Shown here: in pieces, positions 1 to 35,251 of the stretch
How positions within the stretch are numbered: position 1 is the stretch's first letter
How the letters are laid out: each line of letters begins with the position of its first letter
NCBI GenBank assembly: GCA_015522695.1
Contig: WALT01000020.1
Location: 1 to 35,251 of the forward strand
From: Nitrososphaerota archaeon
Lineage (GTDB): Archaea; Thermoproteota; Nitrososphaeria; Conexivisphaerales; Conexivisphaeraceae
DNA length: 35,251 nucleotides
Reading direction: 5' to 3'
The notes under the pieces: model-generated
Told to the model about the DNA's origin: nothing
The model's input: the letters and a program-made list of their open reading frames with translations, nothing else
Databases searched by the model: none
Translations under genes and position numbers: made by a program

Positions 1-1
1 G

Positions 2-148
2 GTCTCGAAGGGATATGGGTTGAGGAGGAAGGTCAACTACCGATTCCTGATAGATAGGGGGATATTGGGGAGGATACCCAGGTCGAGGAGGTATTACCTG
101 ACCGAGAAGGCTGCGGAGGAATATCCAGAGCTATTCGAGGGTACCTGA
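2..148 (+). CDS. C-terminal part of an unknown protein (partial, cut by window start)
   Basis: An open frame runs from the window edge to a TGA at 146-148 and encodes the last 48 residues of a protein. The tail is basic (RRK, RSRRYY) and ends in LTEKAAEEYPELFEG, a pattern reminiscent of the last helix of winged-helix domains. The codons (AGG, ATA, GAG) match the rest of the window, which supports real coding. A T-tract follows about 20 bases after the stop. The family cannot be named from this fragment; winged-helix membership is only an impression. Confidence 0.5.
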   Translation, partial: VSKGYGLRRKVNYRFLIDRGILGRIPRSRRYYLTEKAAEEYPELFEGT

Positions 149-167
149 CCCGACTTAACCTAAATCA

Positions 168-178
168 TCTTTTTTTAT
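168..178 (+). terminator. T-tract terminator after the first gene
   Basis: A run of seven T inside TCTTTTTTTATT lies about 20 bases after the stop at 148. Archaeal RNA polymerase terminates at such U-rich tracts without needing a hairpin. The rest of 149-385 holds no convincing gene. Confidence 0.45.
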
Positions 179-385
179 TGATCGAGGGCGATGTGTGACT
201 TCTCAAGATCCTGAATGGGGTATTCGTAGCTAAATCGTTTGCCGCGTTCGTCGGATTGGAATCAAAACTGGGATATATCCTCGATGTCGTCTCTTGTCGA
301 TGCTCTCCCGCCAAAATTTGAGGGAATATACGCCATAATAATCAGTTTCATATAGTTCAAATATCGATCACTACTTCTTTCTATC

Positions 386-1174
386 CTATGACTTAGCGAA
401 CCTGACGACCCTCTGCGGGAACGGTATCTCCACGCCCGCTTCATCTAGTGCCTCTTTTACCAGCCTTGATAGGTTGGAATAGAGCATGAACCACGTGGTA
501 CCCGAGGTCCAGGCCCTGATCTCAAGTGTCACACCATCGCTCGCGAATTCCTTTGCAAAACCCGTGGGCTCCGGCTCCTCCAATATATACCACTGTTCCC
601 TGAGCTTCGACCTTATCGCATTCACGGCCTTACCTATATCATCACTGTAGGATATCTGGACATCGACGCTCACAAGCCGTACTTTCGAGGCGGAGTAATT
701 TCTAAAACTACTGTTGAAGAGCTCCGAGCTCGGTATACGTACCTTCACCCCATCCCAGGTGACTATCGTCGTCGATAATATCCCTATCTCCACCACAGCC
801 CCAATGATGTCGCCCACATGGATGAAATCCCCCAATTTAAACGGCTTTTCGAGGAGCAGGAGGATCCCAGATATTATGTTGGATACGGATGTCTGTGCGG
901 CAAATCCTATCACGATGCCGACTATCCCCCCGGCCACGAGGACGCCGGTGATATTGACCCCGGCTGAAGCCAGCGCTATTATGATGGCGAGGGTGATTAT
1001 TGTGTAGCGGGTCACCTTGACCAGGTTCTCTACGGCCGGTACCGAGAGCCTCTTTATGAGGGTCCTCCTGATGGCCTTTTCGAGGGCCTCACTGATCAAT
1101 AACGCCACAAGGATCGCTATGATGAATGAGAGGATAGGGATCCAGTAAACCTGTAACCACTCAATAATATACAT
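386..1174 (-). CDS. mscS: MscS-family small-conductance mechanosensitive channel
   Basis: A 262-residue membrane protein of the MscS family, which opens under membrane tension to release solutes during hypo-osmotic shock. Residues 10-30 and about 55-110 are strongly hydrophobic (two or three transmembrane helices). They are followed by the pore-lining and beta-domain signature GFAAQTSVSNIISGILLLLE, then KPFKLGDFI and VEIGILST. The soluble C-terminal vestibule domain follows (SYSDDIGKAV). The length is that of a minimal MscS (E. coli MscS is 286). The start is an ATG preceded by GAGGTGAT. The gene lies 11 nt after the DUF432-like gene, so the two probably share one transcript. Family assignment is firm; gating properties cannot be read from sequence. 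Confidence 0.93.
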   Translation of the reverse strand: MYIIEWLQVYWIPILSFIIAILVALLISEALEKAIRRTLIKRLSVPAVENLVKVTRYTIITLAIIIALASAGVNITGVLVAGGIVGIVIGFAAQTSVSNIISGILLLLEKPFKLGDFIHVGDIIGAVVEIGILSTTIVTWDGVKVRIPSSELFNSSFRNYSASKVRLVSVDVQISYSDDIGKAVNAIRSKLREQWYILEEPEPTGFAKEFASDGVTLEIRAWTSGTTWFMLYSNLSRLVKEALDEAGVEIPFPQRVVRFAKS

Positions 1175-1185
1175 GGAGGATCACC

Positions 1186-1911
1186 TCAAAGCCCGAACTC
1201 CATCAGGAACCTGCCGACCTTCTCGAGGGTCCCCGCGAACGGTTGGGGGCATTTCCTCAATCCGCTTAAGGGGGCTTCATTTTTTAAAGTAACCCTGCCG
1301 ACACCTCTATTCTCTATCAGGAGGTGGGCTGCTTCGACGTAGGCTCCGCCATCCCCATCCACATATATGTCGGCATTTAGGAGTGGATAAACGATGTTCC
1401 TCACCTCGACGAACTCCCCCGATGTGTTCTCCATCGAAACCATCGTCACGGCCTCCCATAACTTCGGCTGCGGTACTCCCGAAGAAGCCTCGGTCCTATG
1501 AAATCTACAGACGGTGCCGCTAGCTGGCGTGCCGTAAAGTGCGTATTTAAATGGAGCGGGCCCGAAGAAGTCGATCAACTTGTGGGACTTCCCCTCGGTG
1601 GCGTAGATGCCTGCGCCGATTGGAGCCCTAACATAGACCTTGAGGTTGGAGCGTGGGGCAACGATCAAGGGCTCTATGAGCCTGATCATGAGATGGGTTG
1701 AGACCTCGACTTGGATTGGATGAATGGGATACACGATGAACTCGACATCCCCGGAATCCTCGATGAACTTCTCGACATCCCCCTCCGGGAAGCCCCCCTT
1801 CCTCCGATATATCGTGAAGGCTCCCGACCCATCGAGCGATAGCTGGATCCCTTGTTCACCGAGCTTATCGGTTATCCTCCGTACCTCCTTTCCATAGATC
1901 AATCGACACAC
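1186..1911 (-). CDS. DUF432-like archaeal protein, upstream partner of MscS
   Basis: A 241-residue soluble protein with alternating beta-strand patterns and no membrane segment. It resembles the archaeal DUF432 family, which from general knowledge often sits next to mscS genes; I recognise it by context and by the motif region VYPIHPIQVEVSTHLMIRL, not by a search. The start is a GTG with AAGGAAGG just upstream; an internal start cannot be excluded. A TATA-like TTATTTTA lies about 45 nt upstream. Its stop is 11 nt before the mscS ATG, so co-transcription is likely. A role connected with membrane tension or channel control is inference. Confidence 0.6.
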   Translation of the reverse strand: MCRLIYGKEVRRITDKLGEQGIQLSLDGSGAFTIYRRKGGFPEGDVEKFIEDSGDVEFIVYPIHPIQVEVSTHLMIRLIEPLIVAPRSNLKVYVRAPIGAGIYATEGKSHKLIDFFGPAPFKYALYGTPASGTVCRFHRTEASSGVPQPKLWEAVTMVSMENTSGEFVEVRNIVYPLLNADIYVDGDGGAYVEAAHLLIENRGVGRVTLKNEAPLSGLRKCPQPFAGTLEKVGRFLMEFGL

Positions 1912-1954
1912 CCTTCCTTAACCGGCTCTATTGTTCAGTTCTCTGAAGTGCCCC

Positions 1955-1962
1955 TAAAATAA
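1955..1962 (-). promoter_or_regulatory. TATA-like element for the DUF432-mscS operon
   Basis: TTATTTTA on the minus strand, about 45 nt before the GTG start at 1911, would give a leader of roughly 20 nt that contains the AAGGAAGG ribosome binding site. Confidence 0.4.
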
Positions 1963-2126
1963 CTTTCCGAGGTTCGGCGTAGGTGGTCATCCATGGCGTT
2001 TCCTTGGGATCGCGATGATCAGAACAGGCTTCCGTATATGCTTCCCATAGAGGACCTGAGTGTCTCCATCCTACTATCATCATCCCTGGCTACCTCTTTT
2101 CAGAGGACAGAATGATTCCGACGAGT

Positions 2127-3200
2127 TCATCCTCCTTCATATTTGAGCGCATTTTCTCTGATCGCTTCAATGGTCTCATCTGTGAAGTAGGGACCGAAAT
2201 AAAAGTCAATGGCCTTGACAAATTTATATTTATTTAACATTTTATAGGATTTATTTACGAAATCTGGGGTGACGATATTATCATGTTTCCAAGGAGAACT
2301 CGGTGCATATTCGATGAAGAAAAACGGCTTTCCCGGTTGTCCAACCATATCATAGAATTCCTCGGTCAACTTCCATGATAAATCGAGGTCCTCCATGTCA
2401 CGATAGTGGCTCGCCCCTATAACGTCCAAAAGACGGATGCCCGGTAGATATGGCTCGATGAACCTTTCCGGCTTCCAGTATTGAGACCATCTACTTCCGG
2501 GTCTCGGCCTCTGTAGGATGTTCGCCTGACAACCCAGATAGATATTCTTCAATCCAAGATCATCCCTGGCTTTAACCCACATCGCTATTTGTCTGTTATA
2601 ATCTTCCGGCTCGATTTTATTCGTCCTTCCCCCTTCCCTCCCATATCCCCAACCCTTTATTTCGGGTGGAAAGTTGAACTCACCGTTGATGATGAACACG
2701 ATTTCCTTTCCCCTTGTCTGTTTTGATAGCCAAAGCAAGAAATTCTTGGCTCCCTTTTCGCTGACCGTCTCAAAATTTCCGATCTGAATTTTTAAAATTG
2801 GGGTATACCCTCTGTCATAGAGATCTCTCAAGATCATGACCAACCTTTTGTCGTCAACATACCAACTATGAGGACATTCCTTCCTCGGTATTAGATCGCC
2901 ATTATCGCCGATATCGGCACATTTATCGATATATGCGTATGTCAGAAATCCGTCCGGATCGTGCTTTTTCCACCTTTCATAGACGTCTTGGAGCTCGGGC
3001 AGGTTTTTCCCTGCAAATAACGAAGAATCCATGATCCATCTCGCAGCGGTCCCCGTATGAAAGGAGTCTATTGTTCTAATCCCAATTCCACCGGTTTCTG
3101 GAGCTGGTCCTTTGAGATATCCAGTGCCAGAAATGGCGATCCCGATGATGACGGCGATCAAAATTCCAAATGTGATTGTGATAAAGATCTTCTTATTCAT
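2127..3200 (-). CDS. Membrane-anchored glycoside hydrolase-like protein (GH26/clan A type TIM barrel)
   Basis: A 357-residue protein with a hydrophobic anchor at residues 5-25 (IFITITFGILIAVIIGIAIS) and the rest predicted outside the cell. The body has features of a clan-A beta/alpha barrel: FIINGEFNF around Glu174 could carry the acid/base, and PFFFIEYAPSS around Glu297 could carry the nucleophile, each after a hydrophobic strand. WKLTEEFYDMVGQPGKPFFF resembles beta-mannanase (GH26) architecture. The enzyme would cut a polysaccharide such as mannan, but the substrate is not known. The gene is visibly more AT-rich than its neighbours and uses many AAA, AAT and TTT codons, which hints at acquisition by transfer. 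It stands alone, with no sugar transporter nearby. A non-catalytic barrel is possible. Confidence 0.55.
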   Translation of the reverse strand: MNKKIFITITFGILIAVIIGIAISGTGYLKGPAPETGGIGIRTIDSFHTGTAARWIMDSSLFAGKNLPELQDVYERWKKHDPDGFLTYAYIDKCADIGDNGDLIPRKECPHSWYVDDKRLVMILRDLYDRGYTPILKIQIGNFETVSEKGAKNFLLWLSKQTRGKEIVFIINGEFNFPPEIKGWGYGREGGRTNKIEPEDYNRQIAMWVKARDDLGLKNIYLGCQANILQRPRPGSRWSQYWKPERFIEPYLPGIRLLDVIGASHYRDMEDLDLSWKLTEEFYDMVGQPGKPFFFIEYAPSSPWKHDNIVTPDFVNKSYKMLNKYKFVKAIDFYFGPYFTDETIEAIRENALKYEGG

Positions 3201-3318
3201 CTTTCCATATTATAACTATTTTTCTTGAATAACATCCTTTAAGATAATTCCAGGCCAGAAAAACGGGCATGTCCATTCGGTCCATGAAGTTCTTCCGAAA
3301 ATTCAGTAGATAACCCGC

Positions 3319-3328
3319 TTTATAAATA
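3319..3328 (+). promoter_or_regulatory. TATA box
   Basis: TTTATAAATA is a near-ideal archaeal TATA box. The predicted transcript starts about 3347-3355, next to an ATG at 3354. It is one of the strongest promoter-like sequences in this gene-poor stretch. Confidence 0.45.
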
Positions 3329-3353
3329 TTGAATATCGAAGGTAAATATAAAG

Positions 3354-3419
3354 ATGATCTCACACGATATGGATATAGCTCAGGGGTGGGAAACGCTGGA
3401 TTGGGATCGGACGGTGTGA
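3354..3419 (+). CDS. Possible leaderless 21-residue microprotein
   Basis: The ATG lies about 30 nt after the TATA box at 3319-3328, the spacing of leaderless archaeal genes. The frame encodes MISHDMDIAQGWETLDWDRTV and stops at TGA 3417-3419, followed by the T-rich TTATTTTG. The peptide is acidic with three Trp/Asp-rich turns. Coding is unproven; the transcript could equally be a non-coding RNA. I know no related family. Confidence 0.2.
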   Translation: MISHDMDIAQGWETLDWDRTV

Positions 3420-3433
3420 AATTATTTTGAGGA

Positions 3434-3456
3434 TTCCCCTTCCCCTTCCCCTTCCC
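3434..3456 (-). repeat. Tandem TTCCCC repeat; G-quadruplex motif on the minus strand
   Basis: The plus strand reads CCCC-TT three times and then CCC, preceded by TT. The minus strand therefore has four G-tracts (GGG, GGGG, GGGG, GGGG) with two-base AA loops, a textbook intramolecular G-quadruplex pattern; the plus strand would form an i-motif. No gene covers it. Confidence 0.75.
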
Positions 3457-3537
3457 ATTCCTGTTTTCAACGGCGAATCGATCTTGGCTTGGTGGGGGAA
3501 TACTCCCCTTTCTTGAGACCGAGTAAATATCCTAAGG

Positions 3538-3690
3538 TTAATGGTTCTGGTCTACGTCGACGTAGACATCGGCCTTCACCAGGCCTCCCCCTGGGATCGG
3601 CAAGGTATCTCCACACCTGCACAGCATCATCCAGAAATGTCTGTGCTTTGACGGTGAAGAAGGGAAGCTCACCCATTCAGGTCCATCCAT
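3538..3690 (-). CDS. Possible 50-residue protein with a CxC motif (doubtful)
   Basis: A minus-strand ATG frame encodes 50 residues, including WMMLCRCGDTLPIPGGG and a strand-like end LVKADVYVDVDQNH before TAA at 3538-3540. The CxCG motif resembles half of a metal-binding knuckle. No good TATA box or ribosome binding site is visible, and upstream in-frame codons stay open without a start, so it could also be the end of a decayed gene. The 18-bp palindrome falls inside the codons for VYVDVD. Confidence 0.25.
   Translation of the reverse strand: MDGPEWVSFPSSPSKHRHFWMMLCRCGDTLPIPGGGLVKADVYVDVDQNH
3550..3567. repeat. 18-bp perfect palindrome
   Basis: GTCTACGTCGACGTAGAC is self-complementary over all 18 bases, with no spacer. 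It could be a dimeric protein binding site; it lies within a doubtful small ORF. Confidence 0.6.
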
Positions 3691-3789
3691 CTCGAAACTG
3701 CTGGAAAGGGCGTTGCAAATCCAAAGGTTAACGTCGGCGTTTCACCGATGGATTGAGCAGGTTCAGCATCATGGACCCGAGAAGATCAC

Positions 3790-3918
3790 CTACACATCTA
3801 TAGTGAGTACGACCAACGCTACCTTTTTGATCTTCGATCGGTGGCCCGTCTTTATCTCCAATTCCCTTCCATCGTCGATGATCACCCGGGTAGATATGAA
3901 ACCCCAATCGATGGACAT
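3790..3918 (-). CDS. Possible 42-residue protein (doubtful)
   Basis: The minus-strand frame from an ATG at 3918 encodes MSIDWGFISTRVIIDDGREL, a basic middle (KTGHRSKIKK) and a hydrophobic end VALVVLTIDV, ending at TAG 3790. The strand-turn-strand pattern and native-like codons (ATA, AGG, AAG) argue weakly for coding. Promoter support is poor and no family is recognised. Confidence 0.22.
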   Translation of the reverse strand: MSIDWGFISTRVIIDDGRELEIKTGHRSKIKKVALVVLTIDV

Positions 3919-3960
3919 CCTATAATCAGATGGAATAAGTAAGCGATATTGAAATTGATC

Positions 3961-3982
3961 GATGGAGATGGAGATGGAGATG
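3961..3982. repeat. GATGGA tandem repeat (about 3.5 units)
   Basis: Three complete GATGGA units are followed by a partial fourth (GATG). It is purine-rich on the plus strand, outside any credible gene, and close to other CGATGGA copies. Confidence 0.6.
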
Positions 3983-4174
3983 ACTATTCGATCTACCATA
4001 TGAAAATATCACCGGAAATTGGCAGGGAAGATCATAATCGCGCGGTGTCCTCAACCATAAAGGAATCTCCACCGATGAAAACTGTAGAGCATGTCCACAA
4101 GTATTAACGGAAAGCTGGTGTTTTTCCTCCTCCTCATGCATAGGAAGTTCAATCGAACGATCGGAAATGTTCGG

Positions 4175-4188
4175 CTCCATCGATGGAG
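4175..4188. repeat. 14-bp palindrome downstream of tRNA-Asp
   Basis: CTCCATCGATGGAG is a perfect palindrome seven bases beyond the CCA end of tRNA-Asp (minus strand). It could fold in the primary transcript or bind a protein; no U-tract follows. Confidence 0.45.
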
Positions 4189-4195
4189 AGGTTCA

Positions 4196-4291
4196 TGGCG
4201 CCGCGGCCGGGATTTGAACCCGGGTTACCGGCTTTCTGCCCGTACCGCGGCCGACAGGCCGGCATACTAAGCCAGACTATACTACCGCGGC
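4196..4291 (-). tRNA. tRNA-Asp (GTC) with an 18-nt intron and encoded CCA
   Basis: The acceptor stem is GCCGCGG/CCGCGGC, with discriminator G and CCA encoded in the DNA. The T arm is CCGGG, TTCAAAT, CCCGG. The anticodon stem is CCGGC/GCCGG with CTGTCG at the start of the loop, so the anticodon is GTC. Between positions 37 and 38 lies an 18-nt intron in a textbook bulge-helix-bulge: a CTGT/GCAG central helix with three-base bulges CGG and AAA, and a small CCG/CGG hairpin inside. Cutting after the second bulge base on each side gives the intron ends. The mature body is 75 nt plus CCA. The intron needs the EndA and RtcB functions whose genes lie 11-13 kb away. Confidence 0.95.
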
Positions 4292-4316
4292 TCGCGGTCA
4301 AAGGATGAAGGAGTTG

Positions 4317-4324
4317 GTTTAAAC
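4317..4324 (-). promoter_or_regulatory. TATA box for tRNA-Asp
   Basis: GTTTAAAC lies 26-33 nt before the tRNA-Asp 5' end, in the 46-nt gap after tRNA-Lys, so tRNA-Asp can be transcribed independently. Confidence 0.55.
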
Positions 4325-4337
4325 TTTACGGTCAAGT

Positions 4338-4415
<78 letters not shown>

Positions 4416-4437
4416 CCATCGGGCGTGTACCATGGAT

Positions 4438-4448
4438 GCTTAAATTCG
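4438..4448 (-). promoter_or_regulatory. TATA box for tRNA-Lys
   Basis: CGAATTTAAGC on the minus strand lies 23-33 nt before the tRNA-Lys 5' end, the usual archaeal spacing. Confidence 0.5.
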
Positions 4449-4615
4449 TTATCTGTTATCTGGAGTCGAAGTCGAACAAGTATCCATGAAAATTAAACAA
4501 TGATGATCACATTACGAGAAATTCTATGGCCGCTCCTCATCTTCTGGTTTCGATCGAGGACACCTAATCCTGGCCCATCTCCAGCCCGGAGTCCAGCGAT
4601 TTTCCACACCGTGAG

Positions 4616-4625
4616 AGTTAAAATC
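4616..4625 (+). promoter_or_regulatory. TATA box of the 48-residue small protein
   Basis: AGTTAAAATC is 23-32 nt upstream of the ATG at 4648, which predicts a leaderless transcript. The rest of 4449-4615 shows no gene I can support. Confidence 0.5.
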
Positions 4626-4647
4626 AGGACCGTCCTCATGTGTTTCG

Positions 4648-4794
4648 ATGGCCAAATACGACGGCATAAAGGGTCAGGAGCTGCTCGAGGTCGATGAAGG
4701 GGAAAACGAGCTGACGTTGATATTCAGGGATAACAGGTACCTCTTCGTTAAGGTGGAGGACTGTAAGCTGGTCACCGAGAGCGTCCCCGAATAA
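4648..4794 (+). CDS. Conserved-looking 48-residue small protein, leaderless
   Basis: The frame from ATG 4648 to TAA 4792-4794 encodes an acidic protein beginning MAKYDGIKGQELLEVDEGEN and continuing ELTLIFRDNRYLFVKVEDCK. The pattern is a compact all-beta domain of two or three strands with a single Cys. Codons are native (GAG, AGG, ATA, CTC) and the TATA box sits exactly at leaderless distance, so I regard it as a real gene. Its last 23 nt overlap the antisense 3' end of hisS, so the two genes converge and overlap. I do not recognise the family; there are no catalytic motifs. Confidence 0.65.
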   Translation: MAKYDGIKGQELLEVDEGENELTLIFRDNRYLFVKVEDCKLVTESVPE

Positions 4795-6067
4795 GCTCGT
4801 CCATAGTCCCCGAAAGTTCCTCCAACCTCACCTCCATCTCTTCTTTCTCCTCCGTCATCCTTATCTTCACGGTACCCTTGGACATCTCGTCCTTCCCAGC
4901 TATGACGAGCAACTCATGGGTCTTCACGTTCTCCAGGAATAACCTTCGTATCGATGGTGTGCGATCGTATATCGGCATGTCAACCGATATCCCTTTAGAA
5001 GTTAGGATGCGCGCAACTCTGAACGCATATCTCACGCTTTCGGGGGAGTATACGATCGCCACCATATGTCTCTCGACCTTTCTCCTCCCCCGTTTCCTCA
5101 AGGCCTCGATGAGTCTATCCACACCTCCAGCTGCGCCCGTCGCCCCCGAGTTCGGCCTGCCGAACATCGCCGGCAACATATCATATCTCCCCCCTCCAAC
5201 CACGGATCCCAGCTCCTCCGAGAGCGGGTCCCTGACCTCGAACACGAACGACGTATAATAATCCAGCCCTCTTGCTAGGGTCGGGTCTATCCTGAACGGT
5301 ATCCCTACATCGTGCATGAGCTCGGCCACAGCTTCCAGATGGTCGGTCAGGCCGCGATCGCCCTCGATCACATCGATATCACCGCGAAGCCCCTGAGCCC
5401 TTTCGATCACCCTTTCGAGCAACTCCGGCCTATATCCCTTCCTCCCATATTCATCGAGCAACTCGTCCATCCCCTTCTTATCGACCTTGTCCAAGCTGCG
5501 CAGGGTCTCGATGATCATATCCTCCTTCGCTTCGATCCCCTCCCTTTCAGCCTCCTCTTTTATCATATTCTCCGTTAATCTCCTATCATTTATTATAAAA
5601 TAAACCTCTTTTAAACCTATTCTCTCCAATAACTCATGGGTAAAGGAGACAACCTCGGCATCGGCCAGCGGCGTCCTCGGTCCGAATATCTCCACATCCC
5701 ACTGGTAAAACCAGCGATAGCGCCCCCTCTGTGGCTCCTCATATCTCCACACCCCGCCAAATGCGGCCAGCTTCATGTTCTTTGGAAAGCTCCTGTCGGA
5801 ACAGTAGTATCTGGTCAGTCCCACCGTCAGATCGAACCTCAGCCCCACCTCCCTTCCACCTTTGTCCTTGAAGAAGAAGATCTCATCTCTGATGTCCGGC
5901 CCGCTTTTAGCCTCTAACACATGCATCAGTTCTATCGCGGACGGCTCCATGAACCTATAACCGTACACGTCGACCAGCTCGACGAACTCATCCCTTATCT
6001 CCTCCAATATCCCATAGATGTCCGGTATGTAATCCCTGGATCCCCTCGGCAGCTTGATATTATCCAT
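4772..6067 (-). CDS. hisS: Histidyl-tRNA synthetase
   Basis: A 431-residue class II aminoacyl-tRNA synthetase that charges tRNA-His. It opens with LPRGSRDYIPD. Motif 2 is in FGGVWRYEEPQRGRYRWFYQ, the histidine-binding signature is TLARGLDYYTSFVFEV, and SVVGGGRYDML precedes the motif 3 region GATGAAGGVDRLIEAL. A C-terminal anticodon-binding domain follows (VAIVYSPESVRYAFRVARIL). The length is normal. The start is an ATG 6 nt after the rfcS stop, so the two genes form an operon. The last 23 nt overlap the convergent 48-residue gene. Confidence 0.97.
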   Translation of the reverse strand: MDNIKLPRGSRDYIPDIYGILEEIRDEFVELVDVYGYRFMEPSAIELMHVLEAKSGPDIRDEIFFFKDKGGREVGLRFDLTVGLTRYYCSDRSFPKNMKLAAFGGVWRYEEPQRGRYRWFYQWDVEIFGPRTPLADAEVVSFTHELLERIGLKEVYFIINDRRLTENMIKEEAEREGIEAKEDMIIETLRSLDKVDKKGMDELLDEYGRKGYRPELLERVIERAQGLRGDIDVIEGDRGLTDHLEAVAELMHDVGIPFRIDPTLARGLDYYTSFVFEVRDPLSEELGSVVGGGRYDMLPAMFGRPNSGATGAAGGVDRLIEALRKRGRRKVERHMVAIVYSPESVRYAFRVARILTSKGISVDMPIYDRTPSIRRLFLENVKTHELLVIAGKDEMSKGTVKIRMTEEKEEMEVRLEELSGTMDELIRGRSR

Positions 6068-6073
6068 AGGCCC

Positions 6074-7018
6074 TTATTTTCTGGAAAGAGCACCCAGCTC
6101 TGCTAATAAAGCTGCCAACTGGATCTCAGGGTTCGAGCCTCGAGATAGCCTGTAATCGTATTCAGCTAACAGCCGTGCCGCCTCCACGTGGTCCAAGTTC
6201 TTATACGCCATCACGTCCTCGAAGATGAACTTCATGATGTCCTTCTCCGACAATCCATATACCCTTATGAGCTCCAAAAGTGTGCCTCGAGCTTTATTGA
6301 ACTCCTCCTTCAGCGCAGCATGCACCATATCCTTCACGAGGCTGCGCTTTCCGACGCCGAAGACGTTCCTCACGTTCTCCACCGTGACCTTGCCGAGCAC
6401 GGCAGTCGCCTGGAGCTGATTTATCGCCCTCCTCATATCACCGGAGCTCAACTCGTAGATGAGGTATAACGCCTCCTCCTCGTATTCACAGCCCTCCTCA
6501 TCACATATCCTCTTCATGAACCCAGCCACGTCCTTCTCGCCCAATCTGACGAACCTGAAGACCGCACACCTGCTCTGTATCGGTTCTATTATATTGGATG
6601 AGAAGTTCGCCGTGAGGATGAACCTAGCTATCCTGGACGACTCCTCCATTATCCTCCTCAGGGCTGTCTGCGCATCGCCGGTCATCTCATCGGCCTCGTC
6701 GAGTATCACTATCTTGAACGGTATGCCTGACCTCATATCCACGTATCGTGTGAATGCTTTGATGCGTTCCCTGACGATGTCGATCCCCCTCTCATCGGAT
6801 GCGTTCAACTCGAGGGTGTAATCGCGCCAGTAGTCCCCGAGGAGGGTCCTGGCTATTATGAGGGCGACGGTGGTTTTACCTGTTCCCGGTGGGCCAGCGA
6901 ATAACAGATGCGGCATTTCATCCGGATGCTCCAACATCATCCTCAACCTCTCCCTGACCTCTTCCTGGTCCACCAGCTCATCCAACGCCATCGGCCTGTA
7001 CTTCTCAGCCCACATCAT
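6074..7018 (-). CDS. rfcS: Replication factor C small subunit (clamp loader ATPase)
   Basis: AAA+ ATPase that, with RfcL, loads the PCNA sliding clamp. The sequence has EKYRP near the N-terminus, Walker A GPPGTGKTT, Walker B ILDEADEMT, the SRC motif IQSRCAVFRF, and a C-terminal collar domain. I prefer the ATG at 7018 (314 residues), where the family usually begins, over an in-frame GTG at 7051 (325 residues): the TATA box at 7065-7073 would place the transcript start near 7042, downstream of that GTG. No intein interrupts the ATPase. It is the first gene of the rfcS-hisS pair and shares a promoter region with the divergent GINS-MCM-Hel308 operon. Confidence 0.95.
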   Translation of the reverse strand: MMWAEKYRPMALDELVDQEEVRERLRMMLEHPDEMPHLLFAGPPGTGKTTVALIIARTLLGDYWRDYTLELNASDERGIDIVRERIKAFTRYVDMRSGIPFKIVILDEADEMTGDAQTALRRIMEESSRIARFILTANFSSNIIEPIQSRCAVFRFVRLGEKDVAGFMKRICDEEGCEYEEEALYLIYELSSGDMRRAINQLQATAVLGKVTVENVRNVFGVGKRSLVKDMVHAALKEEFNKARGTLLELIRVYGLSEKDIMKFIFEDVMAYKNLDHVEAARLLAEYDYRLSRGSNPEIQLAALLAELGALSRK

Positions 7019-7064
7019 CGTCGTCTCAACCCTCGACAATCCTTTATTCACCTGACTGCCAATG

Positions 7065-7073
7065 CTTTTTAAC
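7065..7073. promoter_or_regulatory. Shared divergent promoter between rfcS and gins
   Basis: CTTTTTAAC reads as a TATA-like element on both strands (GTTAAAAAG on the minus strand). It is about 47-55 nt from both the rfcS ATG (7018) and the gins ATG (7120), so one AT-rich core could serve both replication operons. Confidence 0.45.
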
Positions 7074-7119
7074 TTAACCTTATTAGGAATATCGCCGTGC
7101 TATTTCTGGTGTGCGATAG

Positions 7120-7680
7120 ATGGTAGCGAGCGCGTGGCTCTCTTTGAACGTCGAGGGGAGGCTCAGTACGGTGCTACTCACCTCCCTCCTGGAGGCCAGC
7201 CGCGTGAAGATAGTTAAAGATGTGCCACGATTCACGTTCCTCGATGACTCATATGGCCCATATAAGGAAGGCGATGAGACGGATATCCCCAGGCTCCTGG
7301 CCCTACCGCTCATCGGCTCAGGCTTCGCACGGGCGATCGATGAGGGGATGGAACTCGAGCTGTTCAAGGTGTTGAGCCGTGAGAAATCAGACCAACAAAG
7401 GGGCGGGATGCAGCTCACCCCATTGAAGCCCGGGTTCTTCAAAAGGCTCCTCTTCCTGCTCTTGGCCATGGGCGGGGATGAGAAGGTTAGGAGGCTGGAG
7501 TCGATATATCAGGACCTGATAACGCTGAGGCTATCGAAGATAATAAGGCCGCTCGGTTACACTAGCATACCTCAATCGATCCCGGGTATATCCGACGAGG
7601 AGAAGGTCCTCTATGAAGACCTCTCGACGATCGTGTCGGCTTGGAGGAGGGCCATGAGAGGTGAGGAGACTTGGAGGTAG
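7120..7680 (+). CDS. gins23: GINS complex subunit, Gins23-like
   Basis: A 186-residue protein immediately upstream of mcm, the place of gins23 in crenarchaea. GINS is part of the CMG-like replicative helicase complex with MCM and GAN/Cdc45. Residues about 35-75 (FTFLDDSYGPYKEGDETDIP, then RLLALPLIGSGFA) fit the small B-domain and the conserved acidic-then-hydrophobic segment of GINS. The remaining C-terminal two thirds is helical (A-domain), giving the B-A order of Gins23. Sequence similarity is weak by eye, so the identification rests on motif, length and neighbours. Its last 10 nt overlap the mcm start. Confidence 0.7.
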   Translation: MVASAWLSLNVEGRLSTVLLTSLLEASRVKIVKDVPRFTFLDDSYGPYKEGDETDIPRLLALPLIGSGFARAIDEGMELELFKVLSREKSDQQRGGMQLTPLKPGFFKRLLFLLLAMGGDEKVRRLESIYQDLITLRLSKIIRPLGYTSIPQSIPGISDEEKVLYEDLSTIVSAWRRAMRGEETWR

Positions 7681-9773
7681 TATACACAAAGGAGAAACTC
7701 GCGGACGAGCTGGAGTATTTTTTTAAATCGTTTATCGGCGAGGGCGAGGAGAAATATCGAAGAAGGGTCTCACAGCTCATAGTCACCGGCAGTTATTCCC
7801 TACTCGTAGACTATGAAGACCTGCTCTACGTCCTGCCGGATATAGCCACGATGCTTTTGGAGAACCCGGATTTCGTGCTCGATGCTTCCAAGGAGGCGGC
7901 CATGAGGCTCGTGTCCGTCGAGAACTCGGAGTATGCGGAGCACGCCAGGGACTACCTTCGGGTTATAATCCGCGGCTTACCGGAGAAACTGCCCCTCAGG
8001 AGCCTAAGCGCATCGAGGTTGGGGAGGCTGGTCGCGGTCAGCGGAATGGTGGTCAGGACATCGCACGTCAAGCCGATGGTGATAGAGGCGGTCTTCAGGT
8101 GTCCCATGGGCCATGCTATACCCGTCAGGGTGGAGGGATCGAGGAGGCTTAAACCTCCCGATACTTGTCCGGTTTGTGAAGCTGAGCTCCTGGGCGAGCA
8201 GAAGAAGTCGAAGGGCAGGTTCTACAAACAGTCAGACTTCGCACTGGATCAGAAGGCCAGCAAGTTCATCGACTATCAGATCCTTAGGTTGCAGGAACTG
8301 CCGGAGGAACTGCCCCCTGGCCAGCTGCCCCATTACGTCGATGTCGGGGTGACCGGTGATCTTGTCGACAAGGTGAGGCCCGGGGATAGGGTCATCATCA
8401 CGGGGATAGTGAGGGCTGAGCCCGAAAGGGAGGAGGGCAGGGGCAGGCAGATGCTCAGCGTGTTCGAGACGAGGCTCGAGGCGAACCACATAGAGGTCGT
8501 AGGCAAGGAACCTGAGAACCTGGAGATAACCCTTGAGGACGAGGAGGCGATATTGAGGCTGGCGCGCGATCCTCAAGCCTACTCCAAATTGATAAGGTCG
8601 TTCGCTCCCTCGATAAGTGGATACGAGGAGATGAAGGAGGCGATCCTCCTCATGATCGCCGGCGCACCTCAGCTGATGTTGGCGGATGGTACGAGCATAC
8701 GCGGCAACATAAACATACTCCTGGTGGGCGATCCAGGCACGGCCAAGAGCGAGCTCTTGAAATATGCCGCACGTGTAGCTCCACGTGGACTTTACACGAC
8801 GGGCAGGGGAAGCACGGCGGCAGGCCTCACGGCCGCCGTCGTAAAGGAGAGGAACGGCTTGATGATGTTGGAGGCTGGAGCGGTTGTGCTCGCGGACAAG
8901 GGGCTTGCGGCGATAGACGAATTCGACAAGATGAGGCCGGAGGACAGGGCGGTCCTCCACGAGGTCATGGAGCAGCAGACGGTGAGCATAGCTAAGGGAG
9001 GAATCGTGGCGACCCTCAACGCCAGGACATCGATATTGGCCGCCGCCAACCCCATATTGGGTAGATATGATCCCTCTAAACATCTATATGATAACGTCAA
9101 TCTGCCGATACCGCTCCTCACAAGGTTCGACCTGATATTCGTCGTCAGGGACATACCTCAGAGGGAGAGGGACGTCAGGCTCGCCAGGCACATGCTCAAG
9201 ATGAGAGGTGCCAGCAGCACCGAGGAGCATCCGCCCATGGACTTCGATATGCTCAAGAAATACCTGGGATATGCCAAACGGATAGAGCCGAAGTTGACCG
9301 ATGAAGCCATAGACCTGTTGGTGGGGTTCTATAGCGAGCTGAGGAGTAAGGCCCCGGCGGAGGCCATAGCGATAACCCCACGTCAGCTGGAATCCCTGGC
9401 CCGCTTGGCGACGGCAAGGGCCAGGATCCTGTTGAGGGAATATGCGACGAAGGAGGATGCGGAGGCGGCGATCCGCCTCGTGAAGAAGATGCTCAAGGAC
9501 ATCGGGATCGACGTCGAGGCTGGCGCCGTGGACCTCGGAGAGCTATATGGTTACCCCATCAAGGAGAGGGGCAAGATGAAACAGGCGATGGAGATCTTCA
9601 GGAAGTTGGAGGACCCGAAAAGCGGCCTCGTACAGGCGATGCGCTTCATCGCCGAGCTCGTGGAAAAACTCGAGATCGACGAGGACGAGGCGAGGGAGCT
9701 CCTGGAGAAGCTCTGGAAGACGGGCTATGTGTACGAGCATGAAAGGGGATATTACAAGCGGCTGTCCTTCTAG
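7671..9773 (+). CDS. mcm: MCM replicative DNA helicase
   Basis: A 700-residue MCM protein, the hexameric 3'-5' helicase of the archaeal replisome. The N-terminal domain carries a putative zinc site (CPMGH and CPVC, so C-H-C-C rather than four cysteines). The AAA+ domain has Walker A GDPGTAKSELLKYAARVAPR near residue 353, the GLTAAV insert, Walker B AIDEFDKM, and the arginine finger region LLTRFDLIFVV. A C-terminal winged-helix region follows. The start is a TTG preceded by GGTGAGG, overlapping gins by 10 nt, so the two are translationally coupled. No intein is present. Hel308 follows after 6 nt. Confidence 0.98.
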   Translation: MEVVYTKEKLADELEYFFKSFIGEGEEKYRRRVSQLIVTGSYSLLVDYEDLLYVLPDIATMLLENPDFVLDASKEAAMRLVSVENSEYAEHARDYLRVIIRGLPEKLPLRSLSASRLGRLVAVSGMVVRTSHVKPMVIEAVFRCPMGHAIPVRVEGSRRLKPPDTCPVCEAELLGEQKKSKGRFYKQSDFALDQKASKFIDYQILRLQELPEELPPGQLPHYVDVGVTGDLVDKVRPGDRVIITGIVRAEPEREEGRGRQMLSVFETRLEANHIEVVGKEPENLEITLEDEEAILRLARDPQAYSKLIRSFAPSISGYEEMKEAILLMIAGAPQLMLADGTSIRGNINILLVGDPGTAKSELLKYAARVAPRGLYTTGRGSTAAGLTAAVVKERNGLMMLEAGAVVLADKGLAAIDEFDKMRPEDRAVLHEVMEQQTVSIAKGGIVATLNARTSILAAANPILGRYDPSKHLYDNVNLPIPLLTRFDLIFVVRDIPQRERDVRLARHMLKMRGASSTEEHPPMDFDMLKKYLGYAKRIEPKLTDEAIDLLVGFYSELRSKAPAEAIAITPRQLESLARLATARARILLREYATKEDAEAAIRLVKKMLKDIGIDVEAGAVDLGELYGYPIKERGKMKQAMEIFRKLEDPKSGLVQAMRFIAELVEKLEIDEDEARELLEKLWKTGYVYEHERGYYKRLSF

Positions 9774-9779
9774 CGGTCC

Positions 9780-11936
9780 ATGCGTCTAGAGGAACTCCCA
9801 CTTCCACGTGGGTTCATGCCGGCATTTGAGGGCATGGATGTGGAGGAGCTCTATCCAGTGCAGGAGCTCGCCGTGAAAGGTGGACTGCTATCGTCCGAGA
9901 GGAACTTCGTGGTCGCAGCCCCCACGGCGAGCGGCAAGACTCTCGTGGCATTCATGTTCATCGCATCCATCCTTTCACGAAGGCCCAGCGGTAAAGTGGC
10001 ATATCTGGTTCCGCTGAAATCCCTGGCCGAGGAGAAGTTCACCGAGCTGAGATCCTTCGAGGGCGTCACGAAATCGGATGGCGAGGGGTTCTCGGTTGGC
10101 CTGTCGACCGGCGATTACGATTCCCCCGGGGGTGAGCTGAGGAGATATGATATCGTCGTCCTGACGAACGAGAAGTTCGACTCACTGATCAGGCACAAGG
10201 CAGGATGGCTGGACGACCTATCGGGCGTCGTCGTCGACGAGGTCCATAACATCAGCGATCCAACGAGAGGTCCAGTCCTGGAGTATACGTTGACGATGTC
10301 GATGGATATGGGGGCTCGCATCTTGGCGTTGTCGGCCACGATAAGCAATGCGAACGAGATCGCAGGATGGTTGAACGCGATCCTCGTGACTTCCAGCTGG
10401 CGCCCCGTACCGCTCAGGGAGGGTGCATATCACGGAGGGATCGTGGAGTGCAGCGACGGCGGCCGTAGATCTCTGAATGTCGAGACTGGGAATCCGGTGA
10501 TAGACCTAGTCCTGGATTCCCTATCCGACGATGGACAGGTTTTGATCTTCAACGAGACGCGGAGGCGTGCTGCGAAGATGGCCAAGGAGGTAGCGCCCCA
10601 CGTCGCCCGTTTCTTGGGCCGTGACGATCTAAGAGAGCTTGCGGGGCTTTCCAAATATCTATCGTCAGAATCTAAGACACATCCGGAGGAAGAGCTGGCC
10701 AAGCTCGTCCTGAGCGGCGTCGCATACCATCATGCCGGTCTGGGCTCTAAGTTCAGGAGGAAGATCGAGGCGGCCTTCAGGGATGGCATGCTCAAGGTCC
10801 TGAGCTCCACGACCACGCTGGCAGCCGGCGTCAACCTCCCTGCCAGGAGGGTGATAATCACATCGCTGACCAGATATAACCAAGCGAAGGCCAGACGCGT
10901 GCCGATATCTGTCATGGAGTACAAACAGATGGCCGGCCGGGCAGGTCGCCCTCAATATGACGATCACGGTGAGGCAATCATCATCGCTAAAAGTTGGCGT
11001 GAGGCACGGGATGTGCTCCCCCTCTATATTTTGAGCGACCCGGAGCCCATACGTTCGAGGTTGGGCGATGTGGACGTCCTCGAGTCGCTTGTCCTAGCAT
11101 ATCTAACCTCACGTCCCAGCAGCTCGATACGCATAAGGGAGTTCATGATGTCGACCCTTTTGGGCAGCCAGGAAAGGAAAAGGAGGATAGTAGAACTCGT
11201 GGATATCGCACTCGACAGGCTTAAAGGTCACGACCTGATATTGGCCAGAGGGAGAAGGCTCACACCTACAAAGCTCGGTGCAAGGATATCTCAACTTTAC
11301 ATCAAACCGAGGACGGCCTTCGTGTTTTTGGACGTGTTCAAGGAATTGAGCCCTGAGAATACCATTCTGGCGCTGCTGCCGGCGTCGACGAGCCCAGACT
11401 TCGAGCCCAAATATCCCGGCAGGGAATCGATGCTCTTGGACATCATGTCGTTGATGCCGAGGCCAGCCGGTCAGCTCATGGAGACGCTCCTCGAATATTC
11501 ATGGGAGTATTCCGGGCGCAGCCTCTTGGCGTTGTTGTACTGGATCAATGAGTTCTCGGAACACGAGATATACGATAGAGTGGGCGTCGAGTCCGGCGAT
11601 CTCCATAGGATGACCTCGAACATGGAGTGGATCCTATATGCCTATTCAGAGCTCGCCAAGCTCATGAAGTTTCCGAGCCTCTCCACGGCCCTGAGAAGGC
11701 TCCAGCTGCGCGTTAAACACGGCATAAAGGAGGATCTCCTCGATCTGGTCGTGATCCCTGGGGTCGGTCGTGTCAGGGCTAGGTCTTTGTACAACGGCGG
11801 CTTCAGGACGATCGGGGATATCGCCGGCGTCAGCCCGGAGGAGTTGGCCAGGATAGGCGGGTTTGGTGGAAAGCTAGCTAGCAGGATGGTGGAGGAGGCC
11901 AGGAGGATCTTCAGGAGGTCATCTCGGGGACGATAG
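9780..11936 (+). CDS. hel308: Hel308 (Ski2-like) DNA helicase
   Basis: A 718-residue superfamily 2 helicase of the Hel308/HelQ type, which remodels stalled replication forks. Motifs in order: Q-like YPVQELAV, Walker A APTASGKT (about 47-54), DEVHNISDPTRGPVLEYT (DExH box near 150), SAT in LALSATISN, AGVNLPARRVII, and motif VI QMAGRAGRPQYDD. A winged-helix and ratchet domain follow, then a C-terminal helix-hairpin-helix (VIPGVGRVRARSLYNGGF) and a basic tail RRSSRGR. Length and order are those of Hel308. The gene sits 6 nt after mcm, a link to the replisome. The DExH box reads DEVH where DEIH or DECH is common. Confidence 0.95.
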   Translation: MRLEELPLPRGFMPAFEGMDVEELYPVQELAVKGGLLSSERNFVVAAPTASGKTLVAFMFIASILSRRPSGKVAYLVPLKSLAEEKFTELRSFEGVTKSDGEGFSVGLSTGDYDSPGGELRRYDIVVLTNEKFDSLIRHKAGWLDDLSGVVVDEVHNISDPTRGPVLEYTLTMSMDMGARILALSATISNANEIAGWLNAILVTSSWRPVPLREGAYHGGIVECSDGGRRSLNVETGNPVIDLVLDSLSDDGQVLIFNETRRRAAKMAKEVAPHVARFLGRDDLRELAGLSKYLSSESKTHPEEELAKLVLSGVAYHHAGLGSKFRRKIEAAFRDGMLKVLSSTTTLAAGVNLPARRVIITSLTRYNQAKARRVPISVMEYKQMAGRAGRPQYDDHGEAIIIAKSWREARDVLPLYILSDPEPIRSRLGDVDVLESLVLAYLTSRPSSSIRIREFMMSTLLGSQERKRRIVELVDIALDRLKGHDLILARGRRLTPTKLGARISQLYIKPRTAFVFLDVFKELSPENTILALLPASTSPDFEPKYPGRESMLLDIMSLMPRPAGQLMETLLEYSWEYSGRSLLALLYWINEFSEHEIYDRVGVESGDLHRMTSNMEWILYAYSELAKLMKFPSLSTALRRLQLRVKHGIKEDLLDLVVIPGVGRVRARSLYNGGFRTIGDIAGVSPEELARIGGFGGKLASRMVEEARRIFRRSSRGR

Positions 11937-11937
11937 G

Positions 11938-13116
11938 ATGAAGGTCGATGTTTGCTGGGATTACTCGATGGAGGTTCGAGGTCGTCACATCGAGCTGACC
12001 AGGGAGTTTTGCACCGGGGAGTTGTTGCTGGCCTCCCCGACGAGGGAGGACTGTCCATCCGTGATCTCCGGCCACTTGAACAGGGCTGAGATCGACGTCC
12101 GTCGGGCGATCAATTGTCCACTGGGCAGCTATAGCTATCTGGTTGTATGTGACGATGAGGTGACGGCAGCCAGGGGCGTTTTCTCCCCATATCCGATATA
12201 CATATGTCGGCATCCATCTTTGCGCATCTCCACGAGGGACGGCGATGGGTGCTCGTTGTTGGAGCCCGGCACGACCTTCACCGCCGACCTCTCGGGATCC
12301 AACTGGGCGTGGAGGTCCCCATCGAGGTTCTACGATCTATCTGAGGTACACGAGTTTGAGAACGCCGGCATGGATGTGGAGGAGCTCGTGAAGCTCGTCG
12401 CGGACGTCATCCTCGAGTGCTACAGGGGCCTTTTCTGTCACGTCGAGAATCCAGCTGTGAGTTTCTCCGGGGGCATCGATAGCTCCCTCCTGGCCTTCCT
12501 CGCGTCTAACGTCTGTAACCAGAGGCCGTTATTGTACACCGTGAGCGGTGAGCGCGGTAAGGGCGTCGATCAAGCCATGGAGTCTGCATCCGAGTTGGGC
12601 TTACCGATGGAGGTCATCGTCCTCGATGTGGATGATGTCAGGAGGTTGTTGTCGTCGAGCGCTGGAGGGTCGTTGATGGATAAGGCATTATACCTGGGAT
12701 TTGCAGCGGTCGCTCAGAGGGCGATGGAGGACGGTCTTAGATATGTTATGGTCGGGCAGCTCGCGGACGAGCTTTTCGCCGGCTATAAGAAATATGAGAG
12801 ATATCTGGACGATGAGGATGCCCTACGTCGAGCAATGTTGGCCGATCTGCATTCAGCGTCCGAGGGGCTGGTCAGGGATTTCAGCTCATTCGTCGACCAT
12901 CATGTTATTCCACTTTTCCCGTATACGTGTAATAAACTGGTGTCGTTGTCCCTTGCGATAAACCCTAAATGGAAGCTATTTCATGGTATGAGGAAATATC
13001 TGCTCAGGAAGGCGGCGGAGAGAATAGGTCTACCATCGTCCCTGGCATGGCGGGAGAAGAAGGCCTTCCAATATAGCAGCGGACTCGAGGGACTGATAAG
13101 GAAGAGCTTAAGCTAG
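11938..13116 (+). CDS. Asparagine synthase-like PP-loop ATPase without the glutaminase cysteine
   Basis: A 392-residue protein. The C-terminal half is an asparagine-synthase-type PP-loop ATPase: AVSFSGGIDSSLLAFL (SGGIDS 177-182), the later GQLADELFAGYKKYERYL, and LRKAAERIGLP near the end. The N-terminal about 140 residues keep weak traces of a class II glutamine amidotransferase (GSYSYLVVCDDEVTAARGVF), but the protein starts MKVDVC and lacks the N-terminal Cys2 nucleophile. It would therefore depend on free ammonia or have another adenylation substrate. It starts 1 nt after the hel308 stop, the last gene of the replication operon; the reason for this pairing is unclear. Asn or tRNA-linked amide synthesis are both possible. 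Confidence 0.75.
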   Translation: MKVDVCWDYSMEVRGRHIELTREFCTGELLLASPTREDCPSVISGHLNRAEIDVRRAINCPLGSYSYLVVCDDEVTAARGVFSPYPIYICRHPSLRISTRDGDGCSLLEPGTTFTADLSGSNWAWRSPSRFYDLSEVHEFENAGMDVEELVKLVADVILECYRGLFCHVENPAVSFSGGIDSSLLAFLASNVCNQRPLLYTVSGERGKGVDQAMESASELGLPMEVIVLDVDDVRRLLSSSAGGSLMDKALYLGFAAVAQRAMEDGLRYVMVGQLADELFAGYKKYERYLDDEDALRRAMLADLHSASEGLVRDFSSFVDHHVIPLFPYTCNKLVSLSLAINPKWKLFHGMRKYLLRKAAERIGLPSSLAWREKKAFQYSSGLEGLIRKSLS

Positions 13117-13220
13117 TGGGGATCCAGCCACCCACCGATCTTCATGTATGCCTAATCCAGATCCAGGATCCCTCGGTGGACGAGCGGTCATGGATGGGAT
13201 CCACGACCCGGACCTCACAC

Positions 13221-13244
13221 CGATATCGATATCGATATCGATCG
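13221..13244. repeat. CGATAT palindromic tandem repeat between convergent genes
   Basis: CGATAT is repeated three times and followed by CGATCG. Bases 13221-13240 form a perfect 20-bp palindrome. It lies between the stops of the Asn-synthase-like gene and rfcL and may act as a bidirectional terminator or a binding site. Confidence 0.5.
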
Positions 13245-13249
13245 GTCCA

Positions 13250-14455
13250 CTACCTGTTGTTCCCGCCGAGGAGCCTCTTGTGCTCCTCGTTCAGGACCTT
13301 CCTTATACTTTTATCACTTTCTCCTGTTAATTGTCCCAATCTAAGGATTAATCCTCCATTTTTTGCTGAAAATAACACAAATGTGTCAAAATAATACGTC
13401 ATAAACTCCTTCCTAGACACGTGGAACGCCTTGGACATCACCTTGGCCGTCTTCCTGAGGACCTTGCCCTCGTTCCAGATCCTGGAGGAGATGTTATAGG
13501 GTGTGTCGTATTCCGAGTATACGGCATGCGTTCCAGCCAAGCTCGCGGCCAGGATCCTGTCCAGATATCTCAGTAGCTTCCAATTTCTGGTCTTGATGAT
13601 CCTCGAATAGAGTATGTCGGCCTCTGAAAGCAGCCGCATCGACCTGGCGAACTTCGCAGGATCCATCCTCTGTGTGCCCATCGTCAGCGTGGCGTATACG
13701 GCCCTTATCTTCTCCTGGGGTTGTGCGTCCACGGTCCTCAATATCGCATATGCCTCATCCGCCAGTCCGTTGCTGGCCGCCTCCGTCACGGCGTCCCTCA
13801 ACGTCATCCTCACATCCCTATATCCCCCCTCAAATCCTCCACCGTAGATGATGGCCTGCAGCCCGTTTATCGCGGCCCTCATATCGCCACTGGCGTATTT
13901 GACGATGTTCAGGATGACCTCACGATCCAACGCCCGACCCTCCGACTTCAATATGTATCTGAGATATAGCTCCATGAGCCGTGACGGTATCCTCTTGAAC
14001 TTCATCACCAACGATGCTCTCTCCATCCCAGGCATGTGCCCCACATCCTCCCTGTTGGCGGCCATCACGAGCGGCACCGTTATGGATGAGATCAGCTTCA
14101 GGACGTACTCGGCTCCTCCATAATCCGCCCTGCCGTAAAGGCCGTCGACCTCGTCCAGGAACACCAAGATCTTGGATCCGAATACGGTGAGGCCTCCCAT
14201 CGCCGGCCTCAACCTCCTCTCCAACACCGTTTTCGTGCGATAGTCGCTGGCATTGAGCTCCATGACGTCGTATCCCAGCTCCTCCGCAGCGGCGTGGACG
14301 AGCGTCGTCTTCCCCGTTCCTGGGGGGCCCAGGAGCAGTGCAGGTTTAGAGCCGGGAACCCAGTGCTTGAGCCACGAATAGAAACGTGCCCTGACGTCCT
14401 CGTTACCGACCATGTACCCTACCTCCTTCGGCCTGTACTTCTCCGTCCACATCAT
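13250..14455 (-). CDS. rfcL: Replication factor C large subunit
   Basis: A 401-residue AAA+ clamp-loader subunit, partner of the RfcS encoded at 6-7 kb. It begins MMWTEKYRPKEVGYMVGNED, with Walker A GPPGTGKTT (43-51), Walker B VFLDEVDGL (DEVD 101-104) and sensor region MAANREDVG. RfcL lacks the SRC motif in general, and none is seen. The collar domain follows. The C-terminus ends EEHKRLLGGNNR without a recognisable PCNA-interacting peptide, which RfcL proteins usually carry at the very end. It is the third gene of endA-UbiA-rfcL, starting 3 nt after the UbiA stop. Confidence 0.95.
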   Translation of the reverse strand: MMWTEKYRPKEVGYMVGNEDVRARFYSWLKHWVPGSKPALLLGPPGTGKTTLVHAAAEELGYDVMELNASDYRTKTVLERRLRPAMGGLTVFGSKILVFLDEVDGLYGRADYGGAEYVLKLISSITVPLVMAANREDVGHMPGMERASLVMKFKRIPSRLMELYLRYILKSEGRALDREVILNIVKYASGDMRAAINGLQAIIYGGGFEGGYRDVRMTLRDAVTEAASNGLADEAYAILRTVDAQPQEKIRAVYATLTMGTQRMDPAKFARSMRLLSEADILYSRIIKTRNWKLLRYLDRILAASLAGTHAVYSEYDTPYNISSRIWNEGKVLRKTAKVMSKAFHVSRKEFMTYYFDTFVLFSAKNGGLILRLGQLTGESDKSIRKVLNEEHKRLLGGNNR

Positions 14456-14458
14456 GTG

Positions 14459-15289
14459 TTATACTATTCCTTCCACGATGAAGGTTATAAGAGCTATGCC
14501 CATCGGGAGGAGCATGGCCCTTTTCAGACGGTACGCATCCTCCGAGCCCCTCATCGTGATGACCTTACCCGTTATGAACAGGAAGATGATGTCGGCGATC
14601 GTTATCCCCGTCACGTAATACGGCGTGCATCCATAGAACACCGGTAGATAGCTCAGGGCGATGGCGGCCAGGATCAAACCGGCCGACATCAACGCCGAGG
14701 GCCTTATCCCCACGACGACCGGCAGGCTCTTGACCCCGGTGGCCCTGTCCCCTTCGATGTCGGCGACGGTCTTCACTATCTCGCGTGAGAGCCCAGCCAT
14801 AAACGAGCACATGAACATGACGCCCACGAGGATGCCGTTCATGCTGGCCAGCAATCCCCCATAGAGGAATGGTATAGCCATCGAGAGGGCGACTATCATC
14901 GTGCCGGGCATCCCGGTCTTCTTCAGCGTCCTGTTGTACGCATAGGACAGTAACGTAAAGAGCGCTGCTATTGACAACGTATAGGGGCCGGTGAGGGCCG
15001 ATATCGATAACCCGACCAGCATCATGACCAGGGCGAGCGACCAAGCCTGTCGTACGCTCATGTCACCCCTCACCAGGGGCCTCATCCGGAGGTTCAGGGT
15101 GTCGGTCTCGACGTCGAAGATGTCGTTCGTGACCATGGAGAACCCGGAGATGAGGAACCCCACGAGGAACCCCACAAGCCCGGTCATCCAGTGGACGCCA
15201 CCTCCGACGAGGTAACCGGCTATGACCCCTAGCCCTATCATCACGTCGTTGATGGGCCTGATTATCTCGAGCTGTGGCGGTGACCTCAA
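14459..15289 (-). CDS. UbiA-family prenyltransferase, probably digeranylgeranylglyceryl phosphate synthase
   Basis: A 276-residue polytopic membrane enzyme with eight or nine hydrophobic segments. The two prenyl-diphosphate/Mg-binding aspartate motifs are NDIFDVETD (55-63) and the later DIEGDRATGVKSLP. In archaea without a quinone context this family member usually adds the second geranylgeranyl chain in membrane ether-lipid synthesis. The opening LEIIRPINDVMIGLGVIAGY fits that subgroup. A menaquinone-type prenyltransferase is the main alternative. The start is a TTG that overlaps the endA stop by 4 nt (TTGA), so translation is coupled; rfcL follows. Confidence 0.85.
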   Translation of the reverse strand: MRSPPQLEIIRPINDVMIGLGVIAGYLVGGGVHWMTGLVGFLVGFLISGFSMVTNDIFDVETDTLNLRMRPLVRGDMSVRQAWSLALVMMLVGLSISALTGPYTLSIAALFTLLSYAYNRTLKKTGMPGTMIVALSMAIPFLYGGLLASMNGILVGVMFMCSFMAGLSREIVKTVADIEGDRATGVKSLPVVVGIRPSALMSAGLILAAIALSYLPVFYGCTPYYVTGITIADIIFLFITGKVITMRGSEDAYRLKRAMLLPMGIALITFIVEGIV

Positions 15290-15828
15290 TCCTTGGGCCC
15301 CCGTTGCAGCCCCGAGATCTTATAGTACACGACGTCTCCCCTGCGCTCTACGACGGCCAACACGGGTTCCTTGTTCAACCTCTTGGCTCTCCTGAAATAT
15401 TCGAGGAACCTCCTGGCACGGACCTCCAACCCTTCGTTGAAGGCTATCACCAGATAGCGTGCCTCCTTCTTCCCGTAATCGCCCCTATCATATACCCTGA
15501 GGTCTGTTCCGATTCCATATCCCTCACGGACGACGTAGCCTCGAGAGCGCAGATCCCTATATACCAGGTACTTCGTCCAAAATCGTCGCGATCTGCGCAG
15601 ACCGATCTCCGTCATCTCCCTCTCCGTCATCTCCCTCCCCTCCTCATCGGCTACGGCCCCAACCCCCTGCGTTACGAGGTATAGTGCCTCATAGGGCCTC
15701 AATTCGATGCAATCGTCGTCGATCCGCACGCCATAACCCCTCGCCTTGAGCCATTCCAAATCCTCCCCTTCACACACGATGAAGCGGCCATCTCCCGTGG
15801 CCTTGATCCCGATGGCTTCGGTCGGCAT
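15286..15828 (-). CDS. endA: tRNA-splicing endonuclease EndA-family subunit lacking the catalytic His
   Basis: A 180-residue protein of the archaeal tRNA intron endonuclease family, which cuts bulge-helix-bulge substrates. The C-terminal catalytic fold is clear: YLVYRDLRSRGYVVREGYGI, then GTDLRVYDRG with the expected Tyr113, YLVIAF, and VLAVVERRGDVVYY preceded by Lys153. The third catalytic residue, a His normally just before S-x-Y/F-L-V, is Glu122 here (KKEARYLV). The protein may therefore be a structural subunit of a heteromeric enzyme, with a catalytic paralogue elsewhere, or use altered chemistry. It has its own TATA box (15857-15867) and is divergent from rtcB. Confidence 0.88.
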   Translation of the reverse strand: MPTEAIGIKATGDGRFIVCEGEDLEWLKARGYGVRIDDDCIELRPYEALYLVTQGVGAVADEEGREMTEREMTEIGLRRSRRFWTKYLVYRDLRSRGYVVREGYGIGTDLRVYDRGDYGKKEARYLVIAFNEGLEVRARRFLEYFRRAKRLNKEPVLAVVERRGDVVYYKISGLQRGPKD

Positions 15829-15856
15829 TACCAGCGCATCGACTCTAAAGGATTAG

Positions 15857-15867
15857 AAAATTATAAG
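15857..15867 (-). promoter_or_regulatory. TATA box of the endA-UbiA-rfcL operon
   Basis: CTTATAATTTT on the minus strand is 29-39 nt before the endA ATG at 15828, close to leaderless spacing. Confidence 0.5.
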
Positions 15868-15916
15868 CTTGCCTGCACCGGAGGAGGTGCCCACCGTGTG
15901 CTTCTAACTGAGGAAG

Positions 15917-15925
15917 CGTTTAAAT
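15917..15925 (+). promoter_or_regulatory. TATA box of rtcB
   Basis: CGTTTAAAT lies 24-32 nt upstream of the ATG at 15949, predicting a leaderless rtcB transcript. This decides the rtcB start against an upstream in-frame GTG at 15898. Confidence 0.6.
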
Positions 15926-15948
15926 GCCGCCCGGATAGGCAGCCAATC

Positions 15949-17406
15949 ATGGCCTCAGCCGGCTTACCGATCAGACAGGTGGACGAGCACACATGGGAAA
16001 TACCCCAGAGGGCACGGGGAGATATGAGGGTGCCGGTGAGGATATATGCTTCCGAGCTCCTCATGGACAAGATGAAGACCGATCGCACGCTCTTGCAGGC
16101 GGTCAACGTATCGACGCTCAAGGGGATACACAAGTGGGCTATCGTGTTGCCCGATGCGCATGAGGGCTACGGCTTCCCGGTCGGTGGGGTTGCAGCGTTC
16201 GACGCGGAGCACGGGGTGATAAGCCCAGGAGGTGTGGGATACGATATCAACTGTGGCGTGAGGCTCATAAGGACGAACCTGACCGTGTCGGAGGTCAAGC
16301 CGAGGCTGAAGGAGCTTCTGGAGACGATGTTCAAGCTCGTGCCCAGCGGTGTGGGCAGCAGCGGGATAGTCAGGGTTTCAGCCAAGGAGCTGGACGAGGT
16401 CGTGCGCTATGGGATGCAATGGGCAGTGGAACACGGCTATGGATGGGAGAAGGATCGCGATCATTCTGAGGAGCGCGGCAGGATAGAGTGGGCAGACCCA
16501 AACATGGTGAGCGATATGGCGAAGAGGAGGGGGATGGGACAGCTGGGGAGCCTGGGCAGCGGCAACCATTTCTTGGAGATAGAGGTGGTCGACAGGATCG
16601 TCGACGGGCGTGTAGCCAAGGCCCTCGGCGTGACTGGTGAGGGCCAGGTGATGGTACTCGTACATACTGGAAGCAGGGGATTCGGACACCAGATATGCAG
16701 CGATTACCTGAGGACGATGGAGAGGGTCATGGCCAGGGAAGGTATAAGGCTCCCAGACAGGGAGCTCGCGTGTGGACCGGTGGAGGCGAAGGAGGTCAGG
16801 GAATACCTGGCAGCCATGGCCAGCGCCGCCAACTTCGCTTGGACGAACAGACAGATGATAACGCACTGGGTTCGTGAGGCCTTCCAGAGGATATTCAAGG
16901 CTGATCCTGAAAAACTGGATATGCATCTATTATACGATGTAGCCCATAACATAGTAAAGCTGGAGGAGCACAGGGTAGACGGCGAGACGAGGAAGGTCTA
17001 CGTGCACAGGAAGGGAGCGACGAGGGCGTTCCCTCCTGGGTGGCCCCAGATACCTGAGGATTACAGGGACGTGGGCCAGCCTGTCCTGATACCGGGGAGC
17101 ATGGGCACCGGGAGTTGGGTGATGGTCGGCCTCCCCACCAGCATGGAGTTGAGCTTCGGCAGCGCAGCTCACGGTGCAGGTCGTTTCATGAGCAGGAAGG
17201 CCGCGAAGCGCAAGTACAAGTACAACGAGCTCATCTCGTCGTTGGGGAAGGATGGGATAATCGTCAGGGCATCGAGCATAGCGACGGTCGTCGAGGAAGC
17301 ACCAGAAGCATATAAGAACGTCGACGCTGTAGCTGATGCTACACATGCAGCTGGATTGGCAAAAAAGGTCGTTAGGCTTAGGCCGTTAGGGGTGGTGAAA
17401 GGCTGA
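15949..17406 (+). CDS. rtcB: RNA ligase RtcB (tRNA-splicing ligase)
   Basis: A 485-residue GTP- and Mn-dependent ligase joining 2',3'-cyclic-phosphate and 5'-OH ends left by tRNA endonuclease. Landmarks: PDAHEGYGFPVGGVAAFD and the metal-binding GGVGYDINCGVRL, GQLGSLGSGNHFLEI, VHTGSRGFGHQI, the guanylated-His motif VHRKGATRAFP, and the C-terminal GSMGTGSWVMVG. I start it at ATG 15949 (MASAGLPIRQVDEHTWEIPQ) because of the TATA spacing; an upstream GTG would add 17 residues outside the transcript. No intein is present, although archaeal RtcB often carries one. It is divergent from endA and overlaps the next gene by 1 nt. Confidence 0.97.
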   Translation: MASAGLPIRQVDEHTWEIPQRARGDMRVPVRIYASELLMDKMKTDRTLLQAVNVSTLKGIHKWAIVLPDAHEGYGFPVGGVAAFDAEHGVISPGGVGYDINCGVRLIRTNLTVSEVKPRLKELLETMFKLVPSGVGSSGIVRVSAKELDEVVRYGMQWAVEHGYGWEKDRDHSEERGRIEWADPNMVSDMAKRRGMGQLGSLGSGNHFLEIEVVDRIVDGRVAKALGVTGEGQVMVLVHTGSRGFGHQICSDYLRTMERVMAREGIRLPDRELACGPVEAKEVREYLAAMASAANFAWTNRQMITHWVREAFQRIFKADPEKLDMHLLYDVAHNIVKLEEHRVDGETRKVYVHRKGATRAFPPGWPQIPEDYRDVGQPVLIPGSMGTGSWVMVGLPTSMELSFGSAAHGAGRFMSRKAAKRKYKYNELISSLGKDGIIVRASSIATVVEEAPEAYKNVDAVADATHAAGLAKKVVRLRPLGVVKG

Positions 17407-17591
17407 TGCCCAAACGTAAAGCCGTGGAGTACGTGATCTGTCTCAGATGCGGACAGAGGATAAGGAGCGATAGATTCGAGCGCCATGCCCTGAACCATTG
17501 GTTGATGAGCACGACGCTGAAGGGCTTCAAGGAGTTCTACAGGGAGATACGTGGGGAGACGGTAAAGGTACCTATCGGGGAAGTGACCTGA
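17406..17591 (+). CDS. 61-residue C2H2 zinc-finger-like small protein
   Basis: A basic 61-residue protein with CLRCGQRIRSDRFERHALNH, spaced C-x2-C-x11-H-x3-H, close to the classical C2H2 finger (C-x2-4-C-x12-H-x3-5-H). A helix-rich tail follows (GFKEFYREIRGETVKV). The ATG overlaps the rtcB stop (TGATG), so it is co-translated with the RNA ligase; a role in RNA or tRNA handling is an inference from that. A hairpin follows 13 nt after its stop. No named family is recognised. Confidence 0.75.
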   Translation: MPKRKAVEYVICLRCGQRIRSDRFERHALNHWLMSTTLKGFKEFYREIRGETVKVPIGEVT

Positions 17592-17604
17592 CACGACACG
17601 ATAC

Positions 17605-17632
17605 GATGTCCATCGAAAGATCGATGGACATC
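17605..17632. terminator. 11-bp hairpin between convergent genes
   Basis: GATGTCCATCG, a six-base AAAGAT loop and CGATGGACATC form a perfect 11-bp stem. It lies in the 50-nt gap between the zinc-finger gene (+) and the 97-residue gene (-). No T-tract follows on either strand, so it may act as a transcript 3' end or stability element rather than a classical terminator. Confidence 0.5.
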
Positions 17633-17641
17633 ATGTCGATA

Positions 17642-17935
17642 TCAGATCGAGATACGTGTACCGCCCTCGGCGTTCTCCGCTAGGCGTTCGATCTCGGAGA
17701 CGAGCAAGGCGAGCTGGCTGACTATACTTCCTCCGACCGGCTCGAACCTCCGACCCTCAGCCTCACCGGAGGACTTGAGCATGGACAATATTATCGAGCA
17801 CCTGTTTATGGCGCGCGTTAGCAAGTCCGCATCGCCAGCATGAGATGAATACATGGTGACGAGGTTGGTCCTCCAGTTGATGATGAGATATTCCAATACC
17901 CTTCTATCGTCTCCCAGACCCGGATCCCAGCTCAT
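17642..17935 (-). CDS. Unknown 97-residue helical protein
   Basis: The frame has a good ribosome binding site (GAGGAG eight bases before the ATG) and native codons. The product is mainly helical: WDPGLGDDRRVLEYLIINWR, a central LLTRAINRCSIILSML, and a C-terminal IVSQLALLVSEIERLAENA. No membrane segment or metal motif is seen. It lies 39 nt downstream of the phosphoribosyltransferase gene on the same strand and probably shares its transcript. No family is recognised. Confidence 0.6.
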   Translation of the reverse strand: MSWDPGLGDDRRVLEYLIINWRTNLVTMYSSHAGDADLLTRAINRCSIILSMLKSSGEAEGRRFEPVGGSIVSQLALLVSEIERLAENAEGGTRISI

Positions 17936-17974
17936 TCGATGATCTCCTCGCTCATGTCACGATGTCCTCTAGAA

Positions 17975-18448
17975 TCAGCACCTTAATATGTTGAACTCGC
18001 AAAGCTCCCATGGAAAGACGACCCACTCCTCTATCGTGTCGAGGTAATAATCCGGTTTAAACTTGCTCCACGGTTTGACGAAGAGGACAGATGTCCTCAG
18101 GAGCTTCGGCCTATAGTTATCCCTGAGGAAGGAGACGATGAAGTTCATCGTCGTTCCCTCATCGATGAGGTCGTCCACGATCAGCGTGTTCCTGCCGCCG
18201 ATGTTCTCAGTTATCGTGGAGAGGACGCTGGGTTCCTTCCTCGAACCTACCCCCACGTACGATTTCACGTTGATGAAATCCACCCTGGACTTTATCCTGT
18301 CCGCCACCACCAATGCGAGAGGCCCGCCGCCCCTGAGGATCCCTATCACGAGTTCGTATCTCTCCCTCGAACGTGCGATCGACGTCGCCAGCCTTTCGGC
18401 GAGGGATCCGAACTCCTCCCAGGAGACCATCTTGAGCTTCGAAGCCAT
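17975..18448 (-). CDS. Type I phosphoribosyltransferase (purine salvage type)
   Basis: A 157-residue enzyme with the PRPP-binding signature TLIVDDLIDEGTT (residues 88-100) and the early PPi loop VIGILRGGGPLALVVADRI. The C-terminal WVVFPWE is typical of the hypoxanthine/xanthine-guanine phosphoribosyltransferases (HPRT/Gpt group). It would convert a purine base plus PRPP into a nucleotide; base specificity cannot be told. A TATA box 31 nt upstream of the ATG predicts a leaderless transcript. The adenine deaminase encoded at 31-32.8 kb would supply hypoxanthine, a plausible substrate. Confidence 0.85.
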   Translation of the reverse strand: MASKLKMVSWEEFGSLAERLATSIARSRERYELVIGILRGGGPLALVVADRIKSRVDFINVKSYVGVGSRKEPSVLSTITENIGGRNTLIVDDLIDEGTTMNFIVSFLRDNYRPKLLRTSVLFVKPWSKFKPDYYLDTIEEWVVFPWELCEFNILRC

Positions 18449-18478
18449 TATGGATCTCGTCGATGCTACAGCCGGTAG

Positions 18479-18486
18479 TTATTTAA
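18479..18486 (-). promoter_or_regulatory. TATA box of the phosphoribosyltransferase gene
   Basis: TTAAATAA on the minus strand is 31-38 nt before the ATG at 18448. Confidence 0.5.
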
Positions 18487-18637
18487 CCTCGTCGGCTGTG
18501 CCCCGTGTTCATATCGATCCCATCCCATCCCGGATTCCAACATCCTTTTATCATCTAAGTGAGGACGGAGATCTGGAGATGAGGAACCAGGCTAGTCCGA
18601 AACCGAAAGGGGATGTGGTGGACGAACCCGGTCCGAT

Positions 18638-19693
18638 CTATCCCATGATCATCGCCATGATGGCCTTCTGGACGTGCAATCTGTTCTCCGCCTGCTCGAA
18701 GTACAGCGATCTCTCATAGGAATCCAGGACCTCGTCGGTCACCTCTTGGCCTCTATCGGCTGGTCCGCAGTGCATATAGAACGCCTTATCCGTTACATCG
18801 AGGAGCTCCAAGGTGGTGATCCAGTCCTTGAACTTATCCTGATATGCCCTGGCACCTTCCCTGTCGACTTCCCCGTTATAAGGTGGGAAGAAGCCCTTCG
18901 GTGACCATGCCTTGGGATAGACGAAGTCGGCCCCCTCGAACGCCTCTTTCATGTCGTTCGTCACCCTGAAGCTTCCTCCATATCTATCGGCATACTCCCT
19001 CACCCTCGCCATGACGTCGTCCTCCAACTCGAAGCCCGGCGGATGGGCCAACGTCAGATCGAATCCGAACTTCGCGGCCACCAGGACCTCGCTTTGGGGG
19101 ACGGCCAGCGGCTTCAGCCCTCCTGAATACGCATACGATACGACGAACTTCTTTCCCCGGATCCTCCCCCTCTCGATCTCGATCGCGGCCATCATGTCGG
19201 CCAGGGCTTGAAATGGATGGTAGATGTCATCCTCCATGTTCAGAACTGGTATCGTGGCCCATTTCGCGAACTCCTCGACTATTCTATGTCCCCTGCCTAT
19301 ATGCCATTTCGCCGGATCGCCGTAGATCCTTATCGCTATGGCGTCGCCATATCTGCTCAGAACACGGGCCACATCGGAGATAGCCTCCGTTTGATATGGG
19401 ACCATGTCCTCGGGTAACGTCGGCGTGTAGAGGTCGTTGGGGTTGAGGAAGTGTGCATGACCTCCGAGTTGATATATTCCAGCTTCAAAGGAATTCCTGG
19501 TCCTCAAGGATCTATTGTAGAAGAGCATGAACAAGGTCCTTCCGGCCAGGTGATGTGTGGGTACACGTGAGAGGAACCTCCTCTTGAGATCCTGGGCTGC
19601 ATCTATGATGTCCAGGAGTTCGTCTCGTTCCCAGTCCACGGTCGTGAGGAAATCCTTTCCGGAGAACCTGCCGATGTATCTCGGGATCCCCAT
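18638..19693 (-). CDS. Ornithine/N-acetylornithine carbamoyltransferase family protein
   Basis: A 351-residue carbamoyltransferase for arginine-type biosynthesis. The carbamoyl-phosphate loop reads FYNRSLRTRNSFEAGIYQLG (SLRTR 62-66, not the STRTR of ordinary OTC), then a HPFQALADMMA motif, and the end HCGPADRGQEVTDEVLDS with AENRLHVQKAIMA. SLRTR and the ENRLHVQKA ending are what I associate with N-acetylornithine carbamoyltransferases, and the length fits that group better than the about 310 of OTC. Substrate (ornithine, acetylated ornithine or another carrier-linked form) is open. The start is ATG 19693, supported by a TATA box 27-34 nt upstream; the in-frame region up to 19795 has no homology-like sequence. 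Confidence 0.8.
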   Translation of the reverse strand: MGIPRYIGRFSGKDFLTTVDWERDELLDIIDAAQDLKRRFLSRVPTHHLAGRTLFMLFYNRSLRTRNSFEAGIYQLGGHAHFLNPNDLYTPTLPEDMVPYQTEAISDVARVLSRYGDAIAIRIYGDPAKWHIGRGHRIVEEFAKWATIPVLNMEDDIYHPFQALADMMAAIEIERGRIRGKKFVVSYAYSGGLKPLAVPQSEVLVAAKFGFDLTLAHPPGFELEDDVMARVREYADRYGGSFRVTNDMKEAFEGADFVYPKAWSPKGFFPPYNGEVDREGARAYQDKFKDWITTLELLDVTDKAFYMHCGPADRGQEVTDEVLDSYERSLYFEQAENRLHVQKAIMAMIMG

Positions 19694-19718
19694 AATCGAT
19701 GTGGGATGTGCGACGAGA

Positions 19719-19729
19719 GGAAATAAAGG
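19719..19729 (-). promoter_or_regulatory. TATA box of the carbamoyltransferase gene
   Basis: CCTTTATTTCC on the minus strand, 26-36 nt before ATG 19693, predicts a leaderless or nearly leaderless transcript and decides the start. Confidence 0.55.
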
Positions 19730-20006
19730 TTGTCCGTCCATGTGAAACCGTTGAATTCTCGGTGTGGATGGAACGACGCCAAATGGGGGAGCCAACCTCT
19801 CGGTCAGAACGAATCAGCGCCGGGTGTGTCGAGGCGAAGATCGGGGCGAGAGCGGCGACCCCTTTGCTCGATGAACAGATCCACCATCAAGATCTGCTCA
19901 ATGTGCCCAGATGTGGGCTGCGGCCTCAACCTCCAGGGGAAACGCGGAGATCGCGCTCGAGAAGATGTCCATGTACGAGGGACTACGTTCCTCGAACTTG
20001 GATGGG
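19730..20006. other. Intergenic region without a supported gene
   Basis: About 280 bases separate the carbamoyltransferase promoter from the RNA polymerase operon promoter. A plus-strand ATG at 19871 reads MNRSTIKICSMCPDVGCGLN, resembling the iron-sulfur start of molybdopterin oxidoreductases. The following residues are not convincing and the frame stops near 20011. On the minus strand a 24-codon frame (start 19972, MDIFSSAISAFPLEVEAAAH) is equally possible. No RNA family was recognised. A gene relic or regulatory leader is conceivable. Confidence 0.35.
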
Positions 20007-20023
20007 CATAAAAGATTATATAG
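20007..20023 (+). promoter_or_regulatory. Probable promoter of the RNA polymerase operon
   Basis: CATAAAAG and TTATATAG are two adjacent strong TATA-like elements. Either would start transcription about 20035-20048, leaving a leader that contains a small CCCC/GGGG hairpin (about 20041-20057) and the purine-rich GGAGGGGGAGGG at 20097-20108. Confidence 0.5.
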
Positions 20024-20087
20024 CACCAAAATATTAGGAGCCCCCAGCTCACGCGGGGTGAACACGACCAGTTATGTTATCTCATGG

Positions 20088-20097
20088 TATATTTAAG
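20088..20097 (+). promoter_or_regulatory. Second TATA-like element before rpoH
   Basis: TATATTTAAG could start transcription near 20115-20120. If used, the transcript would begin downstream of the CTG at 20112, so choosing between the two promoters bears on the rpoH start. Confidence 0.35.
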
Positions 20098-20111
20098 GAG
20101 GGGGAGGGTCT

Positions 20112-20378
20112 CTGGTAGCTGGCGGGGCTAAAAAGGAGATACAGCCCTCCAAGCCATCAATACATATACTCGTACCCGAACACGTGGTACTGAACCCGGA
20201 GGAGAAGGACGAACTGCTCGGAAGGTATCATATCCGTCCAGATCAACTCCCCTATATCCTCTCGTCCGACCCTGTCGTCAGGGAGATAGGTGCGAAGCCT
20301 GGGGACGTGATCAAGATCATGAGGAAAAGCCCAACTGCTGGCGTCGCCGTATATTATAGATACGTCGTGGAGGGGTAG
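20112..20378 (+). CDS. rpoH: RNA polymerase subunit H (Rpb5 C-terminal homologue), non-canonical start
   Basis: Subunit H of archaeal RNA polymerase. The C-terminal core is clear: [40 protein letters not shown]. The family also conserves an N-terminal HxLVPxH segment; here [20 protein letters not shown] is in frame but lies upstream of the first canonical start, the GTG at 20184. Between the in-frame TAA at 20094 and that GTG there is no ATG, GTG or TTG. A CTG at 20112, four bases after GGAGGG, is my best start (88 residues). An ATA at 20139 or 20160, or a sequence frameshift, are alternatives. It is the first gene of the RNA polymerase operon; rpoB starts 3 nt after its stop. Confidence 0.85.
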
Positions 20379-20381
20379 GAA

Positions 20382-23300
20382 TTGACGTCCAAGCGGATGG
20401 ATGAGATGTACTTCGATGGATGGTCGATATTGGAGAACGCCTTGAAGACCGGAGGTGTAGCTCGCCAACATCTGAACTCCTATAACGAATTCATCGAACA
20501 CGGCATGCAGGCGATAATCGATGAGATCGGGGGGTTTGAGGTCGAGACGCCGAGCGGAATCTACAAGGTCAGGTTCGGAAAGGTCGAACTGGGGAGGTCA
20601 CAGGTGACCGAGATAGATGGCTCTGTGAGCTATATAACACCGATGGAGGCCAGGCTGCGAAATCTAACATATTATGCTCCGATCAGCCTGGAGTTCATAA
20701 TCGAGGATCCGCAGTTGCCGTCCGGGATGACGAAGTACACCTTCGTCGTCGGTTACATACCCGTGATGGTCAAGTCCAAGGCATGCGTCCTCCATGATCT
20801 TTCGGAGAAGGAGCTCATAGAGCTGGGCGAGGATCCTGAAGATCCGGGCGGTTATTTCATCGTCAACGGCTCTGAGAGGGTGATAGTAGGCCTCGAGGAT
20901 CTATCTCCGAATATAATATTCGTCTCGAAGGAGAAGGTGGGCACGACCGACGTTTATAAGGTTGCGATACACTCCTCTATAGTCGGCTTTAGATCGAAGA
21001 TAGAGCTCATTCTCAAGAGTGATGGTGTGATATATGCGAAAATACCGCTCTCGCCTGTGGAGATACCGTTCATAATCCTCATGAAGGCGCTCGGTGTGGA
21101 AAACGATAGGGAGATAGCTGAGATGATCTCAGCTCGTCCAGAGGTCCAGGAGCTCCTGGAGCTCTCCTTCGAGAAGACGATAAGCATACGTGTGCAGAGG
21201 GATGCACTCGTCTACATAGGTAACAGGATAGCGCATGGAATGAGCGAGGAGATGAGGATAAGGAGGGCCGAGAACTTGTTGGACATCCACCTGCTCCCAC
21301 ACCTCGGCCACAAGGAGGGCAGGTTCGACAAGGCCGCATACTTAGCGGAGGCCGTCAATAAACTCCTCGAGCTGAAGCTCGGGTGGATAGGGGAGGACGA
21401 CAGGGATCACTATGGGAACAAGATAATCAAGTTCGCCGGGGAGCTGTTGGCCGATCTTTTCAGGACGGCCTTCAGGAGCCTGGTCAGGGATATGAAATAT
21501 CAGCTGTCCAGGATGGGGCAGAAGAGGGGCCTCAACGCAATAGGTGCCGTGATAAAGCTCGGCATAATAACGGACAAGATGAGGAGCGCCCTAGCCACGG
21601 GTAATTGGGGTAAGGGAAGCGTCGGTATAACCCAGCTCCTGGACAGGACGAATCATCTATCGACGCTGAGCCATCTCAGGAGGGTGCAGTCGCCGCTCAG
21701 CAGGAGCCAGCCGAACTTCGAGGCCAGGGAGCTCCACCCGACGCAGTTCGGCAGGATGTGCCCGAGCGAGACCCCGGAGGGCTCCAACTGCGGTCTGGTC
21801 AAAAACCTGGCGCTCTACGCCGTGATATCGGTCAGATCATCGGAGCATGAGGTGATAGAGAGGCTACATGAGCTCGGCGTATCCTCCGTCCACCTCAGCA
21901 CGGGTAAGACGTCGGCCAAGGTGATCGTCAACGGGAGGATCGTCGGGTATATCGATGATCCGGACAGGCTCGCCAACGCCCTGAGGAGGCTCAGGAGAAG
22001 GGGAGAACTGAAGCCGGACGTCAGCGTGTACATGTATAAACCGCTGGATCCACGCGGCACGATCAGGGTCTACATCTATACCCATGCCGGCCGCGTGTTG
22101 AGGCCGCTCATAGTCGTGGACGGCGGCAAGCCCAGGCTGACGCCAGAGCTCGTCGAGAAGGTCAGACAGAACAAGATATCATGGCGCGATCTGCTCAGGA
22201 TGGGGGTCCTCGAGCTCTTGGACGCGAACGAGGAGGAGAACGCGTACATAGCCCTCCATCCGGAGGATCTCACGGAGGAACACACACATCTGGAGCTATA
22301 TCCACCAGCCCTGTTGGGCGTGATCGCGTCGATGATACCATATCCGGAGTATAACCAGTCCCCGAGGAATACATATGAGGCAGCCATGGGCAAACAGGCG
22401 CTGGGATTTCCACACACGAACTTCTTCGTGACGACGTACTCGAGACAACATCTTCTCATATATCCTCAGAAGCCCTTGGTCAGAACGAAGATGATGGAGC
22501 TGATAGGGCTCGATGAACATCCGGTAGGTCAGAATGCCGTCGTCGCGGTCCTCTCACATGAGGGCTATAATATAGAGGATGCGATAATAATGAACAAGGC
22601 ATCCATAGATAGGGGCTTCGCCAGATCGTTCTTCTACAGGACATATGATGCGGTCGCTCAACAGTATCCAGGCGGGTCCAGGGATAGGTTCGAGATACCG
22701 AGGCCTGAGGACAATATCAGGGGCTACAGGGGTGAGAAATACTACAGACTTCTAGAGCCCGATGGCGCCGTGATGGCGGAGGCGGAGGTTTCGGGCGGGG
22801 ATGTGCTCGTAGGTCGTACGAGTCCGCCGAGGTTCATAGAGGAATATAGGGAAGCCGAGGCCAGGGGCCTGTACAGGAGGGATACGTCGGTCGCCTTGAG
22901 GCCCAACGAGAGGGGGGTCGTAGATGCTGTCTTCTTGACGCAGACGGAGGAGGGATACAAGATGCTCAAGGTGCGGGTGAGGGATCAGCGTATACCGGAG
23001 TTGGGCGATAAGTTCGCCTCCAGACATGGACAGAAGGGCGTCATCGGCATGATACTCAACCCGGAGGACATGCCATATACGGAGTCCGGGATCGTCCCCG
23101 ATGTGATAATAAACCCACACGCCTTTCCCTCTAGGATGACCGTCGGCCAGTTCCTGGAATCCATGGCCGGCAAGGCGGCATCCTTGAGGGGCAAACCCGT
23201 CGACGCCACTGCCTTCTCGGGCGAGCCCATCGAGAACCTGAGGGAGGTCCTGAAGGCATATGGGTTCAAGCCGTCCGGCAAGGAGGTCATGTACGATGGT

Positions 23301-23741
23301 AGAACCGGGCATAAGCTCGAGGCCGAGGTGTTCATAGGGGTCGTCTACTATCAGAAGCTGCACCACATGGTGGCCGACAAGATACATGCCCGTGCGCGCG
23401 GCCAGGTACAGATGCTCACGAAACAGCCGACTGAGGGAAGGGCCCGAGGTGGCGGCCTCAGATTCGGCGAGATGGAGAGGGATTGTTTGATAGCCTATGG
23501 TGCATCGATGTTGCTCAGGGATAGGTTGCTCGAGGAATCGGATAAAGCCGAGATATACGTGTGTGAGCGCTGTGGCCTGATAGCGTATTATGATAGAAAG
23601 CAACAGAAGCCCGTGTGTAGGGTGTGCGGCGATAACGCCAAGATATCCAAGGTGACGATGGCGTATGCGTTCAAGTTGCTGTTACAGGAGATGATGAGCT
23701 TGGGGATCGCGCCCAGATTGGTGTTGAAGGAGGGAGCATAG
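20382..23741 (+). CDS. rpoB: RNA polymerase subunit B (unsplit)
   Basis: A single 1119-residue second-largest subunit, not divided into B'' and B' as in many methanogens and halophiles. Landmarks: DPGGYFIVNGSERVIVGLED, FGRMCPSETPEGSNCGLVKN, YNIEDAIIMNKAS, the nucleotide-site region LGDKFASRHGQKGVIGMI, GEMERDCLIAYGAS, and a C-terminal zinc ribbon (CERCG...CRVCG, residues about 1061-1082). The start is a TTG 3 nt after the rpoH stop with GTAGGA upstream; ATG codons a few residues further are alternatives. It is directly followed by rpoA with no gap. Confidence 0.98.
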   Translation: MTSKRMDEMYFDGWSILENALKTGGVARQHLNSYNEFIEHGMQAIIDEIGGFEVETPSGIYKVRFGKVELGRSQVTEIDGSVSYITPMEARLRNLTYYAPISLEFIIEDPQLPSGMTKYTFVVGYIPVMVKSKACVLHDLSEKELIELGEDPEDPGGYFIVNGSERVIVGLEDLSPNIIFVSKEKVGTTDVYKVAIHSSIVGFRSKIELILKSDGVIYAKIPLSPVEIPFIILMKALGVENDREIAEMISARPEVQELLELSFEKTISIRVQRDALVYIGNRIAHGMSEEMRIRRAENLLDIHLLPHLGHKEGRFDKAAYLAEAVNKLLELKLGWIGEDDRDHYGNKIIKFAGELLADLFRTAFRSLVRDMKYQLSRMGQKRGLNAIGAVIKLGIITDKMRSALATGNWGKGSVGITQLLDRTNHLSTLSHLRRVQSPLSRSQPNFEARELHPTQFGRMCPSETPEGSNCGLVKNLALYAVISVRSSEHEVIERLHELGVSSVHLSTGKTSAKVIVNGRIVGYIDDPDRLANALRRLRRRGELKPDVSVYMYKPLDPRGTIRVYIYTHAGRVLRPLIVVDGGKPRLTPELVEKVRQNKISWRDLLRMGVLELLDANEEENAYIALHPEDLTEEHTHLELYPPALLGVIASMIPYPEYNQSPRNTYEAAMGKQALGFPHTNFFVTTYSRQHLLIYPQKPLVRTKMMELIGLDEHPVGQNAVVAVLSHEGYNIEDAIIMNKASIDRGFARSFFYRTYDAVAQQYPGGSRDRFEIPRPEDNIRGYRGEKYYRLLEPDGAVMAEAEVSGGDVLVGRTSPPRFIEEYREAEARGLYRRDTSVALRPNERGVVDAVFLTQTEEGYKMLKVRVRDQRIPELGDKFASRHGQKGVIGMILNPEDMPYTESGIVPDVIINPHAFPSRMTVGQFLESMAGKAASLRGKPVDATAFSGEPIENLREVLKAYGFKPSGKEVMYDGRTGHKLEAEVFIGVVYYQKLHHMVADKIHARARGQVQMLTKQPTEGRARGGGLRFGEMERDCLIAYGASMLLRDRLLEESDKAEIYVCERCGLIAYYDRKQQKPVCRVCGDNAKISKVTMAYAFKLLLQEMMSLGIAPRLVLKEGA

Positions 23742-26700
23742 ATGGCCGCGTTGACGGGGATAGATGTACCGAAGAAGATCGATTTCATAAAGTTCGGCGT
23801 CCTCTCCCCCTCCGAGATAAGGAAGTATTCGGTCGTCGAGATCACCGTCCCGGAGACCTACGATGAGGATGGCCTGCCGATACCGGGCGGCTTGATGGAC
23901 AACAGGCTCGGCGTCCTCGAACCGGGCCAGATCTGCGGGACATGTGGCAATACCTCGGCTGAATGTCCTGGACATTTCGGCCATATAGAGCTGGCTGAGC
24001 CCGTCATCCACGTCTCCTTCGCCGACACGATAAAGCAGCTGCTGACCGCGACCTGTAGGGCATGCGGTCGTCTATTGATACCGGAGGCTGAGATCGAGGC
24101 ATACAGGGGGGAGCTCGAGAACCCACCCTCCTACAAGCCGAACATAAGGGAGAGGACGGCCAAGGAGATATTCGCCAAGGCCAGGAAGGCCAAGATATGT
24201 CCCCATTGCGGAGCGAAGAAGCTGGAGATAGAGTTCACCAGACCACACATATTCCACGAGATAATGGAGGATGGCAGCGCCGTCAGGCTTACCCCGGCGG
24301 TGATACGGGAGAGGCTGGAGAGGATACCGGATGACGACTACAGGTTGCTGGGCTTCGACCCGGGCACATCCAGACCGGAATGGCTCGTGATACAGGTTCT
24401 ACCGGTGTCTCCGGTGACTGTACGTCCCTCCATAACATTGGAAAGCGGGGTGAGATCGGAGGACGATCTGACCCACAAACTGGTCGACATAGTCAGGACG
24501 AACCTGCGGGTCAGGGAGGCTAAGGAGTCCGGTTCCCCACCGCTGATACTCCAGGACCTCGTCGACCTTCTCCAATATCACGTCACGACGTACTTCGACA
24601 ATGAGGCATCGAGCATACCACCGGCGCATCATAGATCTGGACGTCCTTTGAAGACCCTGGCACAGAGACTTAAGGGTAAAGAGGGGAGGTTCAGGGGCAG
24701 CCTATCGGGGAAGAGGGTGGACTTCTCGGCTAGGACCGTGATATCGCCCGATCCCAACATAGATATATCCGAGGTCGGGATTCCTGTGGAGATAGCGAAG
24801 AAGCTCACGGTCCCGGAGAGGGTCACGCCCTGGAATTTACACTCCCTTCGCGAGCTCGTGAGGAATGGGCCGGACAAATATCCCGGAGCGAACTATATAA
24901 TTAGGCCCGACGGCGTCAAGATCAGGCTCGAATTCGTCCCGGACAGGGATGCATATGCGGATGGCCTTGAGCCCGGCTATGTGGTGGAGAGACATCTCAA
25001 GGACGGGGATATCGTGCTGTTCAACAGACAACCGTCGTTACACAGGATGTCCATAATGGCACATTTCGTCAAGGTCCTCCCCTATCGGACGTTCAGGTTA
25101 CATCCTGCGGTCTGCCCACCGTACAATGCGGACTTCGATGGGGATGAGATGAACCTCCATGTACCGCAAGGTGAGGAGGCCCGTTCCGAGGCGCTCCTGT
25201 TGATGAAGGTCCAGGATCAGATAATATCGCCGAGGTATGGCGGACCGATAATAGGTGCGATAAGGGATTATCTGACGGCCAGCTATCTCTTGACCAAGGA
25301 CGACGTCCTGCTCGATCCCGAGGAGTTCGCCAGGCTGGCATATGAGGGAGGTTACGATGGACCCCTTCCGAGGCCCGAAATCGAGGGACGGCGGCCGATG
25401 TACACGGGCAAGCAGCTCTTCTCGCTCTTCATACCCGAGAGCTTCAGCTACATGCTGACCTCTAAATGGGCTAAGAGCTCCGGTAGGAGGCGTGACGTGG
25501 TGGTGAAGGATGGACTGCTCGTGTCCGGTGTGATAGATAAGGCCTCGCTCGGGGCTGAGGAACCCGACAGCCTGCTGCACAGGATAACGAAGGACAAGGG
25601 TACGGAGGAGGCGCGTCGTTTCCTCAACCCGGCGCTCAAACTGTTGAAGGAGTACGTCACCAGCAGGGGGTTCAGTTACGGCTATGACGATCTCGAGGTT
25701 CCGGCGAACGTCAAGGAGAAGATAAGGAGGGTCCTCGACAGGACTTATCGTCAGATCTTCAAGTACATCGAGGAATATAAGGCCGGGAAGCTCACGCCGA
25801 TAAAGGGGCTGAAGCTCGAGGACGTACTGGAGCAGAGGGTGATGAACGTCCTGAGCCAGGCTAGGGATAAGGCGGGGGAGCTTTTAGAGCAGGTGCTGCC
25901 GGATGAGAACCCCGGCGTCATAATGAGCAAGACGGGGGCGAGGGGCAGCTCGTTGAACCTGGGACAGATGATGGCGCTGCTCGGCCAGCAGGCGATCAGA
26001 GGACGGAGGATAAGGAGGGGCTTCAGACGTCGCGCCCTCTCACATTTCAAGGTGGATGATCCAAGCCCGGATGCATATGGGTTCGTGAGGTCGAGTTTCA
26101 GGGATGGCCTGTCCCCGATAGAGTTCTTCTTCCACTCGATGGCCGGCAGGGAAGGACTTGTGGACACAGCCGTCAGGACACAGCAGAGCGGCTACATGCA
26201 GAGGAGGCTCGTCAACGCCATGGAGCACCTGAGGATAGAGTACGATTACACGGTGAGGGATCCGGAGGGCAACATAATACAGTTCATCTACGGTGAGGAT
26301 AGCATAGATCCTGCGAAGAGCGACCATGGCGCAGCCGTCAACATCGATAGGCTGGCTGAGATGGTTTTGCTCGATGAAAAACCCGATGAGCCGAAGGCCA
26401 GCCGTGAGGAGAAGATGGAATTGGCGGAGGATTACGGTGGGCTGCTCACCCCGAAGCTCGCCGAGGAGCTGAAGACCGTGCTCTCCTCCAGGGAGATGAC
26501 CCGTAGCTCAGCGTTGAAGATCTGTGAGCGCACGATAAAACTCTTCAAGGGTGCGATGATAGAGCCCGGGGAAGCTGTAGGGGTGGTCGCAGCACAGTCC
26601 ATAGGGGAGCCAGGCACCCAGATGACGTTGAGGACCTTCCACTACGCCGGTGTGAAGGAGAAGGACGTGACTCTGGGCCTGCCGAGGCTCATCGAGCTCG

Positions 26701-27566
26701 TCGACGCCAGAAAACAGCCCAGCACCCCTGTGATGGATGTATACTTGGATGAGGGACACAGGACGAGCAAGGCGAAGGCCATGGAGGTGGCCAAGGAGAT
26801 ACTATTCACGAAGGTCGAGGACATAGCATCGAGCATCGAGATAGACTATATGTCGGGGTCCATAACGTTGTCGCTCGACAGGGAGCTGATGGGTGATAGG
26901 GGTTGCACGACGAAAGATGTAGCCGATGCTGTCAAGGTGGGGAAGAGGAAGGTGAGCTATGACGATGAAACGGCGACCGTGACCGTGTCCATCGGGAACT
27001 TCGACCTTCCGATGCTTTACGCGTTGCGTGACAAGATACTCAAGACGCGCGTTAAAGGCGTAGCCGGTATAACTAGGGTCAGTTTGGAGGAGCGCGACGG
27101 CGAGTGGGTGATAGTGACGATGGGATCCGACCTGAGGAAGGTGCTGGCCACACCGGGTGTCGACCAGACGAGGACTCGCACGAACAACATCTACGAGATA
27201 GCCCTCGTCCTGGGGATCGAGGCTGCCCGCCAAGCGCTCGTCGACGAGATATCCAAGACGTTGGAGGAACAGGGCCTCGAGGTGGACATGCGTCATATAC
27301 TCCTCGTCGCCGATCTCATGACGCACAAGGGGATATTGCAGCAGGTGGGCAGACATGGAATAGTCGGATCCAAGGTGAGCGTGCTCGCCAGGGCGGCCTT
27401 CGAGATAACGGTGCCCACGCTGGCTGAGGCTGCAGTTAAAGGTCAGGTGGATGAGCTCAGAGGTGTGACCGAGAACGTCATAGTCGGAGGCGTCATACCG
27501 GTGGGTACGGGGATCGTGGATCTATATATAGACACGTCGAAAAGCGGGGGTAAAAAGGAGAGATGA
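23742..27566 (+). CDS. rpoA: RNA polymerase subunit A, A' and A'' fused in one chain
   Basis: A 1274-residue largest subunit. The N-terminal zinc site is CGTCGNTSAECPGHFGHIE (65-83), with a second set CRACG/CPHCG (105-156), RPPH-like FSARTVISPDPNIDISEVG (328-346), and the catalytic triad NADFDGDEMNLHVP (462-475). The A' region ends about residue 870. A short acidic linker (EKPDEPKASREEK) leads into the A'' region with AVGVVAAQSIGEPGTQMTLR (about 939-958) and the trigger loop. Most archaea encode these parts as two genes; here the reading frame is continuous, with no stop or start signature at the junction. The ATG directly follows the rpoB stop. Its 3' end overlaps rpl30e by 4 nt. Confidence 0.98.
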   Translation: MAALTGIDVPKKIDFIKFGVLSPSEIRKYSVVEITVPETYDEDGLPIPGGLMDNRLGVLEPGQICGTCGNTSAECPGHFGHIELAEPVIHVSFADTIKQLLTATCRACGRLLIPEAEIEAYRGELENPPSYKPNIRERTAKEIFAKARKAKICPHCGAKKLEIEFTRPHIFHEIMEDGSAVRLTPAVIRERLERIPDDDYRLLGFDPGTSRPEWLVIQVLPVSPVTVRPSITLESGVRSEDDLTHKLVDIVRTNLRVREAKESGSPPLILQDLVDLLQYHVTTYFDNEASSIPPAHHRSGRPLKTLAQRLKGKEGRFRGSLSGKRVDFSARTVISPDPNIDISEVGIPVEIAKKLTVPERVTPWNLHSLRELVRNGPDKYPGANYIIRPDGVKIRLEFVPDRDAYADGLEPGYVVERHLKDGDIVLFNRQPSLHRMSIMAHFVKVLPYRTFRLHPAVCPPYNADFDGDEMNLHVPQGEEARSEALLLMKVQDQIISPRYGGPIIGAIRDYLTASYLLTKDDVLLDPEEFARLAYEGGYDGPLPRPEIEGRRPMYTGKQLFSLFIPESFSYMLTSKWAKSSGRRRDVVVKDGLLVSGVIDKASLGAEEPDSLLHRITKDKGTEEARRFLNPALKLLKEYVTSRGFSYGYDDLEVPANVKEKIRRVLDRTYRQIFKYIEEYKAGKLTPIKGLKLEDVLEQRVMNVLSQARDKAGELLEQVLPDENPGVIMSKTGARGSSLNLGQMMALLGQQAIRGRRIRRGFRRRALSHFKVDDPSPDAYGFVRSSFRDGLSPIEFFFHSMAGREGLVDTAVRTQQSGYMQRRLVNAMEHLRIEYDYTVRDPEGNIIQFIYGEDSIDPAKSDHGAAVNIDRLAEMVLLDEKPDEPKASREEKMELAEDYGGLLTPKLAEELKTVLSSREMTRSSALKICERTIKLFKGAMIEPGEAVGVVAAQSIGEPGTQMTLRTFHYAGVKEKDVTLGLPRLIELVDARKQPSTPVMDVYLDEGHRTSKAKAMEVAKEILFTKVEDIASSIEIDYMSGSITLSLDRELMGDRGCTTKDVADAVKVGKRKVSYDDETATVTVSIGNFDLPMLYALRDKILKTRVKGVAGITRVSLEERDGEWVIVTMGSDLRKVLATPGVDQTRTRTNNIYEIALVLGIEAARQALVDEISKTLEEQGLEVDMRHILLVADLMTHKGILQQVGRHGIVGSKVSVLARAAFEITVPTLAEAAVKGQVDELRGVTENVIVGGVIPVGTGIVDLYIDTSKSGGKKER

Positions 27567-27940
27567 AGGAGTACCTGAAGACGCTATCGACGTTCCTCCA
27601 GATGGTTAGGAGGTCTGGAAGGCTCATCTACGGTCTTAGATCGGTCGAGCGCTATGCGAGGTCGGCTAAGATCATCATCGCCTCCGGGACGCTTACCGTG
27701 GAGGAGAAAGAGCTGTTGGAGGGTCTCGCCAAGAACACGAGGACGACGATCGTGTACTATGGGGACATGACGTCTGCGGAGCTCGGGAGGACGGCCGGCA
27801 GACGACATCCGGTCAAGGCCCTCGCCATAAGCTCGCTCGGCGATGCCGATCTGGGCAAGTTGATGGAATCTGCTCAGAAGCTCGCGGACCAAGGTGGGAT
27901 AGAGATGATAGCTGCCAAGAGGAGATCGAGGGATGGTTAA
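27563..27940 (+). CDS. rpl30e: Ribosomal protein L30e
   Basis: A 125-residue member of the L7Ae/L30e RNA-binding family, part of the large ribosomal subunit. Features: GRLIYGLRSVERYARSAKII, IIASGTLTVEEKELLEGLAK, NTRTTIVYYGDMTSAELGRT, ending after the usual about 100 residues with an extra helical, basic tail ([16 protein letters not shown]). Position between rpoA and nusA is the classical archaeal order. It overlaps rpoA (ATGA) and nusA by a few bases, so the three are coupled. Confidence 0.92.
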   Translation: MKEYLKTLSTFLQMVRRSGRLIYGLRSVERYARSAKIIIASGTLTVEEKELLEGLAKNTRTTIVYYGDMTSAELGRTAGRRHPVKALAISSLGDADLGKLMESAQKLADQGGIEMIAAKRRSRDG

Positions 27941-28373
27941 GGACGGGATAGTGTTAACGGAGAACGAACTCAGGCTCATGTCGTTATTTTCGACGCTGAC
28001 GGGGATCACGCCGAAGGATTGCATAATAGATGAGAGGTTCAACAGGCTCATCTTCGTGATAGATGAAGGCATTAAGGTGCCCCATGACAAATTCGTGCGC
28101 GAGGCGCTCAACTATCTGAGGAAGAAGACCAATAAGGGCGTTGAAATAGTGGAATACTCGGAGGACCCTGTTCAATTGATAAAGAACGCGCTGGGCCATG
28201 GTGGGGTCCTCGACGTCAGGATAACACGCAGAAACGATGGCACGAAGGTGGGTGTGGTCATCGCAGATCCCAGGGAGAAAGGCGCAATAGTGGGTAAGCA
28301 AGGCAGGAACGCAGAGAGGGCTAGGGTATTGGCGAGACGATATCACGATATAGAGAGGATCCAGGTGTCATGA
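27933..28373 (+). CDS. nusA: NusA-like KH-domain protein
   Basis: A 146-residue archaeal NusA, which has only the two KH RNA-binding domains and none of the bacterial N-terminal or S1 domains. The second KH carries [20 protein letters not shown], the GxxG loop. The start overlaps the end of rpl30e by 8 nt. In archaea this gene lies in the RNA polymerase operon and is thought to act in transcription elongation or termination or in RNA handling. Confidence 0.93.
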
Positions 28374-28394
28374 CGGTGCGATCGAGGCTAAACG

Positions 28395-28403
28395 CTTTTT
28401 ACC
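28395..28403 (+). promoter_or_regulatory. TATA-like element before rps12
   Basis: CTTTTTACC lies 26-34 nt before the rps12 ATG at 28429 in the 55-nt gap after nusA, so the ribosomal part of the cluster may have its own promoter. Confidence 0.4.
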
Positions 28404-28428
28404 ACCTAGCGCGGGGCTGTGGATAAGC

Positions 28429-28869
28429 ATGGGCAGGAAGTCGCCGCTCGGTGAGTTCGGCGCTCGAGGGCTTGAGCTCAAAAGGAGGAGGTTCAGATGG
28501 TCGGATAGCGATTATAAGCGGAGGATATTGAAGTTGGACGAGAGATCCGATCCGCTGGAGGGCGCACCTCAAGGTCGCGGCATCGTGCTTGAGAAGGTCG
28601 GGATAGAGTCGAGGCAACCGAACTCGGCGATCAGGAAATGCATCAGGGTCCAGCTCGTGAAGAATGGCAAGGTCGTCACGGCGTTCGTGCCTGGAGATGG
28701 CGGCCTCAACTTCATAGACGAGCACGACGAGGTCATGATCGAGGGCATCGGGGGATCGGAGGGTAGGTCGATGGGCGATATACCCGGGGTGAAATACAGG
28801 GTGTTCATGGTCAACGACGTCTCCCTTAACATGCTGGTGCTGGGTAAGCGGGAGAAACCGAGGAGGTGA
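28429..28869 (+). CDS. rps12: Ribosomal protein S12 (uS12)
   Basis: A 146-residue decoding-centre protein of the small subunit. The invariant core is present: [78 protein letters not shown]. The N-terminal basic region and length are archaeal. Overlaps rps7 by 4 nt. Confidence 0.97.
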
Positions 28870-29492
28870 TCACGTCGTCTAGGAGGGAAGTCAAGAGGGG
28901 CGAGCCCAAGGTCCTCCTGTTCGGAAGGTGGAGTTTCGATGATATCGAGGTGAAGGACCCAGGGCTCAAGAACGTGCTGTCGCTCAAGCCCGTGTTCATA
29001 CCGCATTCGTTCGGGCGCCATGAACATAAGCGGTTCGGCAAGACTGAGGTGAACATAGTAGAACGATTGGTCAACCAGATGATGCATTTCGGGAAGAAGG
29101 ACTGGAAGAATACAGGTAGGATGGGAGGGAAGAAGCACAAGGCCATAAACATCGTGAGGACCACCTTTGAGATAATACACCTCAAGACGGGCAGGAATCC
29201 GATCGAGGTCCTCGTCAGGGCCGTGGAGAACGCCGCCCCCAATGAGGATACCACCAGGATAACGTATGGTGGCGTGGTCTATCACGTGAGCGTGGATCTA
29301 TCGCCATCCAGGCGCGTCGACCTAGCCCTGCGTCACATAGCCATGGGCGCCAGGGATTCCGCTTTCTCAAAGCCCAGGAGCATAGAGGAATGTTTGGCGG
29401 ACGAGATAGTGGCCGCCGCCAACAACGAGGTCACGAGCCACGCGATAAAGGCCAAGATGGAGATGGAGCGTATAGCGGCTGCCTCCAGGTAA
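28866..29492 (+). CDS. rps7: Ribosomal protein S7 (uS7)
   Basis: A 208-residue small-subunit protein that nucleates the 30S head. Recognisable parts: [80 protein letters not shown], and the end [20 protein letters not shown]. The start is a GTG overlapping the rps12 stop with GGAGGTGA, giving translational coupling. Length is normal for archaea. Confidence 0.97.
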
Positions 29493-29504
29493 AGGACCTA
29501 AACC

Positions 29505-29513
29505 CTTATATAC
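29505..29513 (+). promoter_or_regulatory. TATA box of the EF-1A gene
   Basis: CTTATATAC lies 32-40 nt before the ATG at 29545, giving a transcript with a leader of about 10 nt and a separate promoter for this abundant protein. Confidence 0.55.
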
Positions 29514-29544
29514 TCTACACCTGGCCAAAAAGCAGTGAAGAGTC

Positions 29545-30864
29545 ATGCCTGAGAGGCAAAAGTCACACCTAAACCTAGTGATAGTGGGTCACGTGGACCA
29601 CGGGAAGTCGACTTTGATGGGACATCTACTGTTCTTACTGGGGAAGATAGATCAAAGGACCATAAGCGAATACGCCAAGCTATCGGAGAAGATAGGTGCT
29701 GGCGATACCTTCAAGTTCGCATGGGTTCTGGACAGGTTGAAGGAGGAAAGGGAGAGGGGTTTAACGATAGATCTGGCCTTCCAGGACTTCGAGACGAACA
29801 AGTTCTACTTCACGTTGATCGACGCTCCAGGTCACAGGGACTTCATCAAGAACATGATAACGGGGGCCAGTCAAGCTGATGCCGCGATACTCGTGATCTC
29901 GGCGAAACCCGGAGAGACGGAGGCCGGCCTATCCGAGGCCGGACAGACGAGGGAGCACGCCTTCCTGTTGAAGACGCTCGGCGTCAACCAATTGGTCATA
30001 GCGATAAACAAGATGGATGCGACCATGCCGCCATATGACCAGAAGCGCTATGAGGAGGTGAAGGACAGCGTGACGAAGCTGCTCAAGCTGGTCGGCTACA
30101 GGATCGATAAGGTGAGGTTCGTGCCCGTGTCCGGGTGGAAGGGCGACAACTTGAAGGAACATCTGTCCAATATGCCATGGTATAAGGGGCCGACGCTCGC
30201 GGAGGCGCTCGACGAGTTCGAGGAGCCGTCCAAGCCCATAGACAAGCCGTTAAGGCTTCCCGTGCAGGATGTGTACACGATCACAGGTGTGGGCACGGTG
30301 CCGGTAGGTAGGGTGGAGACTGGGGCCGTCAAGGTCGGCGACAAGGTCGTCATAATGCCGTCCGGCATCACCGGTGAGATCAAGTCCATAGAGACCCATC
30401 ACACCCCGATATCGGAAGCCCTACCGGGGGACAACATAGGCTTCAACATCAGGGGTGTGTCGAGACAGGATATCAGGAGGGGATACGTCGTCGGGCACAT
30501 GGACTCACCTCCCACAGTGGCGAAGGAGTTCATCGCGAGGGTGATAGTCGTATACCATCCGACTGCCATAGCCGCCGGGTACACCCCAGTGCTTCACGCC
30601 CATACCGCACAGGTGCCAGCCCAATTGATAGAGTTGACGCAGAAGATAGATCCCAGAAGCGGTCAGGTGATAGAGGAGAATCCCAAGAGCCTCAAGACCG
30701 GGGATGCAGCTGTGATCAAGATAAGGCCGCTGAAGCCTCTATGTGTCGAGGAGTTCAAGGGAATACCCCAGCTGGGTAGGTTCGCCCTCAGGGATTCGGG
30801 GAGGACTATAGCGGCCGGGATAATAGAGAAGGTAACCGAGAAACAAGAGGTCAGGATAAAATAA
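29545..30864 (+). CDS. tuf: Translation elongation factor 1-alpha
   Basis: A 439-residue GTPase that delivers aminoacyl-tRNA to the ribosome. Nucleotide motifs: G1 GHVDHGKST, G2 region RERGLTIDLAF, G3 DAPGHRDF, G4 NKMD, G5-like VPVSGWKGDNL. Domains 2 and 3 follow (LRLPVQDVYTITGVGTVPVG, and IIEKVTEKQEVRIK at the end). Length is standard for archaeal EF-1A. It closes the cluster. In most archaea rps10 follows directly; it is not here. Confidence 0.98.
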   Translation: MPERQKSHLNLVIVGHVDHGKSTLMGHLLFLLGKIDQRTISEYAKLSEKIGAGDTFKFAWVLDRLKEERERGLTIDLAFQDFETNKFYFTLIDAPGHRDFIKNMITGASQADAAILVISAKPGETEAGLSEAGQTREHAFLLKTLGVNQLVIAINKMDATMPPYDQKRYEEVKDSVTKLLKLVGYRIDKVRFVPVSGWKGDNLKEHLSNMPWYKGPTLAEALDEFEEPSKPIDKPLRLPVQDVYTITGVGTVPVGRVETGAVKVGDKVVIMPSGITGEIKSIETHHTPISEALPGDNIGFNIRGVSRQDIRRGYVVGHMDSPPTVAKEFIARVIVVYHPTAIAAGYTPVLHAHTAQVPAQLIELTQKIDPRSGQVIEENPKSLKTGDAAVIKIRPLKPLCVEEFKGIPQLGRFALRDSGRTIAAGIIEKVTEKQEVRIK

Positions 30865-31000
30865 GATAAGATAATCAGGGGACCCAATATATCGCCGGAC
30901 TTCGATGGCTCCATTTCGATATATTTTAGGATATACTATATGGTGAGGATGTAGCTGTCGTGCCGGTACATGCATATTTCGGTATTTTAGGATATACCGG
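30865..31000. other. Gap between EF-1A and adenine deaminase with a repeated TATTTTAGGATATAC motif
   Basis: The 15-base TATTTTAGGATATAC occurs exactly twice, at 30922-30936 and 30983-30997, spaced 61 bases. Both are preceded by ATTTCG within a few bases. The second copy sits in a CGGTAT/ATACCG stem. The genes on both sides converge here, so the repeats may form 3' ends or bind a regulator. No rps10 reading frame is present. Confidence 0.55.
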
Positions 31001-32800
31001 TCATGGATTATCGTCGACCGTCAACGGTACGAGAATCTGTCTTCTGACGTCGACCAAACCCCTGTCCGTTATCCTCAATTCCGGTATAACCGTCAACGTC
31101 AACAGGCTCATCGTCATGAATGGATAGGGGAGTTCACATCCATATCTCCTCCATGCTTCGACCAAGATCTCGAGGCTGTCGGCGACCTCAGTCGCCGGCT
31201 CGTCCGTGATGAGACCTGCTATCGGAAGCCTTTGTTCAGCATCGATGACGCCATCGCTGGCGGCGACGATGCCACCACCCAATATTATGACCCTGTTTAT
31301 CGCCGCCTCGATGTCCTGGATGTTAGCCCCGACGGCTATTATGTTGTGCGCATCGTGGCTCACGCTGGACGCTACCGCACCGCGCTTGAGCGTGAAACCG
31401 CGGACGAAACCCTTTCCCACGTTACCCGTCCCTTTGTGCCTCTCGACCACCACCGCGTATGAGAGGTCGTCCTCGGGGCTCGGCAGAAGCGATCCATCCT
31501 TCACACCGACGACCTCGTGCTCCTCCCTCGTCATGACGCTATCACCTCGCACCTTCATCACCCTGACGATTACCTCGTCCACCGACGTCGGGACCCTGAT
31601 GATCAATTTACCTGCGTCGACGGTCCCCGTGTTCATCGTCCTTCTCGCCCATCCAGGATATTCCATCCGCCTGATATCGACCAGCAGCTTGCCCTCCCTG
31701 GCCACCGGTATTCCGTCCGCTATCACCAGATGCGGCTTCAAATCCGTAAGCCTCCTGAACAATAATATATCAGCGCTCCTGACAGGCGCTATGCTGCCCA
31801 GCTGTTGAGCGAGCCCGAAATGCTCGGCGACGTTCAACGTCACCATCTGTACAGCCGTGATCGGATCTACCCCAGCTCCTATCGCCTTCCTGGTGACGTA
31901 GTTGATATGGCCTTCCTTCAGGAGGGAAAGGGAATCCCTATCATCGGTGACGAGTACGACATGTCTCGTGTCTATCTTGTCCTCGGTGACGACCCTTATG
32001 GTGTCACGGAGGTCGAGCCATGCCGATCCTTCCCTGACGTATGCGTACATGCCGAGCTTAAGCTTCTCCAACGCCTCCTCCTTCGACGTGCTCTCATGAC
32101 ATGAGGATATTCCAGCGGCAGCATAGGCGGCTAGCTCCCTGTCGTCCAGTTGGGGCGCATGCCCCTCCACGGCCATCCTCTTCCTCAACGTCGTCGAGAC
32201 CTTGTCCAGGATCTCCCCCTTCCCATCGACCACCGATGGATAATCCATGACTTCCCCGAGCCCTATCACAGCAGGATATCTATAGAGTTCCTCCATGTTT
32301 ATCCTCTGTCCACTCGTCTCGAGCCCAGCGCTGCTCGCAGGGACGCAGGACGGTACTAAGAAGAACACCTTCAACTGCAATCCCCCGGATTCCTCGATGA
32401 ATAACATGACCCCCCTCGTCCCCAGGACGTTGGCGATCTCGTGGGGATCGGCGAAGATCGCGGTCGTACCGAGGGGTAGGACTACCTCGGCGAACCTGGC
32501 CGGGGTCAACATGGAACTCTCGACGTGTATATGTGCATCCATGAATCCTGGGGTGGCATAATAGCCCTCACCATCGACGATGGTCGTGGATCCGCCGATG
32601 GCGTAGTCCAAGTTCCTCCCCACGGCAGCTATCCTATCCCTGTAGACGGCGATGTCCAAGCCCTCCTCGACGACACCTATGTTCACGTCGACGAGGTTCG
32701 TCCTGCGTAAGGCTAGGGTGGCCTTCTTCCTCCCCCCGGCCACATCGACAAGATCATATATCGCTTCATGAACCTCCGTCCTCCGATGATCCCCATCCAT
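31001..32800 (-). CDS. ade: Adenine deaminase
   Basis: A 599-residue amidohydrolase converting adenine to hypoxanthine plus ammonia. Metal-site motifs: HIHVESSMLTPARFAEVVLP near residue 90, ADPHEIANVLG, GHAPQLDDRELAAYAAAGIS, SSCHESTSKEEALEKL, LVTDD. The C-terminal half holds the typical Ade domain with SHDAHNIIAVG and DEPATEVADSLEIL. Length and motif order fit bacterial and archaeal Ade. A TTAAAT element 25-30 nt before the ATG predicts a leaderless transcript. The product could feed the phosphoribosyltransferase encoded at 18 kb. Confidence 0.95.
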   Translation of the reverse strand: MDGDHRRTEVHEAIYDLVDVAGGRKKATLALRRTNLVDVNIGVVEEGLDIAVYRDRIAAVGRNLDYAIGGSTTIVDGEGYYATPGFMDAHIHVESSMLTPARFAEVVLPLGTTAIFADPHEIANVLGTRGVMLFIEESGGLQLKVFFLVPSCVPASSAGLETSGQRINMEELYRYPAVIGLGEVMDYPSVVDGKGEILDKVSTTLRKRMAVEGHAPQLDDRELAAYAAAGISSCHESTSKEEALEKLKLGMYAYVREGSAWLDLRDTIRVVTEDKIDTRHVVLVTDDRDSLSLLKEGHINYVTRKAIGAGVDPITAVQMVTLNVAEHFGLAQQLGSIAPVRSADILLFRRLTDLKPHLVIADGIPVAREGKLLVDIRRMEYPGWARRTMNTGTVDAGKLIIRVPTSVDEVIVRVMKVRGDSVMTREEHEVVGVKDGSLLPSPEDDLSYAVVVERHKGTGNVGKGFVRGFTLKRGAVASSVSHDAHNIIAVGANIQDIEAAINRVIILGGGIVAASDGVIDAEQRLPIAGLITDEPATEVADSLEILVEAWRRYGCELPYPFMTMSLLTLTVIPELRITDRGLVDVRRQILVPLTVDDNP

Positions 32801-32824
32801 TATAGTCGTACTCAGCTCGCTGGG

Positions 32825-32830
32825 TTAAAT
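32825..32830 (-). promoter_or_regulatory. TATA box of adenine deaminase
   Basis: ATTTAA on the minus strand (inside CGATTTAACCC) is 25-30 nt before the ATG at 32800. Confidence 0.5.
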
Positions 32831-32929
32831 CGTTTATCGATGAAGCGAATGGAATTATTATCCGTCGATCGACGAACTTATTTTTCATTCATGTTCATTT
32901 GAATAATAAGGTTAAGTACCAGGTATGAC

Positions 32930-34279
32930 ATGGTTAAAAGGACCATGAGCACGGGAGAGGAAAGGACGAAGGAGTATTATGAAAAATCCGTGGAATATTC
33001 CAAGTTCTACGAGGGGAAGATCCAGGTCATACCCAAGGTCCCGGTCAGGTCCCTGGACGACTTCTCCATCTGGTATACACCGGGTGTTGCAGGGGTCTCC
33101 AGGCTCATAGCTGAGGACAACGACCTGAGCTTTGAGTACACCAGCAGGTGGAATACCGTAGCCATCTTGACGAATGGAACTCGTGTACTCGGACTGGGGG
33201 ATATAGGCCCGGAGGCGGCCCTCCCGGTGATGGAGGGAAAGGCCCTGATATTCAAGTACCTCGGGGGCGTGGATGCCTTCCCACTTCCCATAAGGGCGAA
33301 GGAAAAGGAGGAGGTCGTGGATGTGGCGAAACGCATAGCGCCGACATTCGGCGGGATAAACCTGGAGGATATCAGACATCCGGATTGCTTCTATATATTG
33401 GAGACACTTCGTGAGGAGCTCGACATCCCGGTGTGGCATGACGATCAACAGGGTACGGCCGCCGCCACCCTGGCTGGACTTCTGAACGCCCTCAAGATAG
33501 TCGGCAAAAAGCTCGATGAGGTGAAGATAGTGATGTTCGGGGCCGGGGCGGCGAACATAGCCAACGCCAGGCTGATAATGGCGGCGGGGGCGAGGCCGGG
33601 CCACATGATAATGATCGACAGCAAGGGTACCCTGCACGCCGAGAGGGCGGATATCGACAAGCTCGCGCTCACGCACCCGTGGAAGTACAAGTTCGCGTTG
33701 AATACGAATGAGGAGAAGGTGACCGGGGGACTGGATGAGGCGATAGCCGGAGCCGACGTCCTCGTCGCGGCTTCTCGTCCAGGCCCTGGCGTCATAAAGA
33801 AGGAACAGATAGCGAAGATGAACGACAACCCGGTGGTGTTCGCCGAGGCGAACCCGGTCCCCGAGATATGGCCGTATGAGGCAAAGGAAGCTGGAGCGAA
33901 GGTGGTCGCAACCGGTAGGAGCGATTTTCCGAACCAGGTGAATAACAGCTTGGTGTTCCCCTCAGTGTTCAGGGGGGTGCTCGACGTCCGGGCGAGGAAG
34001 ATCACCGACGAGATGGCTGTCGAGGCAGCTAAGGAGCTGGCCCATTATGCGGAGGAACGAGGAGTCGACGAGGATTATATAATACCGACGATGGAGGAAT
34101 GGGAGGTGTATCCGAGGGTGGCCGTCGCGGTCGGGTTGAAGGCCATAGAGCTGGGACTTGCCAGGCGCAAGCTCTCCAGACAGGAGCTCTATGAACACGT
34201 TAGGGATGTGATAGAGGCCTCCAGGGATACCCTCGGGACCCTCGTGGGGAAGAACTTAATTAGAATGCCACCTCAGTAG
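32930..34279 (+). CDS. Malic enzyme (oxaloacetate-decarboxylating malate dehydrogenase)
   Basis: A 449-residue enzyme converting malate to pyruvate and CO2 with NAD(P)+. Seen motifs: SIWYTPGVAGVSRLIAEDND, RVLGLGDIGPEAALPVMEGK, INLEDIRHPDCFYILETLRE, IPVWHDDQQGTAAATLAGLL, the Rossmann loop VMFGAGAANIANAR, and FAEANPVPEIWPYEA, ending with PNQVNNSLVFPSVFRGVLD. The second ATG (32945) may be the true start, since an AT-rich core near 32899-32918 would suit it better. It overlaps the next gene's frame by at most 1 nt. Cofactor preference cannot be read. Confidence 0.95.
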   Translation: MVKRTMSTGEERTKEYYEKSVEYSKFYEGKIQVIPKVPVRSLDDFSIWYTPGVAGVSRLIAEDNDLSFEYTSRWNTVAILTNGTRVLGLGDIGPEAALPVMEGKALIFKYLGGVDAFPLPIRAKEKEEVVDVAKRIAPTFGGINLEDIRHPDCFYILETLREELDIPVWHDDQQGTAAATLAGLLNALKIVGKKLDEVKIVMFGAGAANIANARLIMAAGARPGHMIMIDSKGTLHAERADIDKLALTHPWKYKFALNTNEEKVTGGLDEAIAGADVLVAASRPGPGVIKKEQIAKMNDNPVVFAEANPVPEIWPYEAKEAGAKVVATGRSDFPNQVNNSLVFPSVFRGVLDVRARKITDEMAVEAAKELAHYAEERGVDEDYIIPTMEEWEVYPRVAVAVGLKAIELGLARRKLSRQELYEHVRDVIEASRDTLGTLVGKNLIRMPPQ

Positions 34280-34287
34280 TGGGAGCA

Positions 34288-34764
34288 ATGAGCACGAGTT
34301 ATGAGATAAGGGAGGCGAGGAAGGAGGACCTGGAAAGGGCAACCGAGCTCATCTCCAGGCTGAAATACCTCAACGCGGAGTTCGACCCGCTCCTGACCCC
34401 CGTGGAGACGTTGGAGGAGGAATCCCGGAGATATCTTGAGGAGCTGATGGCCGATGAACACGGGCTGGTCCTGGTCGTCACGTTCGAAGGAAGGGTTGAG
34501 GGAGTACTCACGGCGAGGATCGTGGATCGCAGGTTTTACGATCCGAGGATCGTGGGGCAGATAATAGATGTCTACGTCATGCCATCGTTCAGGAGACGTG
34601 GGGTGGGTGCACAGCTGCTCGAACATGCGAGCCGTGAGCTCAAATCCAAGGGTGCGGACATGATATTCGCAGAGTTTCCGGCGAAGAACATGATCGCCAA
34701 CGGATTCTACAATAAACTTGGGTTCAGGGAGATAACCGCGATATTCGCGAAGGAGACCGGTTAG
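34288..34764 (+). CDS. GNAT-family N-acetyltransferase
   Basis: A 158-residue acetyl-CoA-dependent transferase. The acetyl-CoA loop is IIDVYVMPSFRRRGVGAQLL (R/Q-x-x-G-x-G/A as RRRGVG), and the C-terminal ANGFYNKLGFREITAIF is the usual GNAT end. The N-terminus YEIREARKEDLERATELISR is standard. I prefer ATG 34288, preceded by GGGAG, over a GTG at 34279 that overlaps the malic enzyme stop. Substrate unknown; it is probably co-transcribed with malic enzyme. Confidence 0.9.
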   Translation: MSTSYEIREARKEDLERATELISRLKYLNAEFDPLLTPVETLEEESRRYLEELMADEHGLVLVVTFEGRVEGVLTARIVDRRFYDPRIVGQIIDVYVMPSFRRRGVGAQLLEHASRELKSKGADMIFAEFPAKNMIANGFYNKLGFREITAIFAKETG

Positions 34765-34805
34765 CTCACATCCCATGGAGGGTCGATACCCCCCGATCCC
34801 CAAAT

Positions 34806-35045
34806 TCATGAGGACGGATCACGAGGGCTTCTCCTCGATGATTTTCTATCCACGATGAGAAGAAGGGCTACAGTCCATACCCCGATCGCCGATCCACACG
34901 TCAAGGCATGGAGGAAGCTCTGTTCGATCCAATCGATGAAGATCCCACAGACGGTCCCCACTGGAATGCCCCATATCAATCCCCATACGATCGAGATCCT
35001 TTTCCTGCCATGGGTGTGGTTCAGGATCCCGGGCAACTCATCCAC
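34806..35045 (-). CDS. 79-residue small membrane protein
   Basis: The product has two hydrophobic stretches, ISIVWGLIWGIPVGTVCGIF and ALTCGSAIGVWTVALLLIVD, separated by an acidic loop (DWIEQS) and ended by a basic, Ser-rich tail. Glycine-rich packing (G-x3-G) is typical of helical hairpins in membranes. The start is a GTG at 35045 with a TATA box 21-33 nt upstream, so a leaderless GTG start is likely. No family recognised. Confidence 0.6.
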   Translation of the reverse strand: MDELPGILNHTHGRKRISIVWGLIWGIPVGTVCGIFIDWIEQSFLHALTCGSAIGVWTVALLLIVDRKSSRRSPRDPSS

Positions 35046-35065
35046 AACCGACGTTGGCCATTAAT

Positions 35066-35078
35066 GAAATAATAAATC
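35066..35078 (-). promoter_or_regulatory. TATA box of the small membrane protein gene
   Basis: GATTTATTATTTC on the minus strand, 21-33 nt before the GTG at 35045. Confidence 0.5.
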
Positions 35079-35174
35079 TTTATTACATAATGAAAAATCG
35101 AGAGATGTTTTAGGGCTGGCGTGCCTTCAGGGGATCTATTGAAACATCATAGCTTAGGCTGGGGGATCGTCCTC

Positions 35175-35251
35175 ATGGCCACATCGTGGTACGTAATGAA
35201 GGGGCACCACTATATTGAGACCAAAATTGGAAGCGACGGATACAGGAATAC
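35175..35251 (+). CDS. Start of an unknown gene (partial, cut by window end)
   Basis: An ATG at 35175 opens a frame that stays open to the window edge and reads MATSWYVMKGHHYIETKIGS plus a few residues. The alternating charged/aromatic pattern suggests beta strands. About 130 bases upstream are non-coding with only a weak TATA-like GCTTAGG. Too short to assign. Confidence 0.4.
   Translation, partial: MATSWYVMKGHHYIETKIGSDGYRN

Follow-up and report, generated by a model that had tools for sequence, protein, structure and literature searches.

The 35,251-nucleotide stretch of DNA that we analysed (hereafter, the window) comes from a Nitrososphaeria (thaumarchaeal) archaeon and contains an EndA-like gene, P0001 (15286..15828, minus strand). 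The gene encodes 180 amino acids, and we assign its product with high confidence to an (alpha-beta)2 tRNA-splicing endonuclease, as the structural (beta) subunit. Enzymes of this type have two catalytic and two structural subunits, which are joined by the L10 loop and a pocket (PMC6379350). An initial annotation had located the gene correctly, without giving its strand, and had described the product as an EndA-family protein that lacks the catalytic histidine. It had also argued that a non-catalytic paralogue usually implies a heteromeric enzyme. The gene for an intact catalytic subunit in the same genome supports this view, with assembly and cleavage by the pair remaining the inferred part. 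Such a two-part enzyme is of an ordinary and already described kind: the (alpha-beta)2 type has been reported for Crenarchaeota, Nanoarchaeota, and Thaumarchaeota, and a 2014 review lists Thaumarchaeota among the archaea with alpha2beta2 enzymes (PMC4090602).

An EndA-like protein without histidine

P0001 contains both of the EndA domains (Pfam tRNA_int_endo, E = 3.6e-22, and tRNA_int_endo_N, E = 3.8e-10) and scores 74.1 bits against the NCBIfam model for endA (TIGR00324), for which the cut-off is 59.6. When P0001 is aligned to the EndA of Methanocaldococcus jannaschii (PDB 1A79), Tyr113, Glu122, and Lys153 correspond to the catalytic residues Y115, H125, and K156, and this assignment was the same from a HMMER alignment and from a MAFFT alignment of 90 sequences. 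This confirms the initial annotation on both counts: Tyr113 and Lys153 do align with the catalytic tyrosine and lysine, and Glu122 does take the place of the histidine. P0001 does not have the full Tyr-His-Lys triad of a catalytic EndA (alpha4 type). We also considered whether a different histidine might serve the active site, as a structure-based alignment might have indicated, but the whole protein contains no histidine.

The AlphaFold model of P0001 (built with 30 sequences; pLDDT 93.1, pTM 0.89) has the two-domain fold of EndA, and the L10 loop is acidic (E161-R-R-G-D165). The best match to the model in the PDB is the alpha4 enzyme of M. jannaschii (1A79; TM 0.85, E = 1.6e-14, 33% identity), which has the identical domain order; the predicted fold also matches both chains of the Aeropyrum pernix enzyme. 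In the M. jannaschii enzyme, however, every subunit is catalytic, whereas P0001 lacks the histidine and is accompanied in its genome by a second gene, for a catalytic subunit. In single-sequence searches, P0001 scored 83.5 bits against the subunit of the M. jannaschii homotetramer and 29.7 bits against the beta subunit of A. pernix. The higher score against the M. jannaschii protein is expected if the N-terminal domain of P0001 is still complete and only one of its three catalytic residues has been lost. It also shows that what identifies P0001 as a beta subunit is the pattern of paralogues, and not its raw similarity to the beta subunits with known structures.

The probable catalytic partner

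We searched the organism's own genome (1.31 Mb in 34 contigs, 95.5% complete) and found exactly two EndA genes, P0001 and L001:1234-1779 (on contig C10); there was no third EndA-like gene at E <= 10. The second gene is what the initial annotation had suggested looking for: it encodes a protein of 181 amino acids with an intact Tyr120, His128, and Lys159. This protein is 27% identical to P0001 and is closest to the catalytic subunits from A. pernix (155.6 bits) and S. tokodaii. It carries the recognition residues Arg152 and Trp178, and its Lys38 aligns with Lys44 of A. pernix, which is the lysine of the "crenarchaea-specific loop." (In A. pernix, this lysine is responsible for the broad substrate range; PMC6379350.) The residues of the two proteins match the division of labour that has been described for (alpha-beta)2 enzymes, so the chemistry would be carried out by the alpha subunit.

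The same set of two genes is found in A. pernix (3P1Z, 3AJV) and in other Crenarchaeota, including a catalytic gene with the Tyr-His-Lys triad, the loop lysine, and the Arg/Trp pair. Enzymes of the A. pernix type also have the same non-catalytic, two-domain structural subunit, with 170 amino acids in A. pernix (PMC6379350). P0001 differs from the crenarchaeal-type betas in that it keeps the tyrosine and the lysine, whereas the four that we sampled (L126, L130, L131, and L134) retain no part of the catalytic triad. The EndA of Methanopyrus kandleri (5X89) likewise has separate structural and catalytic units, and its structural unit has two domains and no histidine. Unlike P0001, that unit also lacks the tyrosine and the lysine. 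Furthermore, the M. kandleri enzyme does not have the crenarchaea-specific loop (PMC6379350), while the alpha subunit encoded by L001 does.

From these solved relatives, we infer how the enzyme would be assembled and how it would act. Two copies of P0001, themselves non-cutting, would keep a pair of catalytic alpha subunits (the L001 protein) in place. Tetramers of the (alpha-beta)2 type are held together by beta-strand contacts and by the insertion of the L10 loop into a pocket (PMC6379350), and here the acidic L10 loops of beta would push into pockets on alpha. Alpha would supply Tyr120, His128, and Lys159 as well as the loop lysine Lys38, and its Arg152/Trp178 pair would grip the bulges. 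The complex would then cut the bulge-helix-bulge motif in pre-tRNAs such as that of tRNA-Asp, and RtcB, which is encoded next door, would join the exons.

tRNA introns and neighbouring genes

The gene for tRNA-Asp(GUC) (4199..4291, minus strand) has an intron of 18 nt (4251..4234) at position 37/38. The initial annotation had placed this intron in a strict bulge-helix-bulge, and the sequence can indeed pair in this way (outer, central, and inner helices of 7, 4, and 3, with two 3-nt bulges). The minimum-energy fold is a different one: the best free structure for the whole precursor is at -46.1 kcal/mol, as compared to -40.7 kcal/mol for the cloverleaf with the motif. Because energy folding of the precursor did not yield the bulge-helix-bulge, our identification of the motif relies on the pairing, the position, and the pattern across the family instead of on the energy. 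The tRNA-Asp precursor is likely to be a substrate of the enzyme. That a genome with a histidine-less EndA should have such an intron had seemed surprising; because an intact catalytic EndA is encoded in the same genome, this is no longer a puzzle.

Other tRNA genes in the genome also have introns with the strict motif, namely those for tRNA-Trp (56 nt), tRNA-Tyr (50 nt), and tRNA-Ser(TGA) (14 nt). The tRNA-Met gene (L095, on contig C16) has an intron of 20 nt with the strict motif, which by our own reading is apparently at the non-canonical position 30/31. The intron in the tRNA-Ile gene (L100, on contig C15) is apparently at position 30/31 as well, and we looked for the strict motif in this intron and did not find it. 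The tRNA-Glu(CTC) gene, as read by hand, has an intron of roughly 14 nt, and the inner helix is missing. Non-canonical and relaxed sites of this sort are within the reach of (alpha-beta)2 enzymes that carry the loop lysine (PMC6379350).

A few other tRNA genes or tRNA-like matches were less clear. The gene for tRNA-Asn (L098:226-334) has about 33 extra bases, and the boundaries of the intron are ambiguous. For the tRNA-like match L107 (C1:35432), the anticodon that ARAGORN reported was incomplete, and ARAGORN found nothing in L106 (C7:20748). These two matches are possibly further introns or pseudogenes.

The gene for the tRNA-splicing ligase RtcB (15898..17406, plus strand; Pfam RtcB, E = 2.5e-174) lies head to head with the beta gene, at a distance of about 70 bp. 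RtcB is described in PMC12135372 as joining tRNA exons in archaea. Two families of the order have rtcB adjacent to the beta gene (seen in the window and in L036-L039): the two genes diverge in f1, and in f2 rtcB is directly upstream with the same orientation. Among the remaining relatives that we fetched, rtcB was not found within about 2 kb of the beta gene.

On the other side of P0001, the next gene downstream encodes a UbiA-family prenyltransferase (14459..15289, minus strand). Its TTG start codon overlaps the stop codon of the beta gene by 4 nt (TTGA), so the two genes are probably on one transcript. The next gene in this run encodes an AAA ATPase (13250..14455, minus strand; Pfam AAA, E = 8.2e-14), which we take to resemble the large subunit of replication factor C. 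Apart from family f7, most relatives have the UbiA gene downstream of beta, and the order of beta, UbiA, and the AAA gene is kept in many relatives.

The alpha/beta split across the phylum

We surveyed 61 genomes, comprising that of the window and those of relatives from the same family, order, and class. All of these have EndA genes, and most have two. (The relatives that are named in the genome collection are metagenome-assembled genomes of Thaumarchaeota, Nitrososphaerales, and Nitrososphaeria, and, more distantly, Brockarchaeota, Bathyarchaeota, and Helarchaeota.) Across 151 genomes from the phylum, most again have two EndA genes, and many of the exceptions are in a single family (f15). 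A search with a beta profile gave a second match, weak and short, in two genomes of this family; elsewhere in the family, a shortened beta may drop below the search threshold.

We compared 56 alpha and 63 beta sequences. Because we used the histidine column to sort the sequences, histidine is present at the catalytic place in 56/56 alphas and 0/63 betas by construction. The catalytic tyrosine is present in 56/56 alphas and 45 of the 63 betas, and the catalytic lysine in 56/56 and 50/63, respectively, so the full triad is found in all 56 alphas. The alphas also have the loop lysine (55/56) and both Arg152 and Trp178 (56/56). As a check that does not depend on the histidine-based labels, we built a maximum-likelihood tree, in which a single branch divides alpha from beta (SH-aLRT 98) and P0001 lies beside the beta sequences from its own family (support 98). 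Deeper branching within beta is weak and several of the sequences are on long branches.

These data also bear on the alternatives. If P0001 were a decaying or moonlighting paralogue that is unrelated to splicing, then the L001 protein would act alone as an alpha4 homotetramer. Beta does diverge quickly in some families (such as f4 and f6), as decay would predict, but nearly every genome in the phylum retains a second EndA gene, and the beta gene adjoins rtcB in two families. Furthermore, beta conserves E132 (62/63), Tyr169 (63/63), and the acidic residues of L10 (position 161 in 56/63 and position 165 in 58/63), whereas these acidic L10 residues are mostly gone from alpha. We therefore consider decay or moonlighting to be very improbable. 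It is scarcely credible that P0001 is itself a working endonuclease, with Glu122 or another residue replacing histidine as the general acid: it does keep Tyr113 and Lys153, but it has no histidine, a standard catalytic subunit is present in the genome, and the residue at the histidine's place varies freely among betas (Pro, Gly, Ala, Ser, Thr, Asp, or Glu), which implies that Glu122 has not taken on a catalytic role.

As structural subunits, the betas form a graded series: most have the tyrosine and the lysine, some from family f4 (among L046-L050) lack the tyrosine, and the sampled crenarchaeal-type betas have none of the three catalytic residues. Most betas outside of the classical crenarchaea retain both the tyrosine and the lysine, as if the histidine were lost first. 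A contig from Helarchaeota (L094; Asgard archaea) encodes a beta-type EndA with the tyrosine and the lysine and without the histidine; it lies near the boundary of alpha and beta on the tree, with weak support. We speculate, tentatively, that beta had a single origin, which predates the divergence of the Thermoproteota lineages and of at least one Asgard lineage; that the histidine was lost first; and that most lineages other than the classical crenarchaea kept the tyrosine and the lysine because these residues still have a function, for example in contacting the intron or the partner subunit.

In summary, this organism has a complete and standard pair of genes for the splicing endonuclease. 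More broadly, the series from betas that lack just the histidine to betas that lack the entire triad could help to show how a homotetramer comes to split its tasks between two genes.
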